Assembly: GCA_013329045.1 (NCBI GenBank)
Contig: DUKZ01000003.1
Coordinates: 1-48,760 of the forward strand
Length of the DNA stretch: 48,760 bases
Reading direction: 5' to 3'
DNA from: Candidatus Woesearchaeota archaeon
GTDB taxonomy: Archaea; Nanobdellota; Nanobdellia; Woesearchaeales; UBA9989
Shown: positions 1 through 48,760 of the stretch, piece by piece
Position numbering within the stretch: position 1 is the first letter of the stretch
How the letters are laid out: each line of letters starts with the position of its first letter
Program-made: the position numbers and the translations under genes
Notes under the pieces: model-generated
Told to the model about the DNA's origin: nothing
What the model saw: the letters and a program-made list of their open reading frames with translations, nothing else
The model's database searches: none

Positions 1-2473
1 GTCCATCAAGGGAAGAGGAGAAAAGAGTTCCCAGATTCTCATCAGACCAGTCATCTTTCTTTGTTTGAAGCTGGAAATAATTTTCAACAGCAGGGAAAAA
101 GAGATATGAAGGTGAAGAAGCAGAAAGCTGCCATTTATCAGTTTTTCCTTTGCTCACCTCAAGATTGTTATTATCGATTATCTTTACCTTGGACAGAGAA
201 GGGATCTTATTCACAGGTGGACTATTACCTGATTTCTGGACTGCAAGATTGAAACTGCCGTAAGAGAAGTCAACCTGATTAGGTGTGTTGGAGGTGACTA
301 TGAGGGAGCCTGGCTGGACGCTTCCGGTGGGAGGGATTGATTCTGGGGAGTCTGGGGCAATTACTGGTGAGGTTACTATTATCTTATATGCCCAGATCCC
401 AGGTGATTGTGAATGGGCGATTTCAACATGCATAAACAGATCAGTGTTCTTTGAGATCACCTTAAAGGCTAGATTATATAATTGATTCAGACGAATTTGT
501 TTATTTGTACCAGCATACTTTTCACCTGCACCAAGGAGAAGATATACGGTCTTTGGCTGATCTATTAAATCAAAGAAAGGGGTGTTCCCAACTTCAAAAC
601 TGTTCAGATCTCTCTGGATTAGTTCAAGGGTGCAATGATCATCTGCACTTGCTTCAAAACAGGGTATATACATATAATTTTCAGGAATCATACTATTCAT
701 AACTTGGATCTCAACAAAATCATCACTAAGGCGGGGGTTTGTTCTCATTGAAACCACTGGCGCTGATGGAGGGGGAGTGCCCTTTAAAAGAATAATGAGA
801 GCTGCTTCCCGTGCATGCTGTGCAGTGCTTAATCTTATCAATGCATCTTCCTCTTCACTGCCATCTGCAGTATCTCCTTGGTGGGTGCTTATTGCTCGCA
901 ACTCAATATACGCCGTCCTCAACGCATCAGTCTGGGCGATGACCTCTTCTCTTGCTTGGCGGATTGGGCTAGTGACCTCATCAGGAGAATCACTGATTGT
1001 TACCTTCCAGATCTTCTCGCTATTAACAGTCTCTGGATCCCCTAAAGTGAATGTTTTGTCGGGATGAAGAGAAAGGTACAATCTTTTGAATGCTGCAATC
1101 CTCTGTTCACTATTTACATTTCCAGGAGCAATAAGATAAAATGAGGGGTGAGTATCTTTGATGATAGAATAACTGTTAGTACTAACAATGAAAGAGAGCA
1201 TATCAACATCCTCAGAACAATAAGCTGGACAAGTTATCGTTAGATATACTCCTTGGGAGATGGAAATAGTGAAATAATCATTATTTGAACCCGCAGGAAC
1301 TAATACCGTGGGAGGTTGGATTGGTGGTTGGGGTGTTGGAGTAGGGGCGGTGATAGCTGTGATTTGCACTGTGTGACTGGTACCAAGGGGTCCATTATTA
1401 GGATTAGTCTGTGGTAATTGGGTGAGACTTGCAGCAGTAATGCCATTTTGGTCAAGCCAGGCAATCACGTCCTGGATGGTGTATGCTGTGTTTTCTGGAA
1501 CGAAAATAGAAATCTCTATCTGAGGGGTAATGTCACTTTGCCTAAGGCGGTCGAGAACCATTGTTTTCCCTTGATAAGATGTACCATCCACCTGCACGTT
1601 CAGTGGTAGGGTTACCCTAAGCGTTTCTTCCACTAGAGTTGGGTTACCGGCTAGTTGAGTGAGAGTAGGTGGAGTTGTAGGAGCAGGAGGAGTGGCAGGT
1701 GGAGGTGGTGGAGCAGGTGGAGGTGGAGTTGTAGGAGCAGGAGGATTTGGAGGAGCATCTGAAGAGGGGGTATTGGCATAAGAAGTAACCATCCCCTCTG
1801 GATTAATTGTAGCTAGATTAGAATCCAGGGGTGTTATCTCTCCTGAGGTTTGAAGTGCAGGGAGTGTTCCAGAGAACTGAACTTCAGGACTATTCCCAAA
1901 GAGAGCAAAATCATAATTTTTTGTGGGAAAGGTTAGGGAAGAGAATTCGTTATTCATCTTAGTTGCATCATCCATGGGTTGTTCAGGAGACCCACCTGGC
2001 AGATTATGAATAGGAATGGCTTTAAAAGGTTCAGGATTTTTGCTCAACGGAACCACACCAACAACAAAATAATAATCCCGACCATTGATAGTCGCTTTAG
2101 CTTCTTTAATTACTTGAAAGTTTTTTACAAGAAAGTCAGGTGGTGCATTCTGTAATTTTTTTGAACCGATGGAATACACTGCTTGTGATAGTAGTCCTAG
2201 CATACTGGTCTTTGCTGCCCTTCTGCTAGTTGCCAGTGCAAGATAAGGAAGTAAATTATCCTTATCCCAGTTCGCCCTGCCAACAACCTTAAGATAATAA
2301 CTCGTTTGACCATCTTTTGTTAAAGAATAAATCGCCCACCCACCGAGATATCCAAGATCGTTATCATACTTTATCACCCCACTCCACTTCGATTCTTCAG
2401 CAGTGGCACTCAAAGGCACGGTGCTCATCACTAAGAGGATCGTGACAAGGAGTGAAAATAATTGTTTTTTCAA
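1..2473 (-). CDS. Secreted protein of unknown function, 3' end outside window
   Basis: The minus-strand frame is open from a TTG codon to the window edge, about 824 codons with no stop. The TTG overlaps the TGA of the upstream nucleotidyltransferase gene (TTGA) and a GAGGTGCAGGTGA ribosome-site region precedes it, which decides this start. The N-terminus (KKQLFSLLVTILLVMS) is a signal peptide with likely cleavage near SATA/EE. A Pro/Thr/Ala-rich linker lies at about residues 242-272, with two beta-rich regions on either side by appearance. I recognise no catalytic motif or named family. Cell-surface or secreted location is inferred. It is the last visible gene of a minus-strand cluster of secreted proteins. 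Confidence 0.75.
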   Translation of the reverse strand, partial: MKKQLFSLLVTILLVMSTVPLSATAEESKWSGVIKYDNDLGYLGGWAIYSLTKDGQTSYYLKVVGRANWDKDNLLPYLALATSRRAAKTSMLGLLSQAVYSIGSKKLQNAPPDFLVKNFQVIKEAKATINGRDYYFVVGVVPLSKNPEPFKAIPIHNLPGGSPEQPMDDATKMNNEFSSLTFPTKNYDFALFGNSPEVQFSGTLPALQTSGEITPLDSNLATINPEGMVTSYANTPSSDAPPNPPAPTTPPPPAPPPPPATPPAPTTPPTLTQLAGNPTLVEETLRVTLPLNVQVDGTSYQGKTMVLDRLRQSDITPQIEISIFVPENTAYTIQDVIAWLDQNGITAASLTQLPQTNPNNGPLGTSHTVQITAITAPTPTPQPPIQPPTVLVPAGSNNDYFTISISQGVYLTITCPAYCSEDVDMLSFIVSTNSYSIIKDTHPSFYLIAPGNVNSEQRIAAFKRLYLSLHPDKTFTLGDPETVNSEKIWKVTISDSPDEVTSPIRQAREEVIAQTDALRTAYIELRAISTHQGDTADGSEEEDALIRLSTAQHAREAALIILLKGTPPPSAPVVSMRTNPRLSDDFVEIQVMNSMIPENYMYIPCFEASADDHCTLELIQRDLNSFEVGNTPFFDLIDQPKTVYLLLGAGEKYAGTNKQIRLNQLYNLAFKVISKNTDLFMHVEIAHSQSPGIWAYKIIVTSPVIAPDSPESIPPTGSVQPGSLIVTSNTPNQVDFSYGSFNLAVQKSGNSPPVNKIPSLSKVKIIDNNNLEVSKGKTDKWQLSASSPSYLFFPAVENYFQLQTKKDDWSDENLGTLFSSSLDG

Positions 2474-2997
2474 ATCACCTGCACCTCTTTTGTTTTATAT
2501 TTCAAACCCCACACATCCAAAAACTCTTCAAAATAGCTGGAGCGATCAAGAGGGATCATGACGGCGCCAGAACCCAGCTTCTCACCTTTTACTTCCTCCA
2601 GGTTCATCTTCAGCGCGCGGTTGAACAATACCTTCCTGACATGCACCAGGTGCTTGGTATCATACAGGTATATCTTTCTTGGAGATATCTTAAATAAATC
2701 CTTGATGAACGCCTTGCTCCTGACGCTATATCCCTCCAGGAACAACTGAAAACCAAGCCGGGTCGACAATAAGGAAACAGTGCTCAAGAGCTCAATATCA
2801 ACTGCACACTCAGACAATGTTTTTTCCACCTCATTTACCAGCGCGACATCCTTTCCGATGATGGCAATATCTACATCACTCGGGCTTGCTTTCCCTTTTG
2901 CCAGACTGCCGAAGATGATAATATCCTCACATCTTGGCAATAAGGACTCTAATCTCTTCGCCAACATCTTCACGTTGGGATATCTTGTTGATGCCAT
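2470..2997 (-). CDS. MNT-type nucleotidyltransferase, HEPN partner
   Basis: A 175-residue protein with the minimal nucleotidyltransferase signature GSLAKGKASPSDVDI (GS-x10-DxD) near residues 30-46. In HEPN-MNT toxin-antitoxin pairs this protein acts as antitoxin, often by adding AMP to the HEPN partner; that role is known for the family and inferred here. It overlaps the 3' end of the HEPN gene by up to 71 bp. An alternative start at base 2967 (MLAKRLE) would shorten the overlap to about 41 bp and matches the usual distance from start to the GS motif. The C-terminal ~90 residues are longer than in the shortest MNT proteins and I do not recognise them. Its stop overlaps the TTG start of the next gene. 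Confidence 0.8.
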   Translation of the reverse strand: MASTRYPNVKMLAKRLESLLPRCEDIIIFGSLAKGKASPSDVDIAIIGKDVALVNEVEKTLSECAVDIELLSTVSLLSTRLGFQLFLEGYSVRSKAFIKDLFKISPRKIYLYDTKHLVHVRKVLFNRALKMNLEEVKGEKLGSGAVMIPLDRSSYFEEFLDVWGLKYKTKEVQVI

Positions 2998-3286
2998 CTT
3001 TTAGGTGAGATACCTCCTCTTTTGTCAATGAACGCTCGTATGAATCCTGGTAAATCCTGAACAAAGGATTTATGATATCATATACCTCTTGGAAGTTGAT
3101 CTTCAAAAACAGGAATATCTCCTGATGATTCTTTGGCACTTTTCCTGTCTTTTTCCATATCAACAACCTGGCAATTTGCACGATTGCCTTGTAATAGTTG
3201 GAAGCTGCGGCGCGGTAATGCTCATTTTGCTCCGCCTGCTCTCCTTCAAGGAAAAATTCCTTGAATCCTTCGATGATTTCCTTCAT
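2927..3286 (-). CDS. HEPN-domain protein, putative toxin
   Basis: A 119-residue all-helical protein. Residues about 20-45 (EHYRAAASNYYKAIVQIARLL) have the tyrosine- and alanine-rich first helices typical of HEPN proteins, and RIYQDSYERS resembles the segment before the last helix. The canonical RNase motif R-x4-6-H is not evident: after the Arg of RIYQDSYERS there is no nearby His, so RNase activity is uncertain. Immediate overlap with an MNT nucleotidyltransferase is the main support for the assignment. A TATA-like ATATATAAAC lies about 25 bp before the ATG and is bracketed by three identical 11-mers, suggesting autoregulation. Confidence 0.7.
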   Translation of the reverse strand: MKEIIEGFKEFFLEGEQAEQNEHYRAAASNYYKAIVQIARLLIWKKTGKVPKNHQEIFLFLKINFQEVYDIINPLFRIYQDSYERSLTKEEVSHLKDGINKISQREDVGEEIRVLIAKM

Positions 3287-3288
3287 TG

Positions 3289-3375
3289 TTTATAGTAAAT
3301 GAATTAAGTTTATATATCTTTTGTTTTTTATAGTAAAATATCTTGGTTTATTATGTCTATTTTGTTTATAGTAAA
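3289..3375. promoter_or_regulatory. Three TTTATAGTAAA sites at exact 38-bp spacing
   Basis: The 11-mer TTTATAGTAAA begins at 3289, 3327 and 3365, so the period is exactly 38 bp. The minus-strand TATA box of the HEPN gene (about 3307-3318) lies between the first two sites, and the site at 3289 sits directly before the ATG at 3286. The arrangement suits an operator array for an autoregulated toxin-antitoxin operon; a degenerate 38-bp tandem repeat is the alternative. Confidence 0.55.
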
Positions 3376-3459
3376 CATTTCTTTCTGTTTGGGTTTACCT
3401 GCCAGGTTGATGCTCATCACTAGCAAGGTCATGACAAGGAGTGATAAGGGTTTTTTCAT
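3328..3459 (-). pseudogene. Orphan signal peptide, truncated secreted-protein gene
   Basis: A 43-codon ORF starting MKKPLSLLVMTLLVMS. Its ATG overlaps the TGA of the upstream secreted-protein gene (ATGA) and a GAGGTGACC ribosome site is present, so it looks like a properly coupled gene start. After the signal peptide the protein ends within low-complexity A/T-rich sequence that belongs to the HEPN promoter region. The first 16 residues closely match the signal peptide of the gene starting at 2473, also at DNA level. I read it as the stump of a secreted-protein gene whose body was separated or lost when the HEPN-MNT module arrived. Confidence 0.6.
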
Positions 3460-5174
3460 GGGGTCACCTCTTCTGCATTATACGCGCAATTATCCCTAGT
3501 AACTAAATTGATCTTCCAGCGTCCCTTGCTGTTCGAAGAAAAAAGCACACCCTCCTCTTTTTTAATGGAGGTGTCATCTTCCCAGACATAACCTGGAACA
3601 AACAAGTCATCTTTGGGGTCGTATATGAGCGAACTTCTATACGTGCAACTTTCTAGAATGAACATACCGTCCTTTTCCCTCACTGAGACTGGAACATTAT
3701 TAATTGTATATTTTTGTAAAAGGAAGTATTTCAAAAATCTATCTAGTTCATCTTGGGAGGAAATAGGGGGGTTGGTATCTGAGTCATTTTCTACCGTACC
3801 TAAAAAAACAGAATACGAGATGGTGCCATCAAAAAATTTAATGGCCCCGTTGGGGCCTACAAAAGCTAGAAGATAGTCATCAAAACCACCCACATAATGA
3901 GCTCTGTTTAACTCTTTATTCAATTCCAAATTCCTATTAAGACTAAAAAGGTAATCAAGCATTGATTTTCCTTCTTTATGACGGATACGTATAATATTTT
4001 TATCATTGGGTTCTAGTTCAAGGAGATAATCATCAGAAGGGAAGTTGAAATTGTACGATTTTCCAAGTACTGAGATGGTTTTGCCCTTAAGAACTAGCCC
4101 TTTTTGTATATAATCATGAACTAAACTATATATATTCATATAAGCATTGTTATTAACATAAAAAACTTCCAGAGGCGTTGATTCCTCTCCATCTTTACTC
4201 TTAAAAAGAAAGTCCATTACCATTGTTTCTTTATCTACATGAATCTTTAGGGTTCTTCCTGATGTTAGAACCATGGTTAGAACGCCTATTATTTCATCTG
4301 AGTTATAGTCAATAGAGCTTACCGACTCTGATCCAAAATCAAAAGAAGTGTAACTTCCTATAGTGGGAAAGTATAGGTGGGCCACACCATCATTGGAATC
4401 AGTAGGACTCAGAAGAACAAATCCATCATCTTTCATTTTTTTAGGTAACTCCCACTTTTCAAGTTCGGAATCAGGGGGTGACGGTTGCTCAACACCTGTA
4501 GAGGGTCCTTGCGGCCACTCCCACTCCACTCCGTGCACTTTGAAACCCTTTTCGAGGAATTCGATTGGTGTCAAACCTGCTGGTTCTTCCACTGTGATAA
4601 AGAATGTCCTGTCACCTTTCGGAATGGCAACTTCGGCAGGCATATCAGCATTATATGATCTCACATAAATTTCTCTTGCAGAAAGAACATCAAGATAATT
4701 TTGCCCTTCAGCAGCTAAAGGGATGACTTTTATCAACCCCGGACCAGAGAAGGTGATGGAAAGGGGATCATCAGATTGGAGTGGAGCAGGTACTAAAGGA
4801 CTTACATGAAAAACGGAAAAACCATTGTCTTGATTCGCTACTCTATTATCACACCCAGTATGATAATCAGTGACCTGGTAGATCTCATGTTCTGAAAAAC
4901 AGCCGGCATTGGAATATCCTTCAGCTGGTATTCCAGAACATTTGTAAGGTTTTGAGGAGTATCCACCACCCAGGGTTAGTGCACAGAATTGATTCCTAAA
5001 CTCATCTGTATCGGGAGTAGTCTCACCAAAAACAGTCCTGCAATCTTGAATCATTACGCCAGGATCTTCACCTCTTGGATTAGGGGGGAGAGCAGCTGAA
5101 CAAGAAAAAAACTCTGCATGGACAGCACTAACTAATAACAAGAATACAATTCCGAATATGGTGTTCTTTTTCAT
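3456..5174 (-). CDS. Secreted protein of unknown function
   Basis: A 572-residue protein with a clear signal peptide (MKKNTIFGIVFLLLVSAVHA, cleavage likely after HA). The mature N-terminus to about residue 110 contains several cysteines (SCSAAL, QDCRTVF, PYKCSG, NAGCFS, TGCDN) that could form disulfides, then a Pro-rich spacer near residues 225-240. The remainder is rich in short beta-strand-like segments. No catalytic motif or named family is recognised. The start directly abuts the stop of the upstream gene (0 bp), and its stop overlaps the next ATG, so it sits inside one translationally coupled transcript of exported proteins. Confidence 0.8.
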   Translation of the reverse strand: MKKNTIFGIVFLLLVSAVHAEFFSCSAALPPNPRGEDPGVMIQDCRTVFGETTPDTDEFRNQFCALTLGGGYSSKPYKCSGIPAEGYSNAGCFSEHEIYQVTDYHTGCDNRVANQDNGFSVFHVSPLVPAPLQSDDPLSITFSGPGLIKVIPLAAEGQNYLDVLSAREIYVRSYNADMPAEVAIPKGDRTFFITVEEPAGLTPIEFLEKGFKVHGVEWEWPQGPSTGVEQPSPPDSELEKWELPKKMKDDGFVLLSPTDSNDGVAHLYFPTIGSYTSFDFGSESVSSIDYNSDEIIGVLTMVLTSGRTLKIHVDKETMVMDFLFKSKDGEESTPLEVFYVNNNAYMNIYSLVHDYIQKGLVLKGKTISVLGKSYNFNFPSDDYLLELEPNDKNIIRIRHKEGKSMLDYLFSLNRNLELNKELNRAHYVGGFDDYLLAFVGPNGAIKFFDGTISYSVFLGTVENDSDTNPPISSQDELDRFLKYFLLQKYTINNVPVSVREKDGMFILESCTYRSSLIYDPKDDLFVPGYVWEDDTSIKKEEGVLFSSNSKGRWKINLVTRDNCAYNAEEVTP

Positions 5175-6416
5175 TTAAGCTATTCCATTACTTGGTTCCA
5201 GGGGTCCACCAGATAATCGGATACGTTCTATACCCTCTGGAGGCTGGATATCACCTTCTACTACCTTATCTCTCGCCTCAACATTCACCGGCAGATTGTC
5301 TTTCTGCTTTACAAAAATGGTGTTCTTTGCGATAGCGATGACGCCGTCATTCATCAGGTTGTTTGTGTTGTCGATGGAGAATGTATAATCATCTAGCATC
5401 ACAATTATTTTATTATCTATAATTTTAAATTTAGCATCCACCCAGGGTTTTAGAGACCGCACTTCTGTACCTTCAGGTATTTGAGTGACTAGGTGAAATT
5501 CTTGAGCATCTGAACCCTGAATGATCTGTAAAAATGATAAATAACTATTAGGCCCATCATCAAGCAATGCGAGATTGAATGATATTTCACCAAGAGTTAC
5601 TGGTATGAATTGTTCAGTTGTGGGATTGATTAGAGGGGTATAATATTGGGGATATAGCGATTCTGATAAAGAGAATATTGGTGAATCTTGCCGATGATTA
5701 TCAGGGACAGGATTATTCTGATTAGCTAAATCCTTTCGTTCTAATAAAGCATAAGTGATAATAGACTTAATCTCTGGCGCATCCAACCGCCTTAGGGGAG
5801 ATTGTGTAAATTGTTGAGTATTTATAGGAACTAGAGCGAGATACTTATTAACTCTCGCTTGATAATCATCTTCTGCGTCTTCCAATTTTTTGAGTGCAAT
5901 TCCTACATAAATCTTGTTATATGATGACAATTCAGGATTACCATCATCCTTAATGGAAAGCCAAGCGGGGTGTTGCCGTGCATACGATTGATACGCATCT
6001 TGGAAGTTTGTCACAAAGGGAATACTATCAGCTATCGGTTCAATGGTACAATCATCTGAGTAATCAGGTTTCTCTTGTGACAATACTTCATAATTCGTTC
6101 GTTCCTGAGATGTCATCCCACCAGATTTTGTTGATTCCCGGACACACATAAAGGAAACGGCAATAAAGTCTCTGTGAGTCTCATCAACATGGTAAATTAT
6201 GACTCCATCATAGTCTGTGCCTATTTCCCTCAGAAGATTTCGCATTATATTATCGGTCGCTTCGGTATACGGCTGTGATTCACCAATTACCCCCCCCGTC
6301 ATTTCCCCCACCGACAACCCGGTCAATCCTTTCAACCCGATAATGTTCGTGCCGACAAGGGCAAACGTGAACATGAGCAATAAGAACCCCAATGCGTACG
6401 AAGTTTTCCTGAGCAT
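5175..6416 (-). CDS. Secreted or membrane-anchored protein of unknown function
   Basis: A 413-residue protein beginning MLRKTSYALGFLLLMFTFAL, an uncleaved anchor or signal peptide. I chose the ATG at 6416; a GTG at 6422 is also in frame. A TATA box (CTTTAAATATC, minus strand, near 6455-6466) lies about 40 bp upstream, marking it as the first gene of the secreted cluster. Residues about 50-150 contain mixed alpha/beta sequence with two cysteines (FMCVRE, DDCTIE); the C-terminal half has repeated short hydrophobic strands. No known domain is recognised. Confidence 0.78.
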   Translation of the reverse strand: MLRKTSYALGFLLLMFTFALVGTNIIGLKGLTGLSVGEMTGGVIGESQPYTEATDNIMRNLLREIGTDYDGVIIYHVDETHRDFIAVSFMCVRESTKSGGMTSQERTNYEVLSQEKPDYSDDCTIEPIADSIPFVTNFQDAYQSYARQHPAWLSIKDDGNPELSSYNKIYVGIALKKLEDAEDDYQARVNKYLALVPINTQQFTQSPLRRLDAPEIKSIITYALLERKDLANQNNPVPDNHRQDSPIFSLSESLYPQYYTPLINPTTEQFIPVTLGEISFNLALLDDGPNSYLSFLQIIQGSDAQEFHLVTQIPEGTEVRSLKPWVDAKFKIIDNKIIVMLDDYTFSIDNTNNLMNDGVIAIAKNTIFVKQKDNLPVNVEARDKVVEGDIQPPEGIERIRLSGGPLEPSNGIA

Positions 6417-6504
6417 GATCACTAACCCTTTTTCCTCTATTACCAGTGATAATGATATTTAAAGGTTGTGGAAAAGATTGATTATTGGAAAGCCTTCCAA
6501 GGAC

Positions 6505-6630
6505 ATGAACACGAACGAGCAAGACAGGCGATGGGTTATTGCATTCTGGGCAGAATAATAAATACCCATGATGATAAGGACTGGAGCAGCCAGCAAAAAG
6601 AGCTTGTTGATGCGCTAATTTCCTGGTGAG
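6505..6630 (+). pseudogene. Frameshifted remnant of a small ORF
   Basis: Reading from the ATG at 6505 gives MNTNEQDRRWVIAFWAE and then a stop. One base over, the sequence continues as IINTHDDKDWSSQQKELV...ISW and a TGA at about 6630. The joined peptide has the W-A-E-x(5)-H-x(3)-D-W-S-x-Q-Q pattern I associate with small uncharacterised prokaryotic proteins that accompany toxin-like genes; that family resemblance is from memory and unnamed. The break lies in AATAATAAAT, a likely slippage or indel spot. No promoter is obvious. It could be chance, since it is short. Confidence 0.4.
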
Positions 6631-6634
6631 AACA

Positions 6635-6874
6635 TCACCTTTTCCCCATCTCTTCCTTCATCTTCCTCTCAACCAGTTGTGACATGTTGATGCTGGCTGA
6701 TGCACAATATCTCTTGAAGTCACGAAGCACATTCTCATCAATCGTCAGATTAATCCGTCTGCGCCTATAGAGCTTCCTGATCCTCTTCGTCCTCTCAAAC
6801 TCCAACAGGCTCTCAAAGACCTCAGGATATCTTCTGATGATCTCCCGAGCCCTGGCAACATTAGGCGATTGCAT
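6635..6874 (-). CDS. Antitoxin-like DNA-binding protein of the Fic/Doc module
   Basis: A 79-residue, very basic protein. Residues about 40-75 (INLTIDENVLRDFKRYCASA) have the beta-strand plus two-helix pattern of ribbon-helix-helix repressors. The N-terminal half (REIIRRYPEVFESLLEF) is helical and could contact the toxin. The start overlaps the toxin gene by 14 bp. Here the antitoxin follows the toxin, whereas in classical phd-doc it comes first. Function as antitoxin and autorepressor is inferred from position and fold pattern. Confidence 0.65.
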   Translation of the reverse strand: MQSPNVARAREIIRRYPEVFESLLEFERTKRIRKLYRRRRINLTIDENVLRDFKRYCASASINMSQLVERKMKEEMGKR

Positions 6875-7193
6875 CTTTTATGCACCTCTCAATTGCTATT
6901 ACACTTGTCATGTTCTTCTTCAGAATAGTGATGATGACAGATGGTATCTTTTCAGGATCATACCTTATCTTTGATATGTCCATGATCACCATGATCACTG
7001 CTGCGGCAGTTCGTTTATTCCCCTCTTCAAAGACATGATCAATCAGGATTGCTCTCACCAAGAGCGCAGCTGATCTAACCCAGTTTTTGCTCCTTGCACA
7101 TTCTTGCACGGCAAATGACAGGCTTGAGCTATTGATAACAGTCCCTTTATCGAATTCCTTGTTAATCTCTATAATGTCTTTAAGGCTTAACAT
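6861..7193 (-). CDS. Fic/Doc-family toxin
   Basis: A 110-residue protein, the usual length of Doc. It carries HVFEEGNKRTAA at about residues 53-64, matching the Fic/Doc motif HxFx(D/E)GNKR that binds the nucleotide and Mg2+ and transfers NMP or phosphate to a target hydroxyl. Doc phosphorylates EF-Tu in bacteria; the archaeal target is unknown. A TATA box (CTTTAAATAAT, minus strand, near 7214-7224) is about 21-31 bp before the ATG, so the mRNA is probably leaderless. No inhibitory (S/T)xxxE(G/N) helix is obvious in the toxin itself. Confidence 0.82.
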   Translation of the reverse strand: MLSLKDIIEINKEFDKGTVINSSSLSFAVQECARSKNWVRSAALLVRAILIDHVFEEGNKRTAAAVIMVIMDISKIRYDPEKIPSVIITILKKNMTSVIAIERCIKDAIA

Positions 7194-7302
7194 TTTTATA
7201 TGTATATGTACGTATTATTTAAAGATGTCGATTTCCCTCGCAACGCTTAAATACTTAAAACACCATAGTGCCAGAAAACAACCACTCAGAGGGGGTTAAA
7301 CG

Positions 7303-7317
7303 GTACGAACCTCGTAC
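7303..7317 (+). promoter_or_regulatory. Hairpin directly upstream of a strong ribosome site
   Basis: GTACGA-ACC-TCGTAC is a perfect 6-bp stem with a 3-nt loop, followed directly by AAGGAGG and then, 6 nt on, the ATG at 7330. The promoter is probably the TTAAATACTTAAA near 7246-7258, so the hairpin lies in the leader RNA. It could tune access to the ribosome site. Confidence 0.45.
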
Positions 7318-7329
7318 AAGGAGGACAAG

Positions 7330-7419
7330 ATGAAAGACGAAGCCGATGAAGAATACTACGATGAAGGGGATTCTGGCGAGGATGAGCCAGACGATGATGC
7401 AAAGGATGATGAGGTGTAG
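7330..7419 (+). CDS. 29-residue highly acidic protein
   Basis: MKDEADEEYYDEGDSGEDE... ends at a TAG directly adjoining the convergent CorA stop. More than half of the residues are Asp or Glu. The case for a real gene is the near-perfect AAGGAGG ribosome site 6 nt upstream, a TATA-like element about 75 bp before the ATG, and a hairpin in the presumed leader. It has no membrane segment or motif. Acidic tails of this kind bind basic proteins or cations, but nothing here assigns a function. Being convergent with the corA-mscS transcript, it may be linked to ion stress only by position. Confidence 0.5.
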   Translation: MKDEADEEYYDEGDSGEDEPDDDAKDDEV

Positions 7420-8355
7420 CTAGAGCCATCCCTTCTTTCTGAAAAAGTAGAGCATAGAAAAAGATAGGGCCACCATCACGCCGATCATCACCCAAAAGCC
7501 AGCCCAGGATTCTGAACCGGGAAGATTATGGAAATTCGTCCCGTAGATGCTAGAGATGACGGTTAGGGGAAGAGCGATTGTCGCAATGATGGAGAGCATC
7601 TTCATGACCTCGTTCATATTATTGGAAACAGCTGACATGTACACATCGAACGTGTTTGACACTGCCTCCCGGTAATTATCCAGCATATCAGCCACCCTGA
7701 TCGAGTGATCATAGATATCCCGGAAATAGGGAACGGTCTCCTTGCTGATCAGCTTGATATCATTCTTTGTCAATTGGGCGATCTTATCCCTCTGAGGATA
7801 GCCCACCTTCTTTATGTTCGCCAGCGTCCGCTTGAGCTTTAAAATGGCATTGAGCATCTCGGGCGTTGGGCTTTTTGCCACCTGCTCCTCGATCTTCTCG
7901 ATCTGGGCATCGACCTTCTCCATCACGGGAAAATAATTGTCGATCTCCTTATCCAAGAGGCGCATGAGAAAATAATCCATGCCCTTCCTCATCACCCTGG
8001 CAATCCGCTCATTGTCGCCCTTGAACCTATCAAATGAGGAGATGTGCAGCTTATGGCTTGAGATCAAAAAATTCTTTCCAAGGACAAAGTCCATCTCATG
8101 CAGGGTCTTTTGATCTGTTATCGCATAAAAGACCATATACACATACTCGGGGAATTCCTCCACCTTGATGCGGGAATTTGCATGCAAAAGGTCATCGATC
8201 GTTAGGGGATGGAGAGAGAATATGTTTTGGAGCTTCTTTGATTCCTCTTTAGATATGCTGAGAACATCGATCCAGTACTTTTTACCTTTGAGGAGCTTTA
8301 TCTCTTCGAGCTTTACCTGCTTTACCCCGCCATCATAGCAATAAACGGTTATCAT
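7420..8355 (-). CDS. corA: CorA-family divalent cation transporter with GTN filter variant
   Basis: A 311-residue protein of CorA architecture: soluble N-terminal alpha/beta domain, a long helix with acidic/basic heptads (about 150-250), and two C-terminal transmembrane helices. The signature loop reads IYGTNF instead of the family's YGMNF, so the Met of the GMN selectivity motif is Thr. The second helix ends with FFRKKGWL. CorA pentamers carry Mg2+, Co2+ or Ni2+; relatives with changed motifs (e.g. ZntB GIN) differ in ion or direction. It overlaps the mscS-like gene by 4 bp and is translated with it. Confidence 0.88.
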   Translation of the reverse strand: MITVYCYDGGVKQVKLEEIKLLKGKKYWIDVLSISKEESKKLQNIFSLHPLTIDDLLHANSRIKVEEFPEYVYMVFYAITDQKTLHEMDFVLGKNFLISSHKLHISSFDRFKGDNERIARVMRKGMDYFLMRLLDKEIDNYFPVMEKVDAQIEKIEEQVAKSPTPEMLNAILKLKRTLANIKKVGYPQRDKIAQLTKNDIKLISKETVPYFRDIYDHSIRVADMLDNYREAVSNTFDVYMSAVSNNMNEVMKMLSIIATIALPLTVISSIYGTNFHNLPGSESWAGFWVMIGVMVALSFSMLYFFRKKGWL

Positions 8356-9218
8356 CTCTTCCTCTTTGGAAGGTCCTTCTTGTAAACAACTGTCCTATAG
8401 GGAAAGGGAATCTCGATGCCTTCCTCATCAAAGCGTTCCTTGATCTTCTTATTCAGGTCGGTAGAAATCCGAAAGCCAGCGCCAGGGGACTTTGCCCAGA
8501 TGTATGCCCTGAGCGTGACGGCAAAATCTCCAAGATTGATGACCCTCACATCAATTGCTGGTTTTCCAGCCTCTTTTTGCTCTGCTGTTCTATTATCATA
8601 AAAGTCAGGATGCTTCTTTGCCTCCAGCTGGATGATTTTCATCGCCCGGTCAATATCCGCATCATAGGAAATGCCAACCTCAAACCATTTGCATATCTTC
8701 TTATCCCCATAAGTAGAGTTCTCAATCGTCTCATTGTTGATGATGGAATTCGGGATGATGACGCGCTTGTTCTTGAAGTCCCTGATGACGGTATGGCGAA
8801 GAGTGATATCCTCAATGATGCCCTGGGTCTCGCTGCCAATCTTAACATTGTCCCCGACGCGAAAAGGCTTGAATATGACGATAAAAATGCCAGAGACAAC
8901 ATTTGCGAATGCCTGTTGGGATGCAAAACCAATGATGACTGCAAGGATTCCGGCTGATGCAAAGATGGACACGGCCACATCATGCAGGGAAGGGATTGTA
9001 TAGGCAGCAAAGCCAATACCTATTATGTAAATAGTAAAAGATAAGAGGTGCTTCATAAAGCTGTAATGAGTGTAATCAACCTTCACTACCGCCGATGCAC
9101 GCTTGAAGGCGCGATCGACGAGAAACTTTGCAGCTTTTGATGCGATAAAAGTGGCAAGCAAAATGCCGATGATCAAAAACAGCTTTTCCACCTCAAAAGA
9201 TATCTTGCTGACAACCAT
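8352..9218 (-). CDS. mscS: MscS-family mechanosensitive channel
   Basis: A 288-residue protein. Two N-terminal hydrophobic helices (about 10-30 and 58-78) precede the pore helix, which is Gly/Ala-rich (FASAGILAVIIGFASQQAFAN, about 86-106). The beta domain follows with FRVGDNVKIG and VIIPNS, both MscS hallmarks, and a C-terminal alpha/beta domain. Such channels open under membrane tension and release solutes in hypo-osmotic shock. A TATA-like AAGTATTTAAC (minus, near 9240-9250) lies just upstream. It leads a two-gene operon with CorA. Confidence 0.92.
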   Translation of the reverse strand: MVVSKISFEVEKLFLIIGILLATFIASKAAKFLVDRAFKRASAVVKVDYTHYSFMKHLLSFTIYIIGIGFAAYTIPSLHDVAVSIFASAGILAVIIGFASQQAFANVVSGIFIVIFKPFRVGDNVKIGSETQGIIEDITLRHTVIRDFKNKRVIIPNSIINNETIENSTYGDKKICKWFEVGISYDADIDRAMKIIQLEAKKHPDFYDNRTAEQKEAGKPAIDVRVINLGDFAVTLRAYIWAKSPGAGFRISTDLNKKIKERFDEEGIEIPFPYRTVVYKKDLPKRKR

Positions 9219-9340
9219 TCACCAGATAAAAAGGAAGGAAGTTAAATACTTTTTGGATGATAATAGATAGTTGCAGTTCAAAATATAATTTTAAGAATTA
9301 AAAGGTATTCCTATATACCCCCCCACCTTTCCAACAAGCT

Positions 9341-10090
9341 ATGAAATCGGAAAACGCCGCGCCCAGGGACAACAGAATCTTCCTCTCCAGCGTGTTTTTT
9401 GTGCTGGGATTTAGCGTCGTCTTTTCACTTGTTGGCGTCTTGCTGCAAGGCGCTCTTGCATCAATATCCTACAGCGTGCAGCAGATCCTTGCCAGGGTTG
9501 GAGGGACTATCATCATCCTCTTTGGACTCTTCCTCCTTGGACTCTTGAAGCTCCCCTTCCTAGAGCAAGACCACAAGCTGCGGGTGAAAAGAAGATTTTC
9601 CTCGGTGTATGCCACCTCATTTGTTTTCGGCGCAGCATTTGCCGTTGGATGGACCCCTTGCGTTGGGGCGGTGCTGGGGGCAATCTTGACCCTTGCAGCC
9701 ACCCAGTCTGGAAGCGCGTTCCTCCTCCTCTTCTCATACTCCCTTGGCCTTGGCATTCCTTTCCTCCTCGTCGGCCTCTTCACAGAGCAGGCAAAACACT
9801 TCATCAAGAAATCAGCCAGGATGGTCTTTTACCTAAACAAAGCATTCGGCGCTGTTTTAATCATCATCGGCGTCTATGTCTTCACGAACCAACTATCAAG
9901 AATAGCGAATTTCCAAGTATTGACAAGCCTGCTCCTCTCCCTTGACGGAGGCATTAGCCTAGCCAGCCTCAATATCGGGATCGCATTCCTTGCCGGCCTC
10001 GTCTCTTTCCTCTCCCCCTGCGTCCTTCCAATCATCCCTGGATTCCTCTCCTATCTGGCAGCAACACACCTCACACATGAAAACACCTAA
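9341..10090 (+). CDS. ccdA: CcdA/DsbD-type thiol transporter, circularly permuted
   Basis: A 249-residue membrane protein carrying both CcdA cysteine motifs but in unusual order. It opens directly with the segment that is normally TM2 (FFVLGFSVVFSLVG, about 17-30). GWTPCVGAVLGA follows at about 104-115, and it ends with the segment that is normally TM1, AGLVSFLSPCVLPIIPGFL at about 221-239. The new termini therefore fall in the normal TM1-TM2 loop. I see no leading TM1 copy in the 120 bp upstream, which is A/T-rich promoter-like DNA. CcdA passes electrons from cytoplasmic thioredoxin to extracytoplasmic thiols. The next gene overlaps by 14 bp and encodes the extracellular thioredoxin partner. 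Confidence 0.85.
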   Translation: MKSENAAPRDNRIFLSSVFFVLGFSVVFSLVGVLLQGALASISYSVQQILARVGGTIIILFGLFLLGLLKLPFLEQDHKLRVKRRFSSVYATSFVFGAAFAVGWTPCVGAVLGAILTLAATQSGSAFLLLFSYSLGLGIPFLLVGLFTEQAKHFIKKSARMVFYLNKAFGAVLIIIGVYVFTNQLSRIANFQVLTSLLLSLDGGISLASLNIGIAFLAGLVSFLSPCVLPIIPGFLSYLAATHLTHENT

Positions 10091-11156
10091 AGACATGTGG
10101 ACAACGATTGCATTGATCAGTGTAGTCATAGGAATTGTTATAGCTATTGTCCACCTCGAAAAACAAAAAACCGCACCAGAACTCGCCTTCTCACAGCCAG
10201 GAATTACGAATGATAAAGGATACCCAACAGCGCCAGAACTTGCGGGAATAGTTGGGTACATCAATGCGGATCCTTCCCTTACCATTGAATCACAAAAAGG
10301 CAAAGTGGTTCTTGTTGATTTTTGGACATACAGCTGCATTAATTGCATCCGAACACTTCCCCATATCACCTCGTGGGATGAAAAGTATCGAGATAAAGGA
10401 CTCGTGATCATCGGGGTGCACACCCCAGAATTCGATTTTGAGAAAGAGTACGATAATGTAAAAGCTGCTGTAGAAAAATATGGAGTTGGCTATCCAGTCG
10501 TGCTGGATAATGATTATGCGACGTGGCAGGCATACAAGAACAGGTACTGGCCGCGGAAATACCTCATAGATAAAGATGGATATATCCGCTATGACCATAT
10601 CGGTGAAGGAGGATATGAGGAGACAGAAAAGCAGATACGAATGCTGCTGGAAGAGAAAGGAAGCGATGTTAGCGATGTAGGCGAAGCACCAATGCCTGAC
10701 ATGACACCAAAACATATCACCACGCCAGAACTCTATGCAGGGGCAGCCTTTGCCCTGCCAAGAGGGCAGGATATAGGAAATAGGGAAGGGATACGGCTAG
10801 GAGAAACAATCACCTATGAGAAACTGACTAATCCTCCAGCAGATGTTATTAGCCTCTCTGGCACATGGAAAAGCAATCCAGATAATCTGGAAGCAATGGG
10901 GGATGCAGAGATCATTTTGCCATTTACTGCCAGTGCAGTGAATATTGTTGCATTTGCACCAGAAGAATCAATCGTTGAAATCTATGTGAATGATAAGTTA
11001 GTGAGCGATGAACAAGCCGGAAGCGATGCGATCAATGGAATAATGATTGTCAGAGAACCACGGCTCTATACTGCTTATGATGGGGAGTATGTCACCGCAA
11101 CACTTGCGCTGAAAGTGAAAAAAGGGTTTTCATTCAATGCATTTACTTTTGGATAA
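10077..11156 (+). CDS. DipZ-like membrane-anchored thioredoxin with C-terminal beta domain
   Basis: A 359-residue protein. I chose the ATG at 10077 (MKTPKDMWTT) because a hydrophobic anchor follows at once (about 7-25); the open frame extends further upstream but only inside ccdA. The thioredoxin domain has WTYSCINCIR (redox CINC, about residue 83-86) and GVHTPEFDFE, both typical of the DipZ/TlpA-like group. Residues about 215-359 form a predicted beta-sandwich like the C-terminal domain of bacterial DipZ. In DipZ the CcdA and thioredoxin parts are fused; here they are separate overlapping genes. It probably reduces or reshuffles disulfides outside the membrane. Confidence 0.85.
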   Translation: MKTPKDMWTTIALISVVIGIVIAIVHLEKQKTAPELAFSQPGITNDKGYPTAPELAGIVGYINADPSLTIESQKGKVVLVDFWTYSCINCIRTLPHITSWDEKYRDKGLVIIGVHTPEFDFEKEYDNVKAAVEKYGVGYPVVLDNDYATWQAYKNRYWPRKYLIDKDGYIRYDHIGEGGYEETEKQIRMLLEEKGSDVSDVGEAPMPDMTPKHITTPELYAGAAFALPRGQDIGNREGIRLGETITYEKLTNPPADVISLSGTWKSNPDNLEAMGDAEIILPFTASAVNIVAFAPEESIVEIYVNDKLVSDEQAGSDAINGIMIVREPRLYTAYDGEYVTATLALKVKKGFSFNAFTFG

Positions 11157-11904
11157 GCAGTTCATAGTTTCCCCTCCCATCTGGTGAGAAGCCAACAGCC
11201 AATGCATTCTGGTCGTATAAACGAAATGCTTGAGAGGGAAGAAGGCCGACATAAATTCCTTTATCTTTCGCGCCTCTTCGGATAGCCCACTCCTCACTAG
11301 AGGACAGTTGAGCTGCTTTTCTAAAACTGCTTCCCTGGAAAATGCAATTTTCTTGCAAATACCAATATGATTCTTTCGCCCATTTATTGTTTTCTGCACC
11401 GAGAACAGATACACAATCAACCCCCACCGCTGTAGACCAATTGATCATTGCCATGAGAAGAGCCCTGCCAAAATAAAAAGAGGAAAGAAGTGATCCCTGG
11501 CCTCTGACCCCCTGGATCTGCCGGACAAGAATTGTTGGAGAAAAGTCCTGGAACCCCAATGAACAGAGTGCCATTCCTTGATAAACGGCGACAAGATGGT
11601 ACGTGTCTTCGCAAGCAATAGCAGGATGGCTGATACACCTCTCTTCTGTTGGCTGTCTCTTATCACATTCGAGGACGAGATCATCAAGCAAAAGAACAGC
11701 CATACCATCCTTCTGAATAACACCACCGCCTAGAGTGAACGGGTCTCTAATGAATTGTGAACACACATCCCTGCCGAAATGACGGTCAATGATTCCCCCC
11801 TGACAAAATATGCTGAGCTGGCCTTGCAAAGGAGCATCTGGGCTGCATATCTCACTCAGTCTTTCTTCCTGACTTTCTTTTTGACATACTCGTTGATCCG
11901 TCAC
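11143..11904 (-). CDS. Uncharacterised protein
   Basis: About 253 residues from the GTG at 11904, which has AGAGGT 5 nt upstream. A longer reading starting at 11961 would put its first codons on the minus-strand TATA box (TATTTAAAAAGAG, near 11928-11940), so the GTG is preferred. The protein is mixed alpha/beta with several cysteines and a Gly-rich stretch VRGQGSLLSSF followed by a helix, which faintly recalls acyl-CoA-binding loops of GNAT enzymes; I do not press this. The 3' end overlaps the convergent thioredoxin gene by 14 bp. It is divergent from the large surface-protein gene. Confidence 0.65.
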   Translation of the reverse strand: MTDQRVCQKESQEERLSEICSPDAPLQGQLSIFCQGGIIDRHFGRDVCSQFIRDPFTLGGGVIQKDGMAVLLLDDLVLECDKRQPTEERCISHPAIACEDTYHLVAVYQGMALCSLGFQDFSPTILVRQIQGVRGQGSLLSSFYFGRALLMAMINWSTAVGVDCVSVLGAENNKWAKESYWYLQENCIFQGSSFRKAAQLSSSEEWAIRRGAKDKGIYVGLLPSQAFRLYDQNALAVGFSPDGRGNYELLIQK

Positions 11905-11999
11905 TTTTACCTCTTTAAGAGGGTGATTATCTCTTTTTAAATATATGGAAATATTAAGCAAGGTTTTTAATACTCATAAATAAAGTGAGTCAAAGAAAA

Positions 12000-14900
12000 A
12001 TGGGTGAACAATCTAATAAAGGACACGGTTACAGACAGGTTATTCTCTTTCTTTTCATGGTGTCTGTGCTTTCAACAATCGTTTCTGCGCAAGCAAACTG
12101 CTGGCAGTATGATGGCAACCAAACAGGCTGCACGGCCGGTGATAATAACATCACCTGCCGGTGGGTGGGATCCCCATCAAATATTTGTGAGGGAAGAGGA
12201 TGCTGGGACTTTACAACCAGCGGTGCCTGCTCTACTGCGGCAACAAACGGGCTTCCGTGCACATGGGATAGTGATGGCGGTTTTTGCTCCATGGTCGACT
12301 GTTTTATCTATGATGATACAAACCAAACAGCATGTGAGGATAATACAATAGGAATAACATGCGAATGGTTTGCTGAGGAGACCCTCTGCGATCCACCCAG
12401 ACAGGAATGCTCAAATTTTGACAATCAACAATCTGACTGCTTCAACACATTCTTTTGCAACTGGAATCCAAATAACCTAACATGCACTGCTCCAGAAGGA
12501 CCTGCACCAGGGCAAGGGAATGGGGTATCACCTGGATGCGTCATGCTCCCAGAACCAGGCCTTTGCAATAATATGAGCGGCAAATGCGCATGGCAAAATG
12601 GCAAATGCGGGGGAATTGCAAACGGCCTTGCCTGCACTGATATTAATTCATCAACATTCTGCAATGCAGCACCCATCTTTCCAACCTGTTGTGCATGGAA
12701 CTCTGGAGCATGCAACACCACATTCTCCTCTAGCTGCTTCGACAACATGCAAGAACCGCCAACAGGCGCAAAATTTTGCGAAGACTATAATGCCGTTCGA
12801 AATCAGACACTTTGTCAAATGATCATCAGCAATCCATGGTATATGCCCTGCAAGTGGAACAATCAAACCACAAACCTTACAACGGATGACCGCTGTGAAT
12901 TCAATGGAGGCGACCTTTTTGGAGGAGGAGGGGGGTTTAACAAATTCGAAGATATAGGATCAAAACAAAGCTGTGAAGCGGCAGGGGGCATCTGGAAAAG
13001 TGAAACCTTTGTAACATCAAACGGGAATGTCCAAAATGATAATTGGTGTGAAATGAATTTTGGAAAAGGAACAGAAAGCTGCGATTCATCCTGCTGGGCA
13101 TGCGAGTTCCAGCCAAATGGACAAAACTGGCCAAATGCAGCGGCTGCAGAATCAGGATGTGAAGGCTCATCACTCGGGTACTGCAAATGGCGCGACAAGA
13201 CACAATTCGAAAATGCACCAAATGGTCTTGGGTCTTGCGAGAAATCCAAAGAGCTCAACCGTGCTGGCTGCGGCATACAAACAACATGCGCGGATTATCA
13301 ATATTATACTAATCCACAGCAAGCCTGCAATGAGGATCGAGACTGCAAGTGGATGACAGACTTCCTTGATCCAACAAAGGGGTCATGCGCAAATGCTAAC
13401 ACAAAAACGTGCCAGCAAAGCTGCGGGCAATGCCTCACCCAAGCAACCTGCTTAAATAATGGAACAAGCTGCCAATGGGATACCAACATTCAATTATGCA
13501 AGCAGGGAGGAGGCTCTGGAGCATCATCTTCTGAACTCTGTTTTGACGGCGTTGATAATGACAATGATGGCATGACAGATTGTGCTGACTCCAATTGCCT
13601 CTCGGATCCCTTCTGCGGAGGGGGAACAAATGCAAATTGTTGGGAATATGCCACAAACACCTCATGCAACACTGATGGGGCAGCAAGCTGCGCATGGGTC
13701 AATGATACTTTCACCGGCAATGCATGGTGCGATATCAAAGGAGCAAACTGCTGGCAATTTGATGATGAAGAAAACCAATGCAGCGAGGTTGATGGGTGTT
13801 CTTGGCACACAGGATTTTTTGGGGGGCAGACAGGATTTTGTGATGTAAACCAAACATTTTTTTCCGCATGCTGGGGTCTTAATACTCTTAATTCCTGCAA
13901 TGGGAACGGCAACTGCACCTGGAAGTCGTTTCAGGGCGGGGATGGAGGGTTTTGCGATGCAAAACCATTCTCGTGCATGGACACATATTATGGCAACCAG
14001 TCAGGATGCAATCTTGATTCATTCTGCAATTGGACAAGCGATCCCTTCTTTCCAGGAGGTGGACGATGTGAAGCACTCTGTTTTGGGCTCTCGGGAGAAG
14101 CATGCTCTTCAAATCCGATGTGCCAACAAAAAGCAGGGTTTTGCGAGCCAGATAATTTTGCGGGCGGTGGATGCTTTACCTTCGATGGAAATTTGACAGG
14201 CTGCCAAACAAAAGACAAATGCACATGGGTGGATGATCCTTTCTTTGACAATGACTCGCAAGGGCTTCCGAATAAAGGCTGGTGCAATGACGCATTCCTC
14301 CTCACCCAATTCCAGGGCATGGAAGGAGGAGAACCGACAATCATTGCCATAGATAGTGATGGATGCGGCCTTGGAGGTATTGCTTCTCAATCGGACATTT
14401 GCGGCATTGGAATAAAAGACATGAAAAATACATATGGGTTTGGTATGAAAGTCGACTCCCTATCTACCACGATGATGTGCAACGGGAAAGCACTCCAAGA
14501 AGGAGGACTGGGATCAGGAGATCTGCCAGCAAGCTTTTATCTTTACCTTGATTCAGACAACAATGCCACAAATAATTGTAATGCAAGCAATAATGAAGCA
14601 ATAGGATTTGAGTTTTTCTTTAAGTACGAAACAAGCGAGTCCAATAATCAGTTATCAGAATCAAAATTGTCTTACCGCTGTGTAAACAGAACATGGGGAA
14701 ATGTTCCCATCTCCATTACAACATGGGCGCAAAAGTCCTGCCAGGAAATGGGGGCAGCCATTCTTGCTATTGATAAAGGCACTCTTGAAGGGTACACGGA
14801 ATTCAACAAAACTGCGAACATGAGAGTGTATGGAACCGCTGCAAATGACACGGGAAGAGAAGCAACACCATCAGATACCGCAGGGCCTGGGTATTATATC

Positions 14901-16649
14901 CAAGGATCAGTTGACTTCATGGCAGAAGACTGCAAAGGGCTCAGTGATATGGATGGAGATGGATGCCTCCCATCAGAAGACCCTGACTGCGAAATCTTCA
15001 ACAAGTTTGGGTACATCCCTTTCGAGGACTGTTGGAATAGCATTGATGACAACTTAGATGGAAAAGTTGATTGTGAAGATGACAAGTGCAAGTACGACCA
15101 GTTTGCCTGCGGAGGATCACTCCAGCCGGATGCAAATGATAAAACACCTCCCACCCTTGCCCAGCTTGAGGTAAGAGCGATGCCTGATGGAGCATTTGTT
15201 GATATTAATACTTTTGAGCCAGCGAATGCATCATTAAAATTTTATAAGACGAGCAGCACCTGCTCAGCCCTCAACAAAACCATTGTGGACAACAAATTTA
15301 TTCCCTGGCATGGCATCCCGCTTGACAATTTCAACCTTAATCCAAACAGGCTCGGATATGAACTAACTGGAAATGTCTCTTATTATTTTAAGTATACCCT
15401 GTGTGATATTTCAGGTAATTGCCTTGCTAGCGCATGCACAAACTTTACTACGCCATTGACGTATACAGACTGCGGCCGGAAATGCAACACCTTCCTCAAC
15501 CCGATGGAATTCACACCACCTTCGGGAACAAACAGCAGCAGCCCACTTGGATTCTTAATGATACGATACGACCTCAATAGCGATGGAACGTATGACGTCA
15601 ATAAAAGTTATGGAGAATCAAGCACGAAAAGGACGATCAATGAAACAAGGCTGGTCAACATCAAAATGGAGAATCCGAATTCTTCTACCCCCTGGGCAAT
15701 AGAGTGCATCAATGGAACGCTTCCCTCCTCGGTGACATTTAACTCAAGCAACCTTGTGGTCAATGAGACCGCAGGAAATGGGATTGTGGGGATGCCAACA
15801 TCAGAATACAACAAGTTCATTACAAACTTTCAGTGCAAAAGAATACGCATTACCGTACCGTATAATGGAGATACATTGTACCACTGCACCAATACTAGTG
15901 TTAGTGGAGCTGGTGTATGCACTGATGTGACATCTTCTGCAACAAAAGTGTCAAATACCGCCACCACCTCAACGTGGGAAGTTGATCCAGCAGTATTGGG
16001 GTTCTCTTATTATCAATCATCAGCAACTGGCTCCTCTGGGACAAGCAGTTCTGGGGGTGGAGGAGGAGGCGGGGGAATGAGTTCGAGTGTTGATATCCCA
16101 GGCAATAGAGAGATCGGAATAACAGTGCCGAGCACAGGTGTATCAAAAAAGATCGGGCTCAATGGAAAAGCGACGTTTTCCCTCAAATTACGAGGGGTGA
16201 GAGAAGAACATAGTGTGACCGTCACAGAAATAGAGCTCCTCAGCACAAAGCTTACCTTTGCTTCCAAGCCGCAAACAGTAAAAATGATGAGAGGGGAACA
16301 AAAGGAAATAGACCTTAATCTTGATGGAGTTTATGACCTCCTTGTCAAGGTGGAAGACATCCGCGGGTCCGGCATTAGATATGCACAAATACAACTAACA
16401 AGCCTACCACAGCAAGTCCCTGTTAAGCAAAAAGAAACAACAAGAGAGCCGGTGCAGGAAGAAACTCCTCAGGCATCTCCTGAAGAACAAAAGGATACCA
16501 TAGAAGAACTCAAAGAGACGGTCAGGGAGATTGTCAATTCGCCGCCCATCGAGCCTGTCAAGCCAACAAATATCCTCTTAATTGTCCTGCTCGTGGTCAC
16601 TGCTATGGTTGCCATTGGGGCTCTTACGATGAAAATAATAAAGAAATAA
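12000..16649 (+). CDS. Giant cysteine-rich surface protein with C-terminal membrane anchor
   Basis: About 1549 residues. I chose the ATG at 12000, since a TATA-like TTTTTAATA lies near 11962-11970; a GTG at 11985 is in frame. The N-terminal signal peptide ends near VSAQA. Most of the first 850 residues consist of degenerate units of roughly 35-50 residues built on CW-x-(Y/F)-D-x(2)-(Q/T)-x(2)-C ... C-x-W. DGVDNDNDGMTDC and a later SIDDNLDGKVDC are Asp/Asn-rich metal-binding loops of the MopE/thrombospondin-3 type. Many N-x-S/T sequons suggest glycosylation. Near the C-terminus come a Ser/Gly spacer, an acidic stalk and one transmembrane helix (ILLIVLLVVTAMVAIGAL) ending in KIIKK. A wall or adhesion role is inferred. 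Confidence 0.85.
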   Translation: MGEQSNKGHGYRQVILFLFMVSVLSTIVSAQANCWQYDGNQTGCTAGDNNITCRWVGSPSNICEGRGCWDFTTSGACSTAATNGLPCTWDSDGGFCSMVDCFIYDDTNQTACEDNTIGITCEWFAEETLCDPPRQECSNFDNQQSDCFNTFFCNWNPNNLTCTAPEGPAPGQGNGVSPGCVMLPEPGLCNNMSGKCAWQNGKCGGIANGLACTDINSSTFCNAAPIFPTCCAWNSGACNTTFSSSCFDNMQEPPTGAKFCEDYNAVRNQTLCQMIISNPWYMPCKWNNQTTNLTTDDRCEFNGGDLFGGGGGFNKFEDIGSKQSCEAAGGIWKSETFVTSNGNVQNDNWCEMNFGKGTESCDSSCWACEFQPNGQNWPNAAAAESGCEGSSLGYCKWRDKTQFENAPNGLGSCEKSKELNRAGCGIQTTCADYQYYTNPQQACNEDRDCKWMTDFLDPTKGSCANANTKTCQQSCGQCLTQATCLNNGTSCQWDTNIQLCKQGGGSGASSSELCFDGVDNDNDGMTDCADSNCLSDPFCGGGTNANCWEYATNTSCNTDGAASCAWVNDTFTGNAWCDIKGANCWQFDDEENQCSEVDGCSWHTGFFGGQTGFCDVNQTFFSACWGLNTLNSCNGNGNCTWKSFQGGDGGFCDAKPFSCMDTYYGNQSGCNLDSFCNWTSDPFFPGGGRCEALCFGLSGEACSSNPMCQQKAGFCEPDNFAGGGCFTFDGNLTGCQTKDKCTWVDDPFFDNDSQGLPNKGWCNDAFLLTQFQGMEGGEPTIIAIDSDGCGLGGIASQSDICGIGIKDMKNTYGFGMKVDSLSTTMMCNGKALQEGGLGSGDLPASFYLYLDSDNNATNNCNASNNEAIGFEFFFKYETSESNNQLSESKLSYRCVNRTWGNVPISITTWAQKSCQEMGAAILAIDKGTLEGYTEFNKTANMRVYGTAANDTGREATPSDTAGPGYYIQGSVDFMAEDCKGLSDMDGDGCLPSEDPDCEIFNKFGYIPFEDCWNSIDDNLDGKVDCEDDKCKYDQFACGGSLQPDANDKTPPTLAQLEVRAMPDGAFVDINTFEPANASLKFYKTSSTCSALNKTIVDNKFIPWHGIPLDNFNLNPNRLGYELTGNVSYYFKYTLCDISGNCLASACTNFTTPLTYTDCGRKCNTFLNPMEFTPPSGTNSSSPLGFLMIRYDLNSDGTYDVNKSYGESSTKRTINETRLVNIKMENPNSSTPWAIECINGTLPSSVTFNSSNLVVNETAGNGIVGMPTSEYNKFITNFQCKRIRITVPYNGDTLYHCTNTSVSGAGVCTDVTSSATKVSNTATTSTWEVDPAVLGFSYYQSSATGSSGTSSSGGGGGGGGMSSSVDIPGNREIGITVPSTGVSKKIGLNGKATFSLKLRGVREEHSVTVTEIELLSTKLTFASKPQTVKMMRGEQKEIDLNLDGVYDLLVKVEDIRGSGIRYAQIQLTSLPQQVPVKQKETTREPVQEETPQASPEEQKDTIEELKETVREIVNSPPIEPVKPTNILLIVLLVVTAMVAIGALTMKIIKK

Positions 16650-16693
16650 AAGCGTTGTGCACTGCTTGAGAGGGAAGGTATGCTTTTTGTTTA

Positions 16694-17962
16694 TTATTCA
16701 CCAGATACTGATTGAAGACTAAGGTCTCTTAGAAGATCATTTCTCCTCGTGTACCTTCCCTTTGCCAATGGCAAGAGCTCATCGAATTGGGGAATGTCGT
16801 CAAAGCGCTCAACACCGCGCTTGAATGGAGGAGTTGAAATATAAATGGTTGCCACCATCTGCGCAAAACGGAGCGCTTCTGCAAGATTAAAATTATTATC
16901 CCTGAATTCATCCTCATGGCGGACAATATATGCTCCAAGACCGGTCTTCAAAGAATCACCGGCACCGACAAGATCAACACCTGCTATTGAGGCACAGGGA
17001 GACTCAATAAATACCGGAGGGATTCTTCTGTTTGTTGCAACGACTCCATCCCTCATGGAAACACCAAAGAGCCTTGGCATACCATCATCATATGTTTCAA
17101 GCAGGTAATCAAGGAAGGTACATGCATCCTGTTTGGATGAACCATCAAAAGGAACACCCCATGTCCCCATGATCCTTCTGGCTTCCGCTAGCGAGCATAC
17201 AAAAATATTCGTATGCCTGAGCGGCTCGTGAAGGAGGTCATACTCAGGGATATGCTCTCGTCTCTTCATCTGCTCATCAGAGCCGAACGTGTGGGTGTCC
17301 GTGATTGTGATGATGCCAAGGTCCTGCTGGAATGCGAGCAGGTCTGCTGCATTCGTGCCATTGTCCTTATCCCAGCCATCAGGGGAAAGGCCGATATAAC
17401 TGTTGTGAGCAACAACAGGATTGAGCAGAACAACTTTTTCACGGACTTCCCCATCATCACCCTGGAATAGTGCATTAGCGCGTGGAAAATACACAATTCC
17501 AGAGCGTTCTCCCTTGCCGCCAGTCATAATTGAAATGCCAATAGGATACCCGCAAGGGACAAGCCCATCTGTTTTCACACCAAGCTGGTCTAAGGACTCT
17601 CTGAAGAAACGAGCGAATGGATCCAACTCACTTAAGTAACCAATAACCCCGGTCTTCATCCCTAATCTTGAAGCAATAGGAACAATATTTCCTTGACCAC
17701 CAAGGTCGGCATAATTAAGATGATCTTCTGTTAGACCATACTGCCCAAGGCATTTTTCTCTAGAATAAACAAGCATTCCTGGAAGGACATCAAGATCTGG
17801 CATGGTAAGAGAAGGACCGCCTTTAATGTCAACAACTAACGTGTTTATGCCGGCATACTCCACTTGGCAGGCTCCTGCATCATCAATAATTATTTGTGCG
17901 GTTTCCGGCGTACAATGCCTTATTTCTTGTAATGCTGCAATTTGTCGTTCTCTTGATGCCAT
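16694..17962 (-). CDS. PfkB/ribokinase-family sugar kinase
   Basis: A 422-residue protein, longer than the usual 300-340. The C-terminal PfkB signature DLVGAGDSLKTG (about 330-341) contains the GAGD anion hole and catalytic Asp; an N-terminal LGGQGNIVPIASRLG (about 89-103) matches the first PfkB signature. It should phosphorylate a sugar or sugar-like alcohol with ATP. An N-terminal extension of about 40 residues and a tail after residue 385 are extra. The gene follows the dehydrogenase after 18 bp with an AGGAGGAT ribosome site. The substrate cannot be told from sequence. Confidence 0.85.
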   Translation of the reverse strand: MASRERQIAALQEIRHCTPETAQIIIDDAGACQVEYAGINTLVVDIKGGPSLTMPDLDVLPGMLVYSREKCLGQYGLTEDHLNYADLGGQGNIVPIASRLGMKTGVIGYLSELDPFARFFRESLDQLGVKTDGLVPCGYPIGISIMTGGKGERSGIVYFPRANALFQGDDGEVREKVVLLNPVVAHNSYIGLSPDGWDKDNGTNAADLLAFQQDLGIITITDTHTFGSDEQMKRREHIPEYDLLHEPLRHTNIFVCSLAEARRIMGTWGVPFDGSSKQDACTFLDYLLETYDDGMPRLFGVSMRDGVVATNRRIPPVFIESPCASIAGVDLVGAGDSLKTGLGAYIVRHEDEFRDNNFNLAEALRFAQMVATIYISTPPFKRGVERFDDIPQFDELLPLAKGRYTRRNDLLRDLSLQSVSGE

Positions 17963-17980
17963 GGTATCCTCCTGTTGGAA

Positions 17981-19048
17981 TTATGTTGTTTGAACATATG
18001 CTGGTGATGGGTGATAAGAAGGATCAAAGGGAACTCTCACTCGCCCACCGAGCTCTGAGGCACGATAAATGCCAAGAATGATCTCCACAGCTTTTCTTCC
18101 TTCACTTCCTGGAACAGGAAAAGGATCTCCTCTTGCCAAGGCTTCATACATTGCACGAAAATAGGCGATGTGATTTGTAATTGGAACGCGAGGAGAATCA
18201 TGGACAACATTTCGCGCCCTTTCTGCTGGAAACATGCTTACATGACTACAACCATCCCAGTGAGCTTGCTTAACAACTGCATCATCAATAACAACAAGCC
18301 CCTTTGCTCCATTTATACAGAATCGATCCGTCTTAGGGTTTTCATAACATGTCCCAGCAGAAATTTCTGCTGCTGCCCCATTCTCAAAAGTGATCTTGCC
18401 ATGCCCATAATCCTCTGCTTCAATGGATTTATGATAACGACGCTCTGCAGAGCCCCTTTCAATCGTCTTGAGAGGACTGCCAATGATCCATTGAAGGAGA
18501 TCAACATAGTGGACGGCTTGGTTCATCAAGGCACCGCCGCCATCCAAAGCTAATGTTCCATGCCAACTTTGATGATAATAGGAGGGCTCACGGAATAATT
18601 CCAGGTTGACAAATGCGCTCTGAATTTTTCCAAGCAAGCCCTGCTCAACAACCTCTTTTAATTTTCTGAAATGAGGATTAAAACGTTGCTGATACACAAC
18701 ACCGAGATTGACTCCATTTTCTTCACACACCCCGAGCACTTCATCAATGACGGACAAAGAAGTCTCTAAAGGCTTATCGCAAATGACATGCTTACCAGCT
18801 CTTGCGGCGGCCACCACCATCCCGCCATGCATACCGCTTGGCACTGTCACATGAACAACATCAAGTCCTGGATGAGCAAGGAATGCATCAAGATCAGTGT
18901 ATCCTGTTACTCCATCAAGGGGATCGATCTCTCTTTGGTCACACACTGCAACAACCCGAGCCAAACCCTGAAGGTGCTGGCTGAGAGTGGTATAATGCAT
19001 CTCTCTTCCTGCAAATCCAAATCCAATAATGCCAATGTTTGCTGTCAT
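17981..19048 (-). CDS. Gfo/Idh/MocA-family NAD(P)-dependent sugar dehydrogenase
   Basis: A 355-residue protein with the N-terminal dinucleotide fold (IGIIGFGFAGREMH, about 5-18) and the family's EKP-like motif as CDKPLETS (about 90-97), whose Lys contacts cofactor and substrate. GGGALMNQAVHYVDLLQW near 169-186 holds the conserved Asp/His of the catalytic region. Such enzymes oxidise a sugar or inositol hydroxyl. It overlaps the upstream isomerase gene (ATGA) and is followed by the PfkB kinase, forming an isomerase/epimerase-dehydrogenase-kinase pathway for a carbohydrate that remains unknown. Confidence 0.88.
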   Translation of the reverse strand: MTANIGIIGFGFAGREMHYTTLSQHLQGLARVVAVCDQREIDPLDGVTGYTDLDAFLAHPGLDVVHVTVPSGMHGGMVVAAARAGKHVICDKPLETSLSVIDEVLGVCEENGVNLGVVYQQRFNPHFRKLKEVVEQGLLGKIQSAFVNLELFREPSYYHQSWHGTLALDGGGALMNQAVHYVDLLQWIIGSPLKTIERGSAERRYHKSIEAEDYGHGKITFENGAAAEISAGTCYENPKTDRFCINGAKGLVVIDDAVVKQAHWDGCSHVSMFPAERARNVVHDSPRVPITNHIAYFRAMYEALARGDPFPVPGSEGRKAVEIILGIYRASELGGRVRVPFDPSYHPSPAYVQTT

Positions 19049-19998
19049 ATTCCAATATCCCGCTCACAAGTTCCCAGATATTCAAGGATCCTTTTGCAGT
19101 CATCCATATAAGAATCACCATGAAGCTTGAATGGCTCGATCGTAATTGGAGCAGCCCAACCCTTTTCAGCGATTGCCTCAAGAATTGGTTTGAAGTCCCT
19201 TTTTCCCAGTCCTGGGCCATAAAGATTGGGATCGTTCAAATGAATAACGAAAACACTTTTCCAATCCTCATCAGAGATTCTTCTTATTGTTCTTGCTACT
19301 GGCTTTCTTGATGCGGCCATTGCCTTGACGTCTAATGTCAAACCAAAAGTATCCTGCCCACCTATCATATCTACAAGCCGCAACCCCTGATTAAAAGTGT
19401 TGCAGAAATTTGTCTCTGCTGTTGATAATGGCTCCCACGCAATCCTTACCTGGCGAAGAGCAGCATGTTCAACAAGAATAACAACCCCCTCTTCCTGTCT
19501 ATCACTCACCCCAGAATTGAAAAAATGGGCAGCTCTCCTTAACCCCTCCTCGAAACCAACACCATCCGGTAATTGTCTTGATCCTGGAGAGCCATGGACA
19601 ACATATGTTCCACCAAGGCTATGACAATAGTCAAGAACTTGAGCATAATAATGAACAGTTTCCCTCAGTTTTTCTCCTTCAGAAAAAATACTTAATCCCT
19701 GATGTGGAGGCTCAACAAGGCCAAGAAATGAGAGAATCCAATGGAGGCCAGTTACTCCTGCTCTTGTTGTTCCTCCCATTTGCTGAACTGCCTGGATGGT
19801 TTGCAGAAAATCAGCAGACCCGCTTGCTAACGACGCCCCTTCAATAAACGGTGCATGCTCTACACCAGCATACCCAAGATCGGCCATTTCTCTAAGGATA
19901 ATTGGCAGAGGCTTGTAATCACCACGCTTATGTTCGATAGGTGTGCTTGGTGTTATTTTACCGCCAAATTCTGTTGCCATTACATAATCAAATCCCAT
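19045..19998 (-). CDS. Sugar phosphate isomerase/epimerase-like TIM-barrel protein
   Basis: A 317-residue protein of the xylose isomerase-like/AP endonuclease 2 TIM-barrel superfamily. Visible landmarks are GYAGVEHAPFIEG near 40, VVHGSPGSRQLPDG near 134 (barrel strand with His), and LTLDVKAMAAS plus FVIHLNDPNLYG, where strand-end Asp/His normally bind a divalent metal. IEPFK near 288 carries the usual C-terminal Glu. First gene of the sugar operon, preceded by a GGGGGTGA ribosome site and a TATA element that may also serve the divergent U32 gene. Confidence 0.8.
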   Translation of the reverse strand: MGFDYVMATEFGGKITPSTPIEHKRGDYKPLPIILREMADLGYAGVEHAPFIEGASLASGSADFLQTIQAVQQMGGTTRAGVTGLHWILSFLGLVEPPHQGLSIFSEGEKLRETVHYYAQVLDYCHSLGGTYVVHGSPGSRQLPDGVGFEEGLRRAAHFFNSGVSDRQEEGVVILVEHAALRQVRIAWEPLSTAETNFCNTFNQGLRLVDMIGGQDTFGLTLDVKAMAASRKPVARTIRRISDEDWKSVFVIHLNDPNLYGPGLGKRDFKPILEAIAEKGWAAPITIEPFKLHGDSYMDDCKRILEYLGTCERDIGI

Positions 19999-20040
19999 GT
20001 TGACTCACCCCCCCCTCACTGCGGGCACTATCCTCTCGGT

Positions 20041-20053
20041 CTTTAAAAATCTT
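20041..20053. promoter_or_regulatory. Near-palindromic TATA shared by divergent genes
   Basis: CTTTAAAAATCTT reads as a good TATA element on both strands and is the only one in the 91-bp gap between the sugar operon (start 19998) and the U32 gene (start 20090). It leaves leaders of about 20 nt on each side, so one site may direct both transcripts. Confidence 0.4.
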
Positions 20054-20089
20054 GTGGAAAATTCTACTCCTTAATAGTAACATTATCTG

Positions 20090-21361
20090 ATGAAAACCAT
20101 TAAAAGAGCGGGAATCTTTTTCTCTCCCATGGCAAAGATCATGGCACCAGCAGGGACTTTTGAGTCCTTACAGGCAGCAATCCAGGCAGGAGCAGACAGC
20201 GTTTATTTTGGCGTTGGAAAGCTGAATATGCGGGCGAGGGCAGCAAAAACATTTACACCAAAGAACCTCCCTGCCATTGTAAAGATATGCAGGGAAAAAC
20301 AGGTGGAAACATATCTTACGGTCAATACGATTATTTATGACGATGATGCTTCTGAGATGAAAAAACTTATTGATACAGCAAAAAAAGCTGGAGTGAGTGC
20401 TCTTATCTGCTGTGATAGTGCAGTGATGAAGTATGCAAAACAAAAGGGCATTCCTGTGCACCTTTCCACTCAGGCAAATGTTTCAAACATCGAAGCGGTG
20501 GCATTTTATGCTCACTATGCGGATGTGGTGGTATTAGCAAGAGAGCTTTCATTGCAGCAGATAAGGAATATATGCAGTGAGATTAAGAAACGAAGGATAA
20601 AAGGCCCGTCTGGCAAGCTCGTTCAAATTGAAGTGTTTGTGCATGGAGCGCTCTGTGTTTCAATCTCGGGAAAATGTTATATGAGCCTTGCATTGTATAA
20701 TTCTTCAGCGAACCGAGGAGCATGTTTGCATACATGCAGAAGGAAATACCGGGTTTTTGAGGAAGAGACAGGACATGAGCTTGTTATTGATAATAATTAT
20801 GTCATGTCACCAAAAGACCTTTGTACTATAGGAATGATCGACAAGCTCATTGATGCAGGTGTGGAGGTGCTCAAGATAGAGGGAAGAGGAAGATCACCTG
20901 AATATGTCTCTACAACAGTCAAGTGTTACAAAGAAGCGGTTTTAGCTGTTGAAGAAGGAACATACACAAAGCAAAAAATAAGAAAATGGGAAACAGAACT
21001 TTCCACAGTCTTCAACAGAGGCTTTTGGAAAAACGGCTATTACCTTGGGAAAAAGCTTGGAGAATGGGCAGAGGGGGAAGGATCAAACGCGACGATGCGA
21101 AAAGAGCACGTGGGAAGGGTCATTCATTTCTGGCCAAAAAAGATGATTGCAGAGTTCTGCTTAGAATCAGGCATGGTCAGGACAGGGGATTGTTATCTTG
21201 TCATCGGCCCGACAACAGGCGTAGTTAAGGGAATCGTCTCACGGATCATCCGTAATGAAAAAGAAGTCCAAGAGATTGGAAAAGGAAAAACATTCACGAT
21301 GAAGATCTCTGAGAAAGTAAGAGTGAATGATGCACTCTATCTTCTCGTCGAAAAGAGATGA
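20090..21361 (+). CDS. U32 peptidase-family protein, probable tRNA-hydroxylation type
   Basis: A 423-residue protein. It starts the family core with KIMAPAGTFESLQAAIQAGAD and carries the U32 signature EVFVHGALCVSISGKCYMS at about 180-198, including the conserved cysteines, with further Cys in GACLHTCRRKY (possible Fe-S ligands). A C-terminal beta-barrel domain of about 80 residues follows. TrhP/YegQ members hydroxylate tRNA wobble uridine; others act on ubiquinone synthesis or as collagenases. An internal ATG at 20129 (MAKIMAPAG) fits typical family N-termini better than 20090, so the first 13 residues are uncertain. Confidence 0.85.
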   Translation: MKTIKRAGIFFSPMAKIMAPAGTFESLQAAIQAGADSVYFGVGKLNMRARAAKTFTPKNLPAIVKICREKQVETYLTVNTIIYDDDASEMKKLIDTAKKAGVSALICCDSAVMKYAKQKGIPVHLSTQANVSNIEAVAFYAHYADVVVLARELSLQQIRNICSEIKKRRIKGPSGKLVQIEVFVHGALCVSISGKCYMSLALYNSSANRGACLHTCRRKYRVFEEETGHELVIDNNYVMSPKDLCTIGMIDKLIDAGVEVLKIEGRGRSPEYVSTTVKCYKEAVLAVEEGTYTKQKIRKWETELSTVFNRGFWKNGYYLGKKLGEWAEGEGSNATMRKEHVGRVIHFWPKKMIAEFCLESGMVRTGDCYLVIGPTTGVVKGIVSRIIRNEKEVQEIGKGKTFTMKISEKVRVNDALYLLVEKR

Positions 21362-21372
21362 GCGGCCAATGA

Positions 21373-22122
21373 TCAACCAACTACCAATAATGCCATCATC
21401 ACAAACACGCCAAGGGCGAAGGTGACAACCTGCATGAAAGACTTTTGCAATTTGACCTCCTTATGCAGCTCAGGTATCAGGTCTGCCCCTGCGATATAGA
21501 TAAAGTTTCCAGCTGCAAAGGCAAGGAAGTAGACAACAATGCCCTCTATCCTTGCACCAATGATCAATGCGAGGAGGGTGCCAATAACAGCTGTTAGCGC
21601 AGTCAAGAAATTGACCAGCAACGCCTTCTTCCTTGAAAAACCGCCATGAATGAGCACCCCATAATCTGCAATCTCCTGGGGGATCTCATGAAGAATGACA
21701 GCAGTGGTCGTTGCCAGGCCCACTGGAAGGCTTGCCAGGTATGATGCACCAATGATAAGACCGTCGATGAGGTTATGGAACGCATCACCCCATAGATTCA
21801 TCAGCGCAAAAGGATGATGGTGCTCTTTTGTAATTGGCATGTGGCAATGGCGCCAATGGATAACCTTCTCGACTATGAATGAAAAGCCAATCCCAAAGAG
21901 AACAACGAGTGAAATTTCTTTTGTGAATCCGAATTCGCTTGTCGCTTCAGGGAGCATGTGCAGGAAGGCATCACCGAACATTGCCCCCGCAGAAAAGCTG
22001 ATCATATAGATCAGGATATCCTTCAATCGCTCCGCCTTCATGCCAAGGAAGATGATGCCGACGATCGAGACAAGGCTGACGAGCAGGACACTAATGAGTG
22101 CAAGGATTGCAGCGCTTAGCAT
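21373..22122 (-). CDS. ZIP-family metal transporter
   Basis: A 249-residue membrane protein with about eight hydrophobic segments. The two metal-binding helices are clear: HNLIDGLIIGASY (about 115-127) and HEIPQEIADYGVLIHGG (about 145-161), which hold the His/Asn/Glu ligands of the binuclear site. The cytoplasmic loop between TM3 and TM4 is short and His-rich (HWRHCHMPITKEHHH), typical for Zn2+/Fe2+ importers. A TATA-like CTTTTATAGC lies about 25-35 bp upstream on the minus strand. Confidence 0.92.
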   Translation of the reverse strand: MLSAAILALISVLLVSLVSIVGIIFLGMKAERLKDILIYMISFSAGAMFGDAFLHMLPEATSEFGFTKEISLVVLFGIGFSFIVEKVIHWRHCHMPITKEHHHPFALMNLWGDAFHNLIDGLIIGASYLASLPVGLATTTAVILHEIPQEIADYGVLIHGGFSRKKALLVNFLTALTAVIGTLLALIIGARIEGIVVYFLAFAAGNFIYIAGADLIPELHKEVKLQKSFMQVVTFALGVFVMMALLVVG

Positions 22123-22214
22123 AACTTCTCAAGAGGGGCATTTGCTATAAAAGGTTATCGGCTATCTTATCAACTTGTGCTCGGCCATGACATAGGTCAC
22201 AGCAGAATACAGAA

Positions 22215-23243
22215 TTATCCTATCACAAACATCGCTATGATGTAGATACTGTATAATCCAAGAAGGATAGCCCCCTCAGCTCTCGTGATCTTCCAGCCCT
22301 TCTTGATAAAGTAGAGGAGGAGAAAAGAAAAGGCGATCATGACCAAAAAAAGACTGTAAATCTCTGAGAGAGGAACAATGATGGGGCGGATCATTGCACT
22401 CATGCCCATGATCAATGCAATATTTGCGATATTCGAGCCGATGATGTTGCCAAGGAGCATATCACCAAATTTCTTTCTGGCAGCAGCAATGCTGACGGCA
22501 AGCTCTGGCAATGAGGTGCCAATAGCGACAAGAGAGAGGCCGATCACATGCTTTGAAATGTGCGCAGCCTCTGCCAGCCAGACTGACTGCTCGACGAGGA
22601 ACTTTGCCCCAAGGATGATTGCCGCGCCGCTGATGATGATAAACAGAACATCGATGAGCAGCTCGCGCTCAAGCGAGAGCATCTTTTGGCGCTTTTGCCC
22701 CCTCCTGATGTTCTTTACCATCGCATCCTTGAGCGTGATGATATGCTGGAGACGGAAAAAATAGATGATGAATTCCCTGAAATGATATTCTTGCCTTGCA
22801 TCCTTTGACTCGATCAGGAACATCACATATGCAAGGTAGAGGAAGATAAAAAAGAGCCCTGCCCAAAAGGAGATGATGCCAAGGAGGGCAAAGATTGCCG
22901 CCAGCAAAGAAATGAAGAGCATGATATATCCATCACGCTTGAGCATGTCAACATGAGTAGTGATGACTGCAATTGTCGCAGAAAGACCGACGATGAGACC
23001 GATATTCGCGATATTGCTGCCAACAATGTTACCAATAATGATTGCCGGCTCGTTTTTTATGCTGGCAATGACTGAAGATGCCATCTCTGGAATAGATGTG
23101 CCAACTGCCACGAGCGTTAGCCCAATGACAAACTCAGAAATCCCAAGCGCTTTTGCGATCCGAGAGGCCCGCTCAACGAATACATCAGACCCTTTGACGA
23201 GAAGGACGAGGCCGATGAGGAGGAGGAGGATGTTGATGAACAT
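22215..23243 (-). CDS. CaCA-family Na+/Ca2+ exchanger (YrbG type)
   Basis: A 342-residue protein with the two inverted alpha repeats of cation/Ca2+ exchangers: GTSIPEMASSVIASIK with GNIVGSNIANIGL (about 49-85), and GTSLPELAVSIAAARK with GNIIGSNIANIAL (about 242-280). About ten hydrophobic segments are joined by a basic central cytoplasmic loop (KNIRRGQKRQKM). The Glu and Asn/Ser residues of both repeats are intact, so exchange activity is likely. TATA (GATTTAAAAGC, minus) lies about 23-33 bp upstream. Confidence 0.93.
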   Translation of the reverse strand: MFINILLLLIGLVLLVKGSDVFVERASRIAKALGISEFVIGLTLVAVGTSIPEMASSVIASIKNEPAIIIGNIVGSNIANIGLIVGLSATIAVITTHVDMLKRDGYIMLFISLLAAIFALLGIISFWAGLFFIFLYLAYVMFLIESKDARQEYHFREFIIYFFRLQHIITLKDAMVKNIRRGQKRQKMLSLERELLIDVLFIIISGAAIILGAKFLVEQSVWLAEAAHISKHVIGLSLVAIGTSLPELAVSIAAARKKFGDMLLGNIIGSNIANIALIMGMSAMIRPIIVPLSEIYSLFLVMIAFSFLLLYFIKKGWKITRAEGAILLGLYSIYIIAMFVIG

Positions 23244-23351
23244 AAAAACCCCATGGGCTATAGCTTTTAAATCTTTTTGTTCTCTTGGTTCTCTCCCTTA
23301 CACCAATCAAATCAACAATACCTTTAAAATACCCGCTTTGTTCTCTTTCTT

Positions 23352-24389
23352 ATGCTCACAAAAGAAGCAAAGGATGAACTGACAAAGCAGCAATACCGGA
23401 TTATCGGGGATCATTCTGCTGTGAAGATATGCCGCTGGACAAAGAATATGCTGACAAAGAAAGGCGGCTGCTACAAGCTGAAATTCTACGGAATACAAAG
23501 CCATCAATGCATGCAGATGACAACATCTATTAGCTGCGCCAACCGGTGCGTCTTTTGCTGGAGAGGATATAAAGCCCCGGTCTCCAAAGAATGGAAATGG
23601 GAAATAGACGATCCTGAGATGATTATTAAGGGTTCTCTTGAGCAGCACAGGAAACTGCTCGAAGGATACGGCGGGAATGAGAAAGCCAGCAAAAAAGCAT
23701 ACGAGCAATCAAAGCATGTCCAGCATGTTGCGTTATCATTGACAGGAGAGCCCATCACGTATCCACGGATGAATGAGATGATCAAGCTCTTTGACCAGCG
23801 AGGGATCTCAACCTTCATGGTAACAAATGCGCAATATCCAGAGCAAATCAGGGACCTTCTGCCCGTGACCCAATTATATGTCAGCCTGGATGCGCCAACC
23901 AAAAATTTGCTAAAAAAGGTTGATGTGCCGCTGTTCTCTGACTATTATGAACGGCTGCTCTTGAGCCTTGATTATCTTGCAAAGAAAAAACAAAGAACAT
24001 GCATCAGACTGACCATGATCCGGGACATCAACATGGGCGAGCATGAAAGGTATGCAGAGCTCATCAACAGAGGCAGCCCAGACTTCATCGAGATTAAGGC
24101 ATATATGTTCGTTGGCTCATCCCGGGAAAGGCTTGAAATGAGCAACATGCCCACACATAAAGAGGTCATCTCATTTAGCAAGGAACTCCTGGAGCATCTC
24201 CCATGGTATGACTATGTGACAGACCATGTGCCATCCAGGGTATGCCTTCTTGCAAAGAAAACGTTAAAAAGAAACGGCAAATGGCATACCTGGATTGATT
24301 TTCCACGATACCAGGAACTGGCCCTTGCAGGCAAAGAATTTTTAACGGAAGACTACCTAAAACAAACACCAGGTGAAACAAATGAGTGA
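23352..24389 (+). CDS. taw1: 4-demethylwyosine synthase (radical SAM)
   Basis: A 345-residue enzyme that makes the tricyclic base at G37 of tRNA-Phe from N1-methylguanosine and pyruvate. The radical SAM cluster motif CANRCVFC is at about 62-69. Three further cysteines at 27, 40 and 53, spaced by 13 as in the Methanocaldococcus enzyme (26, 39, 52), are ligands for the second [4Fe-4S] cluster. Archaea-specific among prokaryotes as far as known, it supports an archaeal host. TATA (CTTTAAAATAC) is about 25-35 bp before the ATG. The next gene overlaps by 8 bp. Confidence 0.95.
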   Translation: MLTKEAKDELTKQQYRIIGDHSAVKICRWTKNMLTKKGGCYKLKFYGIQSHQCMQMTTSISCANRCVFCWRGYKAPVSKEWKWEIDDPEMIIKGSLEQHRKLLEGYGGNEKASKKAYEQSKHVQHVALSLTGEPITYPRMNEMIKLFDQRGISTFMVTNAQYPEQIRDLLPVTQLYVSLDAPTKNLLKKVDVPLFSDYYERLLLSLDYLAKKKQRTCIRLTMIRDINMGEHERYAELINRGSPDFIEIKAYMFVGSSRERLEMSNMPTHKEVISFSKELLEHLPWYDYVTDHVPSRVCLLAKKTLKRNGKWHTWIDFPRYQELALAGKEFLTEDYLKQTPGETNE

Positions 24390-25116
24390 ACATGTGACAA
24401 AACATTATCCGAATGCTGTTAGCTTTGACCACTTCTTTTCCATGATCGATGATCAACTCAGGGGAGCTGGGTTTTCTCCAGCACATGCTGTCATTGGGAT
24501 CAAGCAATGCAGGGATGATTGTAATTATACCCTTCGCCAATATATCTTTGAGAGATATGGCACCCCGGGATATTTTTCCCTTGAAGTCCTTGCAGGATTG
24601 CCTTCCCCCGGAAAAACAGCATATGCCGCATTGGCCCATCACCTGAAAGATGCAGCAGGACAAGGACCCTTAATCCTCCTTGATTTTGCGCATATCGGGT
24701 TTGACCCGACAGGAACCCTGGGAAAAGTTGCCCGGCATGGCAGGAAAAATCCTGGTGCAAACTGCGGAGCGCTCGTTGGCTATGTGCATGCGATGATGAA
24801 GGAAAGCTATACCATTGATGACGCCTTTCCTGCAGACAAAGATCCAGAAATGAACAAGCTTGCTCGTTTGCTGGAGCCATATGAGCAGGATATCAAGACT
24901 GCTGGAACAAAAAGCTTTGAAGAAGCACTCAAGGCCGCAACGATCAAGGCGTGGGAGATATCACGAAAGATACAGCTCGGAGACATTCTTTCTGTCAAAG
25001 GAGAACTGCATGGCCACCCCGTCATTCTTGCTGGAGGCATCCATGTGAACACTTCCCCACCTGAACAAGAAGATCTGATTGTTCCCTTCGGAGAGATTGT
25101 GCTCCTTCATGAATGA
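24382..25116 (+). CDS. LCIB/C-type (theta-class) carbonic anhydrase
   Basis: A 244-residue protein resembling the LCIB family known from algae and some prokaryotes. Candidate Zn ligands are Cys43 (KQCRDD), His104 (FAHIGFD) and Cys128 (GANCGALVG), and Arg44/Asp45 match the family's catalytic Asp-Arg pair; LAGLPSPGKTAYAALAHH at about 70-87 is the other conserved block. The expected reaction is CO2 hydration to bicarbonate. I chose the ATG at 24382 over a GTG at 24373. It overlaps taw1 by 8 bp (translational coupling) and its 3' end overlaps the convergent HD gene by 10 bp. Family call is from motif memory. Confidence 0.75.
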   Translation: MSEHVTKHYPNAVSFDHFFSMIDDQLRGAGFSPAHAVIGIKQCRDDCNYTLRQYIFERYGTPGYFSLEVLAGLPSPGKTAYAALAHHLKDAAGQGPLILLDFAHIGFDPTGTLGKVARHGRKNPGANCGALVGYVHAMMKESYTIDDAFPADKDPEMNKLARLLEPYEQDIKTAGTKSFEEALKAATIKAWEISRKIQLGDILSVKGELHGHPVILAGGIHVNTSPPEQEDLIVPFGEIVLLHE

Positions 25117-26534
25117 GTGTAACAATCAACCATGAAGAAGGGCTGGTCTATTGCCTGTGGTTGAGGATCGCCAAGCCTATGCCTTCTCTGTGACCTGTCA
25201 GGGGAGTATGCACCACCTATCACGTCAAAGATATAGAGAAACCCATGAGGGTGGACAAATGAGATGATTGGGTGCTCAAGGGACAAGACAGCCTTTACTT
25301 CTTCTATAACACTGGTTGCTTGTTCATATCCAGTGACCGTATAGGTAATGGTCGGGACCACTTCCCCAACCCGTGTCTCCCATAGATAGCACCCCCGATA
25401 CGCAGAGCCAAAAGAGGAGACTGCGTCACTTACTTCTCCGAGAGTCCTCCCTCTATCTCTTAATTTGACAACCGCTCGAGAAGGCGGCGATATGCGCGCC
25501 CTTGGCCAAAAATATTCTTCCAGCATCTCACGCTGACGAACGAGCACGGTCACCTCATGGAGGCACTGGTTTAGTGTCACTGAAACATCAAGGGAAGGAT
25601 CCTTATTGGGAAGAAAACCTGTAGTCCATTTCATATGATGGAACAAATCCTCACTGAGGCCCTGGACATATGCTCCAAAGAAAGCTCGTATGCCAGGCAG
25701 AGAGCGACGTTCACTATATGCTATTATCCTATCAACAATATCATTTACCCTCTCTTCGCGATCTTCAGTGACAGGCACCTTGAACTCTTCTTCCAGAACT
25801 CTACAGCGGTGGACCAAAAGATCATGCAAACGCATATCAAGCGGGGCGATGATAGGGATATATTGGGTCAATGTTTGATTGAGGATGCGGATCTTTTGCT
25901 CCTCATCATAGACACCAAATGACCCAAGATTCTCGAGCCGGTCCGCACACTTGATCACAAACACCCGGGGATCATGAGCCGTGTGCAGGAGGGCATTGAA
26001 CACCACGATATCCTTCAAGGTTGTTTTATCCTGAGCATTCCCTCGTACATCAGTGCATCCATCGACGAGCAAAGCCACATTTTCATTGAGCACACTTGGA
26101 AGGAAATAATTAACAAGGTCAGAGGGAAAGGGAGACTGTGAGAGAAGAGATCTTGCCTTTGCCCTTGGCGAATTTTTGCTGTTCCTTGTCCTTTGAAAAT
26201 CAAGACCCAATGCTGTCAGAACATCATCCAATGATGAGCCTGACACCTCAAAGCAATATGCCAGAAAATCTAGCCCCATCACCGGGCATGGTTTGTCTTT
26301 CACATCATGGCAATACCCAGCGGCAATCGTCGTTTCATCATACCCGAGCGATTGAAGAATTGTTGCAACGCCAGCGGGATGATTACTATATGGTGAGCCA
26401 TCAATCCTCACCTGACCTGCATGATTAAAAGCAGCAAACCTCCTGGCTCTTGCGATGAGAGGGGAAGAATGGCGATCTGAACTGCGCGCCTCCAATGATA
26501 CTCCCTCTGATACTCCCTTTGGAACACTCAGCAT
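25107..26534 (-). CDS. SpoT/RelA-like HD-domain protein
   Basis: A 475-residue protein. Residues about 25-210 form an HD phosphohydrolase domain like that of SpoT: GSPYSNHPAGVATIL (about 47), YCHDVKDK (about 73-80) and VIKCADRLENLGS (about 200). The metal-binding His, His-Asp and Asp are present, but HDVKDK replaces the HDxxED motif whose Glu-Asp pair supports ppGpp hydrolysis. No RelA synthetase or TGS/ACT domain is recognised; the C-terminal 220 residues are unknown. TATA (CGCTTAAAAACAC, minus) is about 20-32 bp upstream, so probably leaderless. Broken remains of a second HD gene lie just upstream. Confidence 0.75.
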   Translation of the reverse strand: MLSVPKGVSEGVSLEARSSDRHSSPLIARARRFAAFNHAGQVRIDGSPYSNHPAGVATILQSLGYDETTIAAGYCHDVKDKPCPVMGLDFLAYCFEVSGSSLDDVLTALGLDFQRTRNSKNSPRAKARSLLSQSPFPSDLVNYFLPSVLNENVALLVDGCTDVRGNAQDKTTLKDIVVFNALLHTAHDPRVFVIKCADRLENLGSFGVYDEEQKIRILNQTLTQYIPIIAPLDMRLHDLLVHRCRVLEEEFKVPVTEDREERVNDIVDRIIAYSERRSLPGIRAFFGAYVQGLSEDLFHHMKWTTGFLPNKDPSLDVSVTLNQCLHEVTVLVRQREMLEEYFWPRARISPPSRAVVKLRDRGRTLGEVSDAVSSFGSAYRGCYLWETRVGEVVPTITYTVTGYEQATSVIEEVKAVLSLEHPIISFVHPHGFLYIFDVIGGAYSPDRSQRRHRLGDPQPQAIDQPFFMVDCYTHS

Positions 26535-26574
26535 GCAGAAGAGAATGAGAGAGTGTTTTTAAGCGTTTAGTAAG

Positions 26575-26608
26575 TGGTATCAGATATTCTTTGGTATCAG
26601 ATGTTCTT
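26575..26608. repeat. Two tandem 17-bp units
   Basis: TGGTATCAGATATTCTT is followed directly by the same 17-mer with one change (A to G at position 12). It lies between the HD gene promoter and the stop codon of the HD pseudogene. Possibly a regulatory site or a scar; nothing more can be said. Confidence 0.5.
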
Positions 26609-26621
26609 CAGATCATGGCTA

Positions 26622-26960
26622 TCAAAAAAATAAAGGATAAGGAATGGCATCGACGGAGAGTGGTCCATGCAGTTCCTCTAACACATCATGGAGCAATTCA
26701 ACAGAAAGGGTGAGCATATCATACCCAAAATTGCCAAGGATTAGTGCGGCTCCCTCTGGATGCGTATAATACGGCAGGCCCTCCTCCCGATGATTACCCT
26801 CATTGGAGCAGCCGGCCTAACGTGACTGCCCTCTTGATCATTGCCTGATCTTCCAGGGTCATTCCAAATAGTTCTGCTAGGTCAACTGCAAGATACCCAT
26901 CTGGGGAAAGCCCCCGAGCTCATGCGTTCATCCCAGGAGAGGACTCTCTTTTTTATTAAA
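26622..26960 (-). pseudogene. Broken second SpoT-like HD gene
   Basis: On the minus strand one frame reads EEGLPYYTHPEGAALIL, then LHDVLEELHG and a TGA at 26622. This matches the start of the neighbouring HD domain and keeps the HDxxEE-like catalytic pair that the intact gene has lost. Upstream the coding sense continues in another frame as LAELFGMTLEDQAMIKRAV, with the break near ACGTTAGGCC at about 26815-26824. There is no good start codon, and everything after the first HD helices is missing. I read it as a truncated, frameshifted duplicate or relic of the adjacent gene. Confidence 0.7.
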
Positions 26961-27079
26961 AATGTATCTCCTCAAATGTATCCCCTTACTATTGAAATTT
27001 GCAGGAGGTTTGAGAGGAAACAAACCACAAGAAACCTTCAACCCAAATGTTTAAATAATGCACTTTTTAAGGAAGAACC

Positions 27080-27850
27080 ATGCAAGAACCTGACTCTGAA
27101 GGCCCTGAAGTAGACACGTACTGGCAGGGCATCGACCTGCTTGCATTGATGCGAAACCGGCGCTCTATCAGGAAATACCAAAACAGGCCGGTAGAATTCG
27201 AAAAGATCGGGCTGATCCTAGAAGCTGGAAAAGCTGCACCCTCTGCTGGCAATGTGCAGAACTGGAAGTTTGTTGTTGTCATCGATAAAGGAGTCATTGG
27301 AAAAATATCTGAAGCATGCCTGCAACAATACTGGATGAATACCGCAGCATGCCATATCGTCATTGTTGCCTATCCCCAACAAGCAGCGAGGTATTATGGG
27401 ATCCGCGGTGAGCGGTTGTATACAATACAAAACTGCGCAGCTGTTGCTGAGAACATACTGCTCATGGCGCATTACCTTGGCCTTGGGGCCTGCTGGGTTG
27501 GCGCATTTGATGAGGACATGCTCAAAGGAGCAGTCAACATCCTGCCGGAATACCGTCCACAGATGGTCATTAGCGTCGGTTATCCTGATGAGACTCCACC
27601 AGAACCTTCTGAATACACGATGGAAAACCTGCTCTACCTCAACAAGTTCAAAGGAGGCGTCTCTGTTATCAAAGATATCTCAGAACCATGGGGCGTGTAT
27701 TCCATCAAAGTGGAGAAGGCTGTGAGAGCATATTATGACAAGCTCAAGCAAGCCACCGGCATTGGCCAGAAAAAATCACAATCGATCATCCACCAGCTCA
27801 GTGAGAGAGGCAAGAAGGTCCAGGAAAAACTCCAGCAAAAGAAAAAATGA
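27080..27850 (+). CDS. Nitroreductase-family flavoprotein with basic C-terminal tail
   Basis: A 256-residue protein. RNRRSIRKYQNRPV (about 26-39) binds FMN phosphate in this family, APSAGNVQNWKFVVV follows at about 52-66, and GLGACWVGAF at about 138-147 is the usual C-terminal flavin contact. Family members reduce nitro compounds, flavins or quinones with NAD(P)H; the substrate is open. After the standard fold ends at about residue 185 there is a 70-residue, Lys/Gln-rich helical tail not typical for the family. TATA (TTTAAATAATG) sits about 22-32 bp before the ATG (leaderless). Confidence 0.87.
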   Translation: MQEPDSEGPEVDTYWQGIDLLALMRNRRSIRKYQNRPVEFEKIGLILEAGKAAPSAGNVQNWKFVVVIDKGVIGKISEACLQQYWMNTAACHIVIVAYPQQAARYYGIRGERLYTIQNCAAVAENILLMAHYLGLGACWVGAFDEDMLKGAVNILPEYRPQMVISVGYPDETPPEPSEYTMENLLYLNKFKGGVSVIKDISEPWGVYSIKVEKAVRAYYDKLKQATGIGQKKSQSIIHQLSERGKKVQEKLQQKKK

Positions 27851-28015
27851 AACTACTCCAAAGAAGGGTCATGAGTGTATCGTTTAAACTATATGTTTTA
27901 AGACAAAAGTGTATATAAATATAAACAACAGGTTTTATCATCACTACATCTTAAAGAGATGAGAATCATTAACTGCCATATCTTGTGAAATCTGTCGTGA
28001 AAAGAGGGAAAACCA

Positions 28016-30961
28016 ATGATGAGAAGTGTGAAAAAGAGGGATGGAAATGTTGTTGTGTTTGACAAAAACAGGATCGTTGAGGCAATCTATAAAGCTGCAA
28101 CATCTGTTGGCGGAAGCGACCGGGAACTAGCAGAAGCGCTCGCAGAAGAGGTCATTACCACCTGCGAGAAGGAAAAGGATATCCCCTCAGTTGAGCTGAT
28201 CCAGGACACTATAGAAAAAATTCTCATCAAGCATGGGCATGCAAAGACTGCAAAAGCATTTATCCTCTACCGTGCAGAAAAAGAGCGGCTCCGCGCAGGG
28301 TCAGTTGCCCCTCCAAAGATTGATCCAGAAGATCCACTTCTTGACATGTTCGAGCACCAATCAAAACTGCGCACCCTCATCCCGGACAGATATGTGAAAG
28401 CGTACCAGAGGCTTTATTTTACCCTGCAACGAAAGATCGCAGAAGGGTCATTGCCCACCCACCCAGACAATGATTATGTCGGAGGAAATGAGCTTGCACG
28501 GGACATCTTCGAAAAAAAATATTATGTGAGGAACCTGAAAAATGATCCTGTCGAGACCCGCCCAGAACACGTGTTCAAGCGGCTTGCTGCATTCCTTGGA
28601 TCACTCGAAGAATCACCGCTTCGCCAGGACGAAGCAGCAGAACGATACTATAAGATGATGTATCAGGGATATTTTATGCCGGGCGGGCGGGTGATTGCTG
28701 GCGCTGGCGATCTTTATCGTGTAAAGACACTCGCCAATTGTTTTGTCACCCAGATTGAAGGGGACAACATCGAATCAATCTATAATGCAGCATATGACTG
28801 CGCGAGAACATACTCTTATGGCGGGGGCATTGGTGTTGATATCTCATCACTTCGCCCAAAAGATGCCGTTGTCCATAATGCAGCAAACAAGTCAACTGGC
28901 GCAGTGTCGTTCATGGAACTCTTCTCCCTCACCACCGGGCTGATTGGGCAATCAGGCAGGAGAGGGGCGCTCATGCTCACCCTTGATGTGAAGCACCCAG
29001 ATATCTACCGGTTCATCAACGTCAAGAAAGTGCCAAATTGGGTGACAAACCAGATCGTCGAACAATGCAAGTGGTCAAATACGTTCTCCGAAGAGCAGCT
29101 CAGAGAGATAGAAAAACAAGTGATGGAAAACACCCAGGTGCGGTTTGCCAATATCAGCATCAAGACAAATGATGAGTTCATGCAGGCAGTAGAGGAACAG
29201 ACAAAATACGGCCCTGAGATGATCCTCATCTACGAAAAAGAAAAGAAGCCATATCCTGAAACCGCGCAAAGCAAGGAAAACCACTACTCCTTTGGCATCC
29301 CCTCAAAAGACATCCTTGATTATCGGCTGATAAAGAAATGCGGAACTATAGCAGAACTCAAACGCTACCTGAATGAAGAATACGAGATATCCTTACCGGA
29401 GAGTGCCCTTGATAGCACATCACAGCGGGATGTTTTTGGAGACTATGTCATAGAAAGAGATGATATAGACCTGGCCATACGCCGAGCAGGAGACTTCCTT
29501 CTCTACTTTAATTCCAAACAGACAGGAGAGATCAAGAGACTCGTGAAAGCAAGAGATGTCTGGAACCAGTTCATCGCAGGCAATTACAAGACAGCAGAAC
29601 CAGGAATCATCTTCTGGAGCACGATGAAGGCATACTCGCCATCAAATTATGTTGGCAGGCCAATATTATCCACCAATCCATGCGGGGAAGTGCCGCTGGA
29701 AGATGGGGGAGCGTGCAACCTTGGATCACTCAACCTTTCACGGTTCGTCGTCAATGGATATAAGGAGACAGCAGAGATCGACTGGAAACTCCTCAAGGAA
29801 GCCTCGTATGATGCGGTCCGCTTCCTTGACAGCGTCGTCCAATGGAACGAGCTGCTCAATCCCCTCGAGAAACAAAAGAAAGCCGCGAGGGAGACAAGAA
29901 GGACTGGGCTTGGCGTGATGGGGATTGCAGACATGCTCAACCAGCTCGGGATGGGGTATGACAGTGACGAGGCAATACGGATAGTTGAAAAAATCATGCG
30001 GACAATCGCAAACCATGCCTACCGCGCATCAGCAAACCTTGCCGTCGAGAAAGGCCCTTCACCCCTCTTTACTTATGATGCCTATTCGAAAAACAAGTTC
30101 TTCATCGAAGCGCTTGATGAAGAGACAAAAGAAATCATCAAAGAAAAGGGGCTTCGCAACATCGCAATCCTCTCCATTGCACCAACAGGCACCATCTCCA
30201 ACGTGGCCCTTGGTTTTGTCAATGGGACAAAACACTACGTTGGCGTCTCGGGAGGAATAGAGCCCATCTTTGCCCTGTATTACACCAGAAGGTCGGAATC
30301 ATTCGGGAACAAGCTCTTCAATGTGTTCCATGCGACGGTCCAAGCATACCTTGACATGGTCGGCAAAAGCGAAGAAGCCAAAGATGCAAGCGATGAGAAC
30401 CTTAGGACGCTGCTGCCTGATGTGTTCTTTCGCACGGCGCATCACATCGATCCGGAATCACGGGTGAATATCCAGGGGACAGCGCAGCGGTTCATCGACC
30501 ATAGCATCTCCTCCACATTAAACCTGCCAGAATCGATCGACCCGGAGACAATCTCCAATATCTACCTCAAAGCATGGAAGAAAGGACTAAAAGGAGTGAC
30601 TATCTACCGTGATGGATCACGGTATCCCATCTTGTCTGTCCAATCCCAACAAACAAAATTCCAGGACTACAAAAACAGAATATACCTGGTAAAAATGAAT
30701 GGGGATGAGCAAGAGATGAACGGGGATGAAGTATTCGCCCTGCCTGATGGCAGGCTCACAACGCCATTCCATGCCCTAGAACAGCACCTTCCTCACGTGA
30801 TTGTCACCCTCAAACGACCAGATCTGCCAAAAAAAGGCGAAAAAGAGGTCATTCTCGAGGAAAAGACCCACACCATCGTGAGGGAAGAAAAGAAAGGCAG
30901 CAACAAAGTATGCAAGATAGAATACGTGAATGGGCAGCTGGTAAAAAGCTGCGGCGACTAA
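28016..30961 (+). CDS. nrdJ: Class II (adenosylcobalamin-dependent) ribonucleotide reductase
   Basis: A 981-residue enzyme converting ribonucleotides to deoxyribonucleotides. Residues 3-90 form an ATP-cone (VKKRDGNVVVFDKNRI). Catalytic residues are complete: redox Cys242 (LANCFV) and Cys567 (GACNLGSLNL), thiyl-radical Cys556 with Asn554 and Glu558 in NPCGE. APTGTISN and KGVTIYRDGSR follow, and a C-terminal pair Cys966/Cys979 could re-reduce the active site. Class II is supported by the cobalamin adenosyltransferase next door and no small-subunit gene. The ribosome site is AGAGGG 9 nt upstream, behind a TATATAAATATAAA element near 27911-27925. Confidence 0.92.
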   Translation: MMRSVKKRDGNVVVFDKNRIVEAIYKAATSVGGSDRELAEALAEEVITTCEKEKDIPSVELIQDTIEKILIKHGHAKTAKAFILYRAEKERLRAGSVAPPKIDPEDPLLDMFEHQSKLRTLIPDRYVKAYQRLYFTLQRKIAEGSLPTHPDNDYVGGNELARDIFEKKYYVRNLKNDPVETRPEHVFKRLAAFLGSLEESPLRQDEAAERYYKMMYQGYFMPGGRVIAGAGDLYRVKTLANCFVTQIEGDNIESIYNAAYDCARTYSYGGGIGVDISSLRPKDAVVHNAANKSTGAVSFMELFSLTTGLIGQSGRRGALMLTLDVKHPDIYRFINVKKVPNWVTNQIVEQCKWSNTFSEEQLREIEKQVMENTQVRFANISIKTNDEFMQAVEEQTKYGPEMILIYEKEKKPYPETAQSKENHYSFGIPSKDILDYRLIKKCGTIAELKRYLNEEYEISLPESALDSTSQRDVFGDYVIERDDIDLAIRRAGDFLLYFNSKQTGEIKRLVKARDVWNQFIAGNYKTAEPGIIFWSTMKAYSPSNYVGRPILSTNPCGEVPLEDGGACNLGSLNLSRFVVNGYKETAEIDWKLLKEASYDAVRFLDSVVQWNELLNPLEKQKKAARETRRTGLGVMGIADMLNQLGMGYDSDEAIRIVEKIMRTIANHAYRASANLAVEKGPSPLFTYDAYSKNKFFIEALDEETKEIIKEKGLRNIAILSIAPTGTISNVALGFVNGTKHYVGVSGGIEPIFALYYTRRSESFGNKLFNVFHATVQAYLDMVGKSEEAKDASDENLRTLLPDVFFRTAHHIDPESRVNIQGTAQRFIDHSISSTLNLPESIDPETISNIYLKAWKKGLKGVTIYRDGSRYPILSVQSQQTKFQDYKNRIYLVKMNGDEQEMNGDEVFALPDGRLTTPFHALEQHLPHVIVTLKRPDLPKKGEKEVILEEKTHTIVREEKKGSNKVCKIEYVNGQLVKSCGD

Positions 30962-30965
30962 CCCC

Positions 30966-30995
30966 CTTCGTTTTCTCTTTTCTTCTCTTTTCTTT
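30966..30995 (+). terminator. Pyrimidine-rich terminator after nrdJ
   Basis: Successive T-runs (CGTTTTCTCTTTTCTTCTC...) begin 5 bp after the nrdJ stop, with no hairpin, as in archaeal T-tract terminators. It implies that the adenosyltransferase gene may be transcribed partly from its own promoter. Confidence 0.5.
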
Positions 30996-31058
30996 CAAGA
31001 CTCGAGAAGCGAAATGCATTAAAACCTTGGGAAGAGGAACATCCTTGAGGGGGATACT

Positions 31059-31592
31059 GTGACCAAATTACCGAGCATTGTTACCAAGACGGGGGATGGT
31101 GGAAAGACATCGCTCAATTTTAATGAGCGGATCACAAAAGATGATTACCTCGTTGAGGCATATGGATCGGTCGATGAGCTGGGCTGTTTCCTTGGCCTTG
31201 CCCGGGCAGAGGCTTTGGGGAGGATCAAGGATGATATCTTCCTCCTCCAAAAAGAGCTCTTTATCCTTGGTGCAGAACTTGCAACTTCCCTTTCAAACAG
31301 AGGAAAACTGCAGCGCACTGTCACAAAGGAGATGGTCGATGCACTTGAAGAAAAGATGATATCATATGATCATCCAGACATCCTAAAGGATTGGGCAATC
31401 CCTGGAAAGACGAGGCTGTCTGCTGCCCTGGACATTGCCCGGGCAAGCTGCCGCCGGGCTGAGCGGGGCATTGTGCACTTATTCTTTGAGGACAGGTTTG
31501 AGAATAAGGAAATACTCAAATATATCAACAGATTGTCTGATTTTCTCTGGCTGATGGCCAGATGGTATGAGGTTACGAATGGACAAGAATAG
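31059..31592 (+). CDS. PduO-type ATP:cob(I)alamin adenosyltransferase
   Basis: A 177-residue protein making adenosylcobalamin, the cofactor of class II ribonucleotide reductase. The ATP-binding N-terminus TKTGDGGKTSL (about 9-19), YGSVDELGCFLGLAR (about 36-50), RASCRRAER (about 128-136) and NRLSDFLWLMAR (about 156-167) are all family landmarks. The start is GTG with GAGGGGG upstream. It lies between two reductase genes and its 3' end overlaps the second, so cofactor and enzyme are produced together. Confidence 0.93.
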   Translation: MTKLPSIVTKTGDGGKTSLNFNERITKDDYLVEAYGSVDELGCFLGLARAEALGRIKDDIFLLQKELFILGAELATSLSNRGKLQRTVTKEMVDALEEKMISYDHPDILKDWAIPGKTRLSAALDIARASCRRAERGIVHLFFEDRFENKEILKYINRLSDFLWLMARWYEVTNGQE

Positions 31593-33333
31593 CCTGCTGT
31601 CATACAACGACCCGCCCATCACCGGCAAGGTGATGAATATACTCGAATCAAGATACCTGAAGAAGGAGAAAGGAAGTGTCATTGAAACCCCAAAAGAATT
31701 GTTCTTTCGGGTGGCAAAAAACATCGCGCTTGGCGACCTTCCTTTTGGATCGGAGAACTTCGAGTCCACCACACAATCATTCTTCGAGGCACTCAACAAC
31801 CTTGAGATAGTCCCAGCATCCCCCATCCTCATGAACGCCGGCACCTCCTACCAGCAACTGTTTTCTGATAATGTCTTTCAGGTGGATGATACAATGGACG
31901 GCATCTTTGAGACGCTCAAGAAAGCGGCGATCATCCATCAGCATGGCGGGGGGTGCGGATTTTCCTTTTCATCCCTGCGCCCCCGGGGTGATGAGGTTGC
32001 CGGGATGAAGAATGTTGCCTTTGGACCAATTACTGTCATGAAAATTTTTGATGTTTCCTTTGGATCGATCAAGCAAGGAGGGAGACGTCCTGGCGCAAAC
32101 ATGGGAGTACTCTCTGTTTTCCACCCGGACATCATGGAATTTATCACCTGCAAAGAAGAAGGAATTCTCAAAAACTTCAATGTTTCTGTTGGCGTGACTG
32201 CTGATTTTTTTTCTGCCGTCAAGGAAGATAAGGAAATTGAGCTGATTAATCCGCGAACAAAAACAGTTACCGAAAAAGTGTCAGCACGAGAACTCTTCGA
32301 TGCGATGTGCGAGACCGCCTGGCGGTTTGGCGATCCAGGACTGCTGTTCTTTGATGAAATCAACGGGAAACATCCATTTCATCCAGGAGTGGAATCGACT
32401 GGAAGCTGCGGGCAGATGCCGCTCTTACCCAATGAAGGATGCCCCTTTGCGCATATCAACCTCTCCCGAGTCATCAAGAAAGGAGAGATCGATTATAACA
32501 GGCTTTTGGAACTGATCAAACTAGGAGTTCATTTTCTCGACAACTGCATCGAGATTAACCATTACCTTTTCCCAGAAGTGGAGAAAACGTGCCGGCACAA
32601 CAGAAAGATCGGACTTGGCATCATGGGATTTGCTGATGTGCTCTTTAAGCTTCGCATCCCGTATGACAGCGAAAAATGCCTAAACCTCATCAAGAAGATC
32701 ATGACCTTTATCCGTGATGAGTCCCGGAAAGCCAGCGCTGAACTGGCTAAGAAGAGAGGAGTGTTCCCAGGGTATGAACAAAGCACCTGGAAAGCACAAA
32801 AAATGCCGCTTCGAAACGCAACAATTACCACAATTGCCCCGACCGGCACAACATCACTCATCGGGAATACTTCTCCAGGGATAGAGCCAGTCTTTGCATT
32901 GTCCCAGGTCCTCAAAACAGCAGAAGGGGAAGAAATTGTCCTGACACACCCGGAATTCAAGAAAGCGGTGAAGGACCTTGAACTATCTGAGGATATTTAT
33001 AGGAAAGTTGGTTATGTGCGCTCAATCAAGAAGATGGACATGTTTCCAGAAGAGGTCAGGAAGGTGTTTGTTACATCGCTGGATATCTCGCCAGAGTGGC
33101 ATATCAAAGTCCAGGCGGCATTCCAGGAATACGTCGATTCTGCGATCTCAAAGACGATCAACCTGCCAAAGTCAGCTACTGTTGAGGACGTGAAGAAAGC
33201 GTATCTGCTCGCGTTTGAGCGAAAGTGCAAAGGGATTACGATTTATCGGGACGGGTCACGGGAAGACCAAGTGATCTCGCTTGGCAGGGACCAGATGAAG
33301 CTGGAGAGCTTTCAAGAGAGTGGTAAAAGATAG
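31579..33333 (+). CDS. Ribonucleotide reductase paralog lacking key catalytic residues
   Basis: About 584 residues from the ATG at 31579, chosen for the GAGGTT ribosome site 6 nt upstream; an ATG at 31567 is in frame. The fold markers of class II reductases are present: GGGCGFSFSSLRPRG, NMGVLSVFHPDI, APTGTTSLIGNTSPGIEP, CKGITIYRDGSR. The active site differs: NPCGE is GSCGQ here, so radical Cys277 stays but Asn becomes Gly275 and Glu becomes Gln279. The first redox Cys is replaced near SDNVF (97-98), only Cys288 of that pair remains, and the ATP-cone and C-terminal Cys pair are missing. It overlaps the adenosyltransferase gene by 14 bp. Function may not be ordinary nucleotide reduction. Confidence 0.8.
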   Translation: MDKNSLLSYNDPPITGKVMNILESRYLKKEKGSVIETPKELFFRVAKNIALGDLPFGSENFESTTQSFFEALNNLEIVPASPILMNAGTSYQQLFSDNVFQVDDTMDGIFETLKKAAIIHQHGGGCGFSFSSLRPRGDEVAGMKNVAFGPITVMKIFDVSFGSIKQGGRRPGANMGVLSVFHPDIMEFITCKEEGILKNFNVSVGVTADFFSAVKEDKEIELINPRTKTVTEKVSARELFDAMCETAWRFGDPGLLFFDEINGKHPFHPGVESTGSCGQMPLLPNEGCPFAHINLSRVIKKGEIDYNRLLELIKLGVHFLDNCIEINHYLFPEVEKTCRHNRKIGLGIMGFADVLFKLRIPYDSEKCLNLIKKIMTFIRDESRKASAELAKKRGVFPGYEQSTWKAQKMPLRNATITTIAPTGTTSLIGNTSPGIEPVFALSQVLKTAEGEEIVLTHPEFKKAVKDLELSEDIYRKVGYVRSIKKMDMFPEEVRKVFVTSLDISPEWHIKVQAAFQEYVDSAISKTINLPKSATVEDVKKAYLLAFERKCKGITIYRDGSREDQVISLGRDQMKLESFQESGKR

Positions 33334-33368
33334 AAAAGAATAAATAGTTCTCGGGTAATTAATTGCTT

Positions 33369-33599
33369 ATGGGTGATTACAGGGGTAGTGCAGACATAGG
33401 ATTTCTGTTTGTAAGCTTCAGTTCTGAAGAGATGGAGCGCCACAGGGAAGCTGTAAGGCGATGCTTGGATGGGAGTACTCACAGAGAATACCAGTGTCCA
33501 CCAATAACAGGGATAGTTACCGTTGACCCAGAACAATATAGGATAGGGTGCGAAATGGCCCGCGATTTTTTAGCGAACCACCCCACTTGGTATAGATGA
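33369..33599 (+). CDS. Small uncharacterised protein
   Basis: A 76-residue protein from the ATG at 33369, preceded by a TATA-like AATAAATAG about 22-30 bp upstream. It has a short hydrophobic strand (IGFLFVSF), a helix with conserved-looking EEMERHREAVRRC, and IVTVDPEQYRIGCEMARDFL near the end. The pattern is that of a small alpha/beta protein. No family is recognised and no neighbour suggests a role. Confidence 0.5.
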   Translation: MGDYRGSADIGFLFVSFSSEEMERHREAVRRCLDGSTHREYQCPPITGIVTVDPEQYRIGCEMARDFLANHPTWYR

Positions 33600-33672
33600 T
33601 ATAAAGCGGCCTCTGTCTAATAACCTAGCATATTCTGTTGTAGCCGATGATTAGCGATGATTATAAGGCTTA

Positions 33673-34350
33673 TTAGGTTAGTTGAGGTTCTTTGGCTTGT
33701 TCTGGCACAGTAACCTGTCTTCTTAGGTAGAACTCAGTTAGTTGGGATAGTTCCCAATCATCGGGCAGTTTCCCAGCATTTCCATTTTCAAGAATATGAA
33801 GCGCTTTCAAGAAAGCAGGGGGAGCAGAATCAGTGATAATCTTATGCGGGCAGTGAGCAAAAGGAAATTGGTGATTTAAACCTGATCGCCCAGTATAATC
33901 TGCAACAAATGAGAAGCCTGATTCAAGACCTGGGAAATATACTACATTACGATAAACTGACATCCCGAGATGAAAGGCTTCGATAGCACCAACATCCACT
34001 TCTCCAACCTCAGCAAAATCAATTCGGGGATAGTGAAGTTCGTACAAACGAGCCAGGGTCCACGAACCATGAAAGGAAGAATTGCCATGTGCTCTTTGGA
34101 TTCCTATCCTGATTGCCCCCTCATCACTCGATGCATGAAAGTGCTCAATGCTGAAAAATTCATCATAATTACTTCCCCACTCTTCGCTTTTAACCTCAAG
34201 GTGTCCTTCATACCAAACATCTCCTTCAACATCACCCCGACGCCGAGGCTGCATAGCAGTTAGCAGGGTGAGCCCTTCATCGTTCTCAAGGCGATGGGCA
34301 CGAAGAAAATCCAATGCTGCAGAATACGGACGGCGACTTTCGGAATACAC
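33673..34350 (-). CDS. Uncharacterised protein, possibly truncated at its start
   Basis: A 225-residue reading from a GTG with GAGGG just upstream. The same frame stays open for 34 more codons, and those read like protein (TLVDSAVELLSQEVNGNPIP), but they contain no start codon. They are stopped by a TGA at 34453-34455, before which the frame again reads SLAIDNFDEVLSKI. A TGG-to-TGA nonsense change in a longer gene would explain this; a genuine GTG start is the alternative. The body (WYEGHLEVKSEEWG, IEHFHASSDEG) matches no family I know. It follows the gene at 34616-35350 on the same strand. Confidence 0.5.
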   Translation of the reverse strand: MYSESRRPYSAALDFLRAHRLENDEGLTLLTAMQPRRRGDVEGDVWYEGHLEVKSEEWGSNYDEFFSIEHFHASSDEGAIRIGIQRAHGNSSFHGSWTLARLYELHYPRIDFAEVGEVDVGAIEAFHLGMSVYRNVVYFPGLESGFSFVADYTGRSGLNHQFPFAHCPHKIITDSAPPAFLKALHILENGNAGKLPDDWELSQLTEFYLRRQVTVPEQAKEPQLT

Positions 34351-34615
34351 TATCCCTCTTTGGAGAAGGGGTATGGGGTTACCATTAACCTCTTGAGAAA
34401 GAAGTTCTACTGCACTATCAACCAGCGTCTGTTTTTCTGCGCCATATGTTCGTCATATTTTGCTGAGAACTTCATCAAAATTATCTATAGCAAGGGAGGT
34501 TAAGATGTATATCAAAACATTATTGTCATGTGAAGATTATCTCCGAGTATAGAAACAACACAAAAAATTGAGAAAGCTTATGGAAGAAAGAACGAGAAGA
34601 AATTAAATAAAAAGA

Positions 34616-35350
34616 TTATGCTGCCTCCTTGACAGGTTTTGGCATGGTTGGATGGTCAGCCGGGCGAAGGGCCATATATGCGAATACTTTGCCTCCAAGC
34701 AATAGTTCGCCCTGCTCGTCCTAAATCTCTCGTTCGAAGACACGATATCCTCTGCCACCAGCTTGCTGAACATGGTATACTGGATTATAGATCGTTTCAC
34801 CTGATATACCCTCACGCCCAATGGTTATTCCACCAGAAGTGAGCAAGATGTTCCAAAGCCTGTCTTCAGGTGTAGTATCTCTCAGTTCTTGAGATGTTGG
34901 AGGAGGAGTCCAATCTCTGATACCATAACCGTTCGAGAACGTATCCCACCCAGGGATTTGGCAGAGCACGTGTTCATAGAAATCATAAGGGGAGCTGACG
35001 GGGAATGTCATTTCAACAAACTGGGTACAGTAGGTGGTTCTGGGGGAATAATCATTCTCAAGGGTTTCTTTATCCCTGTATCTTGTCCAACGAAATGGCT
35101 CTCCACGAATATCCAATCCAAATCTTGCTCCAGGAGTTAAAGCCTCCAAGGTAGGTAAAGCAACTCGTAAAGCCTTCATATGAGCACGGTAATGACTGGC
35201 TGCTTGGTGAAGCGCCCTTTGTGATGTATGGGTAACATTATCATTAGAAGCTGCAATATCAGCATTCATCTTAACAATATGATTTAATCCTCTAAGAACC
35301 CTCTCAACCAATTCCTGGTCGAGCGCCTCAAACATCTCATCAAATGCCAT
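34616..35350 (-). pseudogene. Uncharacterised gene interrupted by an in-frame TAG
   Basis: From the ATG at 35350 (TATA CTTTAAATAG about 20-30 bp upstream) the frame runs 209 codons to TAG at 34721-34723. In the same frame it then continues for 34 protein-like codons (DEQGELLLGGKVFAYMALRP...) to TAA at 34616, followed by a T-rich stretch. A CAG-to-TAG change would produce this. The long part is helical at first (VERVLRGLNHIVKM) and alpha/beta later; no known domain. If the TAG is a true end the product is 209 residues. Whether the gene still works is open. Confidence 0.55.
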
Positions 35351-35410
35351 ACAGAGAAGAATCAGGTTTCCTATTTAAAGATTTAGTGAACCCCCAAAAA
35401 AAGGTTTTCG

Positions 35411-35457
35411 AAAAAAAGAAAACCCCTTGCGGGGCTTCAAAAGCTTCGTTTTGGGGG
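35411..35457 (-). repeat. Left copy of the terminator-like repeat flanking the MazF module
   Basis: About 47 bp: A7-G-AAAA, then CCCC-TTGC-GGGG, CTTC, and TTTTGGGGG. On the minus strand it is a hairpin (CCCCGCAAGGGG) followed by TTTTCTTTTTTT, the form of an intrinsic terminator. A near copy lies at 36144-36198 behind ftsZ. The two copies bracket the AbrB-MazF genes. Confidence 0.7.
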
Positions 35458-35503
35458 AAAAAGCGATAATATTATATACTTTACTTTCTTTACTTTCTTT
35501 ACA

Positions 35504-35731
35504 ATGGAAATAAGAACGGTTAGGATTTCAAGCAAGAGGCAGATTACCATCCCAAAGTCTTTTAAGAATCTTAGGGAAGGTCAAGATGCACTCCTTATAA
35601 GCAGAAACGATGAGATTATCATCAAGCCAATCAAAGAAGTCACTGAAGCAGCCCTCCTCTCAGAAAAGGCACTCGCCGAATGCTGGAATTGTACAGAAGA
35701 TGAGGAGGCATTTGCCTATTTTCAAAAATGA
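35504..35731 (+). CDS. AbrB/SpoVT-family antitoxin
   Basis: A 75-residue protein with the swapped-hairpin AbrB domain: VRISSKRQITIPKSF (about 6-20) and DALLISRNDEIIIKPI (about 28-43). The C-terminal 30 residues are acidic and would cover the toxin. It should bind the promoter as autorepressor and neutralise the MazF-like toxin, whose ATG overlaps its TGA. TATA (ATTATATACTTT) is about 25-35 bp upstream, next to tandem TTTACTTTC units that may be its operator. Confidence 0.8.
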   Translation: MEIRTVRISSKRQITIPKSFKNLREGQDALLISRNDEIIIKPIKEVTEAALLSEKALAECWNCTEDEEAFAYFQK

Positions 35732-36051
35732 AGCTGTATGATATTGTCCTTGTTGATTTTCCTTTTTCTGATCTGAGCCAGTCGAAGCTGCGCCCTGCAT
35801 TAATCGTTTCTCTGCCTGGAGGAGACAATCTTATCCTTTGTCAAATAACTACTAAAAGAAGAAGCATTTCGACTTATGAGATAATCTTAGACCGCAGCGT
35901 TTGCCAAGGAGACATACGCTTCGATGGCCATATCTATGTTGACATGATATTTACCCTCCATAAAACTTTGGCTCAACGGAACATTGGCTCTATTAATAAC
36001 CCTGAAACAAAGAAAGTGATCAGATCCAAACTTATCTCGCTCTTTGAATGA
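35728..36051 (+). CDS. MazF/PemK-family mRNA interferase toxin
   Basis: A 107-residue protein, standard MazF length. LYDIVLVDFPFSD (about 3-15) followed by KLRPALIVS (about 20-28) is the family's N-terminal SH3-like barrel signature with the catalytic Arg. CQITTK (about 38-43) supplies the Thr/Ser catalytic partner. Such toxins cleave RNA at short sequences and stop growth when the antitoxin is lost. Gene order antitoxin-toxin with ATGA overlap is canonical. Confidence 0.87.
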   Translation: MKLYDIVLVDFPFSDLSQSKLRPALIVSLPGGDNLILCQITTKRRSISTYEIILDRSVCQGDIRFDGHIYVDMIFTLHKTLAQRNIGSINNPETKKVIRSKLISLFE

Positions 36052-36143
36052 ATCCTGCGCGATTCATTGCTTTGCATTGCTTTGATGATTGTTTTATTCT
36101 GAACAAGATAAGGTTCCTCATAGGTCAATAAAGAAAAAAATAT

Positions 36144-36198
36144 AAAAAAAAGAAAACCCCTTACGGGGTTCCAAGAGCCTTCATTCATTTTGGGGGGG
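36144..36198 (-). terminator. ftsZ terminator and right copy of the flanking repeat
   Basis: On the minus strand, 33 bp after the ftsZ stop, the sequence is CCCCC-AAAAT..., then the hairpin CCCCGTAAGGGG followed by TTTTCTTTTTTTT. That is a convincing terminator for ftsZ. It repeats the element at 35411-35457 with a few substitutions and a small insertion. Confidence 0.7.
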
Positions 36199-36230
36199 TG
36201 GTAAAATAAAATGAAGGCTAGAAATGAGCA

Positions 36231-37322
36231 TCACTGAATGATCTCGATCCCTAGCTCATCACTGAGCTCATACAGGTCATCCTTCCTCCTGGAAGCGGCT
36301 GGCGCTGCGGTGCTCTTCCCCAGGATCCAGGGGCTCTTGACACCGGTAATGATGGTCATTACGGTAATCTTGCCCTTCATGGAATCATCAATCCTGGCAC
36401 CCCAGATGATATTTGCATCATCATCCATGGAGTCGGTCACCAATTCACCAACCCTGTTGATGTCATCCAAAGTCAAGTCCGGACCGCCAGAGACATGGAT
36501 TATTGCACCAGTTGCGCCTTCATAATTGATATCGAGCAAGGGGTTTGACAATGCTCCCTTGACTGCCTCTTCAACCCTATTATTCGTATCTGATGCGCCA
36601 ACGCCAATTGCTGCCACGCCGCCATTTGTCATGATCGTCTTTACATCAGCATAGTCAAGGTTGACTAAGCTTGGGATAGCGATGGTCTCAACAATACCCT
36701 TGATCATCGTTGCGACAAGCTCATTTGCCACAGCAAATGCTTGTTCGACTGGCAAGTTACCCGCAATCTCAACGAGCCGGTTATTATCAATCACGATGAC
36801 CGTATCTGCAACCCTCCTGAGCTGGGATAGGCCAAATTCCGCCTTTTCGATTCTTGCCCGCTCGATTTTGAATGGCATGGTCACGGTACCGATGACGATT
36901 GCCCCCGTATCCCTTGCGACTTGCGCTACGATCGGAGCGCCACCGGTGCCCGTTCCGCCACCCATGCCGGCACAGACAAATAACATGTCTGAGCCCTTAA
37001 TAGCCTCTTTTATCTCCTGGAGACTTTCCTGAGCAGACTCGGCCCCCTTTTCCGGGAAGCCGCCGCAGCCAAGGCCGCGCGTGATATCTTTACCGATCAA
37101 GAATTTCCGATCAGACTGTATCATATTGAGATGCTGTTGGTCAGTATTGCATGCGATCACTTCGGCACCTTGGATCCCTTTCTTGTACATCCAGTTTGCC
37201 ATGTTGTTGCCAGCGCCACCAACACCCATTACCTTGATGTTTGCCTGCTGGACATCAACATTGATGCTTGCTTTGTCGATTTCCTGCTTGGCTCTTACTG
37301 CGTTCTCAATGATAAAATCCAT
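36231..37322 (-). CDS. ftsZ: Cell division GTPase FtsZ
   Basis: A 363-residue FtsZ. VMGVGGAGNNMANWM (about 31-45) begins the nucleotide fold, the tubulin signature GMGGGTGTGGAP is near 118-129, and VIDNNRL plus the T7 region NLDYADVKTIM carry catalytic contacts. The C-terminal tail after about 335 is short and ends with DELGIEIIQ, a likely partner-binding peptide. It polymerises at mid-cell to drive division. The promoter is probably TTTATAAA near 37396-37405 (minus). A winged-helix regulator is divergent from it with tandem palindromes in the shared spacer. Confidence 0.95.
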   Translation of the reverse strand: MDFIIENAVRAKQEIDKASINVDVQQANIKVMGVGGAGNNMANWMYKKGIQGAEVIACNTDQQHLNMIQSDRKFLIGKDITRGLGCGGFPEKGAESAQESLQEIKEAIKGSDMLFVCAGMGGGTGTGGAPIVAQVARDTGAIVIGTVTMPFKIERARIEKAEFGLSQLRRVADTVIVIDNNRLVEIAGNLPVEQAFAVANELVATMIKGIVETIAIPSLVNLDYADVKTIMTNGGVAAIGVGASDTNNRVEEAVKGALSNPLLDINYEGATGAIIHVSGGPDLTLDDINRVGELVTDSMDDDANIIWGARIDDSMKGKITVMTIITGVKSPWILGKSTAAPAASRRKDDLYELSDELGIEIIQ

Positions 37323-37525
37323 TCTTTTTAGCCCCCTTTTTTTGTTGATATTGAATGCGACACGGTGGTTCGCTGGCTGTTTTGCTAAAACAAACCTTTA
37401 TAAATTTGTGAAAAAGGTTATTAATAAACTTTTCGCTTCTTAAAAATATATTAATTTGTATAATAGTGTACTCCAGGCGAATACCACTAAGAAATTCTCG
37501 TCATTATCCTCAATCGTTTCATATT

Positions 37526-37568
37526 TGGAACATTGTTCCATACAAGGAACATTGTTCCATAAATGGAA
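37526..37568. promoter_or_regulatory. Tandem palindromic operators between ftsZ and a regulator gene
   Basis: TGGAACATTGTTCCA (37526-37540) is a perfect 15-bp palindrome, and AGGAACATTGTTCCA (37545-37559) repeats its core 19 bp on. A third, looser palindrome TTCCATAAATGGAA overlaps at 37555-37568. They end just before the regulator's TATA box (GCTTAAATAG, about 37571-37580). A dimeric winged-helix protein, most simply the adjacent gene product, should bind here. Confidence 0.7.
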
Positions 37569-37602
37569 AAGCTTAAATAGAAGGGCATCACCGGAGAGGG
37601 AC

Positions 37603-38139
37603 ATGGACAAACTTGAGGTGATCCAGAGCCTTTTTGATCAAAGCCTTGTGTCAGTTTTCAGGGTTTTTGCAACAAATCCTGATAAGCAATTCTACCTGCG
37701 GGAGGCTGCAGGGGTGGCTGATGTGCCAGTCACTTCCACCTTCCGGATCATCCACAAGCTGCTCGAACTCAAGCTGATCAAACAGGTTGACGTAAACAAG
37801 TTCAAGCTCTATCAGTTTGACAAGAATGATACCGCGTTGCTCCTTGCAGGAATGCTGCGGGAAAAGAACCGGGCACTGGACGAATTTTTAGCCCAGGCAA
37901 AACAGATGCCAGGAATCAGGCTCATCATCCTCCATGGCCAGGAAACAGAGAAGAAGGCCTCCGTCTTGCTGCTTGGGGAAAATATCCTTCAGGATCGCCT
38001 TCGAGACCTCAAAACCGAGATCATGGCGAAATATGACTTCAATATCAACTACATGACCCTGAACAGCGACCAGTATGAGCAGATGACCTCTCTTGGATTA
38101 TTGCCAAAGGATAAGAAGATATTGTATGAGGGAGGGTAA
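37603..38139 (+). CDS. Winged-helix transcription regulator
   Basis: About 178 residues from the ATG at 37603, about 25 bp after the TATA; the longer open frame upstream runs through the operator and is not used. Residues about 12-65 form a winged helix (FYLREAAGVADVPVTSTFRIIHKLLELKLI). A C-terminal alpha/beta domain (IRLIILHGQETEKKASVLLLGEN, about 105-127) resembles nucleotidyltransferase-like folds seen in DPANN regulators, without a GS-DxD motif. Divergent from ftsZ and preceded by tandem palindromes, it probably regulates itself and perhaps ftsZ. Confidence 0.75.
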   Translation: MDKLEVIQSLFDQSLVSVFRVFATNPDKQFYLREAAGVADVPVTSTFRIIHKLLELKLIKQVDVNKFKLYQFDKNDTALLLAGMLREKNRALDEFLAQAKQMPGIRLIILHGQETEKKASVLLLGENILQDRLRDLKTEIMAKYDFNINYMTLNSDQYEQMTSLGLLPKDKKILYEGG

Positions 38140-38153
38140 GAATATCCTTATTA

Positions 38154-38687
38154 TTAATCCTTGTTATACCTGCCGATCAACTCTGCTTGGACTAGAATGT
38201 GTCCATCCATTGCCCGCTCAATCTGTTCCTTGACTGGGCCATCTGGTAAGTTGAGTGAGGTATCAAGGGCATATAGTTTGAAAAAATACCGATGAGTGCC
38301 TGATGGTGGGCATGGGCCTCCATAGCCAGTCTTGCCAAAGCTGGTAGTACCCTCCGGCCAGGTAATGGCAGCATCTTCTGGGATAATTGTGGTTTCTGGC
38401 GGGATGTTGTATAAGAGCCAATGAACCCAGTTACCCATCGGGACATCAGGGTCATCAACGATCAAGACAAGGCTTTTTGCCTGTTCTGGGGCAGCGCTGA
38501 TGTGAAGCTCTGGACTTATTTCATCCCCATCACAGGTGTATTTGGCAGGAATCATCCCGCCGTTTCCAAAAGAAGGGCTTGAGAGTTTCATGATACCTCC
38601 TACGGGTGCCTTGGTTGGTTCTGATATATCCGGTGCTTGCCTTGAGCATCCAATAACAAGGAGCATGGCAAGAAGCCACCATCTCAT
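38154..38687 (-). CDS. PEBP/YbhB-family lipoprotein
   Basis: A 177-residue protein of the phosphatidylethanolamine-binding/Raf kinase inhibitor-like family. A short signal peptide ends in the lipobox LVIGC (Cys14). The fold markers are YTCDGDEISPEL (about 49-60), VDDPDVPMGNWVHWLLYNIP (about 77-96) and GYGGPCPPSGTHRYFFKLYAL (about 121-141), forming the anion-binding pocket. Prokaryotic members have no settled function. TATA (CCTTTATAATATT, minus) is about 20-35 bp upstream. Confidence 0.9.
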   Translation of the reverse strand: MRWWLLAMLLVIGCSRQAPDISEPTKAPVGGIMKLSSPSFGNGGMIPAKYTCDGDEISPELHISAAPEQAKSLVLIVDDPDVPMGNWVHWLLYNIPPETTIIPEDAAITWPEGTTSFGKTGYGGPCPPSGTHRYFFKLYALDTSLNLPDGPVKEQIERAMDGHILVQAELIGRYNKD

Positions 38688-38784
38688 AGGGCGCTTTGAG
38701 TGTCTGAATATTATAAAGGCTTCGGAATAAAGGCTTTGGAAAAGGGGAGTTTAATGATAAAACGTTGAAGGAAGTATTAGTTAA

Positions 38785-38875
38785 GGCAACACCACTAGCG
38801 CAAACGCGATGTATCATCGCGAGCCTTTCGAGCAAAAGCGAGAAAAGCGGTTTGCCTGCCAGTGGTGGTGTTGCC
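38785..38875 (-). repeat. Cloverleaf repeat, copy 1
   Basis: A 91-bp inverted-repeat element in the gap behind tRNA-Arg. Outer arms GGCAACACCAC / GTGGTGTTGCC close it. Reading the minus strand, the inner arms are ACTGGCAGGCAAAC / GTTTGCGCTAG, with two apical hairpins: GCTTTTC / GAAAGGC and CGCGATG-ATA-CATCGCG. The inner-arm sequence is shared with copy 2 (42547-42640), while outer arm and hairpins differ but still pair. Confidence 0.7.
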
Positions 38876-38930
38876 GAGATCTGAACAGCTCAATATTGAT
38901 TAGGTAATAGGATCTTAAAAGAATAAGTAC

Positions 38931-39004
38931 GCCCGTGCGAGGATTTGAACCCCGGGCCTTCAGGTCCGCAACCTGACGCACTATCCAAGCTATGCAACAC
39001 GGGC
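38931..39004 (-). tRNA. tRNA-Arg (anticodon GCG)
   Basis: A 74-nt cloverleaf on the minus strand. The acceptor stem GCCCGTG pairs with CACGGGC, D arm GCAT/GTGC, anticodon stem TCAGG/CCTGA around the loop TTGCGGA (anticodon GCG, decoding CGC/CGU), and the T arm has TTCAAAT in its loop. No intron; CCA is not encoded. A TATA (CTTATATAAAG, minus, near 39027-39038) lies about 22-34 bp upstream. A cloverleaf repeat sits downstream. Confidence 0.95.
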
Positions 39005-39049
39005 AGAGAAATAATGAAGAAAGGCCTCTTTATATAAGTTCTGGTGGAG

Positions 39050-39072
39050 AAAAAAAGAAAAAAAGAAAAAAG
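39050..39072 (-). terminator. T-tract terminator behind the CGDG lipoprotein gene
   Basis: Minus-strand TTTTTTCTTTTTTTCTTTTTTTCT directly follows the stop of the lipoprotein gene and precedes the tRNA promoter. It is a typical hairpin-free archaeal terminator that would insulate the tRNA. Confidence 0.6.
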
Positions 39073-39074
39073 GC

Positions 39075-40226
39075 TTAAGCCATCCCCATTGCTGCGAGGA
39101 AACCCTCAGAATAGCCTTCAGAGTATGCTGCGTTTTTTTCTGCAGCTTTGCAATGCGGGTATGCAGGCCGGGTCTTACACACTTCTTTACATACAAGGCT
39201 ATCGCTGTTCTCACAGGCTTTTGCGCAGCCAAGGTTTGGAAATCCCACACAACATTGCTCGCTTATCTGAGCAGGAATGCCGGGTCTTGGTGTGCACGAT
39301 CCTCTGATTTGTGAGCACCAACCTGGCGCAGAGCCACTACCAATATTAGCACATTGATTGAAACATTGGTAAAGATCATTAGATGGAGGCTGCGATGCAG
39401 AGGCCACATTGACACAATACCCACCACAATCATTGGATTTTGGATCCTCACAAGCAGTGTTATAATCATCGCTGCCTTCTCTATATCCATCACACCAATC
39501 AGCCTTAAATTGGCTTGATGGAGAGCAGAAAGAATCACAATATGTCTGATCATCACCTTTCGCATCATTATTGCAGAAATCCGCACAGTCTTTTGTATTC
39601 ATTTTCTGCATTATCTCGTCCTGGTTTGACCCGCACGCATCTGCAAAGGTGGGTTGTTTCTCGGTGCAGTCCTGAGGACAGGAATCAGGGGATTCATCAC
39701 TATTGCAAGCACCATCACCACAAGAGGCATCGATCAGACCACAATCCTGAGGGCAAGAATCCCTTGATTCGCCAGCATCACAAGAACCATCCCCACAGAG
39801 CATCCCAGAATCCCCAGGATAGCCGCAGTCACCAGGGCAGTTGTATGAGTCCTCTGTGCCACCCTGATTGCACGTTCCATCACCACAATACTCATAGGGG
39901 CCAGTCATGCCATCATCACCTGCTGCAACAGAGCAATCTGTTGGGCAACTGTTTTTATCTTCGCTAGGATTGCACGTTCCATCACCACAGCTGAAGTCAC
40001 AGTATTTATTGATGGCAGGGCATGTGGCCATGCAAGCATCAATTGCATCTTGATCGTAATTCTTGTCATTGCATTCCTGCAAACAAGCCATATCAGGCTC
40101 CATCCAACAACCTTCCTCTAACTCTTGATTTGATAGATCATCATTCGGACCGGTGAATTGTCCCTGGGAACAACTAATCAACAGGATCAAAACAATAAAA
40201 CTTCCATAGAGCAAGATTTTTTTCAT
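39075..40226 (-). CDS. Lipoprotein with four CGDG cysteine repeats
   Basis: A 383-residue protein. The signal peptide (MKKILLYGSFIVLILLIS) ends in a lipobox with Cys19. About residues 77-190 hold four repeats CGDG-x-C-x(3)-(G/E)-x(n)-C-P-x-D-C, each with four cysteines and an Asp-rich loop that may bind a metal. A further Cys-rich C-terminal half (NDCGGYC, QCCVGFPNLGCAKAC) extends to residue 370. It would be anchored outside the membrane with many disulfides, like the giant protein at 12000-16649. GAGGTGA ribosome site and TATA (TTTATATATC, minus) are present. Confidence 0.85.
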   Translation of the reverse strand: MKKILLYGSFIVLILLISCSQGQFTGPNDDLSNQELEEGCWMEPDMACLQECNDKNYDQDAIDACMATCPAINKYCDFSCGDGTCNPSEDKNSCPTDCSVAAGDDGMTGPYEYCGDGTCNQGGTEDSYNCPGDCGYPGDSGMLCGDGSCDAGESRDSCPQDCGLIDASCGDGACNSDESPDSCPQDCTEKQPTFADACGSNQDEIMQKMNTKDCADFCNNDAKGDDQTYCDSFCSPSSQFKADWCDGYREGSDDYNTACEDPKSNDCGGYCVNVASASQPPSNDLYQCFNQCANIGSGSAPGWCSQIRGSCTPRPGIPAQISEQCCVGFPNLGCAKACENSDSLVCKEVCKTRPAYPHCKAAEKNAAYSEGYSEGFLAAMGMA

Positions 40227-40301
40227 GGACTCACCTCAAAGTTTTTATTAAAGATTAAGGTGTTTTTTGGATAGTGATATATAAATTTATGGAAAAGTTT
40301 T

Positions 40302-40458
40302 GCTCTGTAGACAAGTCTCGCTTCGTTCGACTTGTGCCGGCTCAACTCTCGACCATTTACGGAAAGGTGCTGCATTCCTGGATGGAAGCTACCCCTCGCG
40401 ACGCACTTGCCTCATTCTGGAGTGAGCTCGGCAGAAAGGCACTTATTCTCTACAGAGC
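40302..40458. ncRNA. Candidate structured RNA or inverted-repeat element
   Basis: In the 258-bp gap between the lipoprotein promoter and the next gene, GCTCTGTAGA (40302-40311) pairs perfectly with TCTACAGAGC (40449-40458) over 10 bp. Inside are ACAAGTC/GACTTGT (40311-40335, 11-nt loop) and a long-range helix GCCG-GCTCA (40336-40344) with TGAGC-T-CGGC (40423-40432). A TATA-like GATATATAAAT lies at about 40277-40287 on the plus strand. An 82-codon plus-strand frame also crosses it, so a peptide is not excluded. No known RNA family is recognised. Confidence 0.4.
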
Positions 40459-40484
40459 CGATAAGTTATGGAGAAAAGGATGCA

Positions 40485-40850
40485 TTATTCCATGCCGCAA
40501 AGGCGATCCAGCGACCGATTGATCTTCCTGCCCAAAGCCGCCCCGATAATGGCGAAAATCAACGCTGAAGTAGCCCAAGAATAGAATGATGTCGGATAGT
40601 GCTGGGCAAGCGTGTCTGCCTGAGACCAGGATATATACTGCTGCGTTCCTTCCCTCGGGGAGGGCCTTGCAACGAAGTGCTCGCCATACCGGTCGGTCAT
40701 CTTGCCGGTGAATGCAGCATAGCCATTCTTTCTCAATTCATAGCGAATGAAGATACGCTGAGGAGATTGCTCTGTCACTTCTATAACTGAGCCGACAAGG
40801 GCACCGAGGGTTATGCCACAGACAATATCCTCCCGGCGTTTTGGATCCAT
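40485..40850 (-). CDS. Small protein with two hydrophobic segments, function unknown
   Basis: A 121-residue protein. An N-terminal Gly/Val stretch (CGITLGALVGSVIEV, about 11-25) and a C-terminal helix (SWATSALIFAIIGAALG, about 89-105) could span the membrane. Between them is a soluble stretch of about 60 residues with alternating beta pattern (IFIRYELRKNGYAAF). It ends in the basic GRKINRSLDRL. No family recognised. Its promoter region lies in the 86-bp gap shared with the gene at 40937-41671 on the same strand. Confidence 0.6.
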   Translation of the reverse strand: MDPKRREDIVCGITLGALVGSVIEVTEQSPQRIFIRYELRKNGYAAFTGKMTDRYGEHFVARPSPREGTQQYISWSQADTLAQHYPTSFYSWATSALIFAIIGAALGRKINRSLDRLCGME

Positions 40851-40936
40851 AGGATCAAGAATGGTTATTGATTAATAAGAGTTTATATGATAAACTGATG
40901 ACATGATAAGCTGATGACAAATGAAGGATTCTGCCA

Positions 40937-41671
40937 TCACCATTCATTCCAGGACTCTTTCATATGGATAAAGAGCCGTTCCATGAACGCATCCAACTCA
41001 GGGAGAATGTCTTCCACAGTCTCAAACGATTCCCCCTTCTTTCTCAACTGGTATGTAAGATGTACCTCGCTGCCTTTTGCCTCCCACACACACCTCTCAT
41101 CTCTTGGCATTAGCTTCACTTCTGTTACTGCAATCATCACTGCATCCTCCTCAGAGTCAATCACCTCACAAAAATCGGATGCTTTTGCATACCAATTCAA
41201 TGATCTATCCTTGAGACCGGCAGGGGAGAAAGTCGAACAATAGTAAAGATATTGATACCTATGAAAATTAAGCGGTCCTGTCACCTGAACCTTTTCTTTC
41301 TCAGAATGGATACACGCATGCTCTCTGACAAACTGCCGCTCTTGCCTGAGCGCATCCAAGAGGGGGGAGTCGCCATTACAGCCAATAATCCTGAGAAAGT
41401 CGTCATAAGGGGTCAAAGCAGCATAGGGTCTTTTTTGTGATGGCAGGTAAAGACCGCCTGTTGCATTCGCTAGTTTTCTGGCTATCAAGGGATAGCTATA
41501 CACTGCACTTTCCGGCAGATATTCCTCATGCCCATCATAGGATGAAGCCTTTACTAATCCTCCTTCACCTGTCAGGATTATTGGCAAATCCCTAACTGAC
41601 CCAACCTTCTGCAATATGTCCCAAAGAGAAAGGGTCTCTGTCTCGTATGTGAACGGCAGGGAGATTTCCAT
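40937..41671 (-). CDS. Uncharacterised protein
   Basis: A 244-residue soluble-looking protein with alternating charged and hydrophobic segments and no signal peptide. Landmarks are SLWDILQKVGSV, FLRIIGCNGDSPLLDALRQERQFV and a C-terminal helix FMERLFIHMKESW. I do not recognise a domain or catalytic motif. Upstream, two GACTAG motifs occur about 11 bp apart, of unknown meaning. Confidence 0.65.
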   Translation of the reverse strand: MEISLPFTYETETLSLWDILQKVGSVRDLPIILTGEGGLVKASSYDGHEEYLPESAVYSYPLIARKLANATGGLYLPSQKRPYAALTPYDDFLRIIGCNGDSPLLDALRQERQFVREHACIHSEKEKVQVTGPLNFHRYQYLYYCSTFSPAGLKDRSLNWYAKASDFCEVIDSEEDAVMIAVTEVKLMPRDERCVWEAKGSEVHLTYQLRKKGESFETVEDILPELDAFMERLFIHMKESWNEW

Positions 41672-41757
41672 GCACTGAAAATATCACGGGAGATTATCAA
41701 GATTACACAAGGCAAGACTAGTGCAGACTAGGGATATACAGACAATGGTTTTGCACA

Positions 41758-42420
41758 TCAGGGAAGAGGAAATGCCAATGTGCTTGGCGCATACCTGCCA
41801 GCATGCGGGCCATCTTTTACATCAAAGCCTGCCCTGACAAGGTTGATCCGGACAAGGGCGGCACAGCTATATGTTGCGAGAATCGCAGATTTTTTCATCC
41901 TCGCATGGATGTTCGAGAAGAATTCTTCAGTCCAAAGCTCAGGGTTCTTTGGGGGAGAAAATGGATCGAGAAAGACTGCATCTGCCTTGTCTTTTATCTC
42001 GAGAATGGTCTCCCGAGCATCACCCAGATGAAGCTGGAGATCAACACCCCCCTGTTTTATGCTCAGCTTGTCTTTACTCAGACGCTTGATCATATTATAT
42101 ATAGCAGCGTATTCCTGGTCCATGTCGATTTTATTAATCAGGCCAAAGACCTGAGGATCCATCTCGAGCGCATAAATTTTTATCTTACACTTTGGATTGC
42201 TTGCCTTTGCAGTGTGTATTGCCAGCAAAGAGTTGTAACCTAGCCCAAAGCAGATATCAAGGATTGTAAGACTGCCGGATTTAGCCTTCTCAGCGATCTT
42301 GCACGGCTCTGCATATTTGAGCTTCGCTTCGCTGAGCGCGCCGGATAGCGAGTGATAGGCCTGTTCATAGACAGGATTTTCAAAGGTGATGGAATTATCG
42401 CCGGTGATGATCTGTTTCAT
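41758..42420 (-). CDS. MnmC-like SAM-dependent methyltransferase
   Basis: A 220-residue Rossmann methyltransferase. Motif I is ILDICFGLGYNSL (about 53-65), the acidic ribose contact is YALEMDP (about 83-89), and DAVFLDPFSPPKNPELWTEEFF (about 143-164) is the MnmC/DUF752 signature. In bacteria MnmC finishes the mnm5 side chain at tRNA wobble uridine. Archaeal members lack the FAD oxidase half, as here, so a tRNA-modification role is plausible. TATA (CCATTTTAAGC, minus) is about 40-50 bp upstream. Confidence 0.85.
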   Translation of the reverse strand: MKQIITGDNSITFENPVYEQAYHSLSGALSEAKLKYAEPCKIAEKAKSGSLTILDICFGLGYNSLLAIHTAKASNPKCKIKIYALEMDPQVFGLINKIDMDQEYAAIYNMIKRLSKDKLSIKQGGVDLQLHLGDARETILEIKDKADAVFLDPFSPPKNPELWTEEFFSNIHARMKKSAILATYSCAALVRINLVRAGFDVKDGPHAGRYAPSTLAFPLP

Positions 42421-42546
42421 TGTGATTCGTTAGTAAATAATTTGTTGGTAGAGAAGTGCTTAAAATGGTTTGGGAAAAGATATAGATGAAGAGCAGAAGA
42501 TGAAAGGCAAAAGATACCTGCAACAACAATGGCAAGATAAACAGAA

Positions 42547-42640
42547 AGAGCATCACCACCACTGGCCGGCAAACCAGTTTTTTCCTCCAGAAAAAACTTC
42601 GGTTTAGAGACTAAACCGTTTGCGCCAGGGGTGATGCTCT
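42547..42640 (+). repeat. Cloverleaf repeat, copy 2
   Basis: A 94-bp element in the 247-bp gap between guaB and the MnmC-like gene. Outer arms are AGAGCATCACC / GGTGATGCTCT; inner arms ACTGGCCGGCAAAC / GTTTGCGCCAG match copy 1 almost base for base. Apical hairpins are AGTTTTTTC / GAAAAAACT and CGGTTTAG-AGA-CTAAACCG. Outer arm and hairpin sequences differ from the other copies while pairing is kept. An 84-codon minus-strand frame across it is not considered a gene. Confidence 0.7.
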
Positions 42641-42667
42641 CAAGAAAGAAAGTTCTGAATGGTAGTC

Positions 42668-44164
42668 TCAAATCCTTTCTTTCTCATAATCAAACAGGTC
42701 ATGGACATTGCCCTCCCTGCCGGCCATCAAGGACCTTCTCTCAAACATGAGCTTGCTGTTCCATAATGCTTCGTGAAGCTCTGCGACAGATTTATGCCCC
42801 ATTTTTTGCATTCCTTGTTTTACTCCTGCAACAAGGAATGGGACCCATTGGTGCATCGAGCCCTTATCAACAACCCTTCCAGAGACCCCTTCTGGCACTT
42901 TGATTGTTTGTTTCTCTAAAGAATAACGGACAGCAGATCCCTGATTCATCGCTTCCTGCGAGCCCATGCCCCGATATTTCTTGACACGAACACCATGGAC
43001 ATATTCATATTCTCCTGGGGCTTCTTCAGTTCCTGCAAACATGGAGCCCATCATCACCGTCGATGCTCCAACGGAAAGCGCTTTTGTGATATCCGCGATC
43101 TTGGAGATGCCACCATCAGCGATGATTGGCACGCCAGAGCCGTTTGCGGCCTTTGCGCACGCATAGACAGCTGATGCCTGTGCCCGGCCAACAGCAGCGA
43201 CATTCTGTGTTGTGCAGATAGAACCAACACCCATCCCAACCCTGATGCCATCAGCGCCAGCGTCGATGAGCGCTTTTGCCGCATCCTCAGTCACAACATT
43301 GCCTGCGATGACATCAATGTCAGGATAGGTTTTCTTGATGTGCTTGAGGAGATCAATGACAAACAAGGAATGCCCTTGGCTCGTATCTATAATGAGGACA
43401 TCTACTCCAGCATCTGCCAGAAGCTTGATCCTGTCTTTTGCACTCGCCCTCGTCTCAACGGCAGCCCCGACCCTAAGGCGTTTCCTTGCGTCTTTTGATG
43501 CCAGGGGATATGATTCATTCTTCTCAATATCGCTCCTTGTTATCAGGTAGAGAATCCTGCCTTCATCATCCAGGATCGGAAGCGTTCCCCGATGGGAGTC
43601 TAGCAGCGCATTGTTTGCCTGCTCTAAGCGCTTGTCCGGATCAGCCGATAACTCAGACCATTTCAGGGTGACCCTTTTTTCGATCGGGATCATCCGGTCT
43701 TTTACCTTCATCCCTGCGTGGAGCTTCATTGAAAAATCATTCTTTGAAAGGATGCCGACGAGCTTTTGGTCCTTGTCGATCACAGGAAAAGTTGAAATGC
43801 CAATGCCTTTCCTCAGCGCCGCAGCCTTGTCAATCAGATCTTCAGTGGAGACAGAGATGGGATCCTCGATAAAGGCGTTCTCAAAACGCTTGACATGCCG
43901 CACCTCATCGACCTGCTCTTGGATCGTCTTGTAATTGTAATGGATGATGCCAATGCCACCCTGCAGAGCGAGGGCGATAGCGAGCTTTGCACTCGTTACC
44001 GTGTCCATGGGCGAAGAGACAAACGGCACCTTCAGCCGGATGTTTTTTGTGAGTTGTGCAGATGTTGATACATCGCTGATGCCAAAGGAGGAGAACCCGG
44101 GAAGAATCACAAAATCATCATAGGTGACACCCCTCTCAGAAAACAATTGTTTTGCGTCAACCAT
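42668..44164 (-). CDS. guaB: Inosine-5'-monophosphate dehydrogenase
   Basis: A 498-residue enzyme oxidising IMP to XMP with NAD+, the committed step to GMP. The TIM barrel is interrupted by two CBS domains (about 95-215: [28 protein letters not shown]). Catalytic Cys317 lies in GVGSICTTQ, where the family usually has [19 protein letters not shown]-like phosphate loop ([14 protein letters not shown], about 362-375) and KKYRGMGS (flap) follow. TATA (CCTATAAAAACC, minus) is about 25-35 bp upstream, so leaderless. Cloverleaf repeats lie on both sides. Confidence 0.95.
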
Positions 44165-44243
44165 TCAAGAGGAATTAGATGGTGGTTTTTATAGGTTGCG
44201 GAAAAATGTAGTCACCTCTTGAAGTGTTCATCCACACCATCTT

Positions 44244-44338
44244 GAAAAAATCCAGCCACCCATGGCAGCGACGCATTTTCTTCGAAAATGCTATTCCGCT
44301 TTCTTCGAAAGCTCCATCGCGCCATGACTGGATTTTTC
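44244..44338. repeat. Cloverleaf repeat, copy 3
   Basis: A 95-bp element between the PIN gene and the guaB promoter. Outer arms AAAAATCCAG / CTGGATTTTT; inner arms CATGGCAGCGA / TCGCGCCATG; apical hairpins GCATTTTC-TTC-GAAAATGC and GCTTTC-TTC-GAAAGC. Size, branch number and the TGGCaG core agree with copies 1 and 2, although most bases differ. Confidence 0.6.
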
Positions 44339-44395
44339 TTGGATCATAAAGCTTTTTCACGCCAATGGTGCTGCCTTAGTAACTTACCCACTTGT

Positions 44396-44827
44396 CTATA
44401 TCTGGTCTTGGGGTGATAAAAATAGTCGCACAACTTCTCCTGTTTTCAACACCTTCACTTTATTCTGCCTATCAAAATCCCTGTCATCTGACCATATGAT
44501 TGATTCTGGAATGCTCAGTTGAGCTGCAATGAATACAACATCGTCAGGGTCGATGTGAGCATAGGCGCTTTTTGCCTCCAACAAGTTTTTCAATATCTGT
44601 TCGTCAGGAATAAGTGTCACATACTTTAAAAGAACATCTAAGAGTTGATTATACTCACCCTCATCCATACCTGATTTCTCAAGAACAAGCTCCTTATATC
44701 TCTTCACCTCATGAAAAGACATTTCTGGATAATAAAAGCTCCATCCTGATTTGATAATGATCTTTCTTGTTGTCGAATCTCTTATCAAGGCAGAAAGAAG
44801 GATATTTGTGTCGATAACAAACTTCAT
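44396..44827 (-). CDS. vapC: PIN-domain RNase toxin (VapC-like)
   Basis: A 143-residue protein. FVIDTNILLSAL (about 3-14) opens the PIN fold with the first acidic residue, HEVKRY has the next Glu (about 39), and DPDDVVFIAAQL plus WSDDRDFD (about 95-118) supply the other Asp ligands of the Mg2+ site. VapC toxins cleave tRNA or rRNA. Its ATG overlaps the TGA of the antitoxin gene. The family is broad, so some PIN proteins of this type act in RNA turnover instead. Confidence 0.85.
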   Translation of the reverse strand: MKFVIDTNILLSALIRDSTTRKIIIKSGWSFYYPEMSFHEVKRYKELVLEKSGMDEGEYNQLLDVLLKYVTLIPDEQILKNLLEAKSAYAHIDPDDVVFIAAQLSIPESIIWSDDRDFDRQNKVKVLKTGEVVRLFLSPQDQI

Positions 44828-45048
44828 TTTAACCCAAGCTTCTTTGCTACTTCACCATCAATATTTTTGGCCAGGAGCTCGACATCTCTCTTTGTTAACT
44901 TGCTTTTAGCGCTTAATCGATCCAACATGTCCAGATGATCAACTTTTTCAGAGATTGTTTTTCTTATTACCTCGCTCCATCGAATCTCTGAATGTTTTCT
45001 CATTTTCGCATGCAACTCTTCGGGTATTGCTAATGTTACGTTCACCAT
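44824..45048 (-). CDS. vapB: VapB-like antitoxin
   Basis: A 74-residue protein. MVNVTLAIPEELHAKMRKH followed by SEVIRKTISEKV has the strand-helix-helix pattern of ribbon-helix-helix repressors; the C-terminal part (DVELLAKNIDGEVAKKLGLK) would wrap the toxin. An AGGAGG ribosome site lies 4 nt before the ATG. A palindrome ATGTG-ATTA-CACAT sits upstream beside the TATA, the probable autoregulatory operator. Confidence 0.82.
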   Translation of the reverse strand: MVNVTLAIPEELHAKMRKHSEIRWSEVIRKTISEKVDHLDMLDRLSAKSKLTKRDVELLAKNIDGEVAKKLGLK

Positions 45049-45068
45049 ATGGCCTCCTATGTGTGTTA

Positions 45069-45090
45069 ATGTGATTACACATATTTAACC
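45069..45090 (-). promoter_or_regulatory. vapBC promoter with palindromic operator
   Basis: ATGTG-ATTA-CACAT (45069-45082) directly adjoins the minus-strand TATA element GTTAAATATG. Position and symmetry fit autorepression by the VapB dimer. Confidence 0.55.
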
Positions 45091-45207
45091 TTTTCGGTTA
45101 TTTGTTTTTCTCTCCAAGCAGTCTATATTTGAGAATGTCGGAAAAAGTATTGCCTTGCTGCAGGGGAGACGAAAAAATTTCTCCGGGATTTATGTATATT
45201 TAAAAAA

Positions 45208-45263
45208 TACCGGGAATCCCGGTAAAATAGGAATGTTTATAAACAAATAAGTAATTCCCGGTA
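45208..45263 (+). promoter_or_regulatory. Palindromic operator and promoter of the ATPase-DUF4325 pair
   Basis: TACCGGGAATCCCGGTA (45208-45224) is a perfect 17-bp palindrome ending 12 bp before the TATA box TTTATAAA (45236-45243). A half site TCCCGGTA recurs at 45256-45263, just before the ATG at 45266, and a weaker CCGGGA lies at 45183-45188. Occupancy of both sites would bracket the promoter. Confidence 0.65.
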
Positions 45264-45265
45264 AC

Positions 45266-46225
45266 ATGAGGATACACCTGCCAAACAGCGCTTTTCTAGG
45301 GAATCTAGACCCATTCCTACGCAGTTTTGATAGTTCAAATACCAAGAAATTAGAAATAACTGCCAATAAGAAATGGATATCTGTCCATCCAATTGTCTTG
45401 TCCATGGTTGCAGCCCTTGGTCTTAAAATTGATTCATCACATATCAAATGTGAGGATATTGAAGCAACATCAAAGCACTACCTTGAGAGAATGGGGTTGT
45501 TTAAGTTCCTCGGTATCGCTTCAGGCATAAAGATCAGAGAACATGAACCAGCGGGACGCTTTATCCCACTCACCCAGATAAAAAGTTCTGATGAGCTCTC
45601 AAATTTTATCACTGAGATGATACCCTTGCTCCATCTTCAGCCAAAGCAAGCAGAGCCTATCAGGTACGTTGTCAGTGAGCTGGTAAGAAACGTATTAGAA
45701 CATTCACATTCAGAGCATGGTGCAATCTTATCTACCCAGTATTACAAGAAAAGCAATACCATCAGGATAGGCATCGCAGATACAGGCATTGGCATTAAGC
45801 AATCAATAAATGTGTCACATCATGCACTGACTGATTTGGAGGCAATCAGGCTTGCATTAACTCCCGGGATCACGGGAACAACCAGAAAAGAGGGCGGCAC
45901 TGAATTTAATGCAGGAGCAGGATTATTTTTCATCAAATCAATCGCCAATGTTAACCGCGATTTTTTCATCATCTATAGCGGAAATTCGATGTATAAGCTA
46001 CTGAAAAGCAAACCTGGCCATATACGACTCCATGCTGACCCGTTCATGGATAGACACTCAAACGAGGAGGATTTACCTTACTGGCAAGGGACGCTTGTTG
46101 GCATAGACATCTCCCTGAGCGCGACAGAGGAATTCTCATTGTTACTTGACCTTATCAGGGACATCTACATTAAAACAGTCAAAGAAAGGAAAAAAGCAAG
46201 GTTCAGGAGGCCTCGGTTCATATGA
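45266..46225 (+). CDS. GHKL-type ATPase, anti-sigma-kinase-like
   Basis: A 319-residue soluble protein. The C-terminal half is a histidine-kinase-like ATPase: N box SELVRNVLEHS (about 139-149), G1 box IADTGIGI (about 170-177) and G2 box NAGAGLFFIKS (about 214-224). There is no His-containing dimerisation domain and no transmembrane segment. The N-terminal ~125 residues are unassigned. The ATP fold without phosphoacceptor resembles SpoIIAB/RsbW kinases. The next gene overlaps (ATGA) and encodes a STAS-like protein, as in a partner-switching pair. Probably leaderless. Confidence 0.75.
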   Translation: MRIHLPNSAFLGNLDPFLRSFDSSNTKKLEITANKKWISVHPIVLSMVAALGLKIDSSHIKCEDIEATSKHYLERMGLFKFLGIASGIKIREHEPAGRFIPLTQIKSSDELSNFITEMIPLLHLQPKQAEPIRYVVSELVRNVLEHSHSEHGAILSTQYYKKSNTIRIGIADTGIGIKQSINVSHHALTDLEAIRLALTPGITGTTRKEGGTEFNAGAGLFFIKSIANVNRDFFIIYSGNSMYKLLKSKPGHIRLHADPFMDRHSNEEDLPYWQGTLVGIDISLSATEEFSLLLDLIRDIYIKTVKERKKARFRRPRFI

Positions 46226-46512
46226 AAAAGATCAACCTGCTCAAGAAAGTTGGAAGCTTTGCCGAGAACAAGGATAAAGCAAGGGATATCAGGCTTCATG
46301 AGATTATCCCGGCACTTGAAAAAAACGAAGAGGTTATCTTAGATTTTAAACAGGTGGAATCTGCAACCCAGTCATTTATCCACGCATTAATCAGCGACCT
46401 CATCAGGAAATATGGCATTGAGATACTAGACATGATAAGCTTCAAAAACTGCAATGAAACGATAAAAAAGATCATCACAATTGTTGTGGATTATATGCAG
46501 GAAACGGATTGA
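46222..46512 (+). CDS. STAS-like DUF4325 protein
   Basis: A 96-residue protein. EVILDFKQVESATQSFIHALISDLI (about 36-60) is split here as the DUF4325 core: strand VILDF, then SATQSF with the Ser/Thr that aligns with phosphorylation sites of anti-anti-sigma (SpoIIAA-like) proteins, then a helix. I did not run a profile search. Coupled by ATGA to the ATPase gene, it is probably its binding partner or substrate. Target and signal are unknown. Confidence 0.75.
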   Translation: MKKINLLKKVGSFAENKDKARDIRLHEIIPALEKNEEVILDFKQVESATQSFIHALISDLIRKYGIEILDMISFKNCNETIKKIITIVVDYMQETD

Positions 46513-46604
46513 TCACCCTAAAACATCGCACTGGCAACAACTAATTCTTTGTGATAAAAAAACTCTGCAACCCATACAACGGTTTGCTATGACGAACAAG
46601 AATT

Positions 46605-48155
46605 CTATGTATTATACTTCCCCAGCCCCAATTGGCCAATCCTCTTTCCTTTCGGCACGACATCAACCTTTTCCCCGACCTGCTCTTTCAGAGAGAGGGC
46701 AATATTCTTCCCGACAAGCTGGGAGAGCCTCATGAGGTCTGCTTTCTTGATATCAGCGACGTTCCTCAAATTGTTGTTATACAGGATACGCGCCCTGACT
46801 CTCCCGATGTTCCTGAACCTGACCAAGGAAACGAGCTCCTCCTTGATTCCATGCTTGAGCCTTACCCTGAGCTTCATGAGATCCTTCATGCACTCACGAT
46901 ATTCCAAGAGCCTGCAAAGCTCTTGTAAGGAGAAGAGAAGCCATTCTGCATTATCCCGCTTTACCCGAATCTCCCCCGGCCGGATGCCATAGTCCTCCAT
47001 GAGATTCTCATCGCTGGATTCATCCATCCAGGAATCGAGGAACAATGCTGTCTTGAACGCATTCATAAAGATCTCATATTCCGGATCATAGATGCTGGGC
47101 TCCGGCATTAAAAGATATGATTCGTATTCTGCAACCTTTTCCTGGATAGTATCGTATTCCTTCACTTTGACCCTCAATAAGGGCTCCATTTCGACAGACG
47201 AAGAGACTGCATGCAGATAGCCGAACAAATTGGCAGGCTTATTGTTTGTCCTCTTTACCGCCTCGATGAGGCTGTGGGCCGTCAGCGGGTCTAAGTAGAG
47301 CTCCGATACCCGCTTTCCGATCTGGGTGGGGCGGATATTCCCTGAGACAAGCACGTCAGCAGATTGGAAATCACCTCCTGTGCCCATCGTGATAAATTCC
47401 CATTCCTCAAGCTGGCGGAGGAGGCGGACAATCTTTTCCTGGATCTCCTCTATATCCTTGAACTGAGATGCATAAAAAGTCTTGCTGAAGAATGCCATGA
47501 TCTGGTCCATGTCCTTGACAAACCTGCTCGCAATCAGGCTGAGAAGGTAGAATCTCAATGTTGGTTCGACGGCAAGCTTTGAATGGATGGGTTCTGGCTC
47601 GCCGAAGATGTAACGCTTGATTATTTCTTCCTGCTCTGGCTCTGTCGAGGCAATGGCAATGCATTCGCCTTTATCGTCATGCTCAGGCCTTCCAGCCCTT
47701 CCTGCCTGCTGAAGGTATTCGAGAACTGGAATCCATTCCATACCACGCCTCCCGAATCTTCTCAAGTCCCGAATGACAGCACGATACGCTGGGAGGGAAA
47801 CGCCAAGAGCCAGTGTTGGGGTGCAGCAGATGATCTTTACTGCACCGCTGCGAAATTCTTTCTCGATTAGTTCCCGCTGCTTTTGGACGAGGCCTGCATG
47901 ATGGAATGCTATTCCTTTGCCGATGCAATACGCCAGCCTCGTGCATTGCTTTGTTGGCTGCGGGAGGGCATTTTTTGCCTGCTCGCTGATCTCAAGGCAT
48001 CTTGGCCCGGATTTCTTGATCTTCTTTGCGATGTCTTCTGCCTGCTTTTCAGCAGAACTTTTCGTGCCCACAAACACGATTGCCTGCTTGCCGAGCGATA
48101 TAGTGTGGAGCGCGATGTCAATGACGGGATTATCGCCAGTACTGGGAATGTCCAT
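46605..48155 (-). CDS. Hel308/Ski2-like helicase, C-terminal half only
   Basis: A 516-residue protein starting at RecA-like domain 2. Motif IV region QAIVFVGTKSS (about 24-34), FHHAGL (about 84), CTPTLALGVSLPA (motif V, about 110-122) and QQAGRAGRP (motif VI, about 149-157) are intact. Winged-helix, ratchet and C-terminal helix-hairpin-helix domains follow (RFRNIGRVRARILY, about 452). The Walker A and DEAH motifs of domain 1 are absent, and nothing like them lies in the next 500 bp. A proper start and upstream A/T-rich sequence suggest a split gene, with the first half elsewhere, over a simple truncation. Confidence 0.85.
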   Translation of the reverse strand: MDIPSTGDNPVIDIALHTISLGKQAIVFVGTKSSAEKQAEDIAKKIKKSGPRCLEISEQAKNALPQPTKQCTRLAYCIGKGIAFHHAGLVQKQRELIEKEFRSGAVKIICCTPTLALGVSLPAYRAVIRDLRRFGRRGMEWIPVLEYLQQAGRAGRPEHDDKGECIAIASTEPEQEEIIKRYIFGEPEPIHSKLAVEPTLRFYLLSLIASRFVKDMDQIMAFFSKTFYASQFKDIEEIQEKIVRLLRQLEEWEFITMGTGGDFQSADVLVSGNIRPTQIGKRVSELYLDPLTAHSLIEAVKRTNNKPANLFGYLHAVSSSVEMEPLLRVKVKEYDTIQEKVAEYESYLLMPEPSIYDPEYEIFMNAFKTALFLDSWMDESSDENLMEDYGIRPGEIRVKRDNAEWLLFSLQELCRLLEYRECMKDLMKLRVRLKHGIKEELVSLVRFRNIGRVRARILYNNNLRNVADIKKADLMRLSQLVGKNIALSLKEQVGEKVDVVPKGKRIGQLGLGKYNT

Positions 48156-48193
48156 ACATCAAGAGAAAAAGATGGGTGTTAATAATGATTGTG

Positions 48194-48240
48194 GAAAAAA
48201 AGGAATAAGGGAGGAAAAGGAAGAATAAGAGAAAAAAAGA
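48194..48240 (-). terminator. T-rich terminator of the last gene
   Basis: Minus-strand sequence right after the stop at 48249 has repeated T-runs (TTTTTTTCTC, CCTTTTCCTCCC, CCTTTTTTTCC) without a hairpin, fitting archaeal termination. Confidence 0.45.
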
Positions 48241-48248
48241 AGGATTGA

Positions 48249-48674
48249 TTACCCCTGAGTTGGTTCCCACCCATCAGGGTGCCAGACAACTTCTTCGGGA
48301 CCCCCCAGCCCCTTCTCTTGCGTATAGAGAACAACATTAGCTCCGAGCGCCTTTTCTTCCCCGAGCCTTAATGCCTCATCAAGAGAAACATTACGTGCTA
48401 CCGACTCGGTATCTTGCCACTCTCTTGGATTCGCGGAGACCAGAGAACGATATTTCGTGCCGGCGGGTGAGCCCCGATAAACACGAACACGAGAGCCGGC
48501 GTTTCTTCCTGTCGGGGGAAGTAATGGGCCATGGCCAACCTCAAATCTGCCTCTATAAAAGACAGAATATACGTCTTGGGGACCGCCTTCTTTCACGACA
48601 GCCACATGAGGATTTATTACCCCAACATGATAGCGATCTGCGCTCTGTAAAGTTGTTCCAAGATAATCGGTCAT
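48249..48674 (-). CDS. Uncharacterised protein
   Basis: A 141-residue protein with no signal peptide. The first 65 residues are beta-rich (YHVGVINPHVAVV, DVYSVFYRGRFEVG); then a basic Gly/Ser stretch (RNAGSRVRVYRGSPAG) and a helix SLDEALRLGEEKALGANVVLY. It ends with VVWHPDGWEPTQG. No family recognised. AAAGGTGA ribosome site about 8 nt before the ATG and a TATA (CTTTAAATATAAT, minus, near 48718-48730) support expression as a single gene. Confidence 0.65.
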   Translation of the reverse strand: MTDYLGTTLQSADRYHVGVINPHVAVVKEGGPQDVYSVFYRGRFEVGHGPLLPPTGRNAGSRVRVYRGSPAGTKYRSLVSANPREWQDTESVARNVSLDEALRLGEEKALGANVVLYTQEKGLGGPEEVVWHPDGWEPTQG

Positions 48675-48760
48675 GTTTTGTCACCTTTTCAGTTATTTTA
48701 CCATTATTAAGTGGTGATTATATTTAAAGATTGTGGTTGGGTCTGTCCTTGAATAAATAC

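Follow-up and report, generated by a model that had tools for sequence, protein, structure and literature searches.

The window analysed here, the whole stretch of 48,760 nucleotides, comes from an archaeal genome of 1.74 Mb, in which it is contig 48. Two adjacent genes on its forward strand are the subject of this analysis: K (45266-46225), encoding a 319-residue protein that combines a STAS-like domain with a GHKL kinase-type ATPase domain, and S (46222-46512), encoding a 96-residue, STAS-only protein of the DUF4325 family. The stop codon of K overlaps the start codon of S in the tetranucleotide ATGA, as described in the original prediction made from the DNA. The same prediction held for the nature of the two products, a GHKL ATPase devoid of a histidine phosphoacceptor and a small STAS-like partner. 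Pfam recovered HATPase_c_2 in K (E = 2.6e-6, residues 111-227) and no histidine-phosphotransfer (HisKA) domain; S belongs to DUF4325 (PF14213; E = 4.3e-15, 55.6 bits against a gathering threshold of 23) and adopts a STAS topology in its AF2 model (pLDDT 95.7).

The AF2 model of K (pLDDT 82) comprises a STAS-like N-terminus (residues about 1-105), a GHKL domain (about 108-283, from the model, Pfam and Foldseek) and a basic C-terminal helix and tail (289-319), these last 31 residues carrying a charge of +5.8 at pH 7. The GHKL domain displays an N-box (E138/N142/H146), a G1 box (DxGxG, residues 172-176) and a G2 box (GxG, 217-219). E138, N142, H146, both glycine motifs and Trp37 in the STAS-like domain are invariant in all 32 non-redundant K sequences. 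We take N142 to correspond to the active-site Asn that was mutated in the bacterial kinase CapK (PMC13373217). The Trp37 column holds mostly Trp or Phe in other STAS-GHKL kinases, which is consistent, at the level of alignment, with Trp37 being equivalent to the aromatic residues CapK W68 and VapK F54, proposed to contact ssDNA (PMC13373217). Among solved structures, the K model matched SpoIIAB (1tid_A, TM(target) 0.68; 1til_E, 0.64; Foldseek), and a K profile searched against the PDB gave no match at E ≤ 0.1.

Foldseek placed the model of S closest to STAS domains of the PDB (RsbS, SpoIIAA), with weak E-values, and the top PDB match of the S sequence was Escherichia VapS (9z7o), also weak (E = 0.077 alone, 0.015 as a profile). 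Family members are 94-99 residues long, and S itself ends at residue 96 with no C-terminal extension beyond the STAS domain. It is acidic (pI 6.1; family median 5.4), K basic. A Pfam scan at E ≤ 1 detected no DNA-binding domain, helix-turn-helix (HTH) included, in either K or S, in agreement with the original prediction; as a positive control, the scan did pick up a MarR-type HTH in an S relative from a plasmid. Profile searches likewise detected no toxin family in either protein.

The promoter of the pair is framed by inverted-repeat elements, as had been foreseen. A perfect 17-bp palindrome, TACCGGGAATCCCGGTA (45208-45224), composed of TACCGGGA, a central A and TCCCGGTA, lies directly upstream of an archaeal TATA box (TTTATAAA, 45236-45243, forward strand) and is the putative main operator. 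A half-site, ATTCCCGGTA (45254-45263), lies between the TATA box and the ATG, so that the TATA box is flanked on both sides, and a further half-site (CCGGGA, 45183-45188) was found upstream, at a distance of 27 bp from the corresponding arm of the palindrome. The TATA box stands 30 bp before the start codon, which suggests a leaderless mRNA. By chance, 0.54 sites with up to three mismatches would be expected in the window, and the observed one has none. In the host genome, which is about 90% complete, the operator was found once with at most two mismatches, at the K promoter, and a search for paired half-sites of this kind returned the same promoter only; in a WOR-1 genome it gave one extra match. 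A further operator, or an effector, could lie in the part of the host genome that is missing.

The pair forms a stand-alone unit of about 1.3 kb that we identified in more than 30 loci. A search of the genome collection yielded 21 close relatives (57-80% identity), in every one of which K is directly followed by S, with the ATGA overlap kept in nearly all; further copies emerged when relatives and two phyla were searched. Carriers, most of them metagenome-assembled genomes, include DPANN and other archaea, WOR-1, Elusimicrobia, Patescibacteria and one deltaproteobacterium. The distribution is patchy (6 of 99 relatives; 13 of 279 genomes in the phylum over the DUF4325 cut-off). The original prediction had pointed to gene neighbourhoods as the place to look for a third component. 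Apart from K and S, however, no protein family occurred in more than three of the 21 loci and none recurred in the more than 30, and the hypothesis of a third gene was dropped. The neighbours are varied and often housekeeping; the next gene may encode FtsK, TBP, a phosphoglycerate mutase, an RnfC-like protein or a type I restriction subunit.

What does accompany the pair is its operator. Using the consensus ACCGGGAWTCCCGGT (that is, TACCGGGA-W-TCCCGGTA), we found a site with at most two mismatches no more than 100 bp upstream of K in 31 of 32 non-redundant loci, against 0.01% of shuffled upstream regions; the palindrome is therefore not a chance occurrence. In archaeal loci the distance from its centre to the ATG is mostly 49-52 bp, and it lies just ahead of the TATA box; in most archaeal homologues a TATA-like element precedes the ATG by 29-31 bp, and a half-site often adjoins the start codon on its upstream side, as at ATTCCCGGTA. 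An upstream half-site or a second full site about 25-29 bp away is present in many homologues. Bacterial loci often carry the operator twice, at a spacing of 28-29 bp, and in four of the nine it occupies the -35/-10 spacer of a perfect TTGACA-N18-TATAAT promoter. The site is also confined to the pair: across 25 module-bearing genomes, sites with zero or one mismatch lie at the module among the matches listed, and, among these same matches, two-mismatch sites elsewhere occur at about the level of a reversed-pattern control in most genomes, with some excess in a few. Upstream of K at one locus (L202) the operator is a variant, TACCGGCATTGCCGGTA, in which both arms are changed symmetrically, suggesting dimeric recognition with a shifted specificity. 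Exact operator sequences were also met in 110 viral-contig stretches; we treated these as chance because an alignment search found no K relatives in viral contigs.

From the absence of a DNA-binding domain in K and S, the original prediction had deduced that an outside regulator acts on this promoter. That deduction is not borne out by the comparison across relatives. The same operator travels with the same pair through archaea and several bacterial phyla, and there is no second good site in the host genome, nor in other carriers among the matches listed. Binding of the palindrome by an outside host regulator is thus unlikely, and we give that reading hardly any probability, even if the lack of any recognised DNA-binding domain in the two proteins speaks for it. 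As the operator moves between domains of life together with the genes and has no other evident target, the best explanation for its conservation is that the pair itself supplies what binds it, and the pair most probably represses itself. Two observations count against this autoregulation, namely that neither K nor S has a recognisable DNA-binding domain and that S is acidic and lacks a winged HTH (wHTH) of the kind found in the bacterial repressor CapS.

Several features indicate that genes and operator have moved as one unit. Similarity at the DNA level extends from the operator to near the stop codon of S, and two Thermoplasmata-type contigs share a 1738-bp block, 98% identical, that contains K and S in different surroundings. 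A dispersed repeat of about 170 bp (L020 2402-2570 and 4280-4296; L022 5429-5598 and 15922-16043) flanks the transferred block in a Thermoplasmata contig, recurs elsewhere, and may have helped the block to move. The bacterial copies are real; one sits beside FtsK in a 1.03-Mb WOR-1 contig. A tree with all bacterial copies as one clade was not rejected (AU p = 0.21), so that the number of inter-domain transfers is given as at least one. Two further copies were also noted. In the WOR-1 phylum, an S copy with one in-frame TAA stop (L203, G379:C35:11649-11933) is possibly part of a decaying pair. In genome G197, a second, divergent pair (L187 5763-6858, reverse strand) exists beside the standard one; its K matches at E = 1.7e-13, its S has SRSF in place of TQSF, and no operator match was found there.

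Mobility of this kind invites comparison with toxin-antitoxin systems. Type II toxin-antitoxin complexes autorepress through an operator. In an addiction module of this sort, K or its kinase activity would be toxic, S would be the antitoxin, and a K-S complex would autorepress through the palindrome. Two small overlapping genes with their own palindromic operator over the core promoter, a mobile two-gene operon, patchy occurrence, varied and often housekeeping neighbours, and a 98% identical 1.7-kb block in two contexts all fit such a module. Neither protein matches a toxin family, however, no toxin of this fold is known, and the characterised GHKL/STAS kinases of the family regulate other proteins (PMC13373217). 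We regard this reading as unlikely, but deserving of some weight.

The closest characterised relatives were found among kinase-STAS pairs. A single directly relevant publication was found (PMC13373217; EMBO J, June 2026), and its work on these systems covers bacteria only. It describes CapK/CapS, an ssDNA-activated kinase that phosphorylates a conserved serine and so releases its STAS-wHTH repressor, and VapKSC, made of the kinase VapK, the STAS antitoxin VapS and the PIN toxin VapC; in the cases studied, the kinase/STAS pair controls either a promoter or VapC (PMC13373217). K aligned with VapK/CapK-type kinases over 270 columns, STAS part included (hhalign 100%, E = 4e-38), and S aligned with STAS partners of the VapS/CapS type (hhalign 92%, E = 5.5e-7). 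The kinase comparison set includes the kinase from a K-S-PIN operon of a Deinococcus plasmid and a Janibacter plasmid K beside a DUF4325-MarR protein. Other plasmid relatives are an Alicyclobacillus K-S pair and a Nostoc protein that is a natural K-S fusion (GHKL 146-250, DUF4325 327-388). Both proteins also matched consecutive parts of the PADLOC DrmA model PDLC02567 (1750 positions), K at 42-250 (E = 1.2e-15) and S at 326-390 (E = 2.1e-5); membership in DISARM was rejected, no DrmA helicase being present, and some proteins under that model may have a K-S-like N-terminus.

By profile similarity, then, the pair is related to the CapKS/VapKSC group, yet it is neither CapKS nor VapKSC. It shares with CapK/CapS a kinase and a STAS partner, the order K-S and palindromic sites in the pair's own region, but CapK begins with an HTH and CapS ends in a wHTH that binds DNA, neither of which is present here, and the half-site of CapS is TTAA whereas that of the present pair is TACCGGGA. 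CapKS, moreover, adjoins an immune operon, which follows in 348 of 443 published cases (PMC13373217); none adjoins K-S in the window, and none recurs in the relatives. With VapKSC the pair shares a STAS-GHKL kinase directly followed by a small DUF4325/STAS protein, the profile match of both proteins and the aromatic residue at the proposed ssDNA contact. It differs from VapKSC in that no PIN/VapC gene belongs to the operon in the window or recurs with the pair in relatives, and in that S lacks the C-terminal extension used by VapS to inhibit VapC.

The possible toxin partner nearest to hand is a VapBC pair divergent from K-S (44396-45048, reverse strand), to which the original prediction had drawn attention. 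The VapBC genes proved real, the toxin matching PIN_2 at E = 4.7e-24 and the antitoxin matching VapB at E = 2.1e-7, below that model's curated cut-off; a role for them did not find support. No PIN gene recurs beside the pair, VapBC was rejected as a partner of K-S, and the neighbour is incidental. These genes have a short inverted repeat of their own (TATGTGT/ACACATA, 45058-45083). On the other side of the pair, an ORF at 46605-48155 (reverse strand) encodes part of Hel308 (profile positions 222-692), apparently split after the first RecA-like domain, with the remainder in a separate 249-residue ORF on another contig (G000:C30:69368-69994, profile positions 11-216). This is reminiscent of Nanoarchaeum, in which split genes occur.

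A related reading places the effector elsewhere in the genome, with K-S as a CapKS-like regulator or a VapKS-like antitoxin acting, for example, on an unlinked PIN toxin or on a transcription factor bound by S. The published pairs control a promoter or VapC (PMC13373217), a complete VapBC adjoins the pair here, and one relative (L192) has a PIN gene 140 bp downstream, all of which would suit an effector of this kind. It is nonetheless distinctly improbable given that no neighbour recurs in more than 30 loci, that the host genome holds no second operator, that S, at 96 residues, has no inhibitory extension of the VapS type, and that the VapC of the window is paired with its own VapB.

The resemblance to SpoIIAB/SpoIIAA switches, around which the original prediction was built, stands at the level of fold, K matching SpoIIAB structures and S being a STAS protein; the nearest relatives, however, are CapKS and VapKSC. 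As in SpoIIAB/SpoIIAA and RsbW/RsbV, a GHKL kinase is combined with a STAS substrate fold, but K has an additional N-terminal STAS-like domain, its archaeal host has no sigma factor, and its score against the SpoIIAB equivalog TIGR01925 was 22.2 bits where the cut-off is 135. In a partner switch, K would sequester TFB or a sigma factor and S would release it, for which the similarity in fold and the lack of a phosphoacceptor histidine domain can be adduced. The hosts, however, have unrelated general transcription machinery, with archaeal TATA promoters in some and bacterial sigma-70 promoters in others, and the closer sequence relatives work without sigma factors; we therefore consider a partner switch very unlikely. 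The absence of sigma factors in archaea is likewise no paradox, since neither CapKS nor VapKSC needs one.

If K phosphorylates S, the target residue would differ from that of VapS. The N-terminus of helix 2 in S reads T49-Q50-S51-F52, and in an ungapped S-VapS alignment, where Ser48 was placed through an 18-residue tag offset (134-residue chain against the 116-residue protein), the column of VapS Ser48 is occupied by Gln50 in every copy of S read, Thr49 and Ser51 on either side being equally invariant. TQSF occurred in each of the 30 S sequences that were read by motif. The original prediction had staked its switch on a conserved Ser/Thr at the expected site, and the outcome is mixed: the site itself holds Gln, and its two flanks are conserved hydroxyl residues. 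Phosphorylation of S by K must accordingly use a neighbouring Thr or Ser, or else does not occur. Ser51 is the better candidate, because Ser at this column is also found in the Alicyclobacillus, Janibacter, Nostoc and G197/G129 proteins.

Taking these results together, we favour, with rather more confidence than doubt, the reading of K-S as an autoregulated kinase-STAS switch of the DNA-damage type, a horizontally mobile member of the CapK/CapS-VapK/VapS superfamily reduced to two genes and an operator. In the resting cell, S or a K-S complex would sit on the palindrome and half-sites and block transcription, with the basic C-terminus of K as the likelier DNA contact. The block would be achieved in archaea by flanking TBP/TFB at the TATA box and in bacteria by covering the -35/-10 spacer. 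By analogy with CapK, the stimulus for K would be ssDNA arising from damage or infection, bound between the STAS and GHKL domains next to Trp37. Stimulated K would then transfer phosphate to Ser51 or Thr49, where helix 2 of S begins, upon which the repressor would fall apart and the operon be induced. Weighing against this preferred reading, a unit regulating only itself has no evident benefit, and no effector gene is linked to it. More tentatively, and with slightly less than even confidence, we propose that the STAS/GHKL kinase complex itself reads TACCGGGA-W-TCCCGGTA, and that the cassette works in Archaea as well as in Bacteria since nothing but the placement of the operator has been re-fitted to TATA or sigma-70 promoters.

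The CapKS and VapKSC switches have been reported from bacteria, each with a DNA-binding domain or a toxin, and the pair described here has neither. The occurrence of this minimal pair with the same operator in DPANN and several bacterial phyla suggests that the core pair is a portable signalling cassette. With it, one can ask directly whether DNA is recognised by a STAS/GHKL complex in a way not yet described, the operator being defined well enough for a simple gel shift, and the conservation of one operator within two promoter grammars amounts to an unusual natural experiment on gene regulation across domains.
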